From positions 1-64,000 of the forward strand of contig JAOADD010000040.1 of assembly GCA_026417495.1 (NCBI GenBank): a DNA stretch of 64,000 nt, in the 5' to 3' direction. The stretch is from Ignavibacteria bacterium. Lineage in GTDB: Bacteria > Bacteroidota > Ignavibacteria > Tepidaquicellales > Tepidaquicellaceae. The notes under the pieces were generated by a model. That model saw only the letters and a list, made by a program, of their open reading frames with translations, made no database searches and was not told the origin of the DNA. Positions within the stretch are counted from its first letter, which is position 1. The number at the start of each line of letters is the position of its first letter. This document shows, piece by piece, positions 1 through 64,000 of the stretch. The translations under genes and the position numbers were made by a program.

Positions 1-1
1 C

Positions 2-169
2 TATAATAAAGCTATTGAATTAAATCCAAATTATGCTCGTGCTTACAAAAACCGTGGGATTGCGTATTATCTTTCAGGAGATAAAGTTGGTGCATGTTTA
101 GATTGGTTAAAAGCATCTTCGCTCGGGGAAACTAACGCAAAGAAATTATATGATATGTATTGTAAATAA
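2..169 (+). CDS. TPR-repeat protein, C-terminal fragment
   Basis: An open frame enters from the left edge and stops at TAA 167-169, leaving the last 55 residues of a protein. The visible part holds one tetratricopeptide-type helix pair: the motif AIELNPNYARAYKNRG is the classic TPR second-helix/first-helix junction, and the frame continues GIAYYLSGDKVGACLDWLKA. It ends in a short tail with one cysteine. TPR proteins are protein-interaction scaffolds, so no specific role can be given without the missing N-terminus. The 299 bases that follow (170-468) are A/T-rich and I see no gene in them. Confidence 0.75.
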   Translation, partial: YNKAIELNPNYARAYKNRGIAYYLSGDKVGACLDWLKASSLGETNAKKLYDMYCK

Positions 170-468
170 AAATTTATTATTTTTTTTAACGAATTTTTTT
201 TAAAAAATTAAGTAAACATTAGTTCATTATTTTTTTGAAAAATTCTCCCCAATAAGGATAAATAAAGAAAGAAAATAAATTTAAAGAAAAATATATAAAT
301 GGGGGATTCATAATAATATGGATTAAAATACATAATATTTGAAAATTCTAAATAACTAATAATCAACATTTAAGTTAACTGTAATAATTCAACTTTTACT
401 ACCGTAAAAATATGCTGATATGATATATTAAATTAATTAATTTGCAAATAAAATAAGCAAAAGAATTT

Positions 469-1182
469 ATGGAAGAAAAAATTATTTATCTAAAAGATAG
501 AAAAATTATCTGTGAAAACACTATTGGAATGTGGTTTGACAGGAGTGAAATTGATTATGATTTTGTGCCTGGTCAGTATGCTTTGATAACATTACTTGAA
601 CCAAAGTATCATGATGCAGAAGGAAATTCACGATTGTTTTCTATTGCAAGTTCACCAACAAGAAAGGATGTTTTGATGTTTGCAACAAGAGCATTGGACT
701 CCGCTTTTAATAAAAATATTCTTGAACTGCCAATAGGAACAAAAGCAACAATAGGAGAGCCAGGTGGAAATACACCACTACATAAAGATACAACAATACC
801 AGCAGTATTTTTGATAGGAGGAATTGGAATTACACCTGTTAGATGTATGGTGGAATACTCCGTACTGGAGAAACTACCATATAAAATGTACCTTTTCTAT
901 GGAAATAAAAGAAAGTCCTTAATGGCATTCTATGATGAATTTGTAGAATGGGCAAAGATAAAACCTGATTTTAAATTTATTCCCGTCGTTGAAGAGCCCG
1001 AAGAAGATTGGCAATATGAAAAAGGAATAATTACTGAAGAAATGATAAAAAAATACTTAGATAACTTTTCAGAACCAATATTCTATATAGTGGGACCACC
1101 ACAAATGGTGGACGCAATGGAAGCAATATTATTAAAGAATAATGTAAATCCCGAAAAAATAAAACTAGAAAGGTTTGGATAA
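469..1182 (+). CDS. Ferredoxin-NADP reductase-like FAD/NAD(P)H oxidoreductase
   Basis: 237-residue soluble flavoprotein of the ferredoxin reductase fold. Seen: an N-terminal FAD-binding barrel (about 1-100) with the flavin motif RLFSIASSP, then an NAD(P)-binding half with GGIGITP near residue 120 and the C-terminal signature YIVGPPQMV before a terminal ERFG. No 2Fe-2S cluster or globin domain is attached, so it is the minimal reductase module, moving electrons between NAD(P)H and an unidentified partner. The methyltransferase start overlaps its stop by one base (TAATG), which indicates translational coupling. The exact substrate cannot be told from sequence. Confidence 0.85.
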   Translation: MEEKIIYLKDRKIICENTIGMWFDRSEIDYDFVPGQYALITLLEPKYHDAEGNSRLFSIASSPTRKDVLMFATRALDSAFNKNILELPIGTKATIGEPGGNTPLHKDTTIPAVFLIGGIGITPVRCMVEYSVLEKLPYKMYLFYGNKRKSLMAFYDEFVEWAKIKPDFKFIPVVEEPEEDWQYEKGIITEEMIKKYLDNFSEPIFYIVGPPQMVDAMEAILLKNNVNPEKIKLERFG

Positions 1183-1934
1183 TGAATTCAATAGAGAGAT
1201 TTAATAATAGAGTTAATTATTATTTAAAATATAGACCATCTTATCCTGCTAAAATTATTGATATATTGAAAGAAGAAATAGGGTTTAATGAAACTTTTGA
1301 TATTGCAGATATTGGTTCGGGTACGGGACTTTTATCGAAGTTGTTTGTAAATTTAGGAAATATAGTTTATGGTGTAGAACCAAATGATGAAATGAGAGAA
1401 GCTGCAGAGAAAATATTTTCAGAAAATTACAACTTTATCAGTATAAAAGGAACTGCTGAGAACACAACTTTGGCAAATGAATGTGTAGATTTAATAACAG
1501 CTGCTCAATCTTTCCATTGGTTCAATACAGAACAAGCAAAAAACGAATTCAAAAGAATTTTAAGAAAAAACGGATATGTGGTGATAATATTTAATGTGAG
1601 AAAAAACAATACACCATTTATGAAAGCATATAACAATTTACAGGAAAATATGAATTCAGATTATAAACAAGTTAGATTAGAAAATGTAAAAAGGAAGCAT
1701 ATTTCAGAGTTTTTTAATGGCAAGAAGTTTATAGAAAGACATCTTGAAAATTCTCAGGAACTTGATTTTCCTTCTCTAAAAGGCAGGTTGCTTTCCTGTT
1801 CCTATGTACCACTTACAGGACAGGAAAATAAAAGGGTGATAAAAGAACTTAAATCTATATTTGATAAATATAACAAAAAGAACAAAGTGACTATTGAATA
1901 TCAAACTAAAATTTATATTGGTAAATTACATTAA
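1182..1934 (+). CDS. Class I SAM-dependent methyltransferase
   Basis: 250 residues. The N-terminus (RFNNRVNYYLKYRPSYP) is typical of the type-11 methyltransferases that begin with a 'Y-x-KYRPSYP' element. It is followed by SAM motif I, IADIGSGTGLLSK, and a post-I acidic residue in YGVEPNDEM. The motif AAQSFHWF is also common in this subgroup. It would transfer a methyl group from S-adenosylmethionine to a small or macromolecular substrate that I cannot identify. It is coupled by a one-base overlap to the reductase upstream and lies 16 bases before the hydrolase gene, so the three are probably one transcript. Confidence 0.85.
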   Translation: MNSIERFNNRVNYYLKYRPSYPAKIIDILKEEIGFNETFDIADIGSGTGLLSKLFVNLGNIVYGVEPNDEMREAAEKIFSENYNFISIKGTAENTTLANECVDLITAAQSFHWFNTEQAKNEFKRILRKNGYVVIIFNVRKNNTPFMKAYNNLQENMNSDYKQVRLENVKRKHISEFFNGKKFIERHLENSQELDFPSLKGRLLSCSYVPLTGQENKRVIKELKSIFDKYNKKNKVTIEYQTKIYIGKLH

Positions 1935-1950
1935 TTTAAATATAATCTAA

Positions 1951-3357
1951 ATGAAATTTTTCATTAAAGCGATATTATTTACTACAGTTCTCACTTCTAT
2001 AACATTCGGGCAACAATTAGAAAAGAAATGGGAGGGGAAAATTTTACTGAGTAATTTTGAATTTGACATAATTGTAAATTTTATAAAAAGTGATACAGGT
2101 TATTCAGGAACTATAGATATAATTCAACAAGGTGCAAAAGATTTGCCACTTGCGAATATTTTTTATAATTATCCAGAAATAAAATTTGAACTTCCAACAT
2201 CCTTTGCAACTGCATATTTTAGTGGCAGTTTTATAAATGTAGATTTAATTGAAGGAGAATTTCTTCAAGGTGGCGTGAAAGGTACTTTTAATTTAAAACC
2301 TTATATTGAAAAAGTAGAAATTAAAGAGGAACTTCCCTATCAGGAAGAGGAGATTACTTTTACAAATGGTAATAACATTTTTTCTGGAACATTGACAATA
2401 CCTAAAACAGTAGGGAGACATCCTGCCGTAGTATTAATTACAGGCAGTGGAGCACAGAATAGAGATGAAGAAATTGTAGGATTCAAAATTTTTAGAGTTA
2501 TTGCAGATTTTTTAACAAGAAATGGAATTGCAGTATTAAGATACGATGACAGAAATTTTGGTAAATCTAAGGGCACATCTGTAGATTCATCCACCACAGA
2601 AGATTTTGCTTATGATGTTATTGAAGCAGTAAAATATCTCCAATCCAGAAATGATATAAATCCAACGCAAATAGGATTGTTAGGGCATAGTGAAGGAGGA
2701 ATAGTTGCTCCACTTGCAGCAACTAAATATCCTGACATTGCTTTTATTATTTTAATGGCAGGAACAGGCGTTAAAGGAAAGGAAATTATACTTGAACAGA
2801 CACGAGCAATAATGAAAGCAAATGGCGAGACAGAGGAAAAAATAAATGAAGCAACGGATTATATGAATAGATTATTTAAGGCATTAGAAACTGGAGAAGG
2901 AATGGAAGAGCTTGAGAATATAATAAAAAAGCAAGCAGCAGAATATTATGAATCATTACCTGAGGAGCAAAAATCAACAATAAAAGATAAAGACGAATAC
3001 ATTGATTTAATGTTAAAATCTCGCTTATACCCATTCAAGACCAGATGGATGAGATTCTTTTTAGAATTTGACCCCAAAACAGCACTTGAAAAAGTTAAAT
3101 GTCCCACTCTTGCAATATTTGGAGAATTAGATTTACAAGTATTGAAATGGCAAAACGAGAAACCAATTGAAGAAGCTTTAAAGAAAGCGGGAAATAAAAA
3201 TTATGAGATAAAAACATTTGAAAAAGCAAATCACCTTTTTCAAGAGGCAATAACAGGCAGTCCTTCCGAATACGCAAAACTGAAAAAAGAATTCGTTAGC
3301 GGGTTTCTTGAATATATAACAAACTGGATTTTAAAATATACATCACAAACAAGATAA
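1951..3357 (+). CDS. Secreted alpha/beta hydrolase (serine esterase/peptidase-like)
   Basis: 468 residues with a Sec-type signal peptide (hydrophobic 5-18, cleavage near FGQ). Residues about 25-120 form a beta-rich N-terminal domain; the alpha/beta hydrolase fold follows. The catalytic triad is visible: Ser247 in the nucleophile elbow GHSEGG, Asp394 in FGELDLQV and His428 in KANHLFQ. The strand ITGSGAQNRDE near residue 165 should supply the oxyanion hole. It probably hydrolyses esters or short peptides in the periplasm or outside. It ends four bases before tryptophanase, so the two are likely cotranscribed. The substrate is unknown. Confidence 0.85.
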   Translation: MKFFIKAILFTTVLTSITFGQQLEKKWEGKILLSNFEFDIIVNFIKSDTGYSGTIDIIQQGAKDLPLANIFYNYPEIKFELPTSFATAYFSGSFINVDLIEGEFLQGGVKGTFNLKPYIEKVEIKEELPYQEEEITFTNGNNIFSGTLTIPKTVGRHPAVVLITGSGAQNRDEEIVGFKIFRVIADFLTRNGIAVLRYDDRNFGKSKGTSVDSSTTEDFAYDVIEAVKYLQSRNDINPTQIGLLGHSEGGIVAPLAATKYPDIAFIILMAGTGVKGKEIILEQTRAIMKANGETEEKINEATDYMNRLFKALETGEGMEELENIIKKQAAEYYESLPEEQKSTIKDKDEYIDLMLKSRLYPFKTRWMRFFLEFDPKTALEKVKCPTLAIFGELDLQVLKWQNEKPIEEALKKAGNKNYEIKTFEKANHLFQEAITGSPSEYAKLKKEFVSGFLEYITNWILKYTSQTR

Positions 3358-3361
3358 AAAT

Positions 3362-4768
3362 ATGAAATCATTTTTAGAACCATTTAGAATAAAGACTGTA
3401 GAAAGCATTAGAGTTACTTCCCGAGAGGAACGAGAAGAAATTCTAAAAAAAGCATTTTACAACACTTTTCTAATTCCAGCTGAAAATGTTCTAATAGATT
3501 TATTAACCGACAGTGGAACATCCGCAATGAGTGCAAAGCAATGGGCGGCTTTAATGGATGGTGATGAATCCTATGCTGGTGCAAGAAGTTATTATAAATT
3601 TGAAAAAGTTGTGAAGGATATATTCGGTTTCAAATATATTTTACCTGTTCATCAAGGTAGAGCTGCTGAGAGAATATTATTTACAATGGTGTTAAGTAAA
3701 ATTGATTCAAGTGGAAGATACATAAATGATGGTCAAGGTAAATATATTCCAAGCAATAATCATTTTGATACAACTCGTGCCAATATTGAATTCAATGGAG
3801 CAGAAGCAATTGACCTTGTAATTGAAGAAGGTAAGAAACCTGATGTGGTACACCCCTTTAAAGGAAATATGGATATTGAAAAACTCAAACGATTTATAAA
3901 AGAAAAAGGATGTGAAAATATCCCTATATGCATGTTAACAATTACAAACAATACTGGGGGTGGTCAACCTGTATCAATGGAAAATATAAGAGAGGTAAGT
4001 AAAATTTGTAAAGAGAATCGAATACCATTTTTCCTTGATGCTTGTAGGTTTGCAGAGAATGCATATTTCATAAAGACACGTGAAAAGGGTTATGAGAATA
4101 AATCTATAATAGAGATATGTAATGAAATGTTTTCTTATGCAGACGGTTGCACAATGAGTGCGAAGAAAGATGCATTTGCAAATATAGGTGGCTTTATTGC
4201 TATGAATGACGATGATTGGTATATTAAATGTAGAAATTTATTGATTATCACTGAAGGATACATAACATATGGTGGGCTTGCGGGAAGAGATATGGATGCT
4301 ATTGCTCAAGGATTAATTGAAATTCTTGATGAAAATTATTTAAAATATAGGATAGAGTCCACAAAATACATAGGTGAAATGTTGTTAGAAAATGATATTC
4401 CTATAATTAGACCAGTTGGAGGACATGCAATTTATATAGATGCAAAAACATTTTTACCCCATATCCCTGCGAATCAATTTCCTGCGCATTCCTTAACTTG
4501 TGAATTATACCTTACAGGAGGAATAAGAGCGGTAGAAATTGGAAGTGTTATGTTTGGAAAGTATGATGAAAATGGCAATATGATTCCAGCGGATATGGAA
4601 CTTGTAAGACTTGCAATACCAAGAAGGGTCTACACAAAAAGTCACTTTGATTATTTAGTTGATATTTTAAAAGAGATAAAAAAATATAAAGATAAAATCA
4701 AAGGATATAAAATAATAGAAGAACCAAAATTTCTCAGACATTTCACCGCAAAATTCAGTCCTATTTAA
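3362..4768 (+). CDS. tnaA: Tryptophanase (tryptophan indole-lyase)
   Basis: 468-residue PLP-dependent beta-eliminating lyase, the normal length for tryptophanase and tyrosine phenol-lyase. The Schiff-base lysine lies in SAKKDA (K268/K269). Three positions that separate the two enzymes read as tryptophanase: Asp136 in HFDTT, Ile393 in VEIG (arginine in tyrosine phenol-lyase), and His460 in LRHFTAKF (phenylalanine in tyrosine phenol-lyase). It should split L-tryptophan into indole, pyruvate and ammonia in the cytoplasm. There is no tnaB permease or recognisable tnaC leader beside it; its upstream neighbour is a secreted hydrolase. The class is certain, the tryptophan specificity very likely. 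Confidence 0.92.
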   Translation: MKSFLEPFRIKTVESIRVTSREEREEILKKAFYNTFLIPAENVLIDLLTDSGTSAMSAKQWAALMDGDESYAGARSYYKFEKVVKDIFGFKYILPVHQGRAAERILFTMVLSKIDSSGRYINDGQGKYIPSNNHFDTTRANIEFNGAEAIDLVIEEGKKPDVVHPFKGNMDIEKLKRFIKEKGCENIPICMLTITNNTGGGQPVSMENIREVSKICKENRIPFFLDACRFAENAYFIKTREKGYENKSIIEICNEMFSYADGCTMSAKKDAFANIGGFIAMNDDDWYIKCRNLLIITEGYITYGGLAGRDMDAIAQGLIEILDENYLKYRIESTKYIGEMLLENDIPIIRPVGGHAIYIDAKTFLPHIPANQFPAHSLTCELYLTGGIRAVEIGSVMFGKYDENGNMIPADMELVRLAIPRRVYTKSHFDYLVDILKEIKKYKDKIKGYKIIEEPKFLRHFTAKFSPI

Positions 4769-4800
4769 AATAAATTTTCATTAATTTATAAAACAAAAAA

Positions 4801-7353
4801 TTGAAACTACAACAGAAAATAATACTACTGATTGGTGGAATTACACTTGTATTTATTGTAGGGCTTATTCTTTTATGGAATATAGAAAAGACAAAATTTG
4901 ACCTTTCTTCACAGGATAGACAATTAGAAAGAAAAAATTTATTGTACATAACAGTAGAATTATTAGGTAGAAATTTAGAACAATTTGCTTTTGATTATAG
5001 CTTCTGGGATGATATGTGCGATTTTGTTAAAACTAAAAATCCAAAATTCGCTCACGAAATGATAGAAACGGGGGTAAATACTTACAACTCAAATTGCATT
5101 TGGATATATAATGACAATTTTGAAATGGTATATTCGTTTAATAATTTAAAGAGTAATGATTTATTAAGCTTCCCTTATGATAAAGATATTTTAAAGAAAC
5201 TTTTTGAAAAAAATAAATTTAACCATTTCTATTTTATAACTACAGAGGGGGTAATGGAGGCAAGAACAGCACCGATACAACCTTCTTCTGATATATACAG
5301 ATTATCAGAGCCGCAAGGATATTTAATAATAGGCAGATTGTGGAATAACACGGTTATTGACCAAATCATGAAATTAACAACTTCTAATATATATTTAGAT
5401 AGAGCAATTAATGTAACATCAGATACAATAATACAACACAATAATGTTTATAAAATATATAAATCATTAAAAGGTTGGGATGGTAAAGCGATAATTAATC
5501 TAGTATCTGAAGTTGAATTCCCCTACTTAGAGAAAGCAAAACAAAACTTAGAAACACAAATAATATTATTATTTGCTTTTACATCAGTAATACTATTATC
5601 AATAGTAATATTTTTCTTAAAATATATTAATAAACCGTTTAAACATTTAGAGAGAAGTTTATCAGATTCGAATCCAGAATATATTAAAGATTTAACTTTA
5701 CAAAAAGATGAATTTGGTATCATTGCAAAGTTAATATCAGAATTTTTCTCACAAAAAAGACAACTTGAAAAAGAAATTGAAGAGCGTAAAAAAATAAATG
5801 CAGAACTGGCAGAGTCCGAAAGAAGAATTAGAGATATACTAACGAATTTAAATCTAGCAGCATTAATACTTGATGTAAATGGTAATGTGGTTTTTTGTAA
5901 CAATTTCTTATTGAAAATAACGGGATGGACAAAAGAAGAAATAATAAATAAAAATTGGTTTGAAAACTTCCTCCCAGAAGATGAAAGAAGCAAAGTTTGG
6001 GAGATGTTTAATAGTAATATAAAAAATGGTACAATTATTTCACATTTTGAAAACGCAATTTTAGATTTTACTGGAAGAAAACGAATAATTTCCTGGAATA
6101 ATACAATACTAAAAGATATAAATGGAGATATAATTGGTGTAGCAAGTATCGGAGAAGATATTACAGATAGAAAAGAAGCTGAAGAGAATTTGCGAAAAGC
6201 AAAAGAACAAGCGGAAAGTGCAAATAAAGCAAAATCGGTTTTCCTTGCTAATATAAGCCATGAATTGCGAACACCACTCGTTGGTATACTTGGATTCGCA
6301 GAAATTTTAATGAATAAATCAAAGGACCATTTATCCAAAGAAAAGGCAAAATTCATTTATGAAAATGGGAATAGATTATTAGAAACTTTAAATGCATTAC
6401 TTGACCTTTCCACAATAGAAGCGAATAAATTAGAAGTAAATTTGAAACCTGTAGAAGTAAATTCATTGATATCGGATGTAAAAAAACTATATGAGGAATT
6501 AGCAAAGAGAAAAAACCTACACTTGAAATTATACTCTACAAAGAAAAAAATTTATTCTATTACAGATGAAAGACTATTAAGACAAATTCTGAATAACTTG
6601 TTAAGCAATGCAATTAAATATACTGAAAAAGGAGAAATAACAGTTTCAACATATATAGAGAAAGGTGATTGGATATCAATTAAAGTAACTGATACAGGAA
6701 TTGGAATACCAAAGGAATATCAGTCAGTTATTTTTGAACCTTTCAGGCAAGTAAGTGAGGGTTTATCAAGACAATATGAAGGAACAGGACTTGGGCTATC
6801 TATTACAAAGCATTTTGTAGAAGCAATTGGAGGAACAATTTCTTTATCAAGTGAAGTTGGCAAGGGCTCTACTTTTGAAGTAAAAATACCTGCCTATAAA
6901 ATTGATGAATCCGATTCTGAAATCTATAAAGAAGAATTAATTAGAGGAGCTGATATTCGCGAAAAAGAATTAGAAAATTATAAATCTATAAAAATACTGG
7001 TCGTAGAAAATGATGAATCAACGATTGAATTATTTAATTCTATCTTATCAGAATACTTTCAAGTCGAAACAGTTGATAGTGGAACAGAAGCAATTGAAAA
7101 ATGTAAAATAAGTAATTATGATATAATTTTAATGGACATAAGTTTAAAGAAGGATATGAACGGTATCGAAGCAAAAGAACAAATTAGAAAAATAAATAGT
7201 TTTAAAGATGTGCCAATTATTGCTGTAACAGCGCATGCTATGAGAGAACAAAAGGAAGAATTATTGAAAAAAGGGTTCTCTTATTACATAGAAAAACCTT
7301 TTAGGAGTTATGAACTTCTGGATACAATTTTAAATATACTTCAGAAAAAATAA
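4801..7353 (+). CDS. Hybrid sensor histidine kinase (CHASE4-PAS-HisKA-HATPase-REC)
   Basis: 850 residues from a TTG start. Order: membrane helix about 5-25; extracytoplasmic CHASE4-like sensor (about 45-245, with FWDD near residue 62); second helix about 251-272; HAMP-like linker and coiled coil to about 340; PAS domain about 340-455; HisKA with phospho-acceptor His487 in ISHELRTP; HATPase with N box LLSNAIKYT, DTGIGIP and GTGLGLS; C-terminal receiver with Asp779 in LMDISL and the late lysine in IEKPF. It senses an outside signal and relays phosphate internally to its own receiver. No DNA-binding partner is adjacent, so the output is unknown. Confidence 0.93.
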   Translation: MKLQQKIILLIGGITLVFIVGLILLWNIEKTKFDLSSQDRQLERKNLLYITVELLGRNLEQFAFDYSFWDDMCDFVKTKNPKFAHEMIETGVNTYNSNCIWIYNDNFEMVYSFNNLKSNDLLSFPYDKDILKKLFEKNKFNHFYFITTEGVMEARTAPIQPSSDIYRLSEPQGYLIIGRLWNNTVIDQIMKLTTSNIYLDRAINVTSDTIIQHNNVYKIYKSLKGWDGKAIINLVSEVEFPYLEKAKQNLETQIILLFAFTSVILLSIVIFFLKYINKPFKHLERSLSDSNPEYIKDLTLQKDEFGIIAKLISEFFSQKRQLEKEIEERKKINAELAESERRIRDILTNLNLAALILDVNGNVVFCNNFLLKITGWTKEEIINKNWFENFLPEDERSKVWEMFNSNIKNGTIISHFENAILDFTGRKRIISWNNTILKDINGDIIGVASIGEDITDRKEAEENLRKAKEQAESANKAKSVFLANISHELRTPLVGILGFAEILMNKSKDHLSKEKAKFIYENGNRLLETLNALLDLSTIEANKLEVNLKPVEVNSLISDVKKLYEELAKRKNLHLKLYSTKKKIYSITDERLLRQILNNLLSNAIKYTEKGEITVSTYIEKGDWISIKVTDTGIGIPKEYQSVIFEPFRQVSEGLSRQYEGTGLGLSITKHFVEAIGGTISLSSEVGKGSTFEVKIPAYKIDESDSEIYKEELIRGADIREKELENYKSIKILVVENDESTIELFNSILSEYFQVETVDSGTEAIEKCKISNYDIILMDISLKKDMNGIEAKEQIRKINSFKDVPIIAVTAHAMREQKEELLKKGFSYYIEKPFRSYELLDTILNILQKK

Positions 7354-7432
7354 TTATTATTTAATAGATAGTTATTTAGTGGGTTAAATACTTTCTTAAA
7401 AAACATATTTTGATTAGTATACCTATAGAATA

Positions 7433-8581
7433 ATGATTGAAACAAAGCGACATATTGAAAAAACAGTACTTGTTTGCTATTCAAATAGAAAATTGCAAAA
7501 GCACTTTCATACTTACGAGTCTCTTTATGAATTAAAATTACTTGCAGAAGCTGCAGGAGCAAATGTAGTCAAATTTTTCTTTCAAGAAAACGATACATTT
7601 GACCCAAGGTATATGATAGGAAAGGGAAAGGTAATTGAAATTGCAAACTATGTACAGGAAAACAATATTGAATTAATAATTTTTGAAAATGAATTATCAT
7701 ATACTCAATTAAGAAATCTTGAACAAGTAATAAAATGCAAAATTATTGATAAATCGAATCTTATTCTTGATATCTTTGCAACAAATGCAAAAACAGCACA
7801 AGCAAAACTGCAAGTCGAATTAGCTCAATTGGAATATTTATTACCCCGCTTAACAAAACAATGGACTCACCTTTCTAAACAATATGGAGGTATTGGTACA
7901 AAAGGACCAGGTGAAACACAAATAGAAACCGACAGAAGGTTAATAAAAAGAAGAATTTCTGTGTTAAAAGAAAAATTAAAAAAAATTAGCACACAACAAA
8001 TTATACAATCTGACAAGCGAAAAAATTTCATTCGCATTTCAATAGTAGGATACACAAACTCAGGCAAATCAACAATATTAAACCTTATTACAAAATCAAA
8101 TGTTTTAGTAGAAAATAAACTGTTCGCAACTCTGGATACATCAACGAAAGCATTATATATAAAAGAATCTGAAAATAACAATTATACTAAAGTATTAATA
8201 TCTGATACCGTAGGTTTTATTAAAAATTTACCACATCATTTAGTGGAATCTTTTAAATCTACTTTATCAGAAGTTGTAGAGTCTGATATATTACTAAATG
8301 TAACTGATATTTCAAATCCAAATTTCGAAGAACAAATGGCAGTTGTTAAAGATACACTAAATGAAATAAATGCTGGAAATAAGTTAATTATAAATGTTTT
8401 TAATAAGATTGATTTACTAAACAACAGGAATATAATTGAGTCTGTTAAGAAAAATTATTCTAACGCTGTTACAATATCGGCTCTTAAAAAAACAAATATT
8501 GATACACTTTTGCACGAAATAAAAAAACAGGTATTTTATATCAAGGAAAATAGAAAGAAATATTACTCCCATAATACTTAA
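7433..8581 (+). CDS. hflX: Ribosome-associated GTPase HflX
   Basis: 382-residue GTPase. An N-terminal HflX domain (about 1-160) ends in the family signature GPGETQIETDRR, followed by a helical linker and a G domain with P-loop GYTNSGKST (about 206-214), G3 DTVGF and G4 NKID. HflX binds the 50S subunit and splits stalled or stressed ribosomes. It lies 13 bases before ispH on the same strand, so they probably share a transcript. Length is slightly below E. coli HflX because the C-terminal extension is short. Confidence 0.95.
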   Translation: MIETKRHIEKTVLVCYSNRKLQKHFHTYESLYELKLLAEAAGANVVKFFFQENDTFDPRYMIGKGKVIEIANYVQENNIELIIFENELSYTQLRNLEQVIKCKIIDKSNLILDIFATNAKTAQAKLQVELAQLEYLLPRLTKQWTHLSKQYGGIGTKGPGETQIETDRRLIKRRISVLKEKLKKISTQQIIQSDKRKNFIRISIVGYTNSGKSTILNLITKSNVLVENKLFATLDTSTKALYIKESENNNYTKVLISDTVGFIKNLPHHLVESFKSTLSEVVESDILLNVTDISNPNFEEQMAVVKDTLNEINAGNKLIINVFNKIDLLNNRNIIESVKKNYSNAVTISALKKTNIDTLLHEIKKQVFYIKENRKKYYSHNT

Positions 8582-8594
8582 TCTTTATAGAAAG

Positions 8595-9830
8595 ATGAAA
8601 AACTTTAAAAAGTCATCTCTTTATGAAAGTTCATTTATAACTAATATTAAAAGATATAGAAATTATAAAGACCGAAATAAAAAGGATTTTTCACCAACGA
8701 GGTTAAATTTAGGAACTATTGAACTTATAATTCCGAGACATTTTGGATTTTGTTTCGGTGTAGAAAATGCATTGGAAATAATACATAAAGCAATTGAGGA
8801 AAACCCAAATAGGAAAATATATTTACTTAGTGAAATAATACATAATCCATTGGTGAATGAAGATTTAAAAGCAAAAGGAATTAAATTTATTTTTAATACA
8901 GAGGGTATCCAAAACATAGATTGGGCAGAATTAAATAAGAATGATGTGATTGTTATTCCAGCATTTGGTACAACATTAGAGATAGAAAATAAAATTAATC
9001 AATTAGAGCTATCTAAATATGTATACGACACAACCTGTCCTTTTGTAGTAAAGGTTTGGTCTAAAGCTGAAGTGCTTGGGAAACAGGGATATACAATTGT
9101 TGTACATGGAAAGTATAATCATGAAGAGACAAGAGCAACTTTTTCACACAGTAAACAATATGCACCAACAATAATTATAAGAGATATTGAAGAGGTAAAA
9201 GTATTATGCGATTTTATATTAAATGAAAACTTTAATGATAAATCAGGGTTAGAAAAATTTTATAAATATTTTGAAAACAAATACTCAGAAGGGTTTGACC
9301 CAATAAAACATCTAACTAAACTTGCTGTAGTAAATCAAACAACTATGTTAGCCACAGAAACGAAAGAAATATCAGAATATATTAAAGCCACTTTAATAAA
9401 GAAATATGGAGAGGATAATATAAATAAACATTTCGCTGATACTAGAGATACATTATGTTATGCTACTCATCATAATCAAAAATCAATTATTGAAGTACTT
9501 AAATCAGATGCTGATTTTGCAATTGTTATCGGTGGTTACAACAGTTCGAATACAACTCATATAGTAGAATTATGTGAAAAAAAATTACCAACATATTTTA
9601 TTTCTTCAGAAAAAAATTTAATCTCAAAAACTATTATCAAACATTTTGATATACACAAAGCAGTAGAAATAGAAACACACAATTTTATCCCAAACAAAGA
9701 GCGATTAAAAATAATACTGACAAGCGGAGCATCTTGTCCAGATTCATTAATAAATAAAGTTTTAGAACGATTATTATCTTTCTTTCCTAATATAAAATTT
9801 TCAGATAATATTGAAAATATGTTAATTTAA
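8595..9830 (+). CDS. ispH: 4-hydroxy-3-methylbut-2-enyl diphosphate reductase (IspH), long form
   Basis: Last enzyme of the MEP isoprenoid pathway, a 4Fe-4S enzyme making IPP and DMAPP. The three cluster cysteines are visible: Cys53 in GFCFGVENA, Cys148 in TTCPFV and Cys381 in SGASCPDS. Other family motifs are EIIHNP, GKYNHEET and GGYNSSNTTH. At 411 residues it is the longer cyanobacterial/plant-like form, compared with about 315 in E. coli, with an insert around residues 195-250. The stop overlaps the 3' end of the convergent mntP gene by four bases. A polyprenyl synthase that would use its products lies near 52 kb. Confidence 0.95.
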   Translation: MKNFKKSSLYESSFITNIKRYRNYKDRNKKDFSPTRLNLGTIELIIPRHFGFCFGVENALEIIHKAIEENPNRKIYLLSEIIHNPLVNEDLKAKGIKFIFNTEGIQNIDWAELNKNDVIVIPAFGTTLEIENKINQLELSKYVYDTTCPFVVKVWSKAEVLGKQGYTIVVHGKYNHEETRATFSHSKQYAPTIIIRDIEEVKVLCDFILNENFNDKSGLEKFYKYFENKYSEGFDPIKHLTKLAVVNQTTMLATETKEISEYIKATLIKKYGEDNINKHFADTRDTLCYATHHNQKSIIEVLKSDADFAIVIGGYNSSNTTHIVELCEKKLPTYFISSEKNLISKTIIKHFDIHKAVEIETHNFIPNKERLKIILTSGASCPDSLINKVLERLLSFFPNIKFSDNIENMLI

Positions 9831-10387
9831 AAGACTAAATGCTCTAATACAATTTTTACCCCAAGTAATATTAGAACTATTCCCCCTACTATTTCCATTT
9901 TTTTTCCAAACTTAATACCAAGTGAATTACCCGACCTCACTCCAATTGCTGAAAGTGATGCTGTTATAATTCCTATAACTACAGCAGGATACCAAATAGA
10001 AACATTTAATAAAGCAAGGCTTAATCCAACAGCAAAAGCATCGACACTTGTTGCAATACTTAATATGAGAAGTGTCATTCCTTTTGAGGGATCAGGGGAT
10101 GAAGTTTTTTTATCTTCACCCAGTCCAGAAATAATCATTTTAATTCCAATATAACTTAATAGTATAAGCACAATCCAATGATCTATCGCAGAGGTATATA
10201 TAGATATTTCATATCCAATTAACCATCCAATTATTGGCATTAAGAATTGAAATAAACCAAAATGGAAAGATAATCTAAAAAGAGGTCTAGCCCCTCTTAC
10301 TTTAACATTAGTACCTGCAGCTAAAGAAACAACAAATGCATCAATAGCCAACACAATAGCAATCAACACAATCTCAAAATAAGTCAT
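9827..10387 (-). CDS. mntP: Manganese efflux pump MntP
   Basis: 186-residue membrane protein with six predicted helices in two internally repeated halves. Each half carries the family's acidic motif: DAFVVSLAAG in helix 1 and SVDAFAVGL in the second half. Length and motif spacing match MntP, which exports Mn2+ across the inner membrane. In E. coli the gene is under an Mn-responsive yybP-ykoY riboswitch. The space upstream here (10388-10436) is too short for that element, and I see no such fold. It is convergent with ispH. Confidence 0.9.
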   Translation of the reverse strand: MTYFEIVLIAIVLAIDAFVVSLAAGTNVKVRGARPLFRLSFHFGLFQFLMPIIGWLIGYEISIYTSAIDHWIVLILLSYIGIKMIISGLGEDKKTSSPDPSKGMTLLILSIATSVDAFAVGLSLALLNVSIWYPAVVIGIITASLSAIGVRSGNSLGIKFGKKMEIVGGIVLILLGVKIVLEHLVF

Positions 10388-10436
10388 AAAAAAACTATTT
10401 GCTCACAATCTGAATATTCTAAAAATATTATTTATT

Positions 10437-11468
10437 TCAGATAGTAACTTTTTCAAACATTTTTGAAAATTCTCTTTTCTTTCTTGTTTTCCAATTACTT
10501 TTATGATAAGCATAACCAGCAATAAGTGGCATTGCTATTGTAGCTTCCGAGTATACCATTTGTTCAAATGCAGTATCGACTTTACCCCATGAACTTGCTT
10601 CTTTTAATGTAGAGCCTGAAAGTGCTCCATCTCGTTCATCTGCAACTGTAATTTGAATTGCATACTTATGCATAGGAACATCTTTTTCAAGCACATCAGC
10701 TGCAACCACTACATCCTGAGTAAAGTTTTTTGGGACACCGCCTCCAATCATAAAAATCCCAGTTTCTACAGCTTCTATCTTTATTTTGGTCAACTCAAGA
10801 AAATCTCTTGCAGAATCAATTGATACATACTCTTCAGAATTATTCCACTGATGATGAACCAGTCCAAACCCTGCTGAACAATCAGAAAAAGCAGGAACAA
10901 AAATAGGAACATTATTTTCATATGCTGCCAATACAACAGATTCTCTATTTTTTGCATTTTCCATCAAATATTTACCCATATACCATATAAATTCACGAGA
11001 TGAATAAGGTCTTTTTTCAAGGGTATTGCATATTTCCGCAATTGTCATATCACAAATTCTTAATTCATCCTCATCAATATATGTATCATAAATCCTGTCA
11101 ATATGTAATTCTCTCAATTCATTATCATCTACAAATGGAGTCCCAATATAATGTTTGAACCCCAAACCTTCAAAAAAATCTTGATCAACAATAATAGCAC
11201 CTGTAGAAACAATCACATCAACCATATTATGCCTGATCAGATCAATAACAACATTCTTTAATCCAGCTGAAAAAAGAGAACCCGCAAGGCATAATATAAT
11301 TGAGCATTTTTCATCTTGTATCATTCTGTCATAAATATCTGCCGCTTTATAAAGATTCCTTGCTTGAAATGCCATATTTTTAAATGCTTCAACAAGTGGG
11401 ACTACATTGTATTTTTTAATGTCAATATGCTCAATTGTGGATTTTAAATAATCTTTTTTTGTTCTCAT
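10437..11468 (-). CDS. Deoxyhypusine synthase-like protein
   Basis: 343 residues of the deoxyhypusine synthase fold, an NAD-dependent enzyme that transfers an aminobutyl group from spermidine. The C-terminal active-site block EASSWGKV carries the family's catalytic lysine (K296). Upstream lie the NAD-site-like segments LAGSLFSAGL and STGAIIVDQDFFEGLG, and GGGVPKNF near residue 245. Bacteria lack eIF5A, so the bacterial relatives are thought to make another polyamine, such as homospermidine, or to use other acceptors. No spermidine-synthesis gene is adjacent. It appears to be a single-gene unit. Confidence 0.85.
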   Translation of the reverse strand: MRTKKDYLKSTIEHIDIKKYNVVPLVEAFKNMAFQARNLYKAADIYDRMIQDEKCSIILCLAGSLFSAGLKNVVIDLIRHNMVDVIVSTGAIIVDQDFFEGLGFKHYIGTPFVDDNELRELHIDRIYDTYIDEDELRICDMTIAEICNTLEKRPYSSREFIWYMGKYLMENAKNRESVVLAAYENNVPIFVPAFSDCSAGFGLVHHQWNNSEEYVSIDSARDFLELTKIKIEAVETGIFMIGGGVPKNFTQDVVVAADVLEKDVPMHKYAIQITVADERDGALSGSTLKEASSWGKVDTAFEQMVYSEATIAMPLIAGYAYHKSNWKTRKKREFSKMFEKVTI

Positions 11469-11546
11469 AATGATTTATAATTAATTGTGATAAATATATT
11501 AAATTTTTACAGTGAGTTAAAGGAATATGGTTTTAGGATTTTCTTA

Positions 11547-13295
11547 TTAGAAATTATTGATAAGTCCAAAATTAATTTTTCCATCAAGCACGCCATCCCC
11601 TTTACCTAAAGCATAACTTACGCCAATAATACCAAGTGCTGTTTCAAGTTGCATACCAAACCCATAGCCATATAGAAAACCTTCTTGTTTTTCTATTTTA
11701 CCAGTAACATCAGGATCTCTAAAATAATATCCATAATCAAAGAATCCAAAAACAAAACTCTTTCTACCAATTAAATATCTGAGTTCTAAATTATTATAAA
11801 CTAATCTTGAGGCGAGAAATTGTTCTTCCCTATAACCTCTAATATTTTTATTTCCTCCAATACGAAAATAATCTGAATCTTCAAATTTACTTGTTCTCAC
11901 CTGTCCACCAAAAAATTTCAGGAGAGTAACTTGAGATTTAAATAAAGAAAAGAAAACATTCAATGTAGAATAATACTTTTGAACCGAATAATTATTACTT
12001 GTTGAAGAAAAAACTTTTTTATCTCCATAAATATAAGAGACGCTATATAATATCCCTTTAGTAGGATTAAAAATATTATCCCTACTATCATATTTTAATT
12101 CAGTTCCAGTAAGCAGTATTCTTGAATCCGAAACTAATCTAATAGCATTAGAATCGGAAGAAGGGATGATTCTTTCATAACCAGCAATTATAATACCTGA
12201 GAACCTAATTGAAAACATTATTTCGGTTTTAAGTTCGAAATTTCTTTTAGTATATGTTGTATCCTGTATCCTTTGATTAAACGAAAAGTTAATATTTGCA
12301 GGTAACGATAGAAAATATGGTTCAAGGTAACTTAGCTGCAAATCTTGAGTAGATTTTCTTTCTTGTTGCCATTTTGCATTTATCCCTCTCCCTGTACCAA
12401 AAATATTTCTAAAGCTTAAATTTACAAGTCCTGTAAAATAACCTTTTTCATCTTCTTTAGCAGGAGGAACATAACCAATAACCCCATCAAATGTATTTGT
12501 GTTACCTTCCTTTACTGAAATTAACAAACCGTTTCTACCTGAATTTTTTACTGTGTAAATTTGTGGTTCTTCTACTTTTTCAAAAAAATTTAGTCTCTCT
12601 AATCTAAATTTTATTTCTTCAACCTGTTCTCTTGAAATTGTTTTATCGTCAGTTAAATTCACTTCTCTAAGGATTACATAGTCTTTTGTCGACTCATTGC
12701 CTGATATTTTTATTTCATCAATTTTTACTTTTGAACCCTCATTTATAAGAACATTAATTTCAAGAAATGGAATATCTGAAATATAATAAATATTCATTTC
12801 TCCAATTCTAACAGTTGTAAATGGTAATCCTATTTTTTCGTAATATTGTAATAATTTTTTTATATCGTTATTAAGTCTATTATCATTTAATATTTCACCT
12901 TGTTTGGTTTCAATTAGTTCAAAAATTTGACTTTGAGAAATTAACCTGTTCCCAATAAAATTTATTTTCCCAATTTTTACTTGCTTATTTTCACTTATCT
13001 CAATGAAGATATTAACAGCAAGAGAATCTTCATTATAATATATTTCATATTTTTTAACAGTAGCAAGTAGAAAACCAGATTCTTTATATTTCTCTCTTAT
13101 TGATTTTAAATCCAATTCGAATTGCTTAGGATTAAATATCTTATCCTTTTTTGTTACCATTGCATCGAATAACTCAGAAGTGGAAAAATATTCATTACCT
13201 GAAATTTCAATCCTGTTTACGACTGTTTGAGAAAAAGAAATAGTTGAAATAAAAAATAAAAAGGTTAAAAAATATTTAATAATCAATGATTGCAT
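11547..13295 (-). CDS. Omp85/TamA-like outer membrane protein
   Basis: 582 residues with a signal peptide ending near ISFSQ. About residues 23-250 hold three POTRA modules (each with a 'I-x-I-x-GN' start: RIEISGNEYF, KINFIGNRL, EIKISGNES). The rest is a 16-strand-type beta barrel of the bacterial surface antigen family with the loop-6 element NIRGYRE. It ends in an aromatic residue (INNF), as outer-membrane barrels do. Three POTRAs rather than five favour a TamA- or secondary BamA-like protein over the essential BamA. It would insert or translocate outer-membrane proteins. The gene stands alone between the DHS-like and phoH genes. Confidence 0.87.
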   Translation of the reverse strand: MQSLIIKYFLTFLFFISTISFSQTVVNRIEISGNEYFSTSELFDAMVTKKDKIFNPKQFELDLKSIREKYKESGFLLATVKKYEIYYNEDSLAVNIFIEISENKQVKIGKINFIGNRLISQSQIFELIETKQGEILNDNRLNNDIKKLLQYYEKIGLPFTTVRIGEMNIYYISDIPFLEINVLINEGSKVKIDEIKISGNESTKDYVILREVNLTDDKTISREQVEEIKFRLERLNFFEKVEEPQIYTVKNSGRNGLLISVKEGNTNTFDGVIGYVPPAKEDEKGYFTGLVNLSFRNIFGTGRGINAKWQQERKSTQDLQLSYLEPYFLSLPANINFSFNQRIQDTTYTKRNFELKTEIMFSIRFSGIIIAGYERIIPSSDSNAIRLVSDSRILLTGTELKYDSRDNIFNPTKGILYSVSYIYGDKKVFSSTSNNYSVQKYYSTLNVFFSLFKSQVTLLKFFGGQVRTSKFEDSDYFRIGGNKNIRGYREEQFLASRLVYNNLELRYLIGRKSFVFGFFDYGYYFRDPDVTGKIEKQEGFLYGYGFGMQLETALGIIGVSYALGKGDGVLDGKINFGLINNF

Positions 13296-13339
13296 TAATA
13301 AGATTGTGAAATAGGAAACAATAAAATACTTAAAAAATT

Positions 13340-14308
13340 CTATTCTGAATATTTTTCATAAGCATCAATTATGTCTCTAACCAGCTTATGTCTTACTACA
13401 TCACTTCTTGTAAAATATACAAAAGAAATACCTTCTATACCTTTTAGAATTTTCTGTATTTCAACAAGCCCCGAATTACTCTTATTTGGCAAATCTATTT
13501 GGGTAATATCTCCTGTAACTATAGCTTTTGAATTTACACCAAGGCGAGTAAGAAACATTTTCATTTGCAAAGAAGTAGAATTCTGAGCTTCATCTAAAAT
13601 TACAAATGCATTGTTTAGTGTTCTACCTCGCATATATGCAAGTGGAATTACTTCAATTGTGTTTCGTTCTATATAAGTTTTAAGTTTTTCAAAAGGAATC
13701 ATATCTTCAAGAGCATCGTACAATGGTCTTAAATATGGATCAATTTTTTCTGTCAAATCACCAGGTAAAAATCCAAGACTTTCTCCTGCTTCAACTGCAG
13801 GACGTGTTAAAACAATTTTATTTACTTCCTTGTTTTTCAATGCTGCAACTGCAAAAGCAACCGCGAGATATGTTTTACCTGTCCCCGCTGGCCCTATAGC
13901 AAATACAATATCATTTTCCTTAACCTTTTTATAATACTCATATTGTCCTTCCGTACGAGGTTTAATAAATTCATTCTTTTTATATAGGATTATATTATTC
14001 AGATCAGAAGTGCTAACACCAAATTTTTCTTTGAACTTATTATGACTGTTTTTATCATCTATTAAATCTAACACAAGATTAATATCATTTTCAGTAATTT
14101 GCCCTTGTTTCTTATTTAGAAAAATTAATTCTTTAAAAACTTTTTCAATCTTTTCAACTTCCGATTTTTCACCTTTAATAATAATATTTTCACCCCTTAA
14201 AATAATTTTAGAATTAAAATAATTTCTAATTATTTCTAGATTTTCCTCTCTAACACCCGCAAAACTCATCACATCAATGTTTGAAAGGGATATTTCTTTT
14301 TGTATCAC
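13340..14308 (-). CDS. phoH: PhoH-family ATPase
   Basis: 322 residues from the GTG at 14308. The PhoH ATPase domain has Walker A GPAGTGKT (about 138-145), the signature LGFLPGDLTEKIDPY, Walker B FVILDEAQN and sensor motif VTGDITQIDLP. An N-terminal KH-like segment (about 10-65) precedes it. PhoH-like proteins are RNA/ATP-binding proteins often linked to YbeY. The start is doubtful: the frame is open for at least 18 codons above the GTG to an ATA at 14362, which sits 8 bases after a strong AAGGAG (14371-14376). Translation from there would give 340 residues (see findings). Confidence 0.9.
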   Translation of the reverse strand: MIQKEISLSNIDVMSFAGVREENLEIIRNYFNSKIILRGENIIIKGEKSEVEKIEKVFKELIFLNKKQGQITENDINLVLDLIDDKNSHNKFKEKFGVSTSDLNNIILYKKNEFIKPRTEGQYEYYKKVKENDIVFAIGPAGTGKTYLAVAFAVAALKNKEVNKIVLTRPAVEAGESLGFLPGDLTEKIDPYLRPLYDALEDMIPFEKLKTYIERNTIEVIPLAYMRGRTLNNAFVILDEAQNSTSLQMKMFLTRLGVNSKAIVTGDITQIDLPNKSNSGLVEIQKILKGIEGISFVYFTRSDVVRHKLVRDIIDAYEKYSE

Positions 14309-14370
14309 ATCAAGATTTTCAAAATCCTTTGATGAACCTATTGAATTTTTACTTTCTTCTATTTTTTTAT

Positions 14371-14376
14371 CTCCTT
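14371..14376 (-). promoter_or_regulatory. Shine-Dalgarno upstream of phoH pointing to a non-AUG start
   Basis: On the minus strand the bases read AAGGAG, followed after 8 bases by ATA GAA GAA AGT in frame with phoH. There is no ATG, GTG or TTG at the proper distance. The first canonical start (GTG 14308) is over 60 bases downstream and has no Shine-Dalgarno of its own. Other well-expressed genes here (lipoprotein, LysM protein, T9SS proteins) do carry clear AGGAG sites. Confidence 0.5.
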
Positions 14377-14418
14377 TTTATAATTTAATAGTAAATTTAA
14401 AATGAATTATTAAAAAAT

Positions 14419-14452
14419 AAAAGCCCTTATGCATTACTACATAAGGGCTTTT
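14419..14452 (-). terminator. Rho-independent terminator after the LysM gene
   Basis: A perfect 13-bp inverted repeat (AAAAGCCCTTATG at 14419-14431 with CATAAGGGCTTTT at 14440-14452) encloses an 8-base loop and is flanked by A and T runs. On the minus strand it lies just past the LysM gene stop and before phoH, so it should end the lipoprotein-LysM transcript. Confidence 0.85.
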
Positions 14453-14471
14453 AAAAAACTATTTGGAAAGA

Positions 14472-15410
14472 TTATTTCTTCTTTTCGTCTTTCTTCTCAT
14501 CTTTCTTTACATCTTTCTTTTCATCTTTTTTCTTTTCGTCTTTCTTCTTTTCATCTTTCTTTACATCTTTCTTTTCTTCTTTTTTAGTATCTTTCTTTTC
14601 TTCCTTCTTTACATCTTTCTTTTCTTCCTTCTTTGCATCTTTCTTTTCTTCAGTTGCTTCTTGCTTTACAACTTTTCTTTTCTTATGCCATTTGTTTTTG
14701 TATTTCTTTGTCTTTTCAACGGCTGCTTTCTTTTCTGCATCTGTTAAAGCAGGAATAACAAGAACTTGGCCTGGATAAATTAAATTGGGATTCTTTATGG
14801 TTTTAGGAATTTTTGGAGGTGCAGCTTTTACACCTTCTTTATTCTTTTCCCAAATTGCGAACCATGCTTTTGGTTCTTTGTAGAATTTATCAGAAATCTT
14901 CCATAAACAATCACCTTTAACAACAGTATATTCATTGGTTGCAACTTTTGGAGTCTTCCAAGCTTCTAATTCCTTTTTCATCTTTGCAATTCTTGTAGCA
15001 TAGTCACCAGTACATTTGAATGGGCTCTTTTCAAGAGCTGCTAACATCTTTTCAGCTTCTTCAGGAGTCTTTCCTGATTTTTCTTTTTGAGTGTTGATGA
15101 TTTTTTCAGCTTCTTCAAAATCTTTTCTGTATGCAGCTGGATCACCGTAAGACTTCAATTCATCTTCAGCTTTCTTTACTTTTTCATTTTTATCTTTTAG
15201 AGTAGCATCTAATGCTTTAATTTCATTGTCAAGAGCTTTAATTTCTTCATTTAAATTGGAAATTGTTTGCTCATATCCACTTTTCTCCTGTAAATATTGC
15301 TCTTCGGTATAGTTTTCCCATGGTTCTTCTTCCTGGGCGCTAGCGGAATAAGTGAAACCGAAAATTAAGGAGAAAGCGAATAACACGATTAACAATTTGT
15401 GTAACTTCAT
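14472..15410 (-). CDS. Secreted LysM protein with coiled coil and lysine/glutamate-rich tail
   Basis: 312 residues. Signal peptide 1-25 (ends SASA-QEE). Residues about 35-90 form a heptad-rich coiled coil (NEEIKALDNEIKALD). One LysM domain (about 163-222: YTVVKGDCLWKISDKFY ... IYPGQVLVIP) should bind peptidoglycan. The last ~75 residues are a low-complexity tail of KKDEKK/KKEEKK units. A Shine-Dalgarno (AAAAGGAG, 15421-15428) precedes the ATG. It follows the small lipoprotein gene by 51 bases and shares its promoter. It probably tethers the envelope or organises a periplasmic complex, much as Bacteroidota LysM/OmpA-type proteins do; the exact role is unknown. Confidence 0.85.
   Translation of the reverse strand: MKLHKLLIVLFAFSLIFGFTYSASAQEEEPWENYTEEQYLQEKSGYEQTISNLNEEIKALDNEIKALDATLKDKNEKVKKAEDELKSYGDPAAYRKDFEEAEKIINTQKEKSGKTPEEAEKMLAALEKSPFKCTGDYATRIAKMKKELEAWKTPKVATNEYTVVKGDCLWKISDKFYKEPKAWFAIWEKNKEGVKAAPPKIPKTIKNPNLIYPGQVLVIPALTDAEKKAAVEKTKKYKNKWHKKRKVVKQEATEEKKDAKKEEKKDVKKEEKKDTKKEEKKDVKKDEKKKDEKKKDEKKDVKKDEKKDEKKK
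14473..14660. repeat. Low-complexity repeats encoding the Lys/Glu/Asp tail
   Basis: The + strand shows about fifteen near-identical units built on TCTTTCTT and CATCTTTC, ending close to the LysM gene stop. They encode KKDEKK, KKEEKK and VKK blocks. Such a tract can expand or contract by slippage and is the only clear tandem low-complexity DNA in the window. Confidence 0.8.
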
Positions 15411-15461
15411 TTTCTTTAATCTCCTTTTTTAATTTTTAAAACTTTTAGTTAATGAAATGGA

Positions 15462-15725
15462 TTACTTGCAGTTCTTTAGAGTTTCAATATCCTTCTGTAA
15501 CTTGTTCAATTGATCATCTTTTTGCTTAATCTGTTGTTCAATTTTCTTCTTCTCGGCTTCCTTCGTTGCCTTTTCGTTCTCTAAGGACTGAATTTGAGCC
15601 TTAAGGGCTTGTAATTCATCCCATTGCTCTTTCGTTATTCCGCCACCACAACCAGTAACGAAAACTGAACCGGCGATGAACGCAGAGCATAACAGAATGA
15701 GTGACATCTTTTTTAGTCTTGCCAT
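15462..15725 (-). CDS. Small coiled-coil lipoprotein (Lpp-like)
   Basis: 87 residues. Signal peptide with lipobox VTGC, so the mature protein begins at Cys26 and is lipidated. The rest is one continuous helix (LKAQIQSLENEKATKEAEKKKIEQQI) with heptad spacing, ending in a second cysteine (KNCK). It resembles murein lipoprotein-type spacers between the outer membrane and peptidoglycan. A perfect Shine-Dalgarno CAGGAGGT lies 7 bases before the ATG and a near-consensus promoter lies further upstream. It is the first gene of a two-gene unit with the LysM protein and is likely very highly expressed. Confidence 0.85.
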   Translation of the reverse strand: MARLKKMSLILLCSAFIAGSVFVTGCGGGITKEQWDELQALKAQIQSLENEKATKEAEKKKIEQQIKQKDDQLNKLQKDIETLKNCK

Positions 15726-15781
15726 TAGTGATACCTCCTGTTTTGGCTTTTTTTAAAATTTAGTTAATTAAATACAAAGCA

Positions 15782-15810
15782 AATATATAGTATATATTTT
15801 TACTTGTCAA
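15782..15810 (-). promoter_or_regulatory. Near-consensus sigma-70 promoter for the lipoprotein-LysM operon
   Basis: Minus strand: TTGACA (15810-15805), 17-base spacer, TATATT (15787-15782). Transcription would start near 15775, giving a leader of about 50 bases with a strong Shine-Dalgarno. It is the best-matching promoter I found in the window. Confidence 0.7.
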
Positions 15811-15961
15811 GTCATATTCTAAAAAAGTAGACACTTTTTTTATTAAATTTTTATTAATTTTTATCAAAAATTGTTCCTCTGTTTCAAAAAATAGACACAT
15901 AATGTATTCAATGTATAATTTAAATTGAGTATTTAAATATAAATTATTAATTAACAGTAAT

Positions 15962-17545
15962 TTACTCCCATTCAATAGTAGCTGGAGGTTTTGAGGTTAT
16001 ATCTACTACCACTCTATTAACACCTTTAATAGAGTTAATTATTTTATTTGATATGTAAGTTAAATATTCTCTTTTAAAATGATAAAAGTCTGCAGTCATA
16101 CCATCTAATGAAGTGACAGCTCTTAAACAGACAACATTCTCGTAACTTCTGTGATCCCCCATAACACCAACACTCCTTACAGGAAGTAATACAGCAAATG
16201 CTTGCCAGATTTTATCGTATAGATTAAATTCTTTTAATGAATTAATATAAATGTAATCAACTTCTCTCAATAGTTCCAATTTATCCCTTGTTACATCTCC
16301 AATAATTCTTATTGCCAAACCAGGTCCAGGAAAAGGATGTCTCCTTAGAATATCAGAAGGTATCCCAAGCAATTTTCCAATTTTTCTTACTTCATCTTTA
16401 AATAGTTCGCGGAGAGGTTCTATTAGTTTTAAATTCATTTTATCAGGTAATCCACCAACATTGTGATGTGATTTAATTGTTACAGAGGGACCTCTAAATG
16501 AAACTGATTCAATCACATCAGGGTATAAAGTCCCTTGTACCAGAAATTTTACATTTCCTTTATGTTTTTTTATTCTCAGTGCTTCATTTTCAAAAACATC
16601 TATGAATGTTCTTCCAATTATTTTTCTTTTCTGCTCAGGATCTATAACACCTTTAAGTTTATTAATAAACAGATTTTCAGCATTAACAAAATCAACAGTC
16701 ATTTTAAAATTTTTTTTGAAGAAGTTCATTATATCTCTACTTTCATTTTTTCTCATTAAACCAGAATCAATATGAATACAAATTAATTTATCCTTAATTG
16801 CTTTATGTACAAGCACCGCTGCAACTGTAGAATCAACGCCACCACTCAAACCAAGAATAGCATAGTTATCTTTTACTTCATTTCTAATGCTATCCACTTT
16901 TTCCTTAATAAAAGAAGATGGTTTGAAAAGATTTTTTGTTTCGCATACATTAAAAACAAATTCTTTTAAAATCTCCTTTCCATAATCTGTGTGATGTACT
17001 TCAGGGTGGAATTGTAAGCCAAATATATTTTTTTGCTCACTTTCAAAACTACTAATTATATTATTCTGGCTAAGAGATGTAACTTTCAAGATGCTTGGTA
17101 ATTTTTTTATCGAATCACCATGACTCATCCAGACTTTCAATGTACAAGTATGCTTCAAAATATTAATAAAAAGTTTACTACTCCGCTTTAAATTTAAAAT
17201 TGTATGTCCATATTCTTTTATTTTTGATTTGCTAATAACACCACCAAGTAGATGCACTATCAGATGCATTCCATAACAAATACCAAGTACAGGAATTTTG
17301 TTTCTAATAAAATAATTTAAATACTCAGTAGAAATTTTAGGAGAATTTTTTTCAAAAACACTTGCAGGCCCACCAGAGAAAATTACTCCCTTCAAATTAT
17401 AATTTTTCTTAGAGGCAAGAACTTTTTCAATAGTACAATTATAAGGTTGTATTTCAGAATAAACTAACATTTCTCTTATTCTTCTTGCAATTAATTGAGT
17501 ATACTGAGAACCAAAATCAAGAATTAATATAAAATCTGTTTTCAT
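15962..17545 (-). CDS. guaA: GMP synthase (glutamine-hydrolysing)
   Basis: 527 residues, the usual length. It makes GMP from XMP, ATP and glutamine. The N-terminal class I amidotransferase has the triad Cys90 (GICYGMH), His180 and Glu182 (QFHPEV). The ATP-pyrophosphatase domain has its loop SGGVDS at 234-239. The C-terminal dimerisation domain ends in the standard KPPATIEWE. It is 8 bases downstream of the sugar kinase-like gene on the minus strand, so the two are probably cotranscribed. The protein is unusually rich in Lys, Asn and Ile, in line with AT-rich DNA. Confidence 0.97.
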   Translation of the reverse strand: MKTDFILILDFGSQYTQLIARRIREMLVYSEIQPYNCTIEKVLASKKNYNLKGVIFSGGPASVFEKNSPKISTEYLNYFIRNKIPVLGICYGMHLIVHLLGGVISKSKIKEYGHTILNLKRSSKLFINILKHTCTLKVWMSHGDSIKKLPSILKVTSLSQNNIISSFESEQKNIFGLQFHPEVHHTDYGKEILKEFVFNVCETKNLFKPSSFIKEKVDSIRNEVKDNYAILGLSGGVDSTVAAVLVHKAIKDKLICIHIDSGLMRKNESRDIMNFFKKNFKMTVDFVNAENLFINKLKGVIDPEQKRKIIGRTFIDVFENEALRIKKHKGNVKFLVQGTLYPDVIESVSFRGPSVTIKSHHNVGGLPDKMNLKLIEPLRELFKDEVRKIGKLLGIPSDILRRHPFPGPGLAIRIIGDVTRDKLELLREVDYIYINSLKEFNLYDKIWQAFAVLLPVRSVGVMGDHRSYENVVCLRAVTSLDGMTADFYHFKREYLTYISNKIINSIKGVNRVVVDITSKPPATIEWE

Positions 17546-17553
17546 AAATTTTG

Positions 17554-18489
17554 TTAAGTTTTATTTTTAACAAATTTATCAAAAGCAATTTGTAAAGAAC
17601 CTTTAAGTGGTGAAAATTTTTTTTCGATTAACACGAATTTATTTTTAAATTTAGTTTTTATTTGTTGCTTTATCAATTTAGAATAATAGTTTTCATTTTG
17701 TAATAATCCTCCACATAATGTAAGGTTTAACTTTCCTTTTACTTTATTCGCCCTAATAAAAATATTTAATTGTTGAATAAGCTTACTGGCTTGTTCCTTT
17801 AACAATTTCTGACAGTGATTATCTCCAATTTCTGCAAGTTGTATAACATAATGTGTAAGTAAAGAAATGTTAAAATTTTTCAGGTAAATCTTTTCCACTA
17901 AATTGTTACTACTAAATTTAAATTTTTTCTCAAGTTTACTTAAAAAATCAGTTTTTACTTTACCATTATACATATCATATTCTGAAACAAGTTTTTGTAA
18001 AATAGTTCTTCCAATTTCATAACCACTTCCAACATCCCCTATTATCCTACCCCATCCCCCTGTTCTAATAATTTTATTGTTGATTTTAGCATAAATTACC
18101 GAACCAGTACCAGAAATTAGAATAGCTCCATCTTTATCTCTATATAAATAATAAATTATTGCTTCTGCATCTGATGTAATAACAATATTCTTGAAGTTTA
18201 ATGCACTTTTTAAATACTCTTTGATATTTTTTTTAATATTTTCATTTCTCGCACCTGCGATTGCTGCACAAATTCCAATACAATCTGACCAACTGAATTT
18301 TTTTCCATTTACAATTCTATTTAAAACTTGCAACAAATAATTACAAAAAGTTTCAACCCCAAAATGATTAAGTGAAATACTTTTAAAATTTTTATGAAAT
18401 GTTCTATCAGTCTGTGGAAATAAAATTCCAATTCTCAAGTTTGTTCCTCCAGAATCAAGTCCAATTATAAAATCCCTTTTAGTCAACAT
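17554..18489 (-). CDS. N-acetylglucosamine kinase-like BadF/BadG-family ATPase
   Basis: 311-residue ASKHA-fold kinase: phosphate-1 loop GLDSGGTNLRIGI at the N-terminus, adenosine/phosphate-2 motif LISGTGSVIYAK near residue 130, the GGWGRIIGDVGSGYEIGR block typical of eukaryotic-type GlcNAc kinases, and a late CGGLLQN. It most likely phosphorylates an amino sugar recovered from cell wall or glycans; glucosamine kinase is an alternative. It starts 9 bases before guaA on the same strand. The 292 bases upstream (18490-18781) hold no gene that I can see. Confidence 0.82.
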   Translation of the reverse strand: MLTKRDFIIGLDSGGTNLRIGILFPQTDRTFHKNFKSISLNHFGVETFCNYLLQVLNRIVNGKKFSWSDCIGICAAIAGARNENIKKNIKEYLKSALNFKNIVITSDAEAIIYYLYRDKDGAILISGTGSVIYAKINNKIIRTGGWGRIIGDVGSGYEIGRTILQKLVSEYDMYNGKVKTDFLSKLEKKFKFSSNNLVEKIYLKNFNISLLTHYVIQLAEIGDNHCQKLLKEQASKLIQQLNIFIRANKVKGKLNLTLCGGLLQNENYYSKLIKQQIKTKFKNKFVLIEKKFSPLKGSLQIAFDKFVKNKT

Positions 18490-18712
18490 TTTAAAATATT
18501 ATATAAACATACATAAATAATTTTTTAATCTTAATGCATAATATCACTCCATAATGAAACTTTAGTTATCTTGACCTGCTTTTTAGGAAATTTTAAACAT
18601 AATTAGAAATAATCTAAATCAAACTTTATCTTTTAAACCATCTATAATTTCTACATTTAGCACATATATAAAAATAAAAAATTTCTTAAAAATAATTTAT
18701 TATACATCGCTA

Positions 18713-18741
18713 TTGAAAATACAGATTAAAAGTGCTAATTT
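18713..18741 (+). promoter_or_regulatory. Candidate promoter for the monoheme T9SS protein
   Basis: TTGAAA (18713-18718), 17-base spacer, TAATTT (18736-18741), about 40 bases before the ATG at 18782. Spacing is ideal but the -10 is weak and the region is A/T-rich, so a chance match is possible. Confidence 0.35.
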
Positions 18742-18781
18742 AACTGCAAAACTTTATTAACAAACCTAAACGCTTAACATT

Positions 18782-19576
18782 ATGGGAAAAAAACACATCA
18801 TAAATTCAAAGGTTTTCAGTACTCTTGTATTAATCGTTATTATTTTAACATCATCAGTTTTATTATTCGCAAATCCTGATGGATATACATTAAGAACGCT
18901 GAAGACCTCTACTTTAGGGTGTGGGGGATGCCATTCACAAGGAACAACAGTAACAGGATTTATAACAACACCTGATTCAGTCATTGTAGGACAAAGTTAT
19001 ACTTTTACTCTCACGATCAATAGTACATCAGGTTCAGGAAAATATGGGGTGGATATTGCAGCAAAATATGGCTCTCTTTATGTTATTTCTGGTTCTGGTT
19101 TGAAACTCCAAAACGGTGAATTAACTCATAGTTCTGCTTTAACTTATTCAAGTCCCAAGATAATTCAGTTTGGATATATCGCACCAACTACTCCAGGCAC
19201 TGATACAATATATGCTACATTAGATAGAGGATATACAGGAGCATGGAATTGGGCACCTAACAAAGGTATTAGGGTTGTTTCTGCTACTGGAATAATCAAT
19301 AATGAAACCCCTTCCAATTACTATCTATCTCAAAACTTTCCAAACCCATTTAATCCCATTACAAAAATAAATTACGGGCTTGCAAAATCTACTTTCGTAA
19401 ACATTTCTGTTTATAATATTCAAGGGGAAAAAGTAAAAGAGTTAATCAATGGTTTTCAATCTGCGGGAAATTACTTTGTACTTTTTGATGGAAGTGAATT
19501 ACCATCTGGTATATACTATTATAAAATTGTGACTTCTGAGTTTACTGAAATAAAAAAATTAGCACTTGTCAAGTAA
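18782..19576 (+). CDS. Exported monoheme c-type protein with T9SS sorting domain
   Basis: 264 residues: N-terminal signal/hydrophobic segment (about 12-30), a single haem c site Cys47-Cys50-His51 (CGGCH) just after it, a beta-sandwich domain (about 58-165, GFITTPDSVIVGQSYTFTLTI, reminiscent of Reeler-type domains), and a T9SS type A sorting domain (about 180-264, QNFPNPFNPITKI to a terminal LALVK). Family knowledge says such tails send proteins across the outer membrane, so this would be a haem protein at the cell surface. A strong terminator follows, and the multihaem cytochrome gene lies directly downstream on the same strand. Confidence 0.82.
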   Translation: MGKKHIINSKVFSTLVLIVIILTSSVLLFANPDGYTLRTLKTSTLGCGGCHSQGTTVTGFITTPDSVIVGQSYTFTLTINSTSGSGKYGVDIAAKYGSLYVISGSGLKLQNGELTHSSALTYSSPKIIQFGYIAPTTPGTDTIYATLDRGYTGAWNWAPNKGIRVVSATGIINNETPSNYYLSQNFPNPFNPITKINYGLAKSTFVNISVYNIQGEKVKELINGFQSAGNYFVLFDGSELPSGIYYYKIVTSEFTEIKKLALVK

Positions 19577-19602
19577 TCTTTCAAAAATATAAATTGTTTC
19601 AT

Positions 19603-19631
19603 GGGGTATATGTAAAATATACCCCTTTTTT
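19603..19631 (+). terminator. Rho-independent terminator
   Basis: GGGGTATA (19603-19610), 7-base loop, TATACCCC (19618-19625), then six Ts. It lies 27 bases after the monoheme gene and should separate it from the multihaem cytochrome transcript. Confidence 0.85.
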
Positions 19632-19714
19632 ATTTTACAAACTTTATTTATACACTAAGTATTTTTATTAAATAATCTTTTAATTATTATTACATAAAAA
19701 TAGAATATATAGTA

Positions 19715-21613
19715 TTGATAAGAAAAAGATACATATACCTTAGAATATATCTTCCTATTATAATCCTGATTATAAACGCATTTTTTCTTTTAGGTAAAAA
19801 TAATATCAAGTATGAAAGAAAAATTAATGATGAATGTCTTATTTGCCATGAAGATGAAAATCTTACTATGGAAAAAAATGGGAAACACATTTCATTATAT
19901 GTTAATGCTCAAAAATTTAAATCTTCTATTCACGGTATCTTATCCTGTAAAGATTGCCATATTAATTACAATCCTGAACAAATACCACATAATCCTGAAA
20001 AAGAGTTTGTAAATTGTTTAACTTGTCATGACAATATAACTAAAAACCGTAAAAATGTTCACAGTAGTATCAATTGCTTTGATTGCCATGATTTCCATTA
20101 TGTAGATTTTGCTAATAATTTGTTTGCAAAGCAGAATATTTTCTGTTTAAAATGTCACAATACTAAGGACTTACAATTTTTTAAATTTAGTACACATTCA
20201 AGAAATAATGTTAAATGCACAGACTGTCATAATACCAGTCACAATATCTTATCTTTAGAAAACAAAGATGATACTAAAGTTTGCGGAAGATGTCATTTAA
20301 AAGCCAAATCTGAATTTAATAATAGTATTCATAAGGTATTAAAGAATCACAAAGGTGAAAGAACAATTAGCTGTACTACTTGTCATGGGGTTCATAGAAT
20401 AACAAAAAATAAAAACACTATTGAATCTCAACTTTGTTTGAAATGTCATACTGATGAAAAGCGTTTCTCAGGTGAGGAAAAAGGATCTGCAAAATTCGTA
20501 TTAAGTTATAAAAACAGCATCCATAGTTTATTTAAAAACAAAGGTCTCCAATCAATTGGGTGCATTGATTGTCATGGATACCACACAGTTTATTCGTTAG
20601 ATGATACTACTAATTCTTCTGAAAGTTCCAAACAAATAAGCAAAATCTGTGGTAAATGTCATTCAAATATTCTTGAAGAGTATAAAAAGTCACAACACGG
20701 GATTGAATTGTTAAATAACAACCCAAAAGCACCAACCTGTATAAATTGTCACGGGGAACATAACATAAAATCAACATCAAAAATTAATCAGGTGGAAATT
20801 TGTTTAGGGTGTCACGGGAATCAGAAACTTCCGAATAAAAATATAAAAGGTGAAGATATATACATTTCTGATTACAAAAACAGTTACCACTATATTGTTT
20901 TAAAAGAGGGAAAGAATTCCGCTTCTTGTACAGACTGTCATGGAAGTCACTCTATGAAAAAATTTAATGATACAAACTCATTAATAAACGAAAGAAATAT
21001 TCAAAACACATGTGGCCAACCTTCCTGCCATTCAGAACAGTTAAGTTTATACAAAGGTAGTATTCATGAGAAAGCAATTACAGAGAAATTAAACTTTGAT
21101 TCACCTTCCTGCGTAGATTGTCATGGTAGCCATCAAATTATGAAAATAGATAATAACAATAATGAAATTGCAAGTCCAAAAGGAGTAATCCAACTTTGTT
21201 CAAATTGTCATAATTCAGTTGCAATAACGCAAAATAATAAATTAAAAATAGGTGTAGTAGAATCATTTATGAAAAGTTTTCACGGGCTTGCTATAAGAGG
21301 GGGTTCAAAAGTTGCTGCTGATTGTGGCAGTTGTCATCATTACCATAACATAAGACCTTCAAGCGATCCGAAATCAACTATTCACATAAATAATTTAGCT
21401 AAAACTTGTGGAAATTGTCATCCAGGAGTAGAGTCTGCCACTTTTTATGTTAAAATACATCTTTCAGAAAATTATACAGAGAACCCAATTCTTTTCTGGA
21501 TTGAAAAAATATATTTGATGCTAATAATAGTAATTATTGGTTCTATGTTCATTCACAATCTATTAGACCTAATAAGAAAGATAAGTCTAAAAAAAGTAAA
21601 AAATGACGAATAA
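19715..21613 (+). CDS. Membrane-tethered 19-haem c-type cytochrome
   Basis: 632 residues from a TTG start; no ATG is near. An N-terminal hydrophobic segment (about 6-28) serves as signal or anchor. I count 18 CXXCH haem sites, from Cys41 (CLICH) to Cys565 (CGNCH), plus one expanded CX4CH site (CGQPSCH, 433-439), giving 19 probable haems. Many are followed by the GxHxx pattern supplying distal histidines, as in NrfB/doubled-CXXCH-type cytochromes. A C-terminal membrane helix (about 596-618) is followed by a basic tail. It overlaps the next gene, a b-type cytochrome, by 11 bases. Together they look like a quinol-to-periplasm electron conduit. The terminal acceptor is not shown. Confidence 0.9.
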   Translation: MIRKRYIYLRIYLPIIILIINAFFLLGKNNIKYERKINDECLICHEDENLTMEKNGKHISLYVNAQKFKSSIHGILSCKDCHINYNPEQIPHNPEKEFVNCLTCHDNITKNRKNVHSSINCFDCHDFHYVDFANNLFAKQNIFCLKCHNTKDLQFFKFSTHSRNNVKCTDCHNTSHNILSLENKDDTKVCGRCHLKAKSEFNNSIHKVLKNHKGERTISCTTCHGVHRITKNKNTIESQLCLKCHTDEKRFSGEEKGSAKFVLSYKNSIHSLFKNKGLQSIGCIDCHGYHTVYSLDDTTNSSESSKQISKICGKCHSNILEEYKKSQHGIELLNNNPKAPTCINCHGEHNIKSTSKINQVEICLGCHGNQKLPNKNIKGEDIYISDYKNSYHYIVLKEGKNSASCTDCHGSHSMKKFNDTNSLINERNIQNTCGQPSCHSEQLSLYKGSIHEKAITEKLNFDSPSCVDCHGSHQIMKIDNNNNEIASPKGVIQLCSNCHNSVAITQNNKLKIGVVESFMKSFHGLAIRGGSKVAADCGSCHHYHNIRPSSDPKSTIHINNLAKTCGNCHPGVESATFYVKIHLSENYTENPILFWIEKIYLMLIIVIIGSMFIHNLLDLIRKISLKKVKNDE

Positions 21614-22295
21614 TAAGTCCAAGAGATATTTAAGAATGACTCTAAATGAGAGAATTCAACATTTCGTTCTCTTTATAAGCTTTACTGTACTAGCAATTAC
21701 GGGATTTGCTTTAAAGTTTCCTGAAGCATTCTGGGTAATATGGCTAAGGAATTTCTTTGGTGAAAATGCATTTGATCTCAGAGGGTTAGTACATAGGGTT
21801 GCTGCCTTGGTTTTAATTGCAGATTCCATATATCATTTATTCTACATAACTTTTACACAAAGAGGAAAAATGTTATTCAATGATTTGAAACTTAGAAAAT
21901 CAGATATTGCAGACTTAAAGAATAACATAAAATATCTTCTTTGGCTTTCAAAAGAAAAACCACGATTTGGCAGGTTTAGTTATATTGAAAAAGTTGAATA
22001 TTGGGCTCTAGTTTGGGGTACAGTAATTATGTCAATTACAGGAATTATTCTATGGTTTGAGAGTTTTTTCCTATCAATATTTTCAAATTTAGGAACCGAG
22101 ATTTCTACTATCATACATTTTTATGAAGCAATTCTTGCAACACTCGCAATATTGGTTTGGCATATTTACTTCGTAATTTTGAACCCTAATGTTTTTCCTA
22201 TGAATAAATCTTGGATTACAGGGTACATTACAAAGGAAGAAATGGAAAAGGAACACCCAGGAGAACTTGATTCTATTGAAAAATCTGAACTTTAG
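21603..22295 (+). CDS. Four-helix b-type cytochrome (quinol-oxidising membrane subunit)
   Basis: 230 residues with four membrane helices (about 17-45, 60-84, 132-157 and 166-192). Histidines are placed for two b haems: His near the start of helix 1 (RIQHFVLF), His in helix 2 (GLVHRVAAL and SIYHLFY) and His in helix 4 (IHFYEA and LVWHIYF). This is the pattern of formate dehydrogenase gamma/cytochrome b561-type subunits. Its start lies inside the end of the multihaem gene, so translation is coupled. Inferred role: take electrons from menaquinol and pass them to the 19-haem partner. Confidence 0.85.
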   Translation: MTNNKSKRYLRMTLNERIQHFVLFISFTVLAITGFALKFPEAFWVIWLRNFFGENAFDLRGLVHRVAALVLIADSIYHLFYITFTQRGKMLFNDLKLRKSDIADLKNNIKYLLWLSKEKPRFGRFSYIEKVEYWALVWGTVIMSITGIILWFESFFLSIFSNLGTEISTIIHFYEAILATLAILVWHIYFVILNPNVFPMNKSWITGYITKEEMEKEHPGELDSIEKSEL

Positions 22296-22322
22296 AATTC
22301 ATTATAAAAATATAAAAAATCC

Positions 22323-22351
22323 TTGCTTTTTTAAAATACCTATAGTATATT
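22323..22351 (+). promoter_or_regulatory. Candidate promoter for the small secreted FN3-like protein
   Basis: TTGCTT (22323-22328), 17-base spacer, TATATT (22346-22351). A start about 7 bases on would leave a leader of under 10 bases before the ATG at 22367, close to a leaderless mRNA. Tentative. Confidence 0.3.
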
Positions 22352-22366
22352 ATATAAAATTCGGTT

Positions 22367-22774
22367 ATGAGAAAGGTTATACTATGCACATTAGTGTTGA
22401 TAATATTTGTAACAGCAATAGCTTTTGCTGATTTAACTATACAATATTTTACAGGGAAATCTACTCAAGATGGTATACTACTTGAATGGAAAACAGGAGA
22501 TGAAGGTGGTACAGCATATTTTCAAATAGAAAGAAGTGCAAATAATCCGAATAATTTCATTTACATTAATACAGTTAATGCCACGGGTAATAATTCATTT
22601 TATTCATATCTTGACAATTCACTTACAAGAATGTCTAGTTCCTCAATTTATTATTACAGGTTGAAATGTATAAAACCTGGTGGCAGTTATGTTTATTCAA
22701 ATATAATAACAGTTGTTCATTCCGTATCTGGAATTAAAGATACCTGGGGAAGCATTAAAGCAATTTTTAGATAG
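22367..22774 (+). CDS. Small secreted fibronectin-III-like protein
   Basis: 135 residues: signal peptide (about 1-21, ends AIAFA) followed by one beta-sandwich whose pattern (LEWKTGDEGG..YFQIERS..FIYINTV..YYYRLK..GSYVYSNI) is the FN3/Ig-like fold common in Bacteroidota secreted proteins. There it often precedes a T9SS tail, but none is present here. Instead the protein ends in the short segment TWGSIKAIFR. That basic, aromatic end may be a localisation signal of its own, but I cannot confirm this. Function unknown. Confidence 0.7.
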   Translation: MRKVILCTLVLIIFVTAIAFADLTIQYFTGKSTQDGILLEWKTGDEGGTAYFQIERSANNPNNFIYINTVNATGNNSFYSYLDNSLTRMSSSSIYYYRLKCIKPGGSYVYSNIITVVHSVSGIKDTWGSIKAIFR

Positions 22775-22853
22775 CAAATCATTAGCTTGATTCCGTTATT
22801 GCCCTATTTAATAATCAATTTATTATAATTTTTATTAAATATTATTTTTAAAA

Positions 22854-23219
22854 ATGCCTTCAGAATTAAGAGTAAGTAAAATTTTATTCCTAATTTCATC
22901 AATAATAAACCTTTTATATGCAGGTTTTAGCTTAATAGGAACAATGGTTTTTGGTGCATTTACTTGTGGATGTGGATGTATTTCAATTTTAGTTCCTATA
23001 TTTTGCACAATAGTTTCAGTTATGGACTACATTGCATTTGATAAATTAAACAACTTGGATCAAATAAACACATATAACACACTCCAAACTGCAACAATAC
23101 TCGAAATCATTACAATTTTGACAGGTAATATAATCGTAATGGTATTTGGGATAATTAATCTTTTACACATACAACGTCAAGAAGTTAAAGACTTTCTAAG
23201 AAGTAAAAATATTTATTAA
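22854..23219 (+). CDS. Small membrane protein of unknown function
   Basis: 121 residues with three hydrophobic segments (about 8-37, 40-58 and 80-105). A cysteine-rich turn TCGCGC sits between the first two, and a basic C-terminus (LRSKNIY) follows. It ends one base before prfA and is probably cotranscribed with it. I do not recognise the family; similar small proteins with a CGCG turn occur in many bacteria. The cysteines could bind metal or simply line a membrane turn. Confidence 0.65.
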
Positions 23220-23220
23220 T

Positions 23221-24294
23221 ATGTTTGATAACTTAGAAAAAGTAAAAGAAAGATACATAGAAATCAGCAAATTATTAACAAAACCTGAAATCATTTCTAA
23301 TCAGGAAGAATTTATCAAGTTATCAAAAGAATATTCAAACTTAATGGAAATTGTAAATTATTATGATGAATATCTGAAAGTAAAAAAAGAAATTGATAGT
23401 ATAAAACAATTAATACAGGAAACAAAAGAAACTGAGCTAAAAGAACTTGCAAAAGAAGAAGAGGAAAATTTAAAAGATAAGTTGAATAGTTTAGAAATAA
23501 AAATAAAAGAATTACTCGTTCCGAAAGACCCAACAGACGAAAAGTCAGCAATAATGGAAATTAGAGCTGGAACAGGCGGTGAAGAAGCAGCTCTTTTTGC
23601 AGCAGATTTATACCGAATGTATACAAAATACTTTACAAAAAAAGGTTGGAATTATGAACTAATAAATTTTACTGAATCTTCAATTCCAGGAGGATTAAAA
23701 GAGGTTATTTTATCAATAAACACCAAGGGTGCATACGGAGAATTGAAATATGAAAGTGGAGTACATAGGGTACAGCGTATCCCAATAACAGAGTCAAGTG
23801 GAAGAGTTCATACATCTGCTGCTTCCGTTGCCGTATTACCAGAGGCAGAAGATGTAGATGTAGAAATAAATGAAAATGATCTGAAAATAGATGTGTTTCG
23901 TTCAGGAGGGGCTGGAGGACAAAATGTAAACAAAGTTGAGACTGCAATAAGAATAACTCATATACCCACAGGAATAGTAGTACAATGTCAAGATGAGAGG
24001 TCTCAATTAAAAAATAAAAATAAAGCATTAAAAGTATTACGTTCTAGACTTTATGAGATAGAACTTGAGAAAAGGGAAAAGGAAATTACAGAACAACGAA
24101 GAAAAATGGTAAAAACAGGAGACAGGAGTGAAAAAATCAGAACTTATAATTTTCCTCAAAATAGATTGACTGATCATAGAATTGGCCTTACCCTTTATAA
24201 CTTAACAGAAATAATGGAAGGTGAATTAGATGAAGTGATCGATAAACTTAAAACTGCTGACAGAACTGAAAAATTAATTAATGCAGGTTTATAA
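23221..24294 (+). CDS. prfA: Peptide chain release factor 1
   Basis: 357 residues. The catalytic GGQ (232-234) lies in [15 protein letters not shown] and promotes peptidyl-tRNA hydrolysis. The anticodon-like tripeptide region reads [17 protein letters not shown], with P188-I189-T190 matching the PxT of RF1 (recognises UAA/UAG) rather than the SPF of RF2. There is no internal frameshift. The coiled-coil N-terminal domain spans about 1-95. It follows a small membrane protein gene by one base and is closed by a terminator. Confidence 0.96.
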
Positions 24295-24317
24295 GACTAC
24301 TTAATTTTTATATATAA

Positions 24318-24355
24318 AAAATCCCCCTTAGTAGAAATCAACTAAAGGGGATTTT
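24318..24355. terminator. Bidirectional terminator between prfA and a convergent T9SS gene
   Basis: AAAATCCCC (24318-24326) pairs with GGGGATTTT (24347-24355). After one mismatch the stem continues TTAGT/ACTAA around an 8-base loop. A and T runs on both sides suit both transcripts. Confidence 0.82.
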
Positions 24356-24374
24356 CATTATATAAAGAATTGAG

Positions 24375-25292
24375 CTACTTAACTAAAATCATCTTTTTAG
24401 TATCAATAAACTCACCCGCAAACAGCCTATAGAAGTAAATTCCTGATGGTAAATTTACAGCATCAAATTTATATTCGTAAGTTCCAGCATCTCTGCTTCC
24501 TTCATCTAATACTATTATCTCTTGTCCAAGTGAATTATAAATAACAAGTTTAATATTACTTCTTTTAGGAATATCAAATCTTATTGTTGTTGATGGATTA
24601 AAAGGGTTGGGGTAATTTTGTTTTAACTCGTAAGTTTTTGGAATGCCGTTTCCAACCTGGTTAATACCAGCGGGGTTACCTACAAACACATCATCAACAA
24701 AAACACAGAACCCACCATTGACACAATCCATATAATAGCGGAAGCCAATCCATATAACTGGTGAACCTGTAAATAATGCTAAGCTATATGTATATTGCTG
24801 ATAGTTTCCATAAGTTGACCCTGCGGGCCATATAATAGTCCCTAGACGGTCAAGAAAGCTATATGTGTTCGAGTCTGTTGTACTAACCCAAATTTGAAGG
24901 CTATCAGCCCATGAAGGAGAACCACCACAAGCCCAAAATTTTAAAACATCTGTTGATTGAATATTATAAATTCTTTTAGTTATTAACCATGCGTCAGATG
25001 TGTGATAAGATGAATTAGTTGTATCTACCCCACACCACCATGAAGCCATACAGGATTTAATCCCCGAATGAGCAACTGATTTAGATGTGGCAAGACCAGG
25101 AATAGATTTCCCTGTATCTCTAACAGTCCAATTTGACCAAGGGTCAATTGGAAAAGTAGCATTATTAACTCGAGTCCAACCTGCTGGAAGGTTTAGAGAA
25201 TCACTTGTTTCAAAACCTTCTTGCAGCTTAACTTGAGCTAATGATGTTATCGAAAAAATAATAAATAAAAAAATTGGTAATAACTTTTTCAT
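24375..25292 (-). CDS. Secreted T9SS protein with choice-of-anchor-J-like domain
   Basis: 305 residues: signal peptide (1-19, SLAQ), then a beta-sandwich (about 20-205) opening QEGFETSDSLNLPAGWTR and containing SGIKSCMASWW and VWIGFRYYMDC-like strands with a closing FVDDVFVG, the pattern of the 'choice-of-anchor J' / MAM-like jelly roll. Residues about 220-305 are a T9SS type A sorting domain (QNYPNPFNPSTTI ... KKMILVK). A Shine-Dalgarno (AAAGGAG) precedes the ATG. It is probably a surface adhesion or glycan-binding protein, with no catalytic motif seen. Confidence 0.83.
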   Translation of the reverse strand: MKKLLPIFLFIIFSITSLAQVKLQEGFETSDSLNLPAGWTRVNNATFPIDPWSNWTVRDTGKSIPGLATSKSVAHSGIKSCMASWWCGVDTTNSSYHTSDAWLITKRIYNIQSTDVLKFWACGGSPSWADSLQIWVSTTDSNTYSFLDRLGTIIWPAGSTYGNYQQYTYSLALFTGSPVIWIGFRYYMDCVNGGFCVFVDDVFVGNPAGINQVGNGIPKTYELKQNYPNPFNPSTTIRFDIPKRSNIKLVIYNSLGQEIIVLDEGSRDAGTYEYKFDAVNLPSGIYFYRLFAGEFIDTKKMILVK

Positions 25293-25396
25293 TTTTAGCT
25301 CCTTTATTTGTTTAAAGGTATATTATAATTAAGAAAATATATATTAAATTTCAAAATTGAAATATCAAATATTTATCACATAATTGTAAACTGAAC

Positions 25397-26689
25397 TTAT
25401 GAATTGTTATGCAAATTCACTAAAGAATTATAAACATGTATGATTAATTTTTCGTAAGCAGGAGATAATTCTTGCTGCCTCCGACTCATAACAATTTTTG
25501 CTGTTTGAAGTGCTTCTTCAATTTTATATGTTGTAACTGCTTTACCTGTGATATACCATGAAAAAGAATCAATAAACTTATCAGGAAACCCACCCCCAGC
25601 AATTAAGGCAAAAATACCTATAATACTACCAGTATTTAACATTGTATTTATACCTGTCTTAGTATGATCTCCAATAATACTTCCTAAAAATGTCATTCCT
25701 GTTTGATGTTGTATTGAACCCTTCTGAAACCTAACTTTTATTGGTGAATAGTTATTTTTCAAATTACTCGTTACAGTATCCGCTCCAAGGTTAACAAATT
25801 CTGCAACATAAGAATTACCAATAAATCCATCATGCTGTTTATTTACAAATGAATGGAAAATTGTACCAGATATTTCTCCTGCAATTCTTGAGTTAAAACC
25901 AATAGATACAGGTCCATAAATTTTAGTACCAGATTTTATAATAGATTTACTCCCAATATAAACAGGACCTTTTATATAAGAAAAGGGTTCTATTAGAACA
26001 TCATTATCAATAAAAATTCTACCTGCAGAAGCATCAAGAACTGAGTATGGTAATATATTAACTGAATTAGCAATGTAAATTTGTTCAGGATTAATCAATT
26101 TATATTCCAAAATATTACTTCTTGGTATGGAATAAGTTAGTAGCTCTAAATCATTATTTAAAATCGAATTAAAATACTTTACAATATCCCACACAAATTT
26201 AATAACGAAAAAATCTTTTTCATGATTAATCCCAAATAATTTATCATTAAAGACTTCAATTTCATATTGATTAACAAATTCAAGAAATGGTAAATAATCT
26301 GATTTATTTTTTGATTTAAATACTGAATTAAATTTTGAAATTGTTTCTGCTTTTAAAAAAGCAGCAAGAATCGAACTTTCAAATTTTAGGATAAATTCAT
26401 TATTTACATTTATCAGCTTCTCGAGAATTGGTTTTGTAAAGATCACCCTACCATTTAAAAACAAAGTATCCTCTTCATTAAAAACATTTGATTGTTGATT
26501 TTTTATTTCGGAAACATATTCAGATAGTACCTCTCTACAATGATATCGAATCGTATATTTATTGCCAAACAAAAAAATTAATCTCTCTGAATTTGTAAAC
26601 ACACCTGTTCTTATATCATAAACAGGTTTTAGTAAAGATAAGGGAGTTAAATTTTGATTAAATTCATCTTCAAAAATTACAATATTCAT
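25397..26689 (-). CDS. GlmU-like putative sugar nucleotidyltransferase
   Basis: 430 residues. The N-terminal half resembles the NTP-transferase-4 family: it starts MNIVIFEDE, then LTPLSLLKPVYDIRTGVFTN, but lacks the GxGxRM loop of classical nucleotidyltransferases. The C-terminal half (about 210-380) is a left-handed beta helix of hexapeptide repeats (VYIGSKSIIKSGTKIYGPVSIG), as in GlmU acyltransferase domains. In Bacteroidota this protein is usually annotated as a putative UDP-GlcNAc or sugar-phosphate nucleotidylyltransferase; activity is unproven. It is downstream of rpmE but separated from it by a terminator. Confidence 0.78.
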   Translation of the reverse strand: MNIVIFEDEFNQNLTPLSLLKPVYDIRTGVFTNSERLIFLFGNKYTIRYHCREVLSEYVSEIKNQQSNVFNEEDTLFLNGRVIFTKPILEKLINVNNEFILKFESSILAAFLKAETISKFNSVFKSKNKSDYLPFLEFVNQYEIEVFNDKLFGINHEKDFFVIKFVWDIVKYFNSILNNDLELLTYSIPRSNILEYKLINPEQIYIANSVNILPYSVLDASAGRIFIDNDVLIEPFSYIKGPVYIGSKSIIKSGTKIYGPVSIGFNSRIAGEISGTIFHSFVNKQHDGFIGNSYVAEFVNLGADTVTSNLKNNYSPIKVRFQKGSIQHQTGMTFLGSIIGDHTKTGINTMLNTGSIIGIFALIAGGGFPDKFIDSFSWYITGKAVTTYKIEEALQTAKIVMSRRQQELSPAYEKLIIHVYNSLVNLHNNS

Positions 26690-26706
26690 ATCTAAATAAT
26701 AATAAA

Positions 26707-26732
26707 AAAATCTTGCTTTCGGGCAAGATTTT
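26707..26732 (-). terminator. Terminator after rpmE
   Basis: AAAATCTTGC (26707-26716), 6-base loop TTTCGG, GCAAGATTTT (26723-26732), with A and T runs on either side. It ends the minus-strand rpmE transcript before the GlmU-like gene. Confidence 0.78.
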
Positions 26733-26768
26733 AAATTAATTTAAATTGTTAATTAAAAAAAACAAATT

Positions 26769-27005
26769 TTAGTTTGTTTTAGAATCTGCTTTCTTTGTTT
26801 TTCCGTATTTTTTCAAGAATTTTTCTACTCTACCTGCAGTATCAACAATTTTCTGAGTTCCAGTAAAAAATGGATGACATAAAGAACAAATTTCAACTTT
26901 TATTTCTGGTACAGTAGACCTTGTTGTAAATAATACTCCTCTGTTTTCTCCACAGTTACAGATAACATTGCACTTATAATACTTTGGATGTAAATTCTTT
27001 TTCAT
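26769..27005 (-). CDS. rpmE: 50S ribosomal protein L31 (zinc-binding form)
   Basis: 78 residues. It starts [12 protein letters not shown] like other L31 proteins and carries cysteine pairs CNC and CSLC for zinc, followed by the hallmark [20 protein letters not shown]. This is the C+ form; the zinc-free C- paralogue is not in the window. A 12-residue basic tail follows. Single gene with its own terminator. Confidence 0.95.
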
Positions 27006-27206
27006 TTTTTACTTAAAATATTTAAAAAACAAAAATATTGAATTATATTATTAATTTCAATGTTATTTATTATAATAATTCAAGAATTTCTAATAATGAA
27101 ACTCAAATTCAATATTATTAAAATCTTAATTCTAAATGATTTGGGTTTTTTAAATAAAAAATTATTGATAAATTAAAAAAATTCAAAAATTTTTAAACCT
27201 TCCAAA

Positions 27207-28994
27207 ATGAGATACTATTTTATCTTAATTATATTAATTTTTTGCACATCAATCCTTTTTGCTAATCCAAAGGGTATTGAATATCTAGAACCAAAACAAG
27301 GTGCCAAATACGTAAATTTAGAAACATCAATTATTATACGTCCTGAATCAAAATATATGAAATTGATTAATTTGTCTTCTTTTGATATACAAGTAACAGG
27401 AACAAAATCAGGCAAACATACAGGAGAGTTGATTTATTCAGATGACGGAACAACAATAATTTATAAATCAGATAAACTCTTTTCTCTTGCTGAAACCGTA
27501 AAAGTTGTTTTTAAAATTCCTACATTAAAGAAAATTGAGTATGAATTTTATACAAAGGTAAAAGAACCACCATATAAAAAATTTGATAGTTTCAAGAAAG
27601 AAATAGAAGAAGCATCAAGAGAACTTTCCTTCAATATGATGTTTAATCAAACAGATTCATTACCGAATAACTATCCTGCAATAACTGTAGAACAGTTTGG
27701 GCAAACAGCACCAGGAAAAATATTTTTGGCAAACTTTAGCTATCCCGGTATTTGCGCTGCATATATGAGTATACTTCCAAATTCTAATACTCCATTTTTT
27801 TATCGTTATTCACCAAATAACATCTACGATTTTAAAGTTCAGAAAACAAACGGGAAAATTACTTATTGCGACTATATTAAGCATAAGTTTTATATGCTTG
27901 ACACAAGTTATGTTATAATAGATAGTTTTTATACTGGAAATGGCTATACAACAGATGAACATGATCTTCAAATATTAGCAAATGGACATTATTTGATATT
28001 ATCATATGACCCACAAATAATAAATATGAGTGAAATATTTCCTGGTGGAGATACGGCAGCTGTGGTAATCGGATTAATAGTTCAGGAATTAGATGCTAAT
28101 AAAAATGTTGTTTTCCAATGGCGCAGTTGGGACTATTTTAGCATTCTAGATGCAACAAACATAAATTTTACTGCTGGGGAAATTGATTACGTTCATGGAA
28201 ATGCTGTAGAAAAAGACATCGATGGTAATTTAATGATATCAAGTAGAAATATGGACGAAATAACCAAAATAAGTCGATTAAATGGGAATATTATCTGGAG
28301 ACTTGGTGGTAAGAAAAATCAATTCACATTCATAAATGATACATTAGGTTTTAATAGGCAGCATGACATAAGAAGAGTATACAATGGAAATATAACTTTG
28401 TATGATAATGGTAACTTCCATTCCCCACCATTTTCAAGAGCAATAGAATATCAAATTAATGAGACTGCCAAAACGGTGACTCTTGTTTGGGAATATAGAC
28501 ATAATCCAAGGATATATGCTCCTGCTATGGGTAATGTTCAAAGATTGCCAAATGGAAACACTGTAATTGGTTGGGGATTTACAAATAATGCATTTACTGA
28601 AGTTACTCCACAGGGGACAAAAGTCATGCATGTAAAATTTCCACTTTTCGTTTCAACTTACAGAGCGTTTAGATTCCCCTGGAAAGAAGATATCCCAACT
28701 ATATTTCCAAATCCGACAAATAAATTACCTGAAAAATATAGTTTATATCAGAACTATCCAAATCCTTTTAACCCAACAACATTAATTTCATTTGATATCC
28801 CAAAACTTGAATTCGTTAAGCTAAGAATATTTGACATCATAGGTAGAGAAATCGCATTATTGATAAATGAAAATTTAAAACCTGGTAATTACAAAATTGA
28901 ATTCAACGGTTCAAATTTACCAAGTGGCACATATTTTTATTCTTTAGAAACTCAATCTTTCAGAGAAGTAAAAAGAATGACACTTGTAAAATAA
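27207..28994 (+). CDS. Arylsulfotransferase-like protein with T9SS sorting domain
   Basis: 595 residues: signal peptide (1-20, LFANPKG), an Ig-like N-terminal domain (to about 125), an arylsulfotransferase (ASST)-type beta-propeller (about 150-500) and a T9SS sorting domain (about 512-595, QNYPNPFNPTTLI ... KRMTLVK). Candidate active-site histidines of the propeller family lie in TDEHDLQIL, DYVHGNAVEKD and NRQHDIRRV. ASST enzymes move sulfate between phenolic compounds through a sulfohistidine. Coupling this domain to the T9SS tail would place the enzyme on the cell surface. Enzymatic activity is inferred from the fold only. Confidence 0.82.
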   Translation: MRYYFILIILIFCTSILFANPKGIEYLEPKQGAKYVNLETSIIIRPESKYMKLINLSSFDIQVTGTKSGKHTGELIYSDDGTTIIYKSDKLFSLAETVKVVFKIPTLKKIEYEFYTKVKEPPYKKFDSFKKEIEEASRELSFNMMFNQTDSLPNNYPAITVEQFGQTAPGKIFLANFSYPGICAAYMSILPNSNTPFFYRYSPNNIYDFKVQKTNGKITYCDYIKHKFYMLDTSYVIIDSFYTGNGYTTDEHDLQILANGHYLILSYDPQIINMSEIFPGGDTAAVVIGLIVQELDANKNVVFQWRSWDYFSILDATNINFTAGEIDYVHGNAVEKDIDGNLMISSRNMDEITKISRLNGNIIWRLGGKKNQFTFINDTLGFNRQHDIRRVYNGNITLYDNGNFHSPPFSRAIEYQINETAKTVTLVWEYRHNPRIYAPAMGNVQRLPNGNTVIGWGFTNNAFTEVTPQGTKVMHVKFPLFVSTYRAFRFPWKEDIPTIFPNPTNKLPEKYSLYQNYPNPFNPTTLISFDIPKLEFVKLRIFDIIGREIALLINENLKPGNYKIEFNGSNLPSGTYFYSLETQSFREVKRMTLVK

Positions 28995-29015
28995 CCACTG
29001 ATTAAGAACTAGTAT

Positions 29016-29046
29016 TTGACTTAAAAGTATAAAGCCAAAGTATTAA
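29016..29046 (+). promoter_or_regulatory. Candidate promoter for tRNA-Pro
   Basis: TTGACT (29016-29021), 19-base spacer, TATTAA (29041-29046), ending 13 bases before the tRNA. Position is right for a tRNA promoter, but the spacer is two bases longer than ideal. Confidence 0.35.
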
Positions 29047-29059
29047 TTTGCCAAAAAAA

Positions 29060-29133
29060 CGGGATGTAGCGTAGCCTGGTAGCGCGCATCGTTCGGGACG
29101 ATGAGGTCGCCAGTTCGAATCTGGCCATCCCGA
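29060..29133 (+). tRNA. tRNA-Pro (anticodon CGG)
   Basis: A full cloverleaf can be drawn: acceptor CGGGATG pairs with CATCCCG (29126-29132); D arm with AGCCTGGTAGC; anticodon stem CATCG/CGATG around loop TTCGGGA, with anticodon CGG at 29094-29096; T arm GCCAG-TTCGAAT-CTGGC. The discriminator base is A, usual for proline tRNAs. The 3' CCA is not encoded (the next bases are CAT), so it must be added by the CCA enzyme. It reads the CCG codon. Confidence 0.95.
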
Positions 29134-29260
29134 CATAGATATTCTTAAAAAACATTTGGGAAAATAGAAATACCTTATACCATAAAGCATCAATGGTAAA
29201 CTGACTTTAAACGCAAATGTGAATTAATTAACTTATTTTTAAAATTAAAATAAGGAAACT

Positions 29261-31501
29261 ATGAAATTTGCATTTATAAGTACTTACCCTCCTCAGAAAT
29301 GTGGAATAGGAACTTTTACAAATAATCTAATAAAATCCATTGCAGAAAATTTTGGATATAAAGAACTATTTCCAAATCTTTATGTGGTTGCAATAAGCGA
29401 TAAGGAACCTCCATATGATTATCCTTCAGAAGTATCTTTTGTTGTGAATCAAAATATACAAAGAGATTATGTTGCTGCAGCAAAATTCATAAACTATAAT
29501 AAGGTAGATGCCTGTATTCTTGAACATGAATTTGGCATCTTTGGAGGAGAAAGTGGAGTTTATATTCTCTCTTTAGTAAGCAGGCTTGAAGTTCCTTTAA
29601 TAGTAACTTTTCATACAGTAATAAGAGAGCCAACTTATATTCAAAAGGTTATTGTTCAGGAATTAAGTCAAAGGGCAGAAAAAGTTGTTGTTATGAGTCA
29701 AAAAGCTGTTAAATTTTTATTAGACATATATAATATCGAAGAGAAAAAAATTGAGGTTATTGAACATGGAGTACCAGTTAGTAAGGTATATGATAGAGAT
29801 GCAGTCAGAGAGAAATTTAATTTCACAAATAAGACTGTTTTACTTACTTTTGGACTGTTAAGCAGGAATAAAGGAATTGAGACTGTGATAAAAGCATTAC
29901 CAAAAGTTGTGAAGAAGCATAAGAATATTTTATATATAGTTTTAGGAAATACACATCCAAAAATTGTTTCAAGGTACGGAGAAGAATATAGAGAATATTT
30001 GTTAAGACTTGTTAAAGAATATGGAATAGAAGAGTATGTATACTTCTATAAAAATTTCCTTCCAGAAGAATTGCTGATGGAATATTTGTATGCAATTGAT
30101 ATATATATAACACCATACTTAAACGAAGCACAAATTACCAGTGGAACTTTGTCTTATGCAATCGGAGCGGGTGCAGCTGTTATATCAACCCCCTATTGGC
30201 ACGCACAAGAGTTGTTAGCAGATGGTCGTGGAATATTGTTTGATTTTAACAATCATGAACAATTAGCAAATATTCTAATAAATTTATTAGATAACCCTGA
30301 ACAAATTGAGCAACTAAGAGAATCTGCAACAAAATATGGTAGTAATCTTAAATGGCCAAAAATAGGTGCAAAATATATAAAAGTAGCAAAGTCAGCAGTT
30401 GCTGGTTTCTCCTATGTAGAAAAGCAAAAGAAAACAATACTTGACCCGTATCTTTTACCTGACTTTACCCTTTCACACATTAAAAGATTAACAGATGATA
30501 CAGGTATAGTTCAACATGCCAAATATGGTATACCAAATTTAAAAGAAGGATACTGCCTTGATGACAATTCAAGAGCACTTTTAATGACCGCAATGGCACA
30601 TCAGAAAAATCGTTCAGATGAAGCACTTGGACTTATGCCTATATATCTCAGTTTTATAAATTATATGCAGAATGAAGATGGTTCTTTTAGAAATTTTTTA
30701 AGTTTTAATAGAAACTATCTTGATAAGGTTGGTTCAGAAGACTGTTTCGGCAGGACAATGTGGACCCTTGGGTTTCTCATTTGTAAATTTCCAAAAGATT
30801 CATATCATCATCTTGCACTTGATATTTTTAATAAATCTTTGAGGTATACAAGGAATTTAAAACATATAAGGGGTTTTGCAAATACAATAATTGGACTTGC
30901 TCATTATTTAAGGCGCTTTCCCGAAGATGCTAATGTTAAAGATATTATGTATGAATTAACTTACAAATTAATTGACGCATACAATAAAACAACCACAAAA
31001 GACTGGAAGTGGTTTGAAAACATTCTAACCTATGATAATGCTATTATGCCTCTCTCTTTATTGTATGCTTCAGAAGTGTTTATATCAGAAGAAATCTTAA
31101 AGATTGCTCTTGAAAGCACTGCATTCCTTGAGAGTGTCACAATGAAAAATGATTATTTAAAACCAGTAGGTAGTAAAGGTTGGTATCCAAAAGATGGCAA
31201 ATGTGCAGATTTTGCACAACAATCTATCGATGTAATGGGAATGGTATTACTTTTCTTTAAAGCATATCAAACAACAAGAGATAAATCTTTTTTAGATAAA
31301 ATGTTTACCTGTTATTTATGGTATATGGGAAAGAATGAATTAAATCTACCTGTTTATGACTTTGAGTCAGGTGGGTGTTACGATGGTCTTGAAGAATATG
31401 GTTTAAATCAAAATCAAGGTGCTGAAAGTACTATTGCTTACTTAATAGCTCACTTAACAGTCCTAAATGCATTTGAATTAGAATATGAATATGAGAAATA
31501 A
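29261..31501 (+). CDS. GT4 glycosyltransferase fused to a helical (glycosidase-like) domain
   Basis: 746 residues. The first ~385 are a GT-B glycosyltransferase of family 4: N-terminal STYPPQKCGIGTFT donor/acceptor loop, then LLTFGLLSRNKGIETVI and PYLNEAQITSGTLSYAIGAGAAVIST with the EX7E-type region. The remaining ~350 are all-helical with repeated aromatic/acidic motifs (DDNSRALLMTAMAH, EDGSFRNF, SEDCFGRTMW, GSKGWYPKDGKCADFAQQSID), resembling an (alpha/alpha)6 barrel seen beside GH130 genes elsewhere. It is 12 bases before a GH130 gene. Probably builds and trims a mannose- or glucose-containing glycan; specificity unknown. Confidence 0.85.
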   Translation: MKFAFISTYPPQKCGIGTFTNNLIKSIAENFGYKELFPNLYVVAISDKEPPYDYPSEVSFVVNQNIQRDYVAAAKFINYNKVDACILEHEFGIFGGESGVYILSLVSRLEVPLIVTFHTVIREPTYIQKVIVQELSQRAEKVVVMSQKAVKFLLDIYNIEEKKIEVIEHGVPVSKVYDRDAVREKFNFTNKTVLLTFGLLSRNKGIETVIKALPKVVKKHKNILYIVLGNTHPKIVSRYGEEYREYLLRLVKEYGIEEYVYFYKNFLPEELLMEYLYAIDIYITPYLNEAQITSGTLSYAIGAGAAVISTPYWHAQELLADGRGILFDFNNHEQLANILINLLDNPEQIEQLRESATKYGSNLKWPKIGAKYIKVAKSAVAGFSYVEKQKKTILDPYLLPDFTLSHIKRLTDDTGIVQHAKYGIPNLKEGYCLDDNSRALLMTAMAHQKNRSDEALGLMPIYLSFINYMQNEDGSFRNFLSFNRNYLDKVGSEDCFGRTMWTLGFLICKFPKDSYHHLALDIFNKSLRYTRNLKHIRGFANTIIGLAHYLRRFPEDANVKDIMYELTYKLIDAYNKTTTKDWKWFENILTYDNAIMPLSLLYASEVFISEEILKIALESTAFLESVTMKNDYLKPVGSKGWYPKDGKCADFAQQSIDVMGMVLLFFKAYQTTRDKSFLDKMFTCYLWYMGKNELNLPVYDFESGGCYDGLEEYGLNQNQGAESTIAYLIAHLTVLNAFELEYEYEK

Positions 31502-31513
31502 TCATTAATATCA

Positions 31514-32443
31514 ATGCCAATAGTCAAAAGATACAAAAAAAATCCTATACTTACTAAACATGATGTTCCATATTCAGTTTCAACTGTACATAATGCTGGT
31601 GCAATTAAGTTTAATGAAGAATATATCTTACTTTTCCGTTCTCACTTACTTAACGGCAGAAGTATAATAGGCATCGCAAAGAGTAAAGATGGATACAATT
31701 TTAAAGTTAATTCCGAACCATTTATTACACCAGCAACTGATGGTGAATTCAAGATTTATGAAGAATATGGTGTTGAGGATCCAAGAATTACTTATATAAA
31801 TGGGGAATATCTAATTACTTATAGTGCATACTCTAGATATGGAGTAAGAATAGGACTTGCAAAAACAACTGATTTCAAATCATTAGAAAAAATAGCATTC
31901 ATAACAGAATCTGATTATAGAAACGTTGTAATTTTTCCTGAAAAATTTAATAATCAATATGTAAGACTTGATAGACCACATACAGGAATAATTCCATGGT
32001 CAATATGGATTTCGTATTCTCCAGACTTAATTCATTGGGGAAATTCAAAAGTTCTCATCAAACCCTTAATGTATCATTGGGATGAAATGAAAATAGGACC
32101 TGGTGCACCACCAATTAGAACTGACAAAGGCTGGTTAAATATTTATCACGGCGTCTTTTCTACAATGGATGGGAGTATTTATAGACTTGGGGTTGCATTA
32201 CATAAATTAGATGATCCTTCTATAATATTGGGAGTAGCAGATGAATGGATACTACAACCCGAGGAAATATATGAACAAATTGGTTATGTCCATAATGTAG
32301 TATTTACCTGCGGTGCAATCCCTGAAAATGATGGAACTCTAAAAATATATTGGGGGGGTGCAGATACAGTACTCTGCGTAGGAGAAGCAAAGATTGAAGA
32401 CCTTATAAATTTATGCTTAGAAAAATCAAGGAATCCGATATAA
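31514..32443 (+). CDS. GH130-family glycoside phosphorylase/hydrolase
   Basis: 309 residues, a five-bladed beta-propeller of GH130. The catalytic acid is likely Asp89 in YGVEDPRI. Other family features are FRSHLLNGRSIIG near residue 45, VRLDRPHTG near 155 and KIGPGAPPI near 195. GH130 members phosphorolyse or hydrolyse beta-1,4- or beta-1,2-mannosides. It lacks a signal peptide, so it is cytoplasmic and suited to phosphorolysis with intracellular phosphate. It lies between two glycosyltransferases in one operon. Confidence 0.88.
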   Translation: MPIVKRYKKNPILTKHDVPYSVSTVHNAGAIKFNEEYILLFRSHLLNGRSIIGIAKSKDGYNFKVNSEPFITPATDGEFKIYEEYGVEDPRITYINGEYLITYSAYSRYGVRIGLAKTTDFKSLEKIAFITESDYRNVVIFPEKFNNQYVRLDRPHTGIIPWSIWISYSPDLIHWGNSKVLIKPLMYHWDEMKIGPGAPPIRTDKGWLNIYHGVFSTMDGSIYRLGVALHKLDDPSIILGVADEWILQPEEIYEQIGYVHNVVFTCGAIPENDGTLKIYWGGADTVLCVGEAKIEDLINLCLEKSRNPI

Positions 32444-32481
32444 TAATAATTCAAGCGTTAAACCCTAATTAAGATTGAATT

Positions 32482-33495
32482 ATGAAAATAGCTATTTTGT
32501 CACCAGCAGTATGGCGAACACCACCAAGAAAATATGGTCCTTGGGAACAGGTTGCTTACAATATTACAGAGGGATTGGTAGAAAAAGGGATAGATGTAAC
32601 TCTTTTTGCAACAGGTGATTCATATACAAGGGCAAAACTTGAATATATAGTAGAAAAACCTTATGGTGAAAATCCAGAATTAGATGCTAAAGTATGTGAG
32701 TGTATGCACATCAGTTATTTGATGGAAAAAGCATCAGATTTTGATTTAATTCACAATAATTATGATTTTCTACCACTCACATATTCCCGCTTAATAAAAA
32801 CACCGATGGTGACAACAATACATGGTTTTTCATCACCTAAAATTATTCCTGTTTACAAAAGGTATAATGACATAAATTACTATGTGTCAATAAGCAACTC
32901 GGACAGAAGTAAAGAATTAAATTATATAGCTACAGTTTATAATGGAGTAGATGAAAAGCAATTTACCTTTAGAGAACAACATGGCAATTACTTACTATTT
33001 TTTGGAAGAATACACCATGAAAAAGGTACCTACGAATGCATAGAAATTGCAAAGAAGTATGGCATGAAATTAATAATATCAGGACTCATTCAGGATGAAA
33101 AATATTTTGAAGAAAAAGTGAAACCTTTTATTAATAATAAAGATATTATCTATGTTGGAAACTCAGGACCAGAAGAACGAGATATATTACTAGGCGAAGC
33201 ATACGCTCTACTTCATCCAATAAATTTTGAGGAACCTTTTGGATTAAGTGTTGTAGAAGCATTCTTTTGCGGTACTCCTGTAATTGCATTCAAAAGAGGT
33301 GCAATGCCAGAATTAGTTTTAGACAAAAGAACAGGATTTCTTGTTAATACTATTGAAGAAGCTCTCGATTCACTTGACAAAATAAAAACGCTGAATAGAA
33401 AAGATTGCAGGGAATGGGCAGAAAGCAAGTTCACAAGAAATAAAATGGCAGAAGGCTATATTGAAGTTTATAAAAAAATATTGAATATAAATTAA
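32482..33495 (+). CDS. Glycosyltransferase family 4 protein
   Basis: 337 residues, GT-B fold. N-terminal domain: PAVWRTPPRKYGPWEQVAYNI (the loop near the nucleotide sugar) and TTIHGFSSPK. C-terminal domain: FFGRIHHEKGTYECIEIAKK, then the EPFGLSVVEAFFCGTPVIAF block with the two glutamates of the EX7E motif. No membrane segment. Third gene of the GT-GH130-GT unit. Its stop codon shares bases with the stop of the convergent second GH130 gene (33492-33495). Confidence 0.88.
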   Translation: MKIAILSPAVWRTPPRKYGPWEQVAYNITEGLVEKGIDVTLFATGDSYTRAKLEYIVEKPYGENPELDAKVCECMHISYLMEKASDFDLIHNNYDFLPLTYSRLIKTPMVTTIHGFSSPKIIPVYKRYNDINYYVSISNSDRSKELNYIATVYNGVDEKQFTFREQHGNYLLFFGRIHHEKGTYECIEIAKKYGMKLIISGLIQDEKYFEEKVKPFINNKDIIYVGNSGPEERDILLGEAYALLHPINFEEPFGLSVVEAFFCGTPVIAFKRGAMPELVLDKRTGFLVNTIEEALDSLDKIKTLNRKDCREWAESKFTRNKMAEGYIEVYKKILNIN

Positions 33496-34955
33496 CCTTC
33501 ACGTAATTTCGATAGAAGTAACTTCAAATCCACTGTAGCAAAACTTGACGCATAATCAGCAATAGCATAAGGAATCACCAATTTATCATTGTGAATAATA
33601 GAACCACAAGAATAGACAACATTAGGAACATATCCTTCTCTTTCGTCTTCTCTCGGAACAAGTAATGGTTCCTTTAACTCTCCAATAACTTTAGTAGGAT
33701 CGTTTAAATCAAGTAAAATAACTCCTATAGAATATTTTCTCATTTGTCCAACTCCATGTGTAATCACAATCCATCCTTCCGAAGTTTCTATTGGTGATCC
33801 ACAATTACCTACTTGAATTAGTTCCCAGTCGAATTTTGGTTCTCTCAATAACTGTGCAGATTCCCAAATGTTTATATTATCAGAAAACATAATGTAATGG
33901 TTTATACCATCAATTCTAGATAGCATTGCATATTTACCATTAATTTTTCTCGGGAAAAGTGCAAAGTTTTTATCTTTAATACATTCACCGTGAAGTGGTA
34001 AATTTTTAAAATGATAAAAATCCCTAGTTACCAATAATTTGGGAAGAATAGTGAATCCATCAAAAGCTGTGTAAGTTGCATAATACAGACTTTCTCCATT
34101 CTCTTCTGTGAATTTAACAAATCTTGCATCTTCAATACCATTTTTTTCTGTTCTTGAAACAGGAAATATTACTCTTTCAGAAATGTCAGTATCTTTTGAA
34201 AATACAACTTCGTAATGTGATTTTGCAAGCCACATCATTTGATTAAGGGTCTTCAGCTGATCAAGATTAAGCCCTTCATATTTTTTTGCGTTTTCCACAG
34301 CTTCCTTAAGCTGACTATAATAAAACTCACCATTTAGTTCATTGAGTATTTTAGAAGAAATATCATTTACAATATCATGTTCTTTTAAAATTTTCTTAAA
34401 TTCCTTTTTATCATACACATGTCCTTTAATTATTTCAGCTTCACTCACATGATATCCCGATGGGTCAAATATTAAATTACAATCCTTATCCAAAATCCCA
34501 CTTCTAAACACAATGGAAGAAATATGGCTTTCACCCGTAGCTCTAAAACTTACAATGAATCTTTTTTGACCGTATTCGAGTCCACTTTGATCAGGATGCT
34601 CAACTATAGAAGGGTTAAAAAGTGCCGCAGACTCTATAGAATATTCCATTGTAAAATAAGAACCAATAAGCAGTTTCTTTGAATTGGAAATTTTTTTGTT
34701 GTTATTTTCTAAATCATTTAAATAGTGTGATGCTTTGTTAAAATTGTTCTGGAAAATTTTTGTAATATTTCTATGCCTCTTAGCAAACTCTCTCAAAACT
34801 AAATTCAAAGAATTCTCTGCTTCTTTCTCATTCATTTTAATTATCTTTTCTATGATTGCTTTTGCAATTAACGGAGAATGATCGAAAAATCGTGTTATTA
34901 CTCTTTTGGGGTCAGGATAAATCCTTGCTGCTTTGCGGTCAACAGTAATTCTCAT
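33492..34955 (-). CDS. Long GH130-family protein
   Basis: 487 residues. A helical N-terminal extension (about 1-95: DPKRVITRFF ... LVLREFAKRHRN) typical of the longer GH130 subgroups precedes the propeller. The catalytic acid is likely Asp276 in GIEDARFV; other propeller motifs are SFRATGESH, NCGSPIETSEGW and HGVGQMRKYS. It faces the other three genes of the locus and overlaps the last by four bases. It probably acts on the same mannoside as the smaller GH130. The promoter should lie in 34956-35261. Confidence 0.85.
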   Translation of the reverse strand: MRITVDRKAARIYPDPKRVITRFFDHSPLIAKAIIEKIIKMNEKEAENSLNLVLREFAKRHRNITKIFQNNFNKASHYLNDLENNNKKISNSKKLLIGSYFTMEYSIESAALFNPSIVEHPDQSGLEYGQKRFIVSFRATGESHISSIVFRSGILDKDCNLIFDPSGYHVSEAEIIKGHVYDKKEFKKILKEHDIVNDISSKILNELNGEFYYSQLKEAVENAKKYEGLNLDQLKTLNQMMWLAKSHYEVVFSKDTDISERVIFPVSRTEKNGIEDARFVKFTEENGESLYYATYTAFDGFTILPKLLVTRDFYHFKNLPLHGECIKDKNFALFPRKINGKYAMLSRIDGINHYIMFSDNINIWESAQLLREPKFDWELIQVGNCGSPIETSEGWIVITHGVGQMRKYSIGVILLDLNDPTKVIGELKEPLLVPREDEREGYVPNVVYSCGSIIHNDKLVIPYAIADYASSFATVDLKLLLSKLREG

Positions 34956-35145
34956 ATAAAATATTTAAGAGATGTAAATTTAATTTTTCATTAATTAAAT
35001 AAAAATGAAATTATTATCAGTAAATCCACTTCCAGCAAAAAATTAATTAAAATATAAAGAAATTTTTGCTATTATTTTTTAAATTAATAAAATATTAGCA
35101 TATATTAGTACAAATTTTAATAATAAAGTAATCTTATCTATTTTT

Positions 35146-35250
35146 ATGAAATCATATAAATATTTAACATTATCAATAATTTTTACTTCTTTATCTTTAA
35201 TCATTTATCATTTTATATTTCTATTAATCATAGCATATTTAATAAACTAA
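35146..35250 (+). CDS. Possible 34-residue hydrophobic peptide
   Basis: ATG at 35146, TAA at 35248-35250, encoding MKSYKY followed by a hydrophobic stretch (LTLSIIFTSLSLIIYHFIF) and AYLIN. It would be a single-span membrane peptide, or a leader, ending 11 bases before the 5'-nucleotidase ATG. Apart from this, the 306-base gap 34956-35261 shows only A/T-rich sequence and presumably two divergent promoters. T-rich DNA encodes hydrophobic residues by default, so this may not be a real gene. Confidence 0.25.
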   Translation: MKSYKYLTLSIIFTSLSLIIYHFIFLLIIAYLIN

Positions 35251-35261
35251 TTTTTATTATT

Positions 35262-36812
35262 ATGAAAAAAAGAATGATAATAATTTTTTACCTGTTAATA
35301 TCGTTGCACATTGCATATTCACAGGATAACAACATACGGGAGTTAAGAATAATGCACTGGAATGATTTTCACTCAAGGAACTTACCTTATAAGATATCCA
35401 AAAGAACAGGCACTGACACAATTTACTATTATGTAGGTGGAGTATCAGGATTAATTGGATATATAAAACAATACAAAGATGACAAATCATTACTGCTCCA
35501 TGCAGGTGATGAATTTCAGGGAACAGCAATATCAACTTTAACCAAAGGTGAATCACAGATAAAATTATTAGAGTTATATGATTTAGATGCAATAACTTTG
35601 GGGAATCATGATTTTGATTATACTGCAAAAAGAGTGAATGAGTTACTTAAAACAGCAAAATATAAATTTCTGGCAGGTAATCTTTACTATAAACCTGAGA
35701 ATAGGCCTTTTGGAGATCTAGTTTATATAAAAGAGATTAATAATATAAAAATCGGTATAATAGGACTTGTAACCGATGAACTTTACACGCTTACTTTACC
35801 AACAAATGTTCAGGATATAGAAATTTTAAATACTGATTCCTGTATTAAAGCTGGCATTCAGGAATTAAAAAATAATAAATGTGACTTAATTATTTTATTA
35901 ACTCATTTTGGTGTTGATAAAGATAGTGTTTTTGCAACAAAATATTATGGAGATGTAGATATAATAATTGGGGGACATTCACATACAACATTGAAACATC
36001 CCAAAAAAATAAATGGTGTTCTTATTTGTCAAGCAGGAGCATACGGAAGATACTTGGGAAAACTTGATTTAAAAGTAGATATTGAAAAAGATACAATTGT
36101 ATATTATGATGGCAATTTGATTGAAGTAGTTTTTGATTCATTAGTGTATGATAAAGAAGTTCAGCAATATGTAGAAAAAATGGAAGAGGAGATAAAACCA
36201 CTACTAAATAGAGTAATTGGAACATTAGAAGTAGATTGGCACTCCAAAGGTATTAACTGCAATTTAGGACAGTGGGAAGCAGATGTTTTCAGAAAGAAAA
36301 CGAGTTCAGATATTTCATTTATAAACTCAGGAGGTATTAGGAAAGATGTTCCAAAAGGAAATATAACAGTTAGAGATATTTGGGAAGTAAATCCATTTGG
36401 AAATACTTTAAACACATTCAAGATAAGTGGAAAGTTTCTTAAAGAAATGATAGAAAATCATTTTAAAAAAGTACAAGAAGATATTGAAAAAGGTGAATAT
36501 CCAGACTTTTTGATTTTTTCAGGACTAACAGTAGTTTATAATTCTGAAGAAATGGCAAAAAAACAGGTTGGTTTTATTAAAAGTATTAAGGTAAATGGAA
36601 AAGATATAGAAGATGATAAAATCTACCAAGTAGCAACAACAAATTATGTAGTTTCACAGATTAATAAATATTTTGGCAACCTTAGTGAAAAAATTAATGC
36701 TATAGAAACTAATATGATTGATAGAGATGTCTTAATAGAGGCTGTTGAACAACAAAAAGTAATCAATAATCAATCAGAAGAGCGATTAATTGATGAAGCA
36801 AAAAAATACTAA
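35262..36812 (+). CDS. Exported 5'-nucleotidase (UshA-like)
   Basis: 516 residues. Signal peptide 1-19 (IAYSQ). Metallophosphatase domain (about 25-290) with the dinuclear metal motifs HWNDFHS, HAGDEFQG, GNHDFD and GGHSHT. C-terminal 5'-nucleotidase domain (about 325-480) with NSGGIRKDVPKGNIT and NPFGNTLNT. It should dephosphorylate nucleotides in the periplasm or at the surface so that nucleosides can be taken up. YggX follows three bases later, so they share a transcript. Confidence 0.9.
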   Translation: MKKRMIIIFYLLISLHIAYSQDNNIRELRIMHWNDFHSRNLPYKISKRTGTDTIYYYVGGVSGLIGYIKQYKDDKSLLLHAGDEFQGTAISTLTKGESQIKLLELYDLDAITLGNHDFDYTAKRVNELLKTAKYKFLAGNLYYKPENRPFGDLVYIKEINNIKIGIIGLVTDELYTLTLPTNVQDIEILNTDSCIKAGIQELKNNKCDLIILLTHFGVDKDSVFATKYYGDVDIIIGGHSHTTLKHPKKINGVLICQAGAYGRYLGKLDLKVDIEKDTIVYYDGNLIEVVFDSLVYDKEVQQYVEKMEEEIKPLLNRVIGTLEVDWHSKGINCNLGQWEADVFRKKTSSDISFINSGGIRKDVPKGNITVRDIWEVNPFGNTLNTFKISGKFLKEMIENHFKKVQEDIEKGEYPDFLIFSGLTVVYNSEEMAKKQVGFIKSIKVNGKDIEDDKIYQVATTNYVVSQINKYFGNLSEKINAIETNMIDRDVLIEAVEQQKVINNQSEERLIDEAKKY

Positions 36813-36815
36813 ACA

Positions 36816-37088
36816 ATGCAACAAAGATTAGTAAAGTGCGTAAAATTAAATAAAGAATTACCTGGTTTGCCTAAACCTCCATTTCCAGGAGAATTAGGAC
36901 TAAAAGTATATGAAAATGTATCTGAAGAAGCGTGGAAAATGTTTTTGGAATATTTCAAAATTATTGTAAATGAATTTCGGTTGGACTTAACAAAACCTGA
37001 AACAGATAAAGTTTTCTATAAGCAGGTAAATGATTACTTTTTCGGTAAAGGAGGAAAACTACCTGAACAATATGTGAAACCTGATTAA
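36816..37088 (+). CDS. YggX-like Fe(II)-trafficking / oxidative damage protection protein
   Basis: 90 residues, the size of YggX. Family elements in order: an early cysteine (KCVKL), PPFPGELGLKVYENVSEEAWKMF, a central IIVNEFRLDL, and a C-terminal YFFGKG. YggX is best known from Proteobacteria, where it protects Fe-S proteins. It sits between a periplasmic nucleotidase (3-base gap) and a stress-type phosphatase (8-base gap), so the three form one operon. Confidence 0.82.
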   Translation: MQQRLVKCVKLNKELPGLPKPPFPGELGLKVYENVSEEAWKMFLEYFKIIVNEFRLDLTKPETDKVFYKQVNDYFFGKGGKLPEQYVKPD

Positions 37089-37096
37089 AATTTTTC

Positions 37097-38620
37097 ATGG
37101 ATTATACACAATCATTTGACAATTATATAAAATATGATAAAAGTGAAGCATATGATTTATATTGTGATGAAAAGAATTTAATAAGATTCAAAAGAATACT
37201 TCTATTCTTGTCTATAATTGTGAGCATAGGCTTTATTGCCAGTATTGTGTCTGTAATAATTGATTCTGGTAACTTTTTCAAGTGGTTCAGAGTAGTATTT
37301 TACGCTTTATTATTAGCTGGTATTCTTTTTCTTTTTATTAGATATAATTTAATTTTTAACACTGCTAATATTAGAAAAAGAATATTTGTGTTTGTAATTT
37401 CATTTATTATTATTTTAACTTTTTACTCTACTATATCCTTAATTTCTAATGAACGTTTTAACCTTGAGAATTCAAATGTGAAAAAATCTGAGAACCAAAT
37501 TTTACAAGAACAATCAATAGATACAGCATTAAAAAAAGACAAACAGAATTATAAAACAGGATTAACAATTAATACATCAGAAGAAGGCGATACGAATAAA
37601 CTAGAATATACTTTATATTTTTGTCTAATTATAATTTTCTTGTGTTTATCAAAATCTGAATACATACAATTATATAGTTTATCTTTTGCATTTCCTTTCA
37701 TTTCACAACTTTTAATATCCCCTTCCTTTATATTTAAAGAAGGGCTAGTAACAACAATAGTTGTTTTCTCATTAACTTTACTTTCTTTAATTATTTCAAA
37801 TACATTAAGCACAAAGCGACAAAATAAATTTAATCAACAATATAACTACTACTATAAAAAGAACTATGATACCATTAGAATGAAAAAAGAACTGGACTAT
37901 GCAAGACAGATACAACTTTCAATGTTGCCAGAGCCTAAAAAAGTAATTGATGGTATAAAAATTTCTGCAATATCAATTCCTGCTATGGAAGTTGGGGGTG
38001 ATTACTTTGATTACTTTGAATTACCAGGTAAAAAACTGGGGGTATTTATTTGTGATGTATCAGGACATGGAGTTGCAAGTGCTTTATTACTCTCTGGAAT
38101 AAGAAGCAGTATACATTTAATTTTAGAAGATACTCATAACCCAAAGGAAATTTTCAAAAAACTAAACTTAATGATAAGAAGAACACAGCAGAGGAAAATG
38201 TTTGTATCTGCTATCTTTGCTGTTGTTGACCCACTTAACAATTCATTATTGTTTTACAATGCAGGACACTTACCACCCTATAAAATAGATAATAAAAACC
38301 AAGAATTGTTTTTATTTAAAAAACATAATGTTACTTTAGGATTATTTAATGATATACCTTATGAAAAAGAAAATGATGAAGTAATCATAGATTTCAATGT
38401 TGGGGATAAATTTATTCTATATACAGATGGTTTAAACGAAGCAATAAATAAATCTCGTGAAGATTATGGATTTGAAAGAATAGAAAACATTTTAAACAGT
38501 AATATAAATTCTCCTTCGGAGGAGCTTCTTAATAAAATAATAGATGATGTAAATAAATTTATGAGTGAAACTGAACAAATAGATGATTTGACAATTGTTA
38601 TTATTGAAAGATGTTCTTAA
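37097..38620 (+). CDS. Membrane-bound RsbU/SpoIIE-type PP2C phosphatase
   Basis: 507 residues. The N-terminal ~245 contain about six membrane helices in two groups (about 34-115 and 170-232) with a hydrophilic loop between. A short coiled linker leads to the conserved LDYARQIQLSMLPEP that starts RsbU domains. The PPM-type phosphatase (about 285-505) has metal-binding aspartates in EVGGDYFDYF and VFICDVSGHG, and a late LYTDGLNEA and IDDLTIVII. It would dephosphorylate an anti-sigma-factor antagonist (STAS) protein in response to a membrane signal. No STAS or kinase gene is next to it. Confidence 0.88.
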   Translation: MDYTQSFDNYIKYDKSEAYDLYCDEKNLIRFKRILLFLSIIVSIGFIASIVSVIIDSGNFFKWFRVVFYALLLAGILFLFIRYNLIFNTANIRKRIFVFVISFIIILTFYSTISLISNERFNLENSNVKKSENQILQEQSIDTALKKDKQNYKTGLTINTSEEGDTNKLEYTLYFCLIIIFLCLSKSEYIQLYSLSFAFPFISQLLISPSFIFKEGLVTTIVVFSLTLLSLIISNTLSTKRQNKFNQQYNYYYKKNYDTIRMKKELDYARQIQLSMLPEPKKVIDGIKISAISIPAMEVGGDYFDYFELPGKKLGVFICDVSGHGVASALLLSGIRSSIHLILEDTHNPKEIFKKLNLMIRRTQQRKMFVSAIFAVVDPLNNSLLFYNAGHLPPYKIDNKNQELFLFKKHNVTLGLFNDIPYEKENDEVIIDFNVGDKFILYTDGLNEAINKSREDYGFERIENILNSNINSPSEELLNKIIDDVNKFMSETEQIDDLTIVIIERCS

Positions 38621-38735
38621 TTGAATAAACTAAAAATTTAAAGTAGATTTGATAAAAGTAGAAGTTAAAATTTGGAATTTATCATTAAAAAAATCTGTTT
38701 TTTTATGTGAAATTCAATTTTGAAAAGTTCAAAAT

Positions 38736-39635
38736 ATGAAAAGAGGAATAATATTTAATATTCAGGAAAATGTAGTATATAATGACAAAATTTGGACAGT
38801 AATTTATTTAAAGGGATGTGCCTTAAATTGCTTATGGTGTGCAAATCCAGAGGGGCAAAAGAGAACTCAAGAATGTATGCATATTGAAAACTTATGTGAA
38901 AAATGTAAAGAATGTATCAAAAATTGTAAAAAAAATGCAATAAGATTTACTGATGATGGTATTCCTATCTTTAACCGAGAAATTTGCAACAGTTGTTCAA
39001 AATATGAATGTAAGAAAAATTGCAATTTAGAAGATATAAAAATATCAGGAAAATATTATTATGCAGAAGAACTTTTTAATAATATTAAAATCATAAAAGA
39101 TAAAAATTGGGCTGGAATCATTATTTCAGGTGGAGAACCTTTAATGCAACCTGACTTTGTAAGTGAGTTTGTTAATATTTGTTTAAAAAATGGTATTCCT
39201 GTAGGACTTGAAACCACAGGATATTTTAATTGGGAAAAAGTAAAAGGTTTCATCTATAAATTTGATTTTATATACTATGATTTAAAAATACTTGATTCAT
39301 TTCTACATAAACAGTTAACAGGAAAAGAAAATAAAATAATAATTAGAAATTTAAAAAAATTAGCAAAGAAAAATTCAGAAAAAATTACTTTGACTATTCC
39401 AGTTATAAGAAGTATAAATTCTTCACCCGAAATGTTTGAAGAAGTTGCAAGGTTATGCAATAAACTAAAAATAAATAAAGCAAGGTTATTGCCCTACCAT
39501 ACAAATGGAATTAAGAAATATCAAGAACTTGGTAGATTTTATGCATTACCTTTCGCTGTCCCTCCAACTGAACAAGAGTTAAATACACTTCAAAAAATTT
39601 TGCTAAACAATCAGATTGCCTGTCAAATAGCATAA
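38736..39635 (+). CDS. Glycyl-radical enzyme activating protein (radical SAM)
   Basis: 299 residues. Radical SAM cluster site Cys28-x3-Cys32-x2-Cys35 (CALNCLWC), then the insert typical of glycyl-radical activases with two ferredoxin-like 4Fe-4S sites (CEKCKECIKNC and CNSCSKYECKKNC), and the GGEP motif (SGGEPLM). It makes a 5'-deoxyadenosyl radical to install the glycyl radical on a partner enzyme under anaerobic conditions. No glycyl-radical enzyme gene is present in the window. A terminator follows, so it is an independent unit. Confidence 0.88.
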   Translation: MKRGIIFNIQENVVYNDKIWTVIYLKGCALNCLWCANPEGQKRTQECMHIENLCEKCKECIKNCKKNAIRFTDDGIPIFNREICNSCSKYECKKNCNLEDIKISGKYYYAEELFNNIKIIKDKNWAGIIISGGEPLMQPDFVSEFVNICLKNGIPVGLETTGYFNWEKVKGFIYKFDFIYYDLKILDSFLHKQLTGKENKIIIRNLKKLAKKNSEKITLTIPVIRSINSSPEMFEEVARLCNKLKINKARLLPYHTNGIKKYQELGRFYALPFAVPPTEQELNTLQKILLNNQIACQIA

Positions 39636-39637
39636 AA

Positions 39638-39667
39638 AAAGCCGAAGATAAAATAATCCTCGGCTTT
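39638..39667. terminator. Terminator between the activase and a convergent T9SS gene
   Basis: AAAGCCGA (39638-39645) pairs with TCGGCTTT (39660-39667). Inside, GAT/ATC can extend the stem after one mismatch. A and T runs flank it on both sides, so it can serve both converging genes. Confidence 0.78.
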
Positions 39668-39685
39668 AAAAATAAAAATTAATCT

Positions 39686-41041
39686 TTATTTCAAAAGTGT
39701 CATTTTCTTAACATCTGTAAAGGAATCTGTAATTAATCTATAGAAATAAATTCCCGATGGTAAATCTTGTGCGTCATAAAATACTTCATAAGTTCCTGCA
39801 GCAAGCCTTTCCTGTACAAGTATTTGTACCTCTTTTCCAAGTGAGTTGTAAACCTTAAGCGTTACAAATTCTGATTTAGGAATTGAAAACTTAATCGTTG
39901 TCCCTGGATTGAATGGATTTGGATAATTTTGTTCTAACACAAAACCATTGGGAACATTACCGCTGATAGGATTAACTCCACTTGTGGGTCCATATTTTAT
40001 TAAACCACCATTGGGAGCTGTACTAGAACCAAGTACGCCGTACCCTAAATTTTCGTTTAAAAATTCCATATCGGCTACTATATTAACAACAGCTTGTAGA
40101 GGAAGTTGTTCTCTTATCCAACTTGTCCCAAGATTAGTGGTTCTATACATAACACTTCCACCACCAGAGTCAATTGCCATTCTAATAATTCCCGCAGCTT
40201 TTATTGAATGCATATTCATGACAGCAAAAGATGTCAATCCTGGAGGTGGAGTTATAGCTGTATAAGATAAGCCACCGTTGGTAGTTCTCAAGATATTTCC
40301 ACCACTTGAACCAACTAAACCATTGTTATTATCAATGAAAGCAACAGCTTGGAAATAACAACCTTGACTGCCACCAGTTCCATTAACTGTAACACCACTC
40401 CACGTACCCCAGAAGCCATTTGCAGTTCTATAAATCTTAGCAGTAGTTGAATTAGGTATTGTATTAACAGACCCAATCCAGAAATGATTTGAATCAGTCC
40501 AATCCCATGCATTAATAACACCCCACTCACTACCAGCAATAGGAGCATTAGTAACTAGAACCCAATTTAAACCACCATTGCTTGTAGTTCTGAATTGATA
40601 AGGTTGCCCACTACCAGTTGGGTCCCCATAGTAAACACCGTAGTTTAGAGAAAACATCTTAATTCCATTACAGAAACTTCCTGGAATAGAAAGTTGTAAA
40701 GTCCAGTTATTTCCTCCGTTGCTCGTATAATACACACTACCTTGTACAGTACCTACCCAAACATTCAAGGAATCAATCGCATAAAGTCCATATAAATCCT
40801 GAGCAGGTAATCCACCATTAGCAAGTATCCAAGTTTGTCCACCATTGAAAGTTTTGTAAATTCTTGCAGCTCCACCAGATGCAAGACAAGCAACCCATAT
40901 TTGATTTGCATTTACAACGGAAATTGTAGTTGCAACTGGGTTAGGTGCTGGAAAGTTAGAAACAAAAGTCCAAGTGTTTTGAGCATTAGAAAAGCTCACA
41001 ACAACAAGTAACAAAATAATAAGAGTAAATAATTTTTTCAT
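39686..41041 (-). CDS. T9SS-secreted beta-propeller protein (Ycf48/sialidase-like repeats)
   Basis: 451 residues from ATG 41041. I chose this start over an in-frame TTG at 41056 because a Shine-Dalgarno (41047-41053) lies inside the longer version and a signal peptide begins exactly here (MKKLFTL ... SNAQ). Body: repeats of the 'TSNGGxxW' type (TFNGGQTW, TSNGGNNW, TTNGGLSY, TTNLGTSW), as in Ycf48/BNR beta-propellers. T9SS sorting domain about 365-451 (QNYPNPFNPGTTI ... KKMTLLK). Probably an extracellular binding protein; no enzyme motif seen. Confidence 0.85.
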   Translation of the reverse strand: MKKLFTLIILLLVVVSFSNAQNTWTFVSNFPAPNPVATTISVVNANQIWVACLASGGAARIYKTFNGGQTWILANGGLPAQDLYGLYAIDSLNVWVGTVQGSVYYTSNGGNNWTLQLSIPGSFCNGIKMFSLNYGVYYGDPTGSGQPYQFRTTSNGGLNWVLVTNAPIAGSEWGVINAWDWTDSNHFWIGSVNTIPNSTTAKIYRTANGFWGTWSGVTVNGTGGSQGCYFQAVAFIDNNNGLVGSSGGNILRTTNGGLSYTAITPPPGLTSFAVMNMHSIKAAGIIRMAIDSGGGSVMYRTTNLGTSWIREQLPLQAVVNIVADMEFLNENLGYGVLGSSTAPNGGLIKYGPTSGVNPISGNVPNGFVLEQNYPNPFNPGTTIKFSIPKSEFVTLKVYNSLGKEVQILVQERLAAGTYEVFYDAQDLPSGIYFYRLITDSFTDVKKMTLLK

Positions 41042-41046
41042 TTTAT

Positions 41047-41053
41047 CTCCTTT
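41047..41053 (-). promoter_or_regulatory. Shine-Dalgarno that fixes the start of the propeller gene
   Basis: AAAGGAG on the minus strand, 5 bases before ATG 41041. It decides against the TTG start at 41056. Confidence 0.7.
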
Positions 41054-41168
41054 CAATTTTAATTAAAAGTGAATAAAGATAATTCAAAAGAAAAAAATAA
41101 AAAAGGGCATTTAATTACATTTAAAATGAAAATTTCAATAAATAATTTTACTTGTAAATTAAGAATTT

Positions 41169-43850
41169 ATGGGAATACACAATCTTGATAGTTTTTTTAA
41201 TCCAAAGCGCATTGCATTAATGGGAGTCACCATCAATCCTAACAGTGTTGGTGGAAAAACACTTATTAATATTATTGGAAGCGGCTTTAGAGGTGTCGTT
41301 TATCCTGTCAATCCAACAAGTGAAGCTGTTTTAGGTATTCAAAGTTATCCCAATTTAAAATCATTACCAAAACAAGCTGATCTTGCTGTGATTTGTAGCG
41401 TTCCAGAAAAGGTTCCTGAAAATGTAAAAGAGTGTGGTGAATATGGAATTAGAAATATTATTATTATGTCTGCTGGTTTTAGAGAGATAGGTGAAAAAGG
41501 AGTAGAGCTTGAAAGAAGAATTCTGGAATATAAAAACTCCTTCGATAATATGAGGATACTTGGGCCTAATTGCCTTGGATTAATTGTACCTTCAATGAAT
41601 TTAAATGTTAGCTTTGCACCAGGTACCCCAAAAGAAGGTAATGTTGCTTTTATTTCACAATCAGGGGCTCTATGTACATCAGTCCTTGATTGGGCAATTG
41701 AAAAGAAAATTGGTTTTTCATATTTCATTTCAATAGGAAATGCTTTAGATGTAGACTTCGCTGACTTGATAGATTTTTTGGGAGAAGATGAAAAAACAAA
41801 ATCAATAATTTTATATATTGAATCAATAAAAAATGCTCGAAAATTTATCACAGCTGCACGCTCATTTGCAAGAACAAAACCCATAGTAGCATATAAAGCA
41901 GGTAGATTCCCAGAGTCAGCTGAGGTTGCTGCTTCTCATACAGGAGCACTCGCATCTGAAGATGCAATTTACGATGCAGCATTTAAAAGAACAGGAATTA
42001 CACGGGTGTACGATATTGGTGAAATATTTAATGTTACAGAGTTGATTGGAAGAAACAAAATACCAAAAGAATCAAAACTTGGAATAATTACCAATGCTGG
42101 TGGACCAGCTGTAATGGCAACTGATAAATTAGTAGAATTAAATGGTTCCCTTGCCACTTTTGAAGAAAAAACTATAAGTGAACTGCGAAACGCATTACCT
42201 CCATCTTCCGCAATCAGTAATCCCGTAGATGTATTAGGAGATGCTCCAACAAAGAGAATCACTAAAACAATGGAAATCATTCTAAAAGATAATAATGTAG
42301 ATGCCTTATTAGTTATCGTAACTCCTCAATCTATGACAAATCCAACCTCAATAGCAAAAGGAATAGTAAATATATCAACAACAACTAAAAAATTAATTCT
42401 TGCTGCTTTTCTTGGGGGTGAAAAAATGCGAGATGGGATAAAAATATTAAGTGATTCTGGAATACCAGTCTACACAACACCAGAGGAAGCAGTAACAGCA
42501 TTTATGATTCTTGTTGATTATTCAAGAAACCTCCAAAGTTTATATGAAACTCCAAAAGATATACCTGTAGAATTTACATTAGACCGAAATAAAATAAGAA
42601 AAGAATTCAACAATTTAATAAAAGATAAAGGGAGTGTTTTATCTGAACATTTATCAAAGAAAATATTAAAAAGTTATGGTATTCCAGTTACAGAAACAGA
42701 AATTGCAACTAATGAAAATGAAGCAGTAAAAATTGCAAATAAAATTGGATATCCAGTCGTCCTTAAGATATACTCCCCTGACATAACGCATAAAACAGAT
42801 GTAGGAGGAGTCGTATTAGATATAAGAAGTGATAATTCGGTAAGAAATGCTTTTAATGATATAATTTCAAAAACAAAACAAAAAAAGCCTGATGTTACAA
42901 TACAAGGTGTAACGATACAAAAAATGATTACCGTTGAAAATCCCATTGAATTAATTCTTGGTATTAAAAAGGATCATACATTTGGAACGGTAATTATGGT
43001 TGGAATGGGAGGAATTTATGCAGAATTATTTAAAGATAGGACTTTAGAATTTCCACCTTTAAATGAAAAGCTTGCTTTACGAATGTTAAAATCTTTGAAA
43101 ATATTCCCAATGTTAAGAGGCTATAGAGGTAAATCTATTAACTTAGAAAAATTAATCGAGATACTAATACGAATTTCTTATCTGGCAGCTGATTTCCCTG
43201 AAATAAAAGAATTAGATATAAATCCCCTGTTCGTTTTAGAAAATGAATCAATAGCAGTTGATGCAAGAATCATTTTAGATGAAAATTTAATAGGAAAAGA
43301 AATTAAAAAATATTCTCATCTTGCTCTACATCCCTATCCCGAGGAATATATAAAAGAAGTAAAATTGAAAGATGGTACTGATGTATTGCTTAGACCAATA
43401 AAACCTGAAGATGAACCATTATGGATGGATTTATTGGCAAGTTGTTCAAAAGAGTCAATTTATTCAAGGTTCAGGTATTTCTTTCAATGGCAGTCTCATG
43501 AAGTTGCTATTAAATATTGTTATATAGATTATGACAGGGAAATCGCAATTGTTGCTGAAATAAAAAAGAAAGATAAGAAACAATTGATTGGTGTTGGCAG
43601 GTTAATTGCAGACCCTGACCATGAAACAGTTGAATATGCAATTTTAATTAGTGATAAATATCAGAACAAAGATTTAGGTGGCATAATAACAGATTTTTGT
43701 TTTGAAATTGCGAAAAAATGGGGATTAAAAGAAATTGTAGCTCAAACTACAAGTGATAACGTCAGAATGATTTCTGTGTTTAAAAAACGAGGATTTAAAA
43801 TTAATTATGACCTTTCAAGTTCTCTCGTAGAAGTCTCTAAACCACTATAA
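41169..43850 (+). CDS. ADP-forming acyl-CoA synthetase fused to GNAT acetyltransferase
   Basis: 893 residues. Order: CoA-binding Rossmann domain (about 5-130, FFNPKRIALMGV), succinyl-CoA-ligase-like domains (about 150-460), ATP-grasp domain (about 490-705, with KTDVGGVVLDI) and a C-terminal GNAT domain (about 735-890, with GVGRLI and FKKRGF). The same order occurs in protein lysine acetyltransferase Pat/YfiQ. In Pat the ligase part is dead, but here the phosphohistidine motif SHTGAL is intact (His257). It may therefore really form acetyl-CoA or another acyl-CoA with ATP, or acetylate proteins, or both. The gene stands alone between T9SS genes. Confidence 0.88.
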   Translation: MGIHNLDSFFNPKRIALMGVTINPNSVGGKTLINIIGSGFRGVVYPVNPTSEAVLGIQSYPNLKSLPKQADLAVICSVPEKVPENVKECGEYGIRNIIIMSAGFREIGEKGVELERRILEYKNSFDNMRILGPNCLGLIVPSMNLNVSFAPGTPKEGNVAFISQSGALCTSVLDWAIEKKIGFSYFISIGNALDVDFADLIDFLGEDEKTKSIILYIESIKNARKFITAARSFARTKPIVAYKAGRFPESAEVAASHTGALASEDAIYDAAFKRTGITRVYDIGEIFNVTELIGRNKIPKESKLGIITNAGGPAVMATDKLVELNGSLATFEEKTISELRNALPPSSAISNPVDVLGDAPTKRITKTMEIILKDNNVDALLVIVTPQSMTNPTSIAKGIVNISTTTKKLILAAFLGGEKMRDGIKILSDSGIPVYTTPEEAVTAFMILVDYSRNLQSLYETPKDIPVEFTLDRNKIRKEFNNLIKDKGSVLSEHLSKKILKSYGIPVTETEIATNENEAVKIANKIGYPVVLKIYSPDITHKTDVGGVVLDIRSDNSVRNAFNDIISKTKQKKPDVTIQGVTIQKMITVENPIELILGIKKDHTFGTVIMVGMGGIYAELFKDRTLEFPPLNEKLALRMLKSLKIFPMLRGYRGKSINLEKLIEILIRISYLAADFPEIKELDINPLFVLENESIAVDARIILDENLIGKEIKKYSHLALHPYPEEYIKEVKLKDGTDVLLRPIKPEDEPLWMDLLASCSKESIYSRFRYFFQWQSHEVAIKYCYIDYDREIAIVAEIKKKDKKQLIGVGRLIADPDHETVEYAILISDKYQNKDLGGIITDFCFEIAKKWGLKEIVAQTTSDNVRMISVFKKRGFKINYDLSSSLVEVSKPL

Positions 43851-43862
43851 AGAATCAAAATA

Positions 43863-45209
43863 ATGAAAAAATTGTATTTATTCACATTTCTTTTTATTGT
43901 TACAAATTTTCTTTTTGTAAATAATAAAACTCTCTCTCAAGGTTGGGCTCCGCTTGGAAGTGGTATAAATGGTTCCGTCTATGCATTAAATGTTCATAAT
44001 AATGAACTAATTGCTGGTGGCTATTTTACAATTGCAGGAGGGTCAGTTGCAAATTGCATCGCAAGATGGAATGGAACCAATTGGGGGACATTTGGAAGTG
44101 GAATGAATGATTATGTGAACGCCATTTTATCTTTCAATGGACAATTATACGCAGGAGGAGGTTTTTGGATCGCTGGTGGTAATACTGTAAATTACATTGC
44201 ATTTTGGAATGGCACAAGCTGGCAATCTATAGCAGGTGGTATGAGTTATGATGTATATTCATTAACTGTGTGGAATAATTATTTAGTTGCAGGAGGTGGA
44301 TTTTTTTTGGCAGGTGGTAATACAGTTAATGGTATCTCAATGTGGCATGATTATTTTCAATCTTGGCTTTCACTTGGAGGGGGTATGAATAATGAAGTTT
44401 ATGCTCTTACCACATACAACAATCATCTCATTGCAGGAGGATTCTTTACATCTGCGGGTGGAACAACAGCTTATAGGATTGCAAGATGGAATGGTTTAAA
44501 CTGGTATGCTTTAGGAACTGGTCTTAATAATGGGGTTTTAGCTCTTACTGTTTATAATGGTGAACTAATTGCTGGTGGTCTATTCACAACTGCAGGAGGG
44601 AATAATGCAAATTACATTGCAAAATGGAATGGAACTAGCTGGTCTCCACTTGGAAGCGGTATGAATGAAAGTGTGTGGGCTCTGACTGTATACAATGGTG
44701 AATTAATTGCGGGTGGATGGTTTACAACTGCAGGAGGTGTTAGTGCGAAATATATTGCGAAATGGAATGGAACTAGCTGGAGCCCTTTAGGTAATGGAAC
44801 AAATGATAGGGTATACTCCTTGACTGTTTATAATGGTGAATTAATAGCAGGAGGCGATTTTACAGAAGCTGGTGGAATTCCTGCCAATCACATTGCAAAA
44901 TGGAGTGCCGCAACTGCAGTTAAAACAAATGAAAAAATTATACCGAAACAATACAAACTATTTCAAAATTACCCTAATCCATTTAATTCTTCCACAATTA
45001 TAGAATTTGATATTCCTTCAAATGAATTTGTCAACTTAAAAGTAATTGATATTAATGGAAAAGAAGTTCTAACTCTTTTAAACGGTTATATCAGAACGGG
45101 AAAACATTCAATCGAATTTAACGGGAATAACTTAACTAGTGGTATTTATTTTCTAAAAATGTCAGCAGGGAACTTTTCCGATGTAAAAACTATGATATTA
45201 ATAAAATAA
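43863..45209 (+). CDS. T9SS-secreted repeat protein (seven ~46-residue propeller repeats)
   Basis: 448 residues with a signal peptide (about 1-24). Residues about 32-352 are seven tandem repeats of the form 'VYNGELIAGGxFTTAGG..YIAKWNGTSWSPLGSGM', each about 46 residues; the last three are almost identical to each other, which suggests recent duplication. The T9SS domain is at about 360-448 (QNYPNPFNSSTII ... KTMILIK). Seven units fit a closed beta-propeller. Likely surface-exposed and adhesive; no enzymatic motif. Confidence 0.85.
   Translation: MKKLYLFTFLFIVTNFLFVNNKTLSQGWAPLGSGINGSVYALNVHNNELIAGGYFTIAGGSVANCIARWNGTNWGTFGSGMNDYVNAILSFNGQLYAGGGFWIAGGNTVNYIAFWNGTSWQSIAGGMSYDVYSLTVWNNYLVAGGGFFLAGGNTVNGISMWHDYFQSWLSLGGGMNNEVYALTTYNNHLIAGGFFTSAGGTTAYRIARWNGLNWYALGTGLNNGVLALTVYNGELIAGGLFTTAGGNNANYIAKWNGTSWSPLGSGMNESVWALTVYNGELIAGGWFTTAGGVSAKYIAKWNGTSWSPLGNGTNDRVYSLTVYNGELIAGGDFTEAGGIPANHIAKWSAATAVKTNEKIIPKQYKLFQNYPNPFNSSTIIEFDIPSNEFVNLKVIDINGKEVLTLLNGYIRTGKHSIEFNGNNLTSGIYFLKMSAGNFSDVKTMILIK
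43950..44905 (+). repeat. Seven tandem ~138-bp coding repeats
   Basis: DNA copies of the unit encoding LIAGGxFTTAGG...AKWNGTSW recur about every 138 bases. Copies 5 to 7 (about 44,535-44,905) are the most alike (e.g. TATAATGGTGAA and GGAACTAGCTGG recur). Unequal exchange could change copy number. Confidence 0.75.
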
Positions 45210-45229
45210 TTATATAGAAAGGATAAGAT

Positions 45230-47218
45230 TTATTTAATTAATACAAATTTTCTAACATCATTAAATTCACTCGTAATAATTCTATAAAAGTACAAACCAG
45301 AAGGAAGAGAAGAAGCATTATATAATACAATATATTCACCTGCACTCTTGAACTCATTTACAAGAACTTCTATTTCTCTACCTAAAATATCGTATATGAT
45401 TAATTTTACAAAATCAGATTTAGGCAAATGAAATTTTATGGTTGTAGTTGGGTTAAATGGATTAGGGTAATTTTGAAATAAGAAGTACTTATCAGGGACA
45501 AAACCACTTTGCCCTTTTACTGCTACATTAATTGAATAAGAAATGTTTAGACTCCAATTGTTAAGAGTACCTTGATTACCTATAGCCTTATCATAAATTC
45601 TTAAAATCCAATATCCTTGCAATTCTTGACCGCGAAAATTGTATAAAGGAGTTTCTGGCTTATATGTTCCTGTAAATGGTGGAAAACCTTGTTTTATAGA
45701 TATAGTAGCAGAATCATCAAATACTGTATTGATATAATTCTGACCTCCTACCCCATTATATTGGGTCAAGGTTGATGATGCATTAGCTTTATTTAAAAAT
45801 ACAACTATCTCCCCATCATCGGGATGGGTAATATTTAAAGTAACAGTAATATCTTCCACAGTTCCATTTTGGGATATAAATATTGTATCTTTAACTTGAT
45901 TTAAATCTGGAATTGGTTTAGGAACGGTTATTGAATTTGCTGTTAGACCAACCCATATATTATATACAAATGGATTTGGTGGGGGTACAGTTCCAGGAGG
46001 GTTAATTCCACTTCCTCCATCAGGTAAAGTTGCTATTATGGAACCAGCAGAGTCTTGAGCAGCAATATAATAAGAAACTTTTGTCCCTTGTGGTTGACCA
46101 GGTATTAAGAACTTATAGGTTTTTCCAACAATTTCAAAAGCGTTAACAAATTGATAACTATTATTGTTTATTTTATAATAAAGTCTTGGAGCATTCGAAC
46201 CAGTTGCAATTGGTATTGGAAAATGAATTTCAGCGACCACTACTTTTGAGCTGGTATCCATGCCAGATTTTATTGGGGTATGATTAATGGAGTATTTGTA
46301 ATCTAGTGCCCAACTAAGAAAAGTAGCAATTGCTGCTTTTGTAATTTTCGTAAAATAATTTAAGTTGAATTTATCATATGTATCCTGACGAGTGTGATAA
46401 TAAGGATTGAAATCAGAACCAAGTTCAATAAGTGTTATTGCTTTATAACCTCTTTGCCAAAAATAATAATGGTCACTACCTCCTGAATTATAGGATTTCA
46501 CAGATGTTAAATTAATATTATAAATCTGAACTGCCTTAATAAACTCTTCTGCAATTGAATTTGAAGCCGTATTGAGATATACATTTAGTTTACCATCATC
46601 ATTACCATCCCAAGCAATCATATCCATATTTAAAACACCAAGTATAGAATCCCCTCTTGCAAAAGCAGAGTCAACATATGCTCTGCTTCCATAAAGTCCT
46701 ATTTCTTCTTCGTCAAAAGCAATGAATTCGATAGTATATTGAGGGGTAATTCCAGCAAGTAATCTCGCAGCTTCAAGAACAGCAGCAGTTCCAGAAGCAT
46801 TATCGTCAGCTCCAGGAACTGTATCCGTTGAGTTCGTAGAGTAATTGTCATAATGAGCGGTTATAAGATATTTTTGATTTGGATATTTGCTGCCAATTTT
46901 TCTCGCAATAACATTGATGTTTGTAGAATTATTGTATTGATAATATGGTGTGTATCCAAATGACTGAAAAGTTTCAAAAATATATTGTGCAGCTTTTGGA
47001 TTGTGTGGTGAGTTATATTTCCTTGAAATAATTCTATAAGGAGAACCCCCAATAACAGCAATCGTATCACCACTTAATTGTCGATTGAATTTAGAAATTG
47101 AAGCAGTAGAAACAAGATTAACAATAGAATCGATTTTTGAGTAAAAAATTATCTGTGGCTTGGATACAGAAGGTAAAATTATAAAAGCAACAATAATTAA
47201 AAAAAGTAATTTTTTCAT
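45230..47218 (-). CDS. T9SS-secreted M28 aminopeptidase with P domain
   Basis: 662 residues. Signal peptide 1-20. M28 zinc peptidase domain (about 60-310) with His122 in TAHYDNY, Asp138 in GADDNASG, the Glu pair in DEEEIGLYGS (about 170-172) and a late HTRQDT. A beta domain follows, then a P/homoB-type domain (about 430-560, THPDDGEIVVFL ... GYWILRIYDKAIGNQGTLNNWSL), then a T9SS sorting domain (about 577-662). It should cleave N-terminal residues from external peptides, feeding amino acids to uptake. Convergent with the repeat protein, 20 bases apart. Confidence 0.9.
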   Translation of the reverse strand: MKKLLFLIIVAFIILPSVSKPQIIFYSKIDSIVNLVSTASISKFNRQLSGDTIAVIGGSPYRIISRKYNSPHNPKAAQYIFETFQSFGYTPYYQYNNSTNINVIARKIGSKYPNQKYLITAHYDNYSTNSTDTVPGADDNASGTAAVLEAARLLAGITPQYTIEFIAFDEEEIGLYGSRAYVDSAFARGDSILGVLNMDMIAWDGNDDGKLNVYLNTASNSIAEEFIKAVQIYNINLTSVKSYNSGGSDHYYFWQRGYKAITLIELGSDFNPYYHTRQDTYDKFNLNYFTKITKAAIATFLSWALDYKYSINHTPIKSGMDTSSKVVVAEIHFPIPIATGSNAPRLYYKINNNSYQFVNAFEIVGKTYKFLIPGQPQGTKVSYYIAAQDSAGSIIATLPDGGSGINPPGTVPPPNPFVYNIWVGLTANSITVPKPIPDLNQVKDTIFISQNGTVEDITVTLNITHPDDGEIVVFLNKANASSTLTQYNGVGGQNYINTVFDDSATISIKQGFPPFTGTYKPETPLYNFRGQELQGYWILRIYDKAIGNQGTLNNWSLNISYSINVAVKGQSGFVPDKYFLFQNYPNPFNPTTTIKFHLPKSDFVKLIIYDILGREIEVLVNEFKSAGEYIVLYNASSLPSGLYFYRIITSEFNDVRKFVLIK

Positions 47219-47271
47219 ATTTTATGAAGTTAACATTGATAAAAACATTTCAATTAATTTATGATAAAATA

Positions 47272-48798
47272 CTAAAAATTAAAATAAATAAAAGGTTGAA
47301 TTGATGTTAATTTCATTTGTGAAATTAACCATATAGCAAGAATTAAATAAGTAGCTTTTAAAATAAGGGGTGACTTAACAATTAAGTTTTCAATGAATAA
47401 ATCAACTTTAGTTGGAATATAATGTAGAATATAACCTGTCAATAATATAATGAAAACTTCTTTATAACCAAGAATTACATCTAAAAATATTGAATATGAA
47501 TCAAAGTTTAAAATTTGTGAACATATTTGAAAAGCATTTTCAAACCCAGAAGATCGAAATATAATCCAGCAGAAGACAATAAAATGAAAAGTGATAAATG
47601 AACCAATAAATAAAGATAATTTTCCTTTCTTAAATTTGAAAATAGAATTGAAAATCCTCTCAAATGATAACCCTAACCCATGAAGAATTCCCCAAATAAC
47701 AAATGTAAAACTTGCACCATGCCATAAACCACAAATAAACATTGTTAACAATGTTGCTGAATGATAACTCCAAGTTTCTGCTTTAATTCTGAGGAACTTT
47801 TTATTCTTAAACAATCTTGCTACTTTATATGCAATAGGTAGAAAAAGAAAATCTCTGAGCCATGTTGATAACGAGATGTGCCATCTTTGCCAAAAATCTT
47901 TAATACCCTTTGCTTTATATGGAACATTGAAGTTTGGAGGTATCTTAATTCCTATAAGTAAAGAAACACCAATTGCAATATCAGAATAACCAGAAAAGTC
48001 ACAATAAATTTGTAATGCATATCCATAAGAAGCAAATAAGTTCTCAAAACCAGAATACAAAGTTGGATTATCAAAAACTCTATCTACAAAGTTAACTCCA
48101 ATATAATCCGAAATAATAGCTTTTTTGAATAATCCGCAGATAATAAGAAATACTGCTTTTCCAATTTGTTCATCTGAAATGTTGATGCTTAAATCAGAAA
48201 GAAATCTTTCTTTTTGTCTTAATTGGGGAAGAAAATTATTGCCTCTTAAAATCGGACCTGATTGCACAGTTGGAAAATATGCAACAAATGTTAAAAATTC
48301 AAAAATGTTTTTTGGAGGAGTTGAATTTTTTCTATAAACATCTATAATCAGACCCAATTTTTGAAATGTAAAAAAGGAAATACCAATTGGTAATATTATA
48401 TCAATATACGATAGTGTAGAATTAAATGTACTATTAATTATTTCAATAAAAAAATTTGTGTACTTAAAGTAACCGAGAACAGCAATATTAAAAATTATTG
48501 AGAGTGAAAATAAAATACTTCTTATAATCTTTTTATTGTGGTACTTAATTATTGATTTAAGGAACAAATAATCAAAAGAAGAAACAGCAAAAAGCAGTAG
48601 TATATAAAGCCCGCTTGTTTTGTAATAAAAGTAATATGAAAAAATTAATAATATAAAAGTTCGAGCAAAAACCCTTTTATAAAAAACAGCATAAATCAGA
48701 ACAAATAAAATAAAAAACCAAAGAAAATAACCCGAAATAAAAGTTAAAGGATTTTGGGAATTATATTTTAATAGATTTATTATATTATCTAAATTCAC
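47272..48798 (-). CDS. MBOAT-family O-acyltransferase (AlgI/DltB-like)
   Basis: 508 residues with about ten membrane helices. Family signatures: FLTFVAYFPTVQSGPILR, the arginine-rich FWQRWHISLSTWLRDFLF, and the catalytic-histidine region MFICGLWHGASFTFVIWG. AlgI-type MBOATs move acyl groups across the inner membrane to a periplasmic partner that acetylates polysaccharide. Last gene of a three-gene minus-strand unit whose other two members encode SGNH proteins (3- and 24-base gaps), the expected partners. Confidence 0.9.
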   Translation of the reverse strand: MNLDNIINLLKYNSQNPLTFISGYFLWFFILFVLIYAVFYKRVFARTFILLIFSYYFYYKTSGLYILLLFAVSSFDYLFLKSIIKYHNKKIIRSILFSLSIIFNIAVLGYFKYTNFFIEIINSTFNSTLSYIDIILPIGISFFTFQKLGLIIDVYRKNSTPPKNIFEFLTFVAYFPTVQSGPILRGNNFLPQLRQKERFLSDLSINISDEQIGKAVFLIICGLFKKAIISDYIGVNFVDRVFDNPTLYSGFENLFASYGYALQIYCDFSGYSDIAIGVSLLIGIKIPPNFNVPYKAKGIKDFWQRWHISLSTWLRDFLFLPIAYKVARLFKNKKFLRIKAETWSYHSATLLTMFICGLWHGASFTFVIWGILHGLGLSFERIFNSIFKFKKGKLSLFIGSFITFHFIVFCWIIFRSSGFENAFQICSQILNFDSYSIFLDVILGYKEVFIILLTGYILHYIPTKVDLFIENLIVKSPLILKATYLILAIWLISQMKLTSIQPFIYFNF

Positions 48799-48801
48799 AA
48801 T

Positions 48802-50250
48802 CTAATTACTACTGTAATATTTTTTATAATGATATATTATTTGATTGTATAATAAAATTCCTATTTTCTCGGCACCTGCATAATTAAAATGAGTATAATC
48901 CTTATTAGCATAAGGTGGTTTATTATTTACCCATTTGACCATTGAGTTTTCTCCACCCATTTCTTCAAATAAGTTCCAAAATGCCACCCCTGCCTCACTT
49001 GCTATTTGCTCCTGCACTTTAACTAGCAATGGGATACTTGGTTCAGTAATATACTTTCCACCTTTTTTATAACATTTATCCCCTACACTCATTATAACAA
49101 TATCTGTATTAGGGAAGCATTCTTTAAAAAAGTTAATAACGGTAATCATTTGGTTCTTATACCATTCTAAATCTTTCGTTTCGGGAAGAGTTACATTTAA
49201 TCCATATTCAAAAATAATAAGGGAATAATTGAAATATTTATTAATACCACTAAGAATATCCTTATTGAGCGAAATCATTGGGATTCCAGAATTTCCCCGC
49301 AGTGCATAATTATCAACAAAAACTCCCGATGGTGATTCTATACTAAACCCATATATATTAACGGGGGAAAAGCAGTGGAAATATAGTTTTGCGTTTGTTA
49401 AACTTTCATTATCTAATAATGTCAATTCGTTTACAATATCTTCTCCTATTAAGTTAAAATATCTCGTCTTTTCACCAGTAAAAGAAACATAAGAATTGGA
49501 ATCTGTTTGTGAGTAATATAATTTTATTGTATTAAAAGTATCAAGATTATCGTAAAAATTATCAGGAGCTTGTATACTAACCCAACTTAATCCCGCTTTA
49601 ATACTAGAATCTTTTAATTGCGATTTAGAAACATAATTCGGATTAAAAACATAACCCGATAAACCGATAAATTTATTAGATGGTGCTGTAATTAAAGAAA
49701 AAGTTTTCCAATTATTTGAAAATGTCTGAATAATAGAACGGCGAAAACCTGCAACTGGACTGGTAACAGGTATAAAACCTACTCCAATACCTCCAAAAGT
49801 CTTTTGCAATTTATATCGCAAAGTTTGCGAAATAAGGTCACCCTCAATCATAGAATCACCCAGAAAGGCAATTCTCACCTTTACGGTAGAATCCGTATCG
49901 ACATTATTTTGAATGCTATCAACCTTATCTTTGGTTTCTAATTTTCTTAAATTTCCGAAAAAATTTTTTAAAAGAAAATTAGAATCTTTATCATATACTT
50001 TTAAATAATTATTATTTACTTCTCCAAGGTTTTCTTCAATGTCAGAATTATTTTTATCTGCACCATTAATTTCAGAAAGATAATTTAAATTATTACTTTC
50101 ATTTGATGAAAACTGGTTCATTAAAAATAAATCAGAAAATAAATCAAGCTTTTCAAAGTTCACCCCAAAAAGATTGAAATTTGGAACGAATAAATAGATT
50201 ATCGCAGAAATTAATAAAACAAACAGAGCTAAGGAAACTGTTTTTCTCAA
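48802..50250 (-). CDS. Membrane-anchored SGNH/GDSL hydrolase-like protein, MBOAT partner
   Basis: 482 residues. N-terminal membrane helix (about 5-23) and a low-complexity Asn-rich stretch (about 45-90). The SGNH block follows: AFLGDSMIEGD with the nucleophile serine, the Gly/Asn blocks further on, and the late DYTHFNYAGAEKIG carrying the Asp-x-x-His dyad. Such periplasmic SGNH domains transfer acetyl groups from MBOAT proteins to polysaccharide (AlgX/AlgJ-type). It lies between the second SGNH gene and the MBOAT in one transcript. Confidence 0.82.
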   Translation of the reverse strand: MRKTVSLALFVLLISAIIYLFVPNFNLFGVNFEKLDLFSDLFLMNQFSSNESNNLNYLSEINGADKNNSDIEENLGEVNNNYLKVYDKDSNFLLKNFFGNLRKLETKDKVDSIQNNVDTDSTVKVRIAFLGDSMIEGDLISQTLRYKLQKTFGGIGVGFIPVTSPVAGFRRSIIQTFSNNWKTFSLITAPSNKFIGLSGYVFNPNYVSKSQLKDSSIKAGLSWVSIQAPDNFYDNLDTFNTIKLYYSQTDSNSYVSFTGEKTRYFNLIGEDIVNELTLLDNESLTNAKLYFHCFSPVNIYGFSIESPSGVFVDNYALRGNSGIPMISLNKDILSGINKYFNYSLIIFEYGLNVTLPETKDLEWYKNQMITVINFFKECFPNTDIVIMSVGDKCYKKGGKYITEPSIPLLVKVQEQIASEAGVAFWNLFEEMGGENSMVKWVNNKPPYANKDYTHFNYAGAEKIGILLYNQIIYHYKKYYSSN

Positions 50251-50274
50251 CTTATATATACGATTTTGTACTAA

Positions 50275-51000
50275 TTAGTCAATAGGTTTTTCAAGTTTTA
50301 TTGGGTATTTGCTATTAGTCATTACCCAAGAAGCAATACTATCAGTCCAGGCTTTATATCCTTCAAAATTAGGATGTTTTTTATCTCCAGACCGTTTATA
50401 CTTCAATGGTGGTACAAGAAAAATATTTTTAGAAGGGAAAAAATTTTCTTTGCCTGTTACTTTTTCTATTGTATTATTTAATCCATTATCTTCTTTCCAA
50501 TTCGGTGGTCCAATCCAAACATAATTAACACCATTTAACTGTTCAACAATTTTTGTAATATAATCTTCCCTTTTTCTCAAATCTTTTGCTAATAACTCAT
50601 TAGAACCAAGCATAATAAAAACATAATCAGGTTGGTATTTATCAAGAAGGCTCTTAAGCTTATTTGAATTAGCCCAAACTGAAGTTGTAGAACTTGTCCA
50701 AGCGTAATAATAAAATTTGTGATTATTATACTTACAATATTTTCTAAAGACTTCTCTCACGCCATCAACCATCGAATCACCAAAAAGTAGTATGGTTTTG
50801 CTTGTAGTATCAATTTTTAGTTTATTTAAATCTTTTGTTACAATATTTTCCTCCCCAAATGCAGTTGGGGAATCTTCAAAAAATATCTCTGAATGATAAT
50901 TATTTTTTAGTATATCAATAGAATATAAATCAATTATTAAAAAAATCGGAGTCAATAAAAAAATACTTACAAAAAATGGTATAAAAAACTTAGGTTTCAA
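50275..51000 (-). CDS. Periplasmic SGNH hydrolase, MBOAT locus
   Basis: 241 residues. N-terminal hydrophobic segment (about 7-28) as signal or anchor. SGNH motifs: LFGDSMVDGVRE (block I, serine nucleophile), FIMLGSNELL (block III) and HPNFEGYKAW (block V; the catalytic His follows KK). First gene of the MBOAT operon on the minus strand. Likely a deacylase or acetyltransferase on the same glycan. Confidence 0.8.
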   Translation of the reverse strand: MKPKFFIPFFVSIFLLTPIFLIIDLYSIDILKNNYHSEIFFEDSPTAFGEENIVTKDLNKLKIDTTSKTILLFGDSMVDGVREVFRKYCKYNNHKFYYYAWTSSTTSVWANSNKLKSLLDKYQPDYVFIMLGSNELLAKDLRKREDYITKIVEQLNGVNYVWIGPPNWKEDNGLNNTIEKVTGKENFFPSKNIFLVPPLKYKRSGDKKHPNFEGYKAWTDSIASWVMTNSKYPIKLEKPID

Positions 51001-51196
51001 TTAAGTAAATTTAATATGCAAAAAAACTTATCAAATATAATAAAACTAAATTAATTATATCATTTATAAATTTCAGTATAATTAGTATAATTGTAAATAA
51101 ATTATTAAAAATTTTTTAGAAAGATACCATTTAATGGAACCCTCATGTATTGTAAGGGTTTTAATAAATTGTGAATTTTTTACCATATAAATTTTA

Positions 51197-51922
51197 ATGA
51201 TTCAATATCCTGACAAATACAACAAAACAATAGTAAAAGCCTCAATTAAGTTTTTGTTATTTATATGTTTATTTCTCGTCCAAAATTTCAATATTGTTTA
51301 TTCTGGATATTTAAAAACTCTCACAATACCCTCAATTTTATTAAAAGATACTACAAAACCAGAAAATGATATAATCTGGGACATAAAGAAAAAAAGTTCA
51401 AAGTTTATCCCATATATAAAAATAATAGGACACTCATGGGCAGTAGGTGCTTTCAAGGGACAAGAAGAATATTTTAAAATGAACGGTATAATAATTGATG
51501 AAACAAGCAAAGTTGGTACTTCTATAAAATGGGCGACACAACAATTGGATAGTGTTGCAGAAAATAAATTTGATGCTATTGTATTACTCTCTGGAATTAA
51601 TGATTATAAAAACAGTGTCCAAGAAATAGCAGATGACTTCGTAAAGTTTATGGAAAAAGCGCTCACCAAAGCACCTGTTGTTTTTGTTTTCAATATTCCC
51701 TATTACGAACCTGCTGCAGAAAAGATAGCAATTATTAACGACTGGCTTTGGGAAATGTCTAAATTAAACAATGAAATTATTGTTATTGATTTATACAGCG
51801 AAATTGAAGCACAAAAAAAAGATGGACTTGAAATGTCAAAAGATGGATTACACCTTAAAAATTATGATTGTGTAATGGACTTACTAATATATTATATAAA
51901 ATACTACTATGATATAAAATAA
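51197..51922 (+). CDS. Secreted SGNH-like hydrolase (divergent from the MBOAT operon)
   Basis: 241 residues. Signal peptide (about 16-36). SGNH pattern: IKIIGHSWAVGAF (block I, serine in GHSWA instead of the usual GDS), VLLSGINDYKN (block III, with the Asn of IND) and SKDGLHLKNYDC (block V, Asp and His). It starts the plus-strand operon leading to the polyprenyl synthase (4-base gap) and lies divergent from two further SGNH genes. The 196-base gap 51001-51196 contains a weak AACCCT/AGGGTT hairpin only. Confidence 0.75.
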   Translation: MIQYPDKYNKTIVKASIKFLLFICLFLVQNFNIVYSGYLKTLTIPSILLKDTTKPENDIIWDIKKKSSKFIPYIKIIGHSWAVGAFKGQEEYFKMNGIIIDETSKVGTSIKWATQQLDSVAENKFDAIVLLSGINDYKNSVQEIADDFVKFMEKALTKAPVVFVFNIPYYEPAAEKIAIINDWLWEMSKLNNEIIVIDLYSEIEAQKKDGLEMSKDGLHLKNYDCVMDLLIYYIKYYYDIK

Positions 51923-51926
51923 GTTT

Positions 51927-52925
51927 ATGGATAAATTCATTAATAAATACAATACCTATAAAAGAGAAGTAGAGAATATAATACGACTCTCTATTGACAA
52001 AGATTTTCCAACTTGCCTCTATCAACCAATAAAGTATATTCTTGATAGTGGGGGAAAAAAGTTAAGACCAATTTTAACATTATTTGTTTGTGAAGCATTA
52101 GAAGGAAATTATAAAAACGCACTTTTTGCAGCATCTGCAATAGAAATTCTACATACATTCACTCTTGTTCACGATGACATTATGGACAATGCAGATACCA
52201 GAAGAGGTAGAGAAACAGTTCATAAAAAATGGGATAGAGATACTGCAATATTGGTTGGAGATCAATTACTAGCAATTGCATATAAAACCCTTCTGAAAAC
52301 TCAACACAAATATTTGCAGGATATTTTGAATTGTTTTACAAATGGAATAATTGAAGTATGTGAAGGACAAGCACTCGATAAAGATTTTGAAGCAAGAAAT
52401 AATATTACAACAGAAGAATATTTATTGATGATAGAAAAAAAGACTGCTAAACTTCTTGAAGCATCAGCAGAAATTGGAGTAATAATTGCAAATGTAAATA
52501 CCAAAAAATATAAAGATAGTATAAAAAACTTCGCTCTTAACCTTGGAATCGCATTTCAACTTCAGGATGACTTACTTGATATAATAGGAGATGAAAAAAA
52601 ATTTGGTAAAACGATTGGTGGCGATATTAAGCAAGGAAAGAAAACGTTTTTATTAATTAAAGCATTAGAATTAGCAACTCAAAAACAAGACAGAGAAAAA
52701 TTACTTTATATTATTAATCAAGATAAAAAACGAAAGTTAATTACTGATAAATTTATTTCTGAGATAAAAGAAATATATATTAAATATAAGGTAATAAATA
52801 TTACAGAATCCCTTATTAAATACTATATAACATCTGCAAATAGTTCTCTAATGTCAATAAAAAGTAAACAAGGACATAATTTACTTAAATGGTTTTCAAA
52901 CATGTTACTAGAAAGAAAGTATTAG
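51927..52925 (+). CDS. Polyprenyl synthetase (trans-isoprenyl diphosphate synthase)
   Basis: 332 residues. First aspartate-rich motif DDIMD at Asp83-Asp87 and second DDLLD at Asp214 onward, as needed for Mg2+-diphosphate binding; SGGKKLRP near residue 40 binds IPP. It lengthens allylic diphosphate to a polyprenyl chain, probably for menaquinone or the undecaprenyl-type lipid. Chain length depends on residues just before DDIMD (TLVH), which do not look unusually bulky, so a long chain is likely. It precedes ptsH by eight bases. Confidence 0.9.
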   Translation: MDKFINKYNTYKREVENIIRLSIDKDFPTCLYQPIKYILDSGGKKLRPILTLFVCEALEGNYKNALFAASAIEILHTFTLVHDDIMDNADTRRGRETVHKKWDRDTAILVGDQLLAIAYKTLLKTQHKYLQDILNCFTNGIIEVCEGQALDKDFEARNNITTEEYLLMIEKKTAKLLEASAEIGVIIANVNTKKYKDSIKNFALNLGIAFQLQDDLLDIIGDEKKFGKTIGGDIKQGKKTFLLIKALELATQKQDREKLLYIINQDKKRKLITDKFISEIKEIYIKYKVINITESLIKYYITSANSSLMSIKSKQGHNLLKWFSNMLLERKY

Positions 52926-52933
52926 ATTAGCTT

Positions 52934-53200
52934 ATGATTGAGAAAGAGGTAACAATAATAAATAAAGCAGGTATGCACACAAGACCAGCAGCAGCAATTG
53001 TAAAAATTGCTTCAAAATACAAATCTGATTTTACTATTTGTAAAAACAATTATGAAGTAAATGGCAAAAGTATAATTGGTGTGATGACTTTAGCCGCTGA
53101 AAAAGGTTCAAAGCTAATTTTAAGATTTAACGGACCTGATGAAGAAGATTTCGCAAAAGAAATGGTAGATTTTTTTGAAAGGGGGTTTGATGAAATCTAG
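52934..53200 (+). CDS. ptsH: Phosphocarrier protein HPr
   Basis: 88 residues. Active-site His15 in KAGMHTRPAA receives phosphate from enzyme I. Ser46 in GKSIIGVM is the position phosphorylated by HPr kinase in Firmicutes and in many Gram-negatives that have HprK. The enzyme I gene (58,073) is 5 kb away and no enzyme II is in the window, so a regulatory PTS is plausible. Its last 11 bases overlap the start of the next gene. Confidence 0.93.
   Translation: MIEKEVTIINKAGMHTRPAAAIVKIASKYKSDFTICKNNYEVNGKSIIGVMTLAAEKGSKLILRFNGPDEEDFAKEMVDFFERGFDEI
53178..53185 (+). promoter_or_regulatory. Shine-Dalgarno inside ptsH for the downstream gene
   Basis: AAAGGGGG lies four bases before ATG 53190 and decides that start against the in-frame TTG at 53175. 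Confidence 0.6.
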
Positions 53201-54296
53201 CAGTTTTTGGAAAAAACTTTATTTAATTTTAATAATAATACTTTTTATAGAAACATTTATCTTACTTACAATATATCTAACCACTAAAAAAAACGAAAAT
53301 ATCCAGAGTGAAGCAAGCACTGAAGAAAAAGAAGAACAAAACCATCAGTGGATACTTAAAAGGAGATATTATTCCTTAATAAATAAAATAAATTCTTTTA
53401 AAGCAACAACTACAAATAGTTCTCTAACAAGTGTATATGTAAGGATTTATGAACAAGATAATTCTTCAAGAGATTTCTTTTATGTTAGGAATTTGGAGAA
53501 AACATATATAAGTGATGTAAAAAAATTTTTATTTTCAAAAGATTCAATTTACTATTTCCCTCTAGTAAATGTTAAATTTCCGTTCCTTAATATTAAAGAT
53601 AATGCTTACTCATATCTACATCCAATATTGGCAATAAAAATGTTATATATTTTTGACAGGGTTAAATTCAAACCAAGGTTATCCGATGCTTTACGAGAAT
53701 CACATCATCAAATAAAATATAAGAAACGGGGGTGGACTGATGTAGAAAAATCCCCACATCTAATAGGTCTTGCATTTGATATTAGCAAATATACATGGGA
53801 AGAAAAAAAGAGTATTGAAAAACTAACTAATGACCTCTCACTTTCATTTTTACAACATGGGGGAAGAAGAAACATGCATATACATATTCAAGATGATAAA
53901 ATATGGACAAATAAACATATTTCAAAAAATGTTTTAAATATCTCAGAACAATTCATTGAAGAATATCATATAAAGGAATCTCTTTTCAATAAATATAAAG
54001 AACAGGAAGTCTTTAATTTATGCAATTATTCTGATAGTTCATCAATTTTTTTTTCGAACCCTGCACTGAATAAATACCTTTACTCTTTTAAGAAACAAAT
54101 GAAATCATATGATATAGTAAAATTGGAAATTTTCAATATACTTGGTGACAAAATAATAGAAATTTATACTCTAATGGGTGATAAAACAAATAATGAATTA
54201 ATTATTGACTTTTCTTTTCTCGGTTCAGGTATATATAAATTAAAAGTCTACGAAGGGGTTAAGTTGGTAAGAGAAGAAAATTTAAAAATATATTAG
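53190..54296 (+). CDS. Membrane-anchored M15/DUF5715-like protein with sorting-domain-like tail
   Basis: 368 residues from ATG 53190. One membrane helix (about 8-30) anchors the protein. The central part (about 165-245) carries the pattern SPHLIGLAFDI followed by NMHIHI, which matches the His, Asp and His zinc ligands of M15-type (VanY/DUF5715) peptidoglycan peptidases. It may cut cell-wall cross-links. The C-terminal ~90 residues (SNPALNKY ... LEIFNILGDKI ... LGSGIYKLKVYEG) resemble a T9SS sorting domain without the NPFNP element. It overlaps ptsH by 11 bases, so expression is coupled to it. Confidence 0.75.
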   Translation: MKSSSFWKKLYLILIIILFIETFILLTIYLTTKKNENIQSEASTEEKEEQNHQWILKRRYYSLINKINSFKATTTNSSLTSVYVRIYEQDNSSRDFFYVRNLEKTYISDVKKFLFSKDSIYYFPLVNVKFPFLNIKDNAYSYLHPILAIKMLYIFDRVKFKPRLSDALRESHHQIKYKKRGWTDVEKSPHLIGLAFDISKYTWEEKKSIEKLTNDLSLSFLQHGGRRNMHIHIQDDKIWTNKHISKNVLNISEQFIEEYHIKESLFNKYKEQEVFNLCNYSDSSSIFFSNPALNKYLYSFKKQMKSYDIVKLEIFNILGDKIIEIYTLMGDKTNNELIIDFSFLGSGIYKLKVYEGVKLVREENLKIY

Positions 54297-54304
54297 AGTA
54301 AAAA

Positions 54305-54757
54305 TTATCTTTTCTCAATAAAGTATCTTTTCAGAATATCTGAAGCTTCTTTATCCATTATCCCCCCGTATACATTGCAATTATGGTTAAACTCTTTTTT
54401 TTCGGGTATATTAATAATACTTCCACACGCACCATATTTTGAGTCAAATGCTCCAAAATATAAATTAGATATTCTTGCCAGCATAATAGCCCCTGCACAC
54501 ATAGGACAGGGTTCAACAGTTACATACATATCTGATTCATTAAGATATTTTTTCCCTAAATACTCCGCTGCAGAAGTAATACAGAGTATTTCAGCGTGTG
54601 CAGTGGGATCTTTTAATGTTTCAACAAGATTATGTGCTTTTGCAATAATTTTATTATTATAAACAATTACGCAGCCTATAGGGACCTCGTTTTTCTTAAA
54701 AGCAATCTCCGCTTCAAACAATGCCTGCATCATCCATTTTAAATGAATATTCTCCAT
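54305..54757 (-). CDS. tadA: tRNA adenosine(34) deaminase
   Basis: 150 residues, the usual size. Zinc and catalytic residues: His54 and Glu56 in PTAHAEI, Cys84 and Cys87 in PCPMCAGA. It converts A34 to inosine in tRNA-Arg(ACG). Last gene of a minus-strand operon with the deacetylase-like protein, the aldo/keto reductase and DUF2721. Confidence 0.93.
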   Translation of the reverse strand: MENIHLKWMMQALFEAEIAFKKNEVPIGCVIVYNNKIIAKAHNLVETLKDPTAHAEILCITSAAEYLGKKYLNESDMYVTVEPCPMCAGAIMLARISNLYFGAFDSKYGACGSIINIPEKKEFNHNCNVYGGIMDKEASDILKRYFIEKR

Positions 54758-54775
54758 TACTTGAATTGTTTATAA

Positions 54776-55642
54776 CTATTTAATTTTAAAGTATTCTAAA
54801 AACGAAAAATACCTATATCCTTTTCTCTCAAATCTCTGTAATAACTTTATAAAATCTTCAAATTCTGTATAAAGTACATCAACCATAATTGCCTTTTTTA
54901 TCTTAGGTGTTTTTGAAAATTCTATTATTTTGTTTTCTAATTCAGAAAATTTTTTTTCTGTATTATCGCTTGAGCTTAAATCTATTATTAAAGTGTCAGA
55001 AAATATAAGACTTCTACAAGTAGATAAATTTGATATAATTTCTTTTTCAAAACTATAAAATTTCTTGGGGTTAAAAAGTATTAATGCTTTATCTTTTTGA
55101 TAATGATTACAAATATCATTAATCTTGTACTTCATTTCTTGAGATTTTCTAAAATCCGCTTCATAATCTTCGGTATCTCCAATCTCAAAAGTTATTATAT
55201 ATTCTTTTCTTGAATTAATTATCTCAGACTGCAAATCAATTCTATTCAAATTACGAGGCAAAAGAACTGTACAATAAGAAGAATGATTCAATATATCTTT
55301 TATTTCTTCTACACTATATTTATCCACATTTTTTAGAAGTATACATAAATCAACAAGTTCCCTTTTAATTGTAGAATTCCTAATAAATTCCAACCTTACA
55401 AGCAATTTTTTATTATCTAACAATTCTGAAGAAATTTTCCCTGATTCTATATGCTCATTTGAATTTATTTCAATACTATATGGTAATAACATTGTTTGCA
55501 GTTCATATAAAATCTCGACGGGTGAAATATCGAAGGGAATATTAATTTCTTTTGTGAAAAGCACATCTTTTTGTTGGTTAGTCTTTACCCATTCTTTTTT
55601 AATTCCAAAAGTATATAAAACGGAATCTATTTCAGAAGACAA
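54776..55642 (-). CDS. Degenerate divergent-polysaccharide-deacetylase-like protein
   Basis: 288 residues from the first canonical start (TTG 55642). The C-terminal half follows the outline of the divergent polysaccharide deacetylase (YibQ/DUF610) family: a strand with YCTVLLPRN, then EYIITFEI, CRSLIFSD and a final ERKGYRY, but the catalytic DD, HxP and NNHMGS residues are not seen, so it may be non-enzymatic. The same frame runs on upstream without stop to 55801 and adds a membrane helix (about 55705-55768). A membrane-anchored protein starting at AUU 55801 or CUG 55786 is more likely than the TTG version (see findings). Confidence 0.65.
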   Translation of the reverse strand: MSSEIDSVLYTFGIKKEWVKTNQQKDVLFTKEINIPFDISPVEILYELQTMLLPYSIEINSNEHIESGKISSELLDNKKLLVRLEFIRNSTIKRELVDLCILLKNVDKYSVEEIKDILNHSSYCTVLLPRNLNRIDLQSEIINSRKEYIITFEIGDTEDYEADFRKSQEMKYKINDICNHYQKDKALILFNPKKFYSFEKEIISNLSTCRSLIFSDTLIIDLSSSDNTEKKFSELENKIIEFSKTPKIKKAIMVDVLYTEFEDFIKLLQRFERKGYRYFSFLEYFKIK

Positions 55643-55811
55643 GTCATTAATAAAATTTTCTTTTTCTTTAAAATTTATTTTTATTTCACCTTTTTTATTA
55701 TTGATTTTTATAATAATTAAAACAACAGATAGAACTAATAAAAATATAATAATAAAGATTTTATATTTATTGCTAACAGGAATCAGCTTTAAGAAATTAA
55801 TTTAAGGAAAT

Positions 55812-57371
55812 TTATTCTTTAATGAAGTTTTTCTTTATAAATTCTGTTCTTATGTTTTCTAATAATTTCTCAATATTAGTAATATTCTCATAATTCATTA
55901 ATTCTATAAGTTCATTCACATAATTTTCATTCCTTGCACCAACCAATACATAATTAACACCAGGCACACTCCTGATGATTTGAATTACTTTTTGAGATAA
56001 ACTAAGAGTTTTAAAATCAAGCCCCTTTGGATAAATTTTACAATGTGACTTAACATAAAATTCATCTATAATATTGCTAATTTCTTTATTCCTATTATTA
56101 GAAATAGCTTTATAATAATCCATCAGTTGACTTAATAATGTATCTATTACCTTTAAATATTTTTCCAAATATTGCTTGAAAATAAGTCTTTCTTCAAATG
56201 GTTCTATTTCTTGAAAATCAACATCTCCAACTTCAAAAGAAAGTAATCTTTCAGGGGTAATAACTGTATTACCTGAAAGTTTAAGAGCAGATATATCAAA
56301 ATTGAAATAATTTAATATATATAGAATTTTAGGGAAAAAGTAGTTTTCAATGTAATAGGTTAAATGTTCTATAGAAGAAAATCTATTCCAGTTTTCTTTA
56401 ATTTTATTTATCAATGTAAAAAATATAGGATTATCTCTCTTCTTTTCTTTCACTAATGCTATATACTGAAGTTCTTGTTTGATTAGTCTGCTTTCTAATT
56501 CAATAGCATCCTTTAAACTATTTTGAAATTCTTCTTCTGAAAATTTTCCTTGAGAATATTCAACAAGTCTCACTAAACCTTGTTCAGTTATCGCATTTAA
56601 TGGTCGATTAGTTAATACTATTAAACCACTTTTAGAAGCTATTTCAAGTAATGTTTTAGAATTGTTTTTTTGATTCTTTTCGAAAAATGCATTTGACTCA
56701 ATAATATTAAAAGGAAATTCAATATAGCGGAAGTGATTTTTGGAACTTACCTCGTTAGCTATTTTTATTAACCTTTCCAGTGAAGTAAAATCATATCTAT
56801 TAGACCTAAAAGGAAATGTATTCGACGAAACGCCATAGTATTTAATATTACCTGTTTTTACTTGCTCCTCTAAAAATTCAAAAGCTTTTTTTATCCTTCG
56901 ATAATATTCGGTCTGAATATCATACTCTAATTTAGTATAATTTATACCTGAAGATTTCTCTTGAAAGTCGAGAAAAATCTCAGGATTGTGTAGTAAGTAT
57001 CCGTCTATATATCTGTTTTCTTCAGATTGTATTAATCTTTCTAATTGCCTTTCTAGTTGGTCTGACAAAAAATCTGGGCTTATACTGTACCAAGTTTTTT
57101 CAGAGTATTCTATAACATCTTTAAAAGGTTCTTTGAGTAGCTTTTTTTTAAGTGCAAATTTATAATTCTGACCCTGTATATATCCCGCTTTAGTAATTAT
57201 AGTAATATCTTTTCTTGAAATTATTCCATCTCTAATTAAATCATTTATTACATTGCCTACAAGTAATTCACTTGCACCATCAGAATAATTCGAAGCAGTA
57301 TCTATAAGTCTAATGCCTGAAACAATTGCTTTATAGAGGGAGTTATAATGTTCTTTGACTCTAAAGTCCAC
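55812..57371 (-). CDS. Aldo/keto reductase with large helical insertion
   Basis: 519 residues from GTG 57371, far longer than the usual ~330. The catalytic tetrad is intact: Asp and Tyr in DTASNYSDGASE, Lys in ITIITKAGY, His in GYLLHNPE. Later barrel strands are KYYGVSSN, RYIEFPFNI and LIVLTNRPL. A ~170-residue helical insert (about 295-460) precedes the final GARNENYVNE nucleotide-binding block. It should reduce a carbonyl with NAD(P)H; substrate unknown. The first strand of the barrel (IGFGCYRV) lies above the GTG, so the real start is upstream, most simply the ATA at 57419 (see findings). Terminates 10 bases before the proposed start of the deacetylase-like gene. Confidence 0.85.
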   Translation of the reverse strand: MDFRVKEHYNSLYKAIVSGIRLIDTASNYSDGASELLVGNVINDLIRDGIISRKDITIITKAGYIQGQNYKFALKKKLLKEPFKDVIEYSEKTWYSISPDFLSDQLERQLERLIQSEENRYIDGYLLHNPEIFLDFQEKSSGINYTKLEYDIQTEYYRRIKKAFEFLEEQVKTGNIKYYGVSSNTFPFRSNRYDFTSLERLIKIANEVSSKNHFRYIEFPFNIIESNAFFEKNQKNNSKTLLEIASKSGLIVLTNRPLNAITEQGLVRLVEYSQGKFSEEEFQNSLKDAIELESRLIKQELQYIALVKEKKRDNPIFFTLINKIKENWNRFSSIEHLTYYIENYFFPKILYILNYFNFDISALKLSGNTVITPERLLSFEVGDVDFQEIEPFEERLIFKQYLEKYLKVIDTLLSQLMDYYKAISNNRNKEISNIIDEFYVKSHCKIYPKGLDFKTLSLSQKVIQIIRSVPGVNYVLVGARNENYVNELIELMNYENITNIEKLLENIRTEFIKKNFIKE

Positions 57372-57438
57372 CCTGTAACATCCGAATCCAATATTGGCAA
57401 TATTTTTACTTTTCTTTATAATAATTATATAATTTATT

Positions 57439-57921
57439 TTACTCGTCTGCTTTTACATCTAAATAAACGATTTTATATCCTTTAATTGTCTCTATCAATG
57501 CAAAGATTACACCGACCAAAACTAAAATTAAACCAGTAGAAAAAGTTATTATCTTAATTGGGTCAAATAAGTTTATTCTAAAAATTAATTCAGCACCAAT
57601 AACTAAAGAAGTAAGTATAAACATAAAAATACCTAATATATGGAATACAATACCGTTTCTTACAAGTCTTAACCGCATAAGCAAATCATCTAATTGTTTA
57701 TTTATACTTTGCAATCTTAAAGTTTCAACAAATTCAATATTTACATTATTTTGTAATTTTAGCATATATCTTCTTCTTTCTTCATTTAAAAGTCTAATCC
57801 TATTAACAATAGATGAATGCTTATTGTTAATTGCTAATAACATTAATCCACAAGCAGATATCATCACCGCAGGTGCAAGCATCATTTGAATTGCTTTAAT
57901 AAAAGTATCTATATCCAACAT
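57439..57921 (-). CDS. DUF2721 membrane protein
   Basis: 160 residues. N-terminal helix (about 12-30: MLAPAVMISACGLMLLAINN), a basic/coiled segment (about 35-85: RIRLLNEERRRY ... LRLVRNG) and two more helices (about 88-110 and 122-148). This matches the DUF2721 layout, and the family is of unknown function. First gene of the minus-strand operon ending at tadA; divergent from ptsI. Confidence 0.82.
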   Translation of the reverse strand: MLDIDTFIKAIQMMLAPAVMISACGLMLLAINNKHSSIVNRIRLLNEERRRYMLKLQNNVNIEFVETLRLQSINKQLDDLLMRLRLVRNGIVFHILGIFMFILTSLVIGAELIFRINLFDPIKIITFSTGLILVLVGVIFALIETIKGYKIVYLDVKADE

Positions 57922-58072
57922 ATAAATTATTAATTAGTAATATTACTTCTAATAAATATTTTTTACAATTCAATAAAAAGTAATACAATAGTTCTTCATT
58001 TAAAATAAATCATAAACTTAAATGACTTTATAAGAAAATAATTTAAATTTATCTTAAATAAAAAACATATTT

Positions 58073-59830
58073 TTGAATAAAGAAAGAATATACAAGGGAA
58101 TACCTGCTTCTCAAGGCATTTCAATTGGAGAAGCATATCTCTATACAAAAAAACAGATAATAATAAACACCGCTCTAATAACAGAAGAAGATGTCCCAAA
58201 AGAAATAGAAGAATTTCAAAAAGCCATTGAACTTTCACAAAAAGAGTTAAGAAAAATATACAATATTGCCATTGAGAGGATAGGTGTAAAAAATTCAAAA
58301 ATATTTGAAGCACAACTTGAAATACTTAATGATACTATATTTATAGAAAAAGTAATAAATAGAATAAGGGAAGAGAAACGTTCTGCAAGCTACATTTTCG
58401 ATGACGAAATAAATAAATTAGGGTCAATACTACTTTCTGCTCAGGATGATTATATGCGAGAAAGATTTGAGGATATAAACGATGTTAGAAATCGTGTTGT
58501 TAGAAACATGAGCAGAGAAAAATTAATCTCAAAAGTAACTGAGAATTCAATTATTGTTGCTCATGAACTCACTCCTGGTGATACAATTCTTTTTAGTAGA
58601 CGAAAAGCTCAAGGTTATGTTACAGATACAGGTGGAATAAACTCCCATGCCGCCATAATTTCAAGAGCACTGAATATTCCTGCTGTTGTAGGGGTAAAAG
58701 TTATTTCTCAAAATATCAGGCCAAAAGAAATTTTAATTGTTGATGGAATAGAAGGAATTGTTATTGCAAGCCCGAATCCAGAAACATTAGAAAAGTATGA
58801 AGAAAAATTGAGGAAATTCCGAGAACAAGAAGAAAAACTTTTTGGGCTTATTGATTTACCTAGTATAACTCTTGACGGTAAAACTGTTGATTTAGCTGTT
58901 AATATTGACTTTGAAGATGAAATTAACTTTGTAAAAAATTGTAAGGAATGTGGTATAGGTTTGTATAGAACAGAACATATGTTCATAGAAAGAGGAGAAT
59001 TCCCATCAGAAGCAGAACAAATAGAGGAATACACATATATATCAGAAGCAGCATATCCTAAAAGTGCGACAATCAGAACTTATGATATAGGAGGTGATAA
59101 ATTACTCCCAAGTTCAGAAAAAGAGCCAAATCCTTATCTTGGGTGGCGTGGTATTAGAATATGTTTAGATAGAATTGGAATTTTCAAGGAACAAATCAGA
59201 GCTATTTTAAAATCTTCAAAATTAAAGAACTTAAAGGTTATGCTACCAATGATTTCTTCATTAGAAGAAATCAGATGTGCAAAGAAAATTTTTGAAGAAG
59301 TTAAAAAAGAACTTGATAATGACCCCTTTTACTCAGATGTTTATGACAAAAATATTCCTTTTGGGGCTATGATAGAGGTTCCTTCAGCTGTGATTCTTGC
59401 AGATGAGATTGCAAAAGAGGTTGATTTCTTTAGTATAGGAACTAATGATTTAATCCAATATATACTAGCAGTCGATAGAGGAAATGAACTTGTCGCTGAC
59501 TTATACAAGGAATTTCACCCCGCAGTAATTCGGACTCTGAAAAACATTGTTGAAGCAGCTCATAGAAATAATATAAAAGTTAGCATTTGTGGTGAAATGG
59601 CATCAAATCCATTATCATCAATAGTACTAGTGGGATTAGAGCTAGATGAATTAAGTGTTTTACCATCTCTCTACACGGAAATAAAGCAAATAATTCGTGC
59701 TTGTTCATTTTCGGATGCAAAAAAACTCATAAACTCTATACTAAATTATTCTACTGAAGAAGAAATTAGAAATGCAGTAAAAAATTTCTATGAAATAGAA
59801 ATTAAACCATATTTAAATCAAATCACATAA
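58073..59830 (+). CDS. ptsI: PTS enzyme I (phosphoenolpyruvate-protein phosphotransferase)
   Basis: 585 residues from a TTG start. The N-terminal HPr-binding domain is followed by the phosphohistidine His192 in GGINSHAAIISRALNIPAVVG. The PEP-binding TIM barrel has GLYRTEHMF, GGDKLLP, IGTNDLIQY and GEMAS near the end. It takes phosphate from PEP and gives it to HPr. No PTS permease is nearby, which suggests a regulatory role. First gene of an operon running through the isomerase, NuoH, TlpA and the outer-membrane protein (12-, 8-, 12- and 39-base gaps). Confidence 0.94.
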   Translation: MNKERIYKGIPASQGISIGEAYLYTKKQIIINTALITEEDVPKEIEEFQKAIELSQKELRKIYNIAIERIGVKNSKIFEAQLEILNDTIFIEKVINRIREEKRSASYIFDDEINKLGSILLSAQDDYMRERFEDINDVRNRVVRNMSREKLISKVTENSIIVAHELTPGDTILFSRRKAQGYVTDTGGINSHAAIISRALNIPAVVGVKVISQNIRPKEILIVDGIEGIVIASPNPETLEKYEEKLRKFREQEEKLFGLIDLPSITLDGKTVDLAVNIDFEDEINFVKNCKECGIGLYRTEHMFIERGEFPSEAEQIEEYTYISEAAYPKSATIRTYDIGGDKLLPSSEKEPNPYLGWRGIRICLDRIGIFKEQIRAILKSSKLKNLKVMLPMISSLEEIRCAKKIFEEVKKELDNDPFYSDVYDKNIPFGAMIEVPSAVILADEIAKEVDFFSIGTNDLIQYILAVDRGNELVADLYKEFHPAVIRTLKNIVEAAHRNNIKVSICGEMASNPLSSIVLVGLELDELSVLPSLYTEIKQIIRACSFSDAKKLINSILNYSTEEEIRNAVKNFYEIEIKPYLNQIT

Positions 59831-59842
59831 AAAATATACCAT

Positions 59843-60937
59843 ATGGAAAAAATAGAACAAAAAACAATTTGTGATATAGATAGAAGCAATATGTTCATGG
59901 TATTAAGGAATTTCCATTTACAAATTAAAGACGCCGTTCAGATAGCAAGTAATATAAAATTTCCAAAAAAGTTAAGAGTATCGAATATTATTGTAAATGG
60001 ACTTGGAGGCTCAGCAATCGGTGGAGATTTAGTAAGAAGTTATTTGCATTATATTATTAAAATTCCTTTTACGGTAAATAGAAGTTATTTTTTACCTGCA
60101 TACGCAAACAGAGAAACTCTATCAATAATATCAAGTTACTCAGGTAATACAGAGGAGACAATTTCTGCTTACAAAGATTCTTTAAAAAGAAAATGCAAAA
60201 TTTTAGCAATTAGTAGCGGTGGAGAAGTTGAAAAGATTGCAAAGAAGAATGGTAATATTTTTATCAAAATCCCTACAGGATTTCAACCAAGATGTGCATT
60301 AGGATACTCATTCTTTACAATTTTTATTTCATTATTCAAATTAGGATTAATACCAATTTCCCAAAAAGTTTTTTATAATGAAATTGAAAGTGTGATACAA
60401 AACCTTGAAAAATACTCGAAGCAATTTTCAAATTATAAATTAAGAAATAACATAGCGATAAAAATCGCATCAGAAATTAAAGGTAAACTTCCTGTAATTT
60501 ATTCATCAAGTGATTTGCTTGATGTAGTTAATTTAAGATGGCGTGGACAAATCTCAGAAAACTCAAAACAACTTGCTTATGGTAATTTATACCCTGAAAT
60601 GAATCACAATGAACTTGTAGGATGGTGGGCTCCAGAAAAAACATCAAAAAATAAAAGTTTAAACAGAAGGTCTTTATTAAATGATATCATTGTTATATTT
60701 TTGAAAGATAATGATGACTATGTAAGAATTAAACTCAGAATGGATATAACATCTGAAATTTATAAGAAACTTGCAAGTAAAGTAATTAGTATTAAAGGAA
60801 AAGGAGAAAATAAGTTGGAACGAATTTTTAATTTAATATATACAGGCGATTGGGTAAGTTATTACCTTGCTTTGATGCGAAGAGTTGATCCCACCCCTGT
60901 AGAGGTGATAAGTTATTTAAAATCCAAACTTAAATAG
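59843..60937 (+). CDS. Bifunctional phosphoglucose/phosphomannose isomerase
   Basis: 364 residues with two SIS domains. NGLGGSAIGGDL and SSYSGNTEET are the sugar-phosphate loops of the first SIS domain, and PEMNHNELVGW carries the active-site Glu and His typical of the archaeal/thermophile PGI/PMI type. It interconverts glucose-6-P, mannose-6-P and fructose-6-P in the cytoplasm. It would supply mannose-6-P for the GT/GH130 glycan locus near 29-35 kb. It lies between ptsI and nuoH. Confidence 0.9.
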   Translation: MEKIEQKTICDIDRSNMFMVLRNFHLQIKDAVQIASNIKFPKKLRVSNIIVNGLGGSAIGGDLVRSYLHYIIKIPFTVNRSYFLPAYANRETLSIISSYSGNTEETISAYKDSLKRKCKILAISSGGEVEKIAKKNGNIFIKIPTGFQPRCALGYSFFTIFISLFKLGLIPISQKVFYNEIESVIQNLEKYSKQFSNYKLRNNIAIKIASEIKGKLPVIYSSSDLLDVVNLRWRGQISENSKQLAYGNLYPEMNHNELVGWWAPEKTSKNKSLNRRSLLNDIIVIFLKDNDDYVRIKLRMDITSEIYKKLASKVISIKGKGENKLERIFNLIYTGDWVSYYLALMRRVDPTPVEVISYLKSKLK

Positions 60938-60945
60938 CTGATTTT

Positions 60946-61971
60946 ATGTCCCTTGTAGATGTAATAATTATATTATTAAAAATAATAACAGTTCATTTAG
61001 TACTTTTGACTGCAGTTGCCTATACTGTTTACCTTGAAAGAAGAGTATCAGCATTTATACAAGATCGCATAGGTCCAAACAGAGTGGGGCCCGCAGGACT
61101 TTTGCAACCTATTGTTGACGCTATAAAACTATTAATGAAAGAAGATATTGTTCCTGAAAAGGCAAATAAATTTATACATGCTCTTGCGCCTGCTATTTCT
61201 ATGACAGTAGCATTATCAACAATTGCGGTTATACCTTTTGGAGAAAAAATAATAATTTTTGGTAAAGAAATAAAACTTCAAATTGCATCTGTAAATATTG
61301 GAATACTTTACATTCTTGCACTGGTTTCACTTGGAGTTTATGGAGTAACTCTTAGTGGTTGGTCATCAAATAACAAATATTCATTATTGGGTGGATTGAG
61401 GTCTTCTGCTCAGATGATTAGCTATGAACTTTCAATGGGACTTGCAATACTTGGTGTAATTCTAATCAATGGCTCATTCCAGCTAGACACAATTGTAGCA
61501 AATCAATTTGGATGGAGATGGAACATAGTATTACAACCAGTTGGATTTTTAATTTTCTTAATTGCTGCTTTTGCAGAAACAAATAGAACACCTTTTGACC
61601 TACCCGAAGCAGAACAGGAATTGGTGGGTGGTTATCACACTGAATACTCTAGTATGAAATTTGCCTTATTTTTCCTTGCGGAGTATGCTAATGTAATTGT
61701 TTCATCTTGTGTCATAGTAACTTTATATTTAGGGGGGTACCAATTTCCATATTTGCAAACCTTTGGGCTTCCTCAAAATTTAGTAAGTTTAATTCAAATT
61801 TTAACTTTTTGTATTAAAGTTTTTATAATGGTTTTCTTTTTTATATGGATTAGATGGACTATACCAAGATTTCGTTATGACCAATTAATGGCACTCGGTT
61901 GGAAAATTATGCTACCGATTGCAGCATTAAATCTCGTTGTAACTGCAATCATTATTCTTTTCTTAAAATAA
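60946..61971 (+). CDS. nuoH: NADH-quinone oxidoreductase subunit H
   Basis: 341 residues with eight or nine membrane helices. Signatures near the quinone site are all present: YLERRVSAFIQDRIGPNRVG, AFAETNRTPFDLPEAEQELVGGYHTEYSS and an acidic patch in the later loops. It forms part of the proton channel and quinone-binding cavity of complex I. None of the other nuo genes is in the window; it is cotranscribed with ptsI and the isomerase. Whether a complete nuo operon exists elsewhere cannot be told. Confidence 0.95.
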   Translation: MSLVDVIIILLKIITVHLVLLTAVAYTVYLERRVSAFIQDRIGPNRVGPAGLLQPIVDAIKLLMKEDIVPEKANKFIHALAPAISMTVALSTIAVIPFGEKIIIFGKEIKLQIASVNIGILYILALVSLGVYGVTLSGWSSNNKYSLLGGLRSSAQMISYELSMGLAILGVILINGSFQLDTIVANQFGWRWNIVLQPVGFLIFLIAAFAETNRTPFDLPEAEQELVGGYHTEYSSMKFALFFLAEYANVIVSSCVIVTLYLGGYQFPYLQTFGLPQNLVSLIQILTFCIKVFIMVFFFIWIRWTIPRFRYDQLMALGWKIMLPIAALNLVVTAIIILFLK

Positions 61972-61983
61972 ATTATATTTATT

Positions 61984-62490
61984 ATGAAAAAAATCGGATT
62001 AATAATTCTTATTCCACTGTTAATTTTAATTCTAAATAATGTTTCATTACCACAAACATTTACAGATTTCACGCTACCAGACCTTGAAAATAATGATGTG
62101 ACTTTAAGCACATTAATTCAAAAGGGACCTGTTATGATAAGTTTTTGGGCAACCTGGTGCTCTCCTTGTAAGGAAGAATTAAAAAAAATGCAAATTATTT
62201 ATGAAAAATATAAAGAATATGGATTTGAATATCTCGCTATAAATACCGACAATCAAAAATCCATTGCTAAAGTTAAATCATACATAACTTCTCAAGGATA
62301 TACATTTAAGGTATTACTAGATTTTGAAAAGAAAGTGATTGAAGCATATGGAGGAAAAGAAGATGAAATACCATATTCTGTTTTAATTGGAAAAGATAAA
62401 ACCATTTTAAACACTCATCTCGGCTTTAAAAGCGGTGATGAAGTAAAAATAGAAGAAGAAATAAAAGCAGCTCTCGGAATAAAAGATTAA
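61984..62490 (+). CDS. TlpA/ResA-like thioredoxin-fold protein
   Basis: 168 residues. Signal peptide or anchor 1-23, then a thioredoxin fold. Redox motif Cys59-x-x-Cys62 in FWATWCSPC, with the usual cis-Pro strand DEIPYSVLIG later. TlpA/ResA proteins reduce disulfides in the periplasm, often for c-type cytochrome maturation, which would fit the multihaem cytochrome locus, though it is 40 kb away. It follows nuoH by 12 bases and precedes the outer-membrane protein gene by 39. Confidence 0.88.
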   Translation: MKKIGLIILIPLLILILNNVSLPQTFTDFTLPDLENNDVTLSTLIQKGPVMISFWATWCSPCKEELKKMQIIYEKYKEYGFEYLAINTDNQKSIAKVKSYITSQGYTFKVLLDFEKKVIEAYGGKEDEIPYSVLIGKDKTILNTHLGFKSGDEVKIEEEIKAALGIKD

Positions 62491-62529
62491 TTTACATACC
62501 AATTATTTTTTTAAAAAATAACTAATAAA

Positions 62530-64000
62530 ATGAAGAGATTATCATTATTACTTATTATTGTATTGGTTTATTGTGGTTCATTATTTGCTCAAATAAAACT
62601 TAATGTGAAAGCATCACTAACAAATAACTTCCGATATGGAAATGGTACACAGATAATCAATGCTCGTGATAGTGCAAAAGAGTATTTTGAAAATCTCTCG
62701 GATGCAAGGTTAACAATAAATGATATAGTATTCGGTATGAGATATGAAATTAGTGATCCAATTGAATGGGGAAGAGATTTCAAAGGTGTAAGAAAAAGAT
62801 ATGTCGAATATAAAGGAAGTGATGTCGTATCACTACGCGCGGGTGATTTTTTTGAAGTAATTGGAAGAGGCTTATCTTTAAACACATTTGAGCAGAGGTT
62901 ATTGGGATACGACACTGGAATAGATGGTATCAGAATATTTTATTCTAATACATTCGGCAAAAAAAACCCAATAAAAATTAAAGCAGGTATTCTTGGCGGT
63001 GACATTGAATATAGTGATTTTTTGAAACCACAGAGAATTGAAACATATAAAATACGAGATGCTAATATTGAGATTTCACCCTTCAAATTTCTAACAATAG
63101 GTGGAAATTATGTATATGCAAAAGGGTCAATTCCTTCAGGAAACATGATAACAAACATAACAGCAGAAATTCCAGAATTGTTTGCAAATTTTAATTTAAA
63201 GGGAATTCAAATTTTTGCATCCTACGCTCATAAACACACAATAACAGACCCTAATCAACAATATCCAGTTTCCCTCTCAACAAATGGAGATGCATTTTAC
63301 TCTTCAGCATCATATTCAACATCCGGTTTTGGAATAACTTTAGAATATAAAAACTATAGATTTGATTTAACCGCACCTAACAACCGAAGTTCAGAGAGAC
63401 CAACAAAGATGTTACCTTTTCAAAATCCACCGACGGCAGTAAAAGAACATACATCAACTTTGGTTTCAAGAAACCCGAAAGTAGTTGATTTTAATGATGA
63501 AGTAGGAGCTCAACTTGAATTAAATATTGTCCCGAGTGAAAAACTATCTTTTTTAATTAATTCTTCAATTGCATCAAGGCATTACAAATATGAATACATT
63601 TTCACCACAGGTAATTATAAAAGAGTAGAACGTAGTTTTGATTTAATCCCTTCTTTTGAAGATGAATTTGATCCATTTTGGGAAGTATACCTTGAGTCAG
63701 AATATTATGCAACAGAGAAAATTTATTCAAAACTTGCTTTATCAAAGCAGAGTTTTGTAACATTTACATACCCAAGATCTGTTGAAAAAATTTTTGCAAC
63801 AACAATTCCTTTAGAATTAAAATATTCTTTAAAAGAAGATTTCGTCCTTAAACTTATATTTGAACAACAATGGGTGCATAATTCTCTTCGCATAGATAAA
63901 AAAGACTTTACAAATCAATTAATTGCTGTTGGTTTTATTAAGTCACCCGAATTAACATTCACATTAAGTGCAGAATATACAAGTGATACTGAGGACCCAT
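62530..64000 (+). CDS. DUF6029-like outer membrane protein, 3' end outside window
   Basis: ATG at 62530 with signal peptide MKRLSLLLII ... LFAQ. The frame is open to the end of the window, giving 490 residues so far. The sequence alternates short polar and aromatic strands (LSFLINSSIAS, KIYSKLALSKQSF), suggesting a large beta-barrel. The motif VVSLRAGDFFEVIGRGL and the overall plan recall DUF6029, a family of Bacteroidota outer-membrane proteins of unknown function. Last gene of the ptsI operon as far as seen. Confidence 0.75.
   Translation, partial: MKRLSLLLIIVLVYCGSLFAQIKLNVKASLTNNFRYGNGTQIINARDSAKEYFENLSDARLTINDIVFGMRYEISDPIEWGRDFKGVRKRYVEYKGSDVVSLRAGDFFEVIGRGLSLNTFEQRLLGYDTGIDGIRIFYSNTFGKKNPIKIKAGILGGDIEYSDFLKPQRIETYKIRDANIEISPFKFLTIGGNYVYAKGSIPSGNMITNITAEIPELFANFNLKGIQIFASYAHKHTITDPNQQYPVSLSTNGDAFYSSASYSTSGFGITLEYKNYRFDLTAPNNRSSERPTKMLPFQNPPTAVKEHTSTLVSRNPKVVDFNDEVGAQLELNIVPSEKLSFLINSSIASRHYKYEYIFTTGNYKRVERSFDLIPSFEDEFDPFWEVYLESEYYATEKIYSKLALSKQSFVTFTYPRSVEKIFATTIPLELKYSLKEDFVLKLIFEQQWVHNSLRIDKKDFTNQLIAVGFIKSPELTFTLSAEYTSDTEDP

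What the first reader, a model, noticed from the sequence alone, without database searches (positions are those of the whole stretch)
18782..22295. Surface monoheme protein, 19-haem cytochrome and b-type cytochrome: candidate extracellular electron conduit
Seen: a CXXCH protein with a T9SS sorting tail, then a doubly anchored 19-haem cytochrome whose 3' end overlaps by 11 bases a four-helix b-type cytochrome. Known: cytochrome-b/multihaem pairs move electrons from quinol to the periplasm, and T9SS tails place proteins outside the cell. Inferred: together they could carry electrons from menaquinol towards an external acceptor, with the monoheme protein as a surface relay. A haem c protein exported by T9SS is unusual because haem must be attached in the periplasm before export. 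A terminator separates the first gene, so joint use is not assured.
Basis: partly seen in the sequence, partly recalled or inferred. Interest (0 to 1): 0.72.

Follow-up and report, generated by a model that had tools for sequence, protein, structure and literature searches.

The report
Split quinol oxidase for extracellular respiration
Two of the three genes encode the two halves of a membrane machine, usually a single protein in more distant relatives, that probably takes electrons from the respiratory quinone pool and passes them along 19 haems towards an outer-membrane wire encoded elsewhere in the same genome; the third, a surface protein with one possible haem site, is a weakly supported partner.

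Summary
At 18782-22295 lie a CXXCH protein with a T9SS tail, a 19-haem cytochrome (18 CXXCH + one CX4CH) with two membrane helices, and a four-helix di-haem cytochrome b overlapping it by 11 bases; a terminator follows gene 1. The cytochrome pair is adjacent in 27/27 examined relatives of the order, with all 19 motifs conserved, and is one fused polypeptide in 51 of 52 more distant loci: the CbcL/MtrH/MtoC architecture, here split. In relatives it usually sits inside the known Ignavibacteria porin-cytochrome (pcc) cluster. In this genome that outer-membrane conduit is present but on another contig (G000:C7). Best reading: a menaquinol:multihaem oxidoreductase feeding an extracellular electron conduit (sequence evidence only). 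The three genes form one ~3.8-kb block absent from the same site in both congeners, so they behave as a unit. The monohaem 'relay' is weak: gene 1 belongs to NF041895 (choice_anch_V), an Ig-like domain present in 42/44 genomes, whose motif varies (C-X1-4-CH, mostly CXCH). A possible novelty is that family as an atypical surface haem protein, and T9SS-tailed 9-haem cytochromes in relatives.

The parts
18541..22317 (.). block present here and absent from the same site (between the ROK kinase gene and the 135-aa gene) in two congeners; boundaries approximate
   Evidence: In G037 the two flanking genes are 167 bp apart and in G038 they are also adjacent; intergenic flanks align on both sides in G037
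18782..19576 (+). gene 1: choice-of-anchor V (NF041895) Ig-like surface protein with one CXXCH and a T9SS type A tail
   Evidence: NF041895 E 5.4e-25; Por_Secre_tail E 1.2e-8; AlphaFold2 pLDDT 75 and Ig-like Foldseek matches
18920..18934 (+). CGGCH motif of gene 1 (possible haem c site)
   Evidence: in the family the spacing varies, CXCH in 72 of 98
19127..19129 (+). His116 (GELTH), possible distal ligand
   Evidence: His in 80 of 98 aligned family members of the order
19337..19561 (+). T9SS C-terminal sorting domain
   Evidence: Pfam PF18962, NCBIfam TIGR04183
19603..19625 (+). intrinsic terminator-like stem followed by T tract, between genes 1 and 2
   Evidence: one found, 1.2 expected in shuffles
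19715..21613 (+). gene 2: 19-haem cytochrome with N-terminal signal/anchor helix and C-terminal membrane helix
   Evidence: orthologues 44-52% identical
21011..21031 (+). atypical CX4CH haem motif (CGQPSCH)
   Evidence: both Cys and the His conserved in 28 of 28 orthologues
21482..21577 (+). C-terminal membrane helix of gene 2
   Evidence: hydropathy; long helix 594-631 in the model of the fused homologue
21554..21556 (+). His614 inside that helix; possible ligand or quinone-site residue
   Evidence: 28 of 28 in the order, 54 of 54 with the fused forms
21603..21613 (+). 11-base overlap of genes 2 and 3
21603..22295 (+). gene 3: four-helix di-haem cytochrome b (FdnI/HyaC type), likely quinol-binding subunit
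   Evidence: PF01292 E 1.6e-16; phmmer to 1KQF chain C E 3.1e-8
21660..21662 (+). b-haem ligand His20 (aligned with FdnI His18)
   Evidence: 28 of 28
21792..21794 (+). b-haem ligand His64 (aligned with FdnI His57)
22116..22118 (+). b-haem ligand His172 (aligned with FdnI His155)
22161..22163 (+). b-haem ligand His187 (aligned with FdnI His169)

Best explanation
Genes 2 and 3 are the two halves of a split CbcL/MtrH/MtoC-type menaquinol:multihaem cytochrome oxidoreductase of the inner membrane. Gene 3 would oxidise menaquinol through two b haems; its electrons would enter the 19-haem periplasmic wire of gene 2, held against it by gene 2's C-terminal helix. From there they would pass to the outer-membrane porin-cytochrome (pcc) conduit that this genome carries on contig C7: a 3-haem cytochrome c554-family carrier, a 440-aa predicted barrel, a 14-haem periplasmic cytochrome and a 6-haem putative lipoprotein. 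Shown: anatomy, ligand conservation, fusion in distant relatives, linkage to pcc in relatives, presence of all these parts in this genome. Inferred: direction of flow, menaquinol as donor, the docking steps and the external acceptor (Fe(III), an electrode or a partner cell). Gene 1 is predicted to be exported to the surface by T9SS and behaves as one presence/absence unit with the pair; whether it carries haem or joins the chain is open.
For: Pair adjacent in 27/27 loci of the order examined. All 19 haem motifs in 27-28 of 28 orthologues, with about 19 conserved further His, enough for bis-His ligation of every haem. In distant relatives the two are fused: 51 of 52 loci, 650-1001 aa, matching published CbcL/MtrH/MtoC homologues (416-1034 aa, 3-23 motifs; PMC6295460). 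Published CbcL has six membrane helices, two b haems and nine c haems (PMC9129911); the window pair has six hydrophobic segments, the first possibly a cleaved signal, and all four FdnI haem-ligand positions. The membrane part of a fused homologue's model matches E. coli FdnI, target TM-score 0.78. In relatives the pair lies among 17-haem, 14-haem and c554-type cytochromes and the barrel. The conduit genes of this genome are on C7; by haem number, size and order they resemble IALB_1837-1840 of the I. album pcc cluster (PMC4245776). Pair and barrel co-occur: 32/33 genomes with the pair against 4/11 without (Fisher p 6e-5, phylogeny not corrected). Presence/absence block.
Against: No expression, redox or growth data. 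The conduit is on another contig, and congeners G037 and G038 have the conduit but lack the pair, so conduit and pair can exist apart. The 17-haem protein and the T9SS-tailed 9-haem cytochrome of relatives were not found here. CbcL-type proteins also occur in Fe(II) oxidisers and are thought to run in either direction (PMC6295460). Similarity to Geobacter CbcL itself was not tested. The fused-protein model is only moderately confident (pLDDT 67.6).
Confidence: 0.68

Rival explanations
1. The pair oxidises menaquinol but hands electrons to a periplasmic acceptor (nitrite via NrfA, a peroxidase or another soluble reductase), not to the outside.
For: This genome has nrfH- and nrfA-like genes on C66 (4-motif 199-aa and 482-aa ORFs); congeners keep the conduit without the pair.
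Against: The nrfA-like gene already has an nrfH-like gene beside it; in relatives the pair sits with the barrel and the 14-haem cytochrome and co-occurs with the barrel.
Confidence: 0.17
2. The pathway runs inwards: electrons from an extracellular donor (Fe(II), a partner cell) enter through the conduit and the pair reduces menaquinone.
For: CbcL/MtrH/MtoC homologues are found in Fe(II) oxidisers and are proposed to catalyse both directions (PMC6295460).
Against: Melioribacter roseus, a cultured member of the Ignavibacteria, uses Fe(III) as acceptor (PMC3534657).
Confidence: 0.1
3. Gene 1 is a working surface haem relay at the end of this chain.
For: One shared presence/absence block; a homologue lies within 10 kb of the pair in 14 of 33 genomes against 0.52 expected, in at least four gene-tree lineages; Cys, Cys-His and a further His are conserved.
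Against: Domain present in 42/44 genomes, also without pair or conduit; motif spacing 1-4 residues, mostly CXCH; Ig-like matches, motif loop below pLDDT 50; a terminator-like stem separates it.
Confidence: 0.15
4. Gene 1 is an ordinary T9SS surface protein (adhesion or structural, Ig-like) that travels with the pair but takes no part in electron transfer.
For: Universality of the domain, variable motif, Ig-like model, at least 121 T9SS tails in the genome.
Against: Enriched beside the pair; both Cys and the His are invariant in 98 of 98 members, which needs a reason.
Confidence: 0.5

Closest known systems
CbcL (Geobacter sulfurreducens) and the CbcL/MtrH/MtoC family of quinol oxidases/quinone reductases
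   Same: Multihaem c-type domain plus FdnI-like di-haem cytochrome b, six membrane helices, published association with EET; distant relatives of the window pair have the fused architecture.
   Different: Two genes instead of one; 19 c haems against nine in CbcL; similarity to CbcL itself not tested.
CbcBA (G. sulfurreducens)
   Same: Inner-membrane cytochrome needed for low-potential Fe(III) reduction (PMC9129911); from memory also encoded as separate b- and c-type subunits.
   Different: Haem number differs (from memory, seven c haems); no sequence comparison made.
Porin-cytochrome (Pcc) cluster of Ignavibacterium album, IALB_1837-1840
   Same: Barrel, 14-haem 400-aa periplasmic cytochrome, outer-membrane cytochrome with atypical motif and a periplasmic cytochrome (PMC4245776); a matching set is on G000:C7.
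   Different: In this genome it is on a contig other than that of the quinol oxidase; the passages of that paper read here do not mention the 19-haem/cytochrome b pair.
FdnI, cytochrome b556 of E. coli formate dehydrogenase-N (1KQF chain C)
   Same: Fold and all four b-haem ligand positions.
   Different: No formate dehydrogenase subunits in this locus; an additional conserved His78 and a partner helix with His614.
choice-of-anchor V domain proteins (NF041895) / MXAN_6652 family
   Same: Gene 1 passes the curated cut-off of NF041895 (88 against 42 bits).
   Different: T9SS tail in place of MXYO-CTERM; CXXCH where most members in this order have CXCH.

Membership tests
CbcL/MtrH/MtoC quinol oxidoreductases | N-terminal multihaem domain with 3-23 CX2CH motifs | tested here: met
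   18 CX2CH plus one CX4CH
CbcL/MtrH/MtoC quinol oxidoreductases | FdnI-like di-haem b membrane domain | tested here: met
   PF01292, four FdnI ligand positions, Foldseek match to 1kqf_C for the fused homologue
CbcL/MtrH/MtoC quinol oxidoreductases | both domains in one polypeptide | tested here: not met
   Two genes with 11-base overlap here; fused in 51 of 52 distant loci. So called a split variant, not a member in the strict sense
CbcL/MtrH/MtoC quinol oxidoreductases | sequence relationship to Geobacter CbcL | not tested
CbcL/MtrH/MtoC quinol oxidoreductases | menaquinol oxidation | not testable with these tools
   needs biochemistry
Porin-cytochrome (Pcc) conduit (genes on G000:C7) | adjacent genes for outer-membrane barrel, periplasmic multihaem and outer-membrane multihaem cytochromes | tested here: inconclusive
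   Gene order and haem numbers fit, but the 440-aa protein has no Pfam match and its barrel fold and the protein locations were not tested
T9SS cargo | C-terminal sorting domain and a T9SS in the genome | tested here: met
   TIGR04183 over cut-off; SprA in the genome
choice_anch_V (NF041895) | score above curated cut-off | tested here: met
   88.2 bits against 42
monohaem c-type cytochrome (gene 1) | CXXCH in a recognised cytochrome c domain | tested here: not met
   CXXCH present, but no cytochrome family match and only Ig-like fold matches
monohaem c-type cytochrome (gene 1) | covalently bound haem | not testable with these tools
   CXXCH in the window, CXCH in 72 of 98 relatives
Nrf nitrite reductase module (for the pair) | NrfA or NrfB model over its cut-off | tested here: not met
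   NrfB models match far below cut-off; nrfHA-like genes are on C66

The most novel reading that the evidence does not exclude
The choice_anch_V family is an unrecognised class of surface haem protein: an Ig-like domain with a haem attached through Cys-X(1-4)-Cys-His of unusually variable spacing (most often CXCH), carried outside by T9SS after haem attachment, and repeatedly recruited next to the extracellular electron conduit of Ignavibacteria, where T9SS-tailed 9-haem cytochromes also occur.
Probability: 0.15. Interest if true: 0.75.

Novelty: new variant of a known kind. Interest (0 to 1): 0.45.

Why it matters
It gives the Ignavibacteria porin-cytochrome conduit, described in 2014, a specific inner-membrane electron entry: a two-gene, 19-haem form of a CbcL-type oxidoreductase. 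Because congeners with and without the pair both keep the conduit, the genus is a natural test of what the pair contributes. The side observations (a C-X1-4-CH surface family and T9SS-tailed multihaem cytochromes) make it testable whether T9SS exports haem proteins for respiration; no paper in the searched library combines the terms T9SS and multiheme.

Tried and rejected
Rejected: nitrite-reductase module (below cut-off; nrfHA-like genes elsewhere). The 17-haem and T9SS 9-haem proteins of relatives were searched in this genome and not found beyond short NrfH-like or tail matches. The L060 four-haem cytochrome on C20 is not part of the cluster. Horizontal transfer of the pair from a sampled relative: the gene tree places the window copy at the base of the order's copies (0.675 for the clade, 0.997 for the rest), so no donor is indicated; gain, relocation and loss in congeners stay open. 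Haem-to-haem distances could not be computed: the tool releases no coordinates and the model is of moderate confidence. Repeats at the block edges: nothing convincing. Literature on CXCH haem attachment, choice-of-anchor V and T9SS with multihaem cytochromes: nothing found.
Full report
WHAT IS THERE. Gene 1 (18782-19576) has one CXXCH and a T9SS type A tail; gene 2 (19715-21613, TTG start) has 18 CXXCH and one CX4CH and two hydrophobic segments; gene 3 (21603-22295) has four hydrophobic helices and overlaps gene 2 by 11 bases; a terminator-like stem lies at 19603-19625. The window lies on contig C12 of a 2.19-Mb, 99.8% complete genome in 76 contigs. Named records of the nearest relatives are mostly Ignavibacteria metagenome-assembled genomes.

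THE CYTOCHROME PAIR. Of 44 genomes of the order, 33 carry gene 2 as a full or partial orthologue. In all 27 loci I fetched, a gene 3 homologue follows directly on the same strand. Every haem motif, including CX4CH, is kept in 27-28 of 28 aligned orthologues (one is truncated), and about 19 further His are conserved in the periplasmic part, enough to give every haem a second axial His; one more, His614, lies in the C-terminal membrane helix. Gene 3 aligns with E. coli FdnI (1KQF chain C) with all four b-haem ligand positions matched: His20, 64, 172 and 187 (the ligand role of FdnI His18, 57, 155 and 169 is from my own knowledge).

FUSION. Of the 54 least similar loci kept in the genome-collection search (L121-L174), two belong to the order by their contigs (L133, L163). 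In 51 of the other 52 the two proteins form one open frame (650-1001 aa; some are cut by contig ends); in L166 the frame stops just inside the cytochrome b part. The records are named Ignavibacteria, Bacteroidetes, Kryptonia, Calditrichota, Eisenbacteria, Latescibacterota and Lentisphaerae. His614 is conserved in 54 of 54 rows. Fusion elsewhere is strong evidence that genes 2 and 3 make one complex. The architecture is that of CbcL/MtrH/MtoC (416-1034 aa, 3-23 motifs; PMC6295460); CbcL has six membrane helices, two b and nine c haems (PMC9129911). The window pair is therefore a split form. I did not compare it with CbcL itself, and the one-polypeptide feature is not met, so I call it a variant that probably works like CbcL.

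THE OUTER-MEMBRANE CONDUIT. In most relatives the pair lies in a cluster with an NtrC-type regulator, a 17-haem protein with a NrfH-like N-terminus, a c554-family carrier, a ~435-aa protein without family match that looks like an outer-membrane barrel, a 14-haem cytochrome and a 6-haem CxxxxCH/CxxCH protein. The last four resemble, by order, size and haem number, IALB_1840, 1839, 1838 and 1837, the published pcc cluster of I. album (PMC4245776). The window genome has these four on contig C7 next to ccmC-, ccmE- and ccmF-like genes. Pair and barrel co-occur (32 of 33 against 4 of 11; not corrected for relatedness). The 17-haem protein and the T9SS-tailed 9-haem cytochrome of relatives were not found here.

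THE BLOCK. In the two congeners G037 and G038, which have the conduit but not the pair, the ROK kinase gene and the 135-aa gene that flank genes 1-3 here are neighbours (167 bp apart in G037); the intergenic flanks align in G037. Genes 1-3 thus behave as one unit. The gene tree gives no donor, so whether this is a gain here or losses in the congeners is open.

GENE 1. It belongs to NF041895 (choice_anch_V), present in 42 of 44 genomes in 1-6 copies, including those without pair or conduit. Among 98 members in the order both Cys and the following His are invariant, but 72 have CXCH and 26 CXXCH; across a phylum sample 17 CXCH, 8 CXXCH and 8 CX3-4CH. A His in GELTH is found in 80 of 98. The model (pLDDT 75) matches only Ig-like structures among the best hits, with the motif loop unresolved. 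Copies lie within 10 kb of the pair in 14 of 33 genomes against 0.5 expected (approximate), in at least four lineages of the family tree, so the association is probably real but neither obligate nor explained. A second copy in this genome (C4) sits beside genes shared with congeners.

VERDICT. The pair is best read as a split CbcL-type menaquinol:cytochrome oxidoreductase serving the Ignavibacteria pcc conduit (0.68). The surface-relay role of gene 1 is weak (0.15). Everything rests on sequence; direction, donor and acceptor are inferred.

Noticed in passing
L037:3115-5253 (-), and similar ORFs in L031, L032, L041, L045, L048, L053, L054, L057: About 700-aa proteins with 8-9 CXXCH and a T9SS tail beside the pcc cluster in relatives: candidate T9SS-exported multihaem cytochromes; no paper in the library links T9SS and multiheme.
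   Followed up: partly
L065-L094, L175-L258, window 18920-18934: The choice_anch_V family keeps Cys...Cys-His but with one to four residues between the Cys; CXCH is the commonest form.
   Followed up: partly
L225:1165-3242 (G000:C66): NrfH-like (199 aa, 4 motifs) and NrfA-like (482 aa) genes: probable nitrite-to-ammonium reductase in the same genome.
   Followed up: no
L060:6255-8856 (G000:C20): Four-haem c554-like 468-aa protein next to a 391-aa protein with one CXXCH that looks like an outer-membrane protein; a possible separate redox unit.
   Followed up: no
L043:3272-12897: Relative G010 has three cytochrome b copies and several multihaem genes in a row, apparently duplications of the pair.
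   Followed up: no
window 21834-21836 (His78 of gene 3) and 21554-21556 (His614 of gene 2): Two extra membrane His conserved in nearly all split and fused forms (53 and 54 of 54); could bind a third b haem or line a quinone site.
   Followed up: partly
L219:5007-5768 (G000:C4): Second choice_anch_V gene of this genome; its neighbourhood is shared with both congeners, unlike the window copy.
   Followed up: partly

Follow-up and report, generated by a model that had tools for sequence, protein, structure and literature searches.

Initiation of translation at near-cognate AUN codons is already known in bacteria, and several described systems come close to the gene discussed here, an aldo/keto reductase (AKR) of an Ignavibacteria bacterium. 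The start codon of infC is an AUN codon mismatched at the third base, in the genomes studied here (ATT, ATT and ATA) as elsewhere, and this it shares with the start proposed for AKR; infC differs in that AGGAG precedes its start and that IF3 is known to feed back on it, neither of which is shown for AKR. In Borrelia burgdorferi, pncA (BBE22) is described as starting at AUU, while its annotated start cuts essential N-terminal residues: the resemblance to AKR is that of a metabolic enzyme, but for pncA the start has been established genetically and with a crystal structure (PMC13398362), whereas that of AKR is proposed from sequence.

In Staphylococcus aureus, ccpN (AUA) and cvfC1 (AUU) are described, together with infC, as having non-canonical starts (PMC13009471). 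The first two resemble AKR by near-cognate AUN codons that are conserved among species, low expression being described for them and presumed for AKR; they differ by an extended Shine-Dalgarno motif, which AKR does not have, and by starts mapped through ribosome profiling (PMC13009471). The GTC start of sigR in Streptomyces is described as repressed by IF3, in a cotranscribed and coupled gene pair: a non-canonical start in a gene pair is also what we propose for AKR, but in sigR the codon is GTC, the product is a regulator and the proof is genetic (PMC5472188).

With respect to these systems, AKR would add a case that is unproven, and that is set apart in two ways: its leader has no Shine-Dalgarno motif, and a neighbouring gene is in the same state. 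Literature listings on AUU and AUA starts, near-cognate starts and rare starts contain no report of this AKR, or of near-cognate starts in Ignavibacteria.

The reading frame and its product

The window, that is, the whole stretch of 64,000 nucleotides that was analysed, belongs to a draft genome of 2.19 Mb in 76 contigs. On its minus strand, the AKR frame, which reads KQTSKINYIIIIKKSKNIANIGFGCYRV, extends without a stop between 57452 and 55812, and the first ATG, GTG or TTG in it is the GTG at 57371. Upstream lies the gene of a DUF2721 protein (57439..57921, minus strand), which has an ATG start and whose end overlaps the AKR frame by a few codons. Read from the ATA at 57419, the proposed AKR coding sequence (55812..57419, minus strand) encodes 535 amino acids followed by a stop, and 19 bases separate this ATA from the end of the DUF2721 gene. 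The preliminary description of the locus had named this first canonical codon and this gap, and had noted that the frame runs without a stop into the previous gene: all the coordinates that it gave are borne out. Downstream, another frame is open (54776..55801, minus strand), with no Pfam match at E <= 0.001. An Rfam search of the window returns tRNA only.

The protein belongs to the AKR family by profile, barrel fold and tetrad. It matches Pfam PF00248 (Aldo_ket_red) with an E-value of 4.6e-17; its AlphaFold model is a barrel with a large helical insert (mean pLDDT 85.8), and the top matches of a PDB fold search are AKR structures. The residues Asp, Tyr, Lys and His, which we take to be the catalytic tetrad of the family, are D40, Y45, K77 and H144 in the AKR protein (A2): across the aligned AKR proteins Y, K and H are invariant, and D is present in at least 90%. 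A single homology match indicates one copy in the window's genome.

Relatives and the loss of the canonical start

AKR has a match at E <= 0.001 in 46 of 59 related genomes. Start codons were inspected in the best 30 of these 46: the window's genome, 28 others, and CP054675.1, called G002 in what follows, a separate single-contig complete genome of another species of the same genus, with an identity of 64%. Each of the 28 others has a canonical start upstream of the conserved GFG, the nearest being ATG in 26, GTG in one and TTG in one, and relatives in the window's family mostly start 6-8 codons before GFG. Contrary to these, G002 has no canonical start either: 153 codons of its frame are open before one appears, namely a TTG at +132 past GFG, followed by an ATG at +146, and the TTG lies past three of the four presumed catalytic residues. 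The preliminary description had suggested looking for an ATG in relatives, as evidence against its reading; the 28 more distant ones have a canonical start, while the closest species shares the lack of one. Gene finders limited to ATG, GTG and TTG would clip AKR by 16 residues in the window's species, and by about 140 residues in G002, catalytic residues included.

In a draft of 76 contigs, it is legitimate to ask whether an ATG went missing through faulty assembly or base calling, and an assembly indel was indeed among the findings that, by the preliminary description, would undo its proposal. We give this explanation hardly any credit, because the same defect is found in G002, which is another species, assembled separately in one contig, and has a different sequence.

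The stretch in question evolves as a coding one. In the 152 aligned codons that precede the first canonical codon of G002, the numbers of changes at positions 1, 2 and 3 are 25, 22 and 74, a pattern by which we take the N-terminal stretch to be translated in both lineages, or to have been so until recently. Over the whole gene, the comparison of the two species yields a dN of 0.25 and a dS of 1.94, or a dN/dS of about 0.13, and this dN exceeds that of 92% of 179 ortholog pairs. Given this high dN, AKR may be weakly expressed, or at the onset of decay. One could go further and suppose that the gene is decaying, that its start is lost, and that any protein arises by chance: the high dN agrees with such a scenario, and so does the gene after AKR, which is also without a canonical start. 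However, the frames of about 546 and 548 codons have no internal stop in either species, and the low dN/dS, the third-position excess in the N-terminal part and the retained catalytic residues all make decay improbable.

An AKR frame without a usable canonical start is thus confirmed, by comparison of the sequences, as real and beyond chance. An ATG is still present in G001, the remaining genome of the genus, and most simply the canonical start would have been lost in the common ancestor of the window's species and G002, a dating that relies on the comparison of G001 with these two.

Candidate start codons

We propose that translation of AKR begins at a near-cognate AUN codon, most likely the AUA at 57419, with AUU at the homologous site in G002, a reading to which we assign a probability of about 0.78. 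The in-frame near-cognates comprise ATA 57428, ATT 57425, ATT 57422 and ATA 57419, which the preliminary description took for the only plausible initiators, and also ATA 57437, ATT 57401 and ATT 57392, which it overlooked. The two main candidates are the ATA at codon -10 before GFG (57417..57419, minus strand) and the ATT at codon -4 (57399..57401, minus strand), both of them ATT in G002, and both AUN codons with a mismatch at the third base alone. Between the DUF2721 stop and ATT 57401, there is no ATG, GTG or TTG in any frame; the first such codon after the stop is an out-of-frame TTG at 57400.

Start contexts were modeled on 105 ortholog pairs in which ATG is aligned with ATG, giving 210 sites from the window's genome and G002. 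These sites are rich in A, and a Shine-Dalgarno-like motif is uncommon among them: 29 of the 210 have one, or 24 with a stricter set, so that the absence of such a motif in the AKR leader, in the window's species as in G002, is ordinary. It does count against a near-cognate start that a strong Shine-Dalgarno motif accompanies the AUA and AUU starts described in S. aureus (PMC13009471), as one does in infC, while there is none in either AKR leader. Two other traits of genes with AUN starts are found in both species, namely the lack of a canonical codon that fits the conserved N-terminus, and a near-cognate codon in a start-like context, ATA 57419 and its ATT counterpart in G002.

In the window's genome, ATA 57419 scores 9.4, which is at the 93rd percentile of the 210 aligned ATG starts (median 4.5), ahead of ATT 57422 (6.0), ATT 57401 (5.0), ATT 57425 (4.3) and ATA 57428 (2.8). 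In G002, the ATT at codon -10 scores 5.1, the one at codon -4 scores 5.4, and the one at codon -11 scores 0.7. Among 1681 ATA and ATT triplets located 5' of real starts, 0.4% reach a score of 9.4, and 7% reach 5.1. The site at 57419 is itself A-rich, and the 71 bases that surround it form little structure (MFE -1.7; weaker in 8% of the 210 true starts), so that it resembles most start sites of this genome.

The scores also bear on the idea that translation starts at GTG 57371 (57369..57371, minus strand) and yields a shorter working protein. This GTG is the sole canonical codon near the N-terminus of AKR in the window's genome, but its score of -9.9 is below those of all 210 true starts, and it has no counterpart in G002, where the codon is GTA and the first canonical start is far inside the gene. 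The first strand of the AlphaFold model consists of residues 10-13 (IGFG) and the GTG is residue 17, not inside the first barrel strand, as had been stated, but past it: a start there would strip the whole strand, together with the residues G, G, Y and R of GFGxYR, which are invariant in all 28 aligned proteins. Its context, the alignment and the comparison with G002 lead us to reject this start as extremely unlikely.

The choice between codons -10 and -4 is more delicate. ATT 57401 sits in a stretch of 12 bases, TAAAAATATTGC, that is identical in the window's species and in G002; relatives start 6-8 codons before GFG, a distance to which it is nearer on one side; and in G002 it scores slightly above codon -10. 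On the first two of these grounds it had been our top candidate, but it ranks second by the context model. Codons -11 to -5 show too few changes between the two species, synonymous or nonsynonymous, for a choice, and since the feature is present in two species alone, the substitution pattern cannot separate N-terminal codons from leader. When both species are combined, codon -10 is most likely the start and codon -4 comes second, as a live alternative, the exact codon being deduced from these scores. The preference of the preliminary description for a near-cognate start upstream of GTG 57371, at ATA 57419, thus gains support from the best context and from the homologous ATT. The protein would begin with M-K-K in the window's species, and with M-T-K in G002; the predicted N-termini are (f)MKKSKNIANIGFG from 57419, (f)MANIGFG from 57401 and, from GTG 57371, the V of VDFR read as fM.

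If AUA 57419 is the start, the initiator tRNA-fMet (CAU) would pair with its first two bases, the third being mismatched. The fMet-tRNA would be placed on it by a 30S subunit, or by one left from the termination of DUF2721, and part of the ribosomes that terminate at the DUF2721 stop, 19 bases before it, may re-initiate there, through a putative coupling. The output of AKR would presumably be low, and sensitive to IF3. Reporters with AUA or AUU starts are described as giving about 10-30% of the AUG output in S. aureus (PMC13009471), and in E. coli, excess IF3 is described as reducing both re-initiation without Shine-Dalgarno motif and initiation at non-canonical codons (PMC2268962). IF3 is present in all three genomes of the genus, and among the tRNAs of the window's genome, L177 is of the initiator type, its anticodon stem containing three G-C pairs.

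The overlap of a few codons between the AKR frame and the end of DUF2721 points to yet another route: ribosomes could reach AKR by frameshifting, either from the DUF2721 end or after initiating in a different frame, in the manner of prfB, whose +1 frameshift in these same genomes is picked up by the survey described below. However, relative to the DUF2721 stop, the AKR frame is at +1 in the window's species and at +2 (or -1) in G002, with 52 and 47 bases, respectively, from stop to GFG. Since the offsets differ, opposite shifts would be needed in the two species, and we reject a frameshift from DUF2721; the direction of the shift is not conserved between species, as a prfB-type mechanism would have it. 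Inspection of the junction reveals no repeated slippery motif in either species, and the frame of the TTG at 57400, the sole canonical start of another frame nearby, closes in G002 within three codons. Frameshifting therefore appears to us a poor explanation. If initiation at a near-cognate AUN codon is the right one, then a bacterial gene can keep such a start through speciation without a Shine-Dalgarno motif.

Probable near-cognate starts elsewhere in the lineage

The start of infC is ATT in the window's genome (L035) and in G002 (L036), and ATA in G001 (L034), with AGGAG before each: this is the arrangement classically known for IF3, although Shine-Dalgarno motifs are otherwise rare in the lineage. 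In phoH (window positions 13340-14377, minus strand; proposed start ATA 14362), there is no ATG near the N-terminus, and GGAG is followed by ATA both in the window's genome and in G002, with context scores of 11.3 and 9.4; G001 has ATA-GAA at the matching place. The matching codon in other members of the family is ATT (G021), ATC (G007), ACG (G006), ATG (G016) or TTG (G005), and it is TTG in G029, from a neighbouring family.

The gene after AKR, which adjoins it in many relatives (tblastn), encodes a hydrophobic N-terminus that is conserved and that precedes TTG 55642, the first canonical codon; this codon is number 53 in the window's genome and the corresponding first one is number 108 in G002, while G001 has a TTG at the start place. 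In pstC (L203:16855-17817, on G000:C2, minus strand), the family profile matches from residue 26, and the first canonical codon is number 44. A pgpH-like 7TM-HD gene (G000:C52:34961-37219, plus strand; L082, L083) has no canonical in-frame start in the window's genome or in G002, and an in-frame TTG in G001. These three genes probably also start at near-cognate codons; for pgpH, a +1 frameshift is a possible alternative, since translation from a TTG or ATG of a different frame would come to a UAA at which a shift by +1 leads into the pgpH frame.

With AKR, the near-cognate candidates number six, or about 1% of the 497 gene-sized frames present in 618 kb. The counts of the single-genome coding screen are lower bounds, and AKR, whose upstream part is short, is not among its best rows. 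In the comparison of orthologs, a pair is flagged when at least 8 shared codons lie upstream of the first canonical start. Between the window's genome and G002, 15 of 179 pairs are flagged: judged by hand, from third-position excess and homology, they divide into 4 near-cognate starts, 1 prfB frameshift, and 10 conserved leaders or ordinary starts. Flags in control pairs number 13 of 127 for G029/G032 (1 coding-like) and 7 of 124 for G008/G020 (none coding-like), and an excess of near-cognate starts over controls is not established (4/179 vs 1/251, Fisher p = 0.17). Between the window's genome and G001, 24 pairs on C59 yield one flag, a leader, and the enlarged sample of 59 pairs yields three, infC and two that are shadow-frame-like.

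It is tempting to suppose that discrimination of start codons is relaxed in this Ignavibacteria lineage, with about 1% of near-cognate starts, in part shared between species, several without Shine-Dalgarno motif, that set low expression. We regard the idea as tentative and rather doubtful. Still, the near-cognate starts of the lineage (infC, phoH, pstC and others) may suffice for a comparative study of start-codon fidelity. TilS (TIGR02432) is found above the family cut-off in 0 of the 44 genomes of the order to which the window's genome belongs (G000-G043), as against 15 of 15 genomes from families of the class outside this order, which would mean that TilS is absent from the order as a whole. 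A tRNA-Ile with anticodon UAU (L159) is found in the window's genome, among the 30 of 41 tRNA matches listed.

Two loci met along the way are of separate interest. Upstream of the ATG of G000:C52:9138-10112 (minus strand), 27 codons are nearly identical in DNA between the window's genome and G002, with 3, 1 and 2 changes at the three positions: unlike a coding stretch, this leader is perhaps a conserved RNA or regulatory element. In the pair G029/G032, the gene at G029:C1:1124463-1125413 (minus strand) has a conserved N-terminus, KYTKYLSPADIVTQAM, upstream of its first canonical start, with 0, 1 and 7 changes, and a near-cognate start in this neighbouring family is possible.
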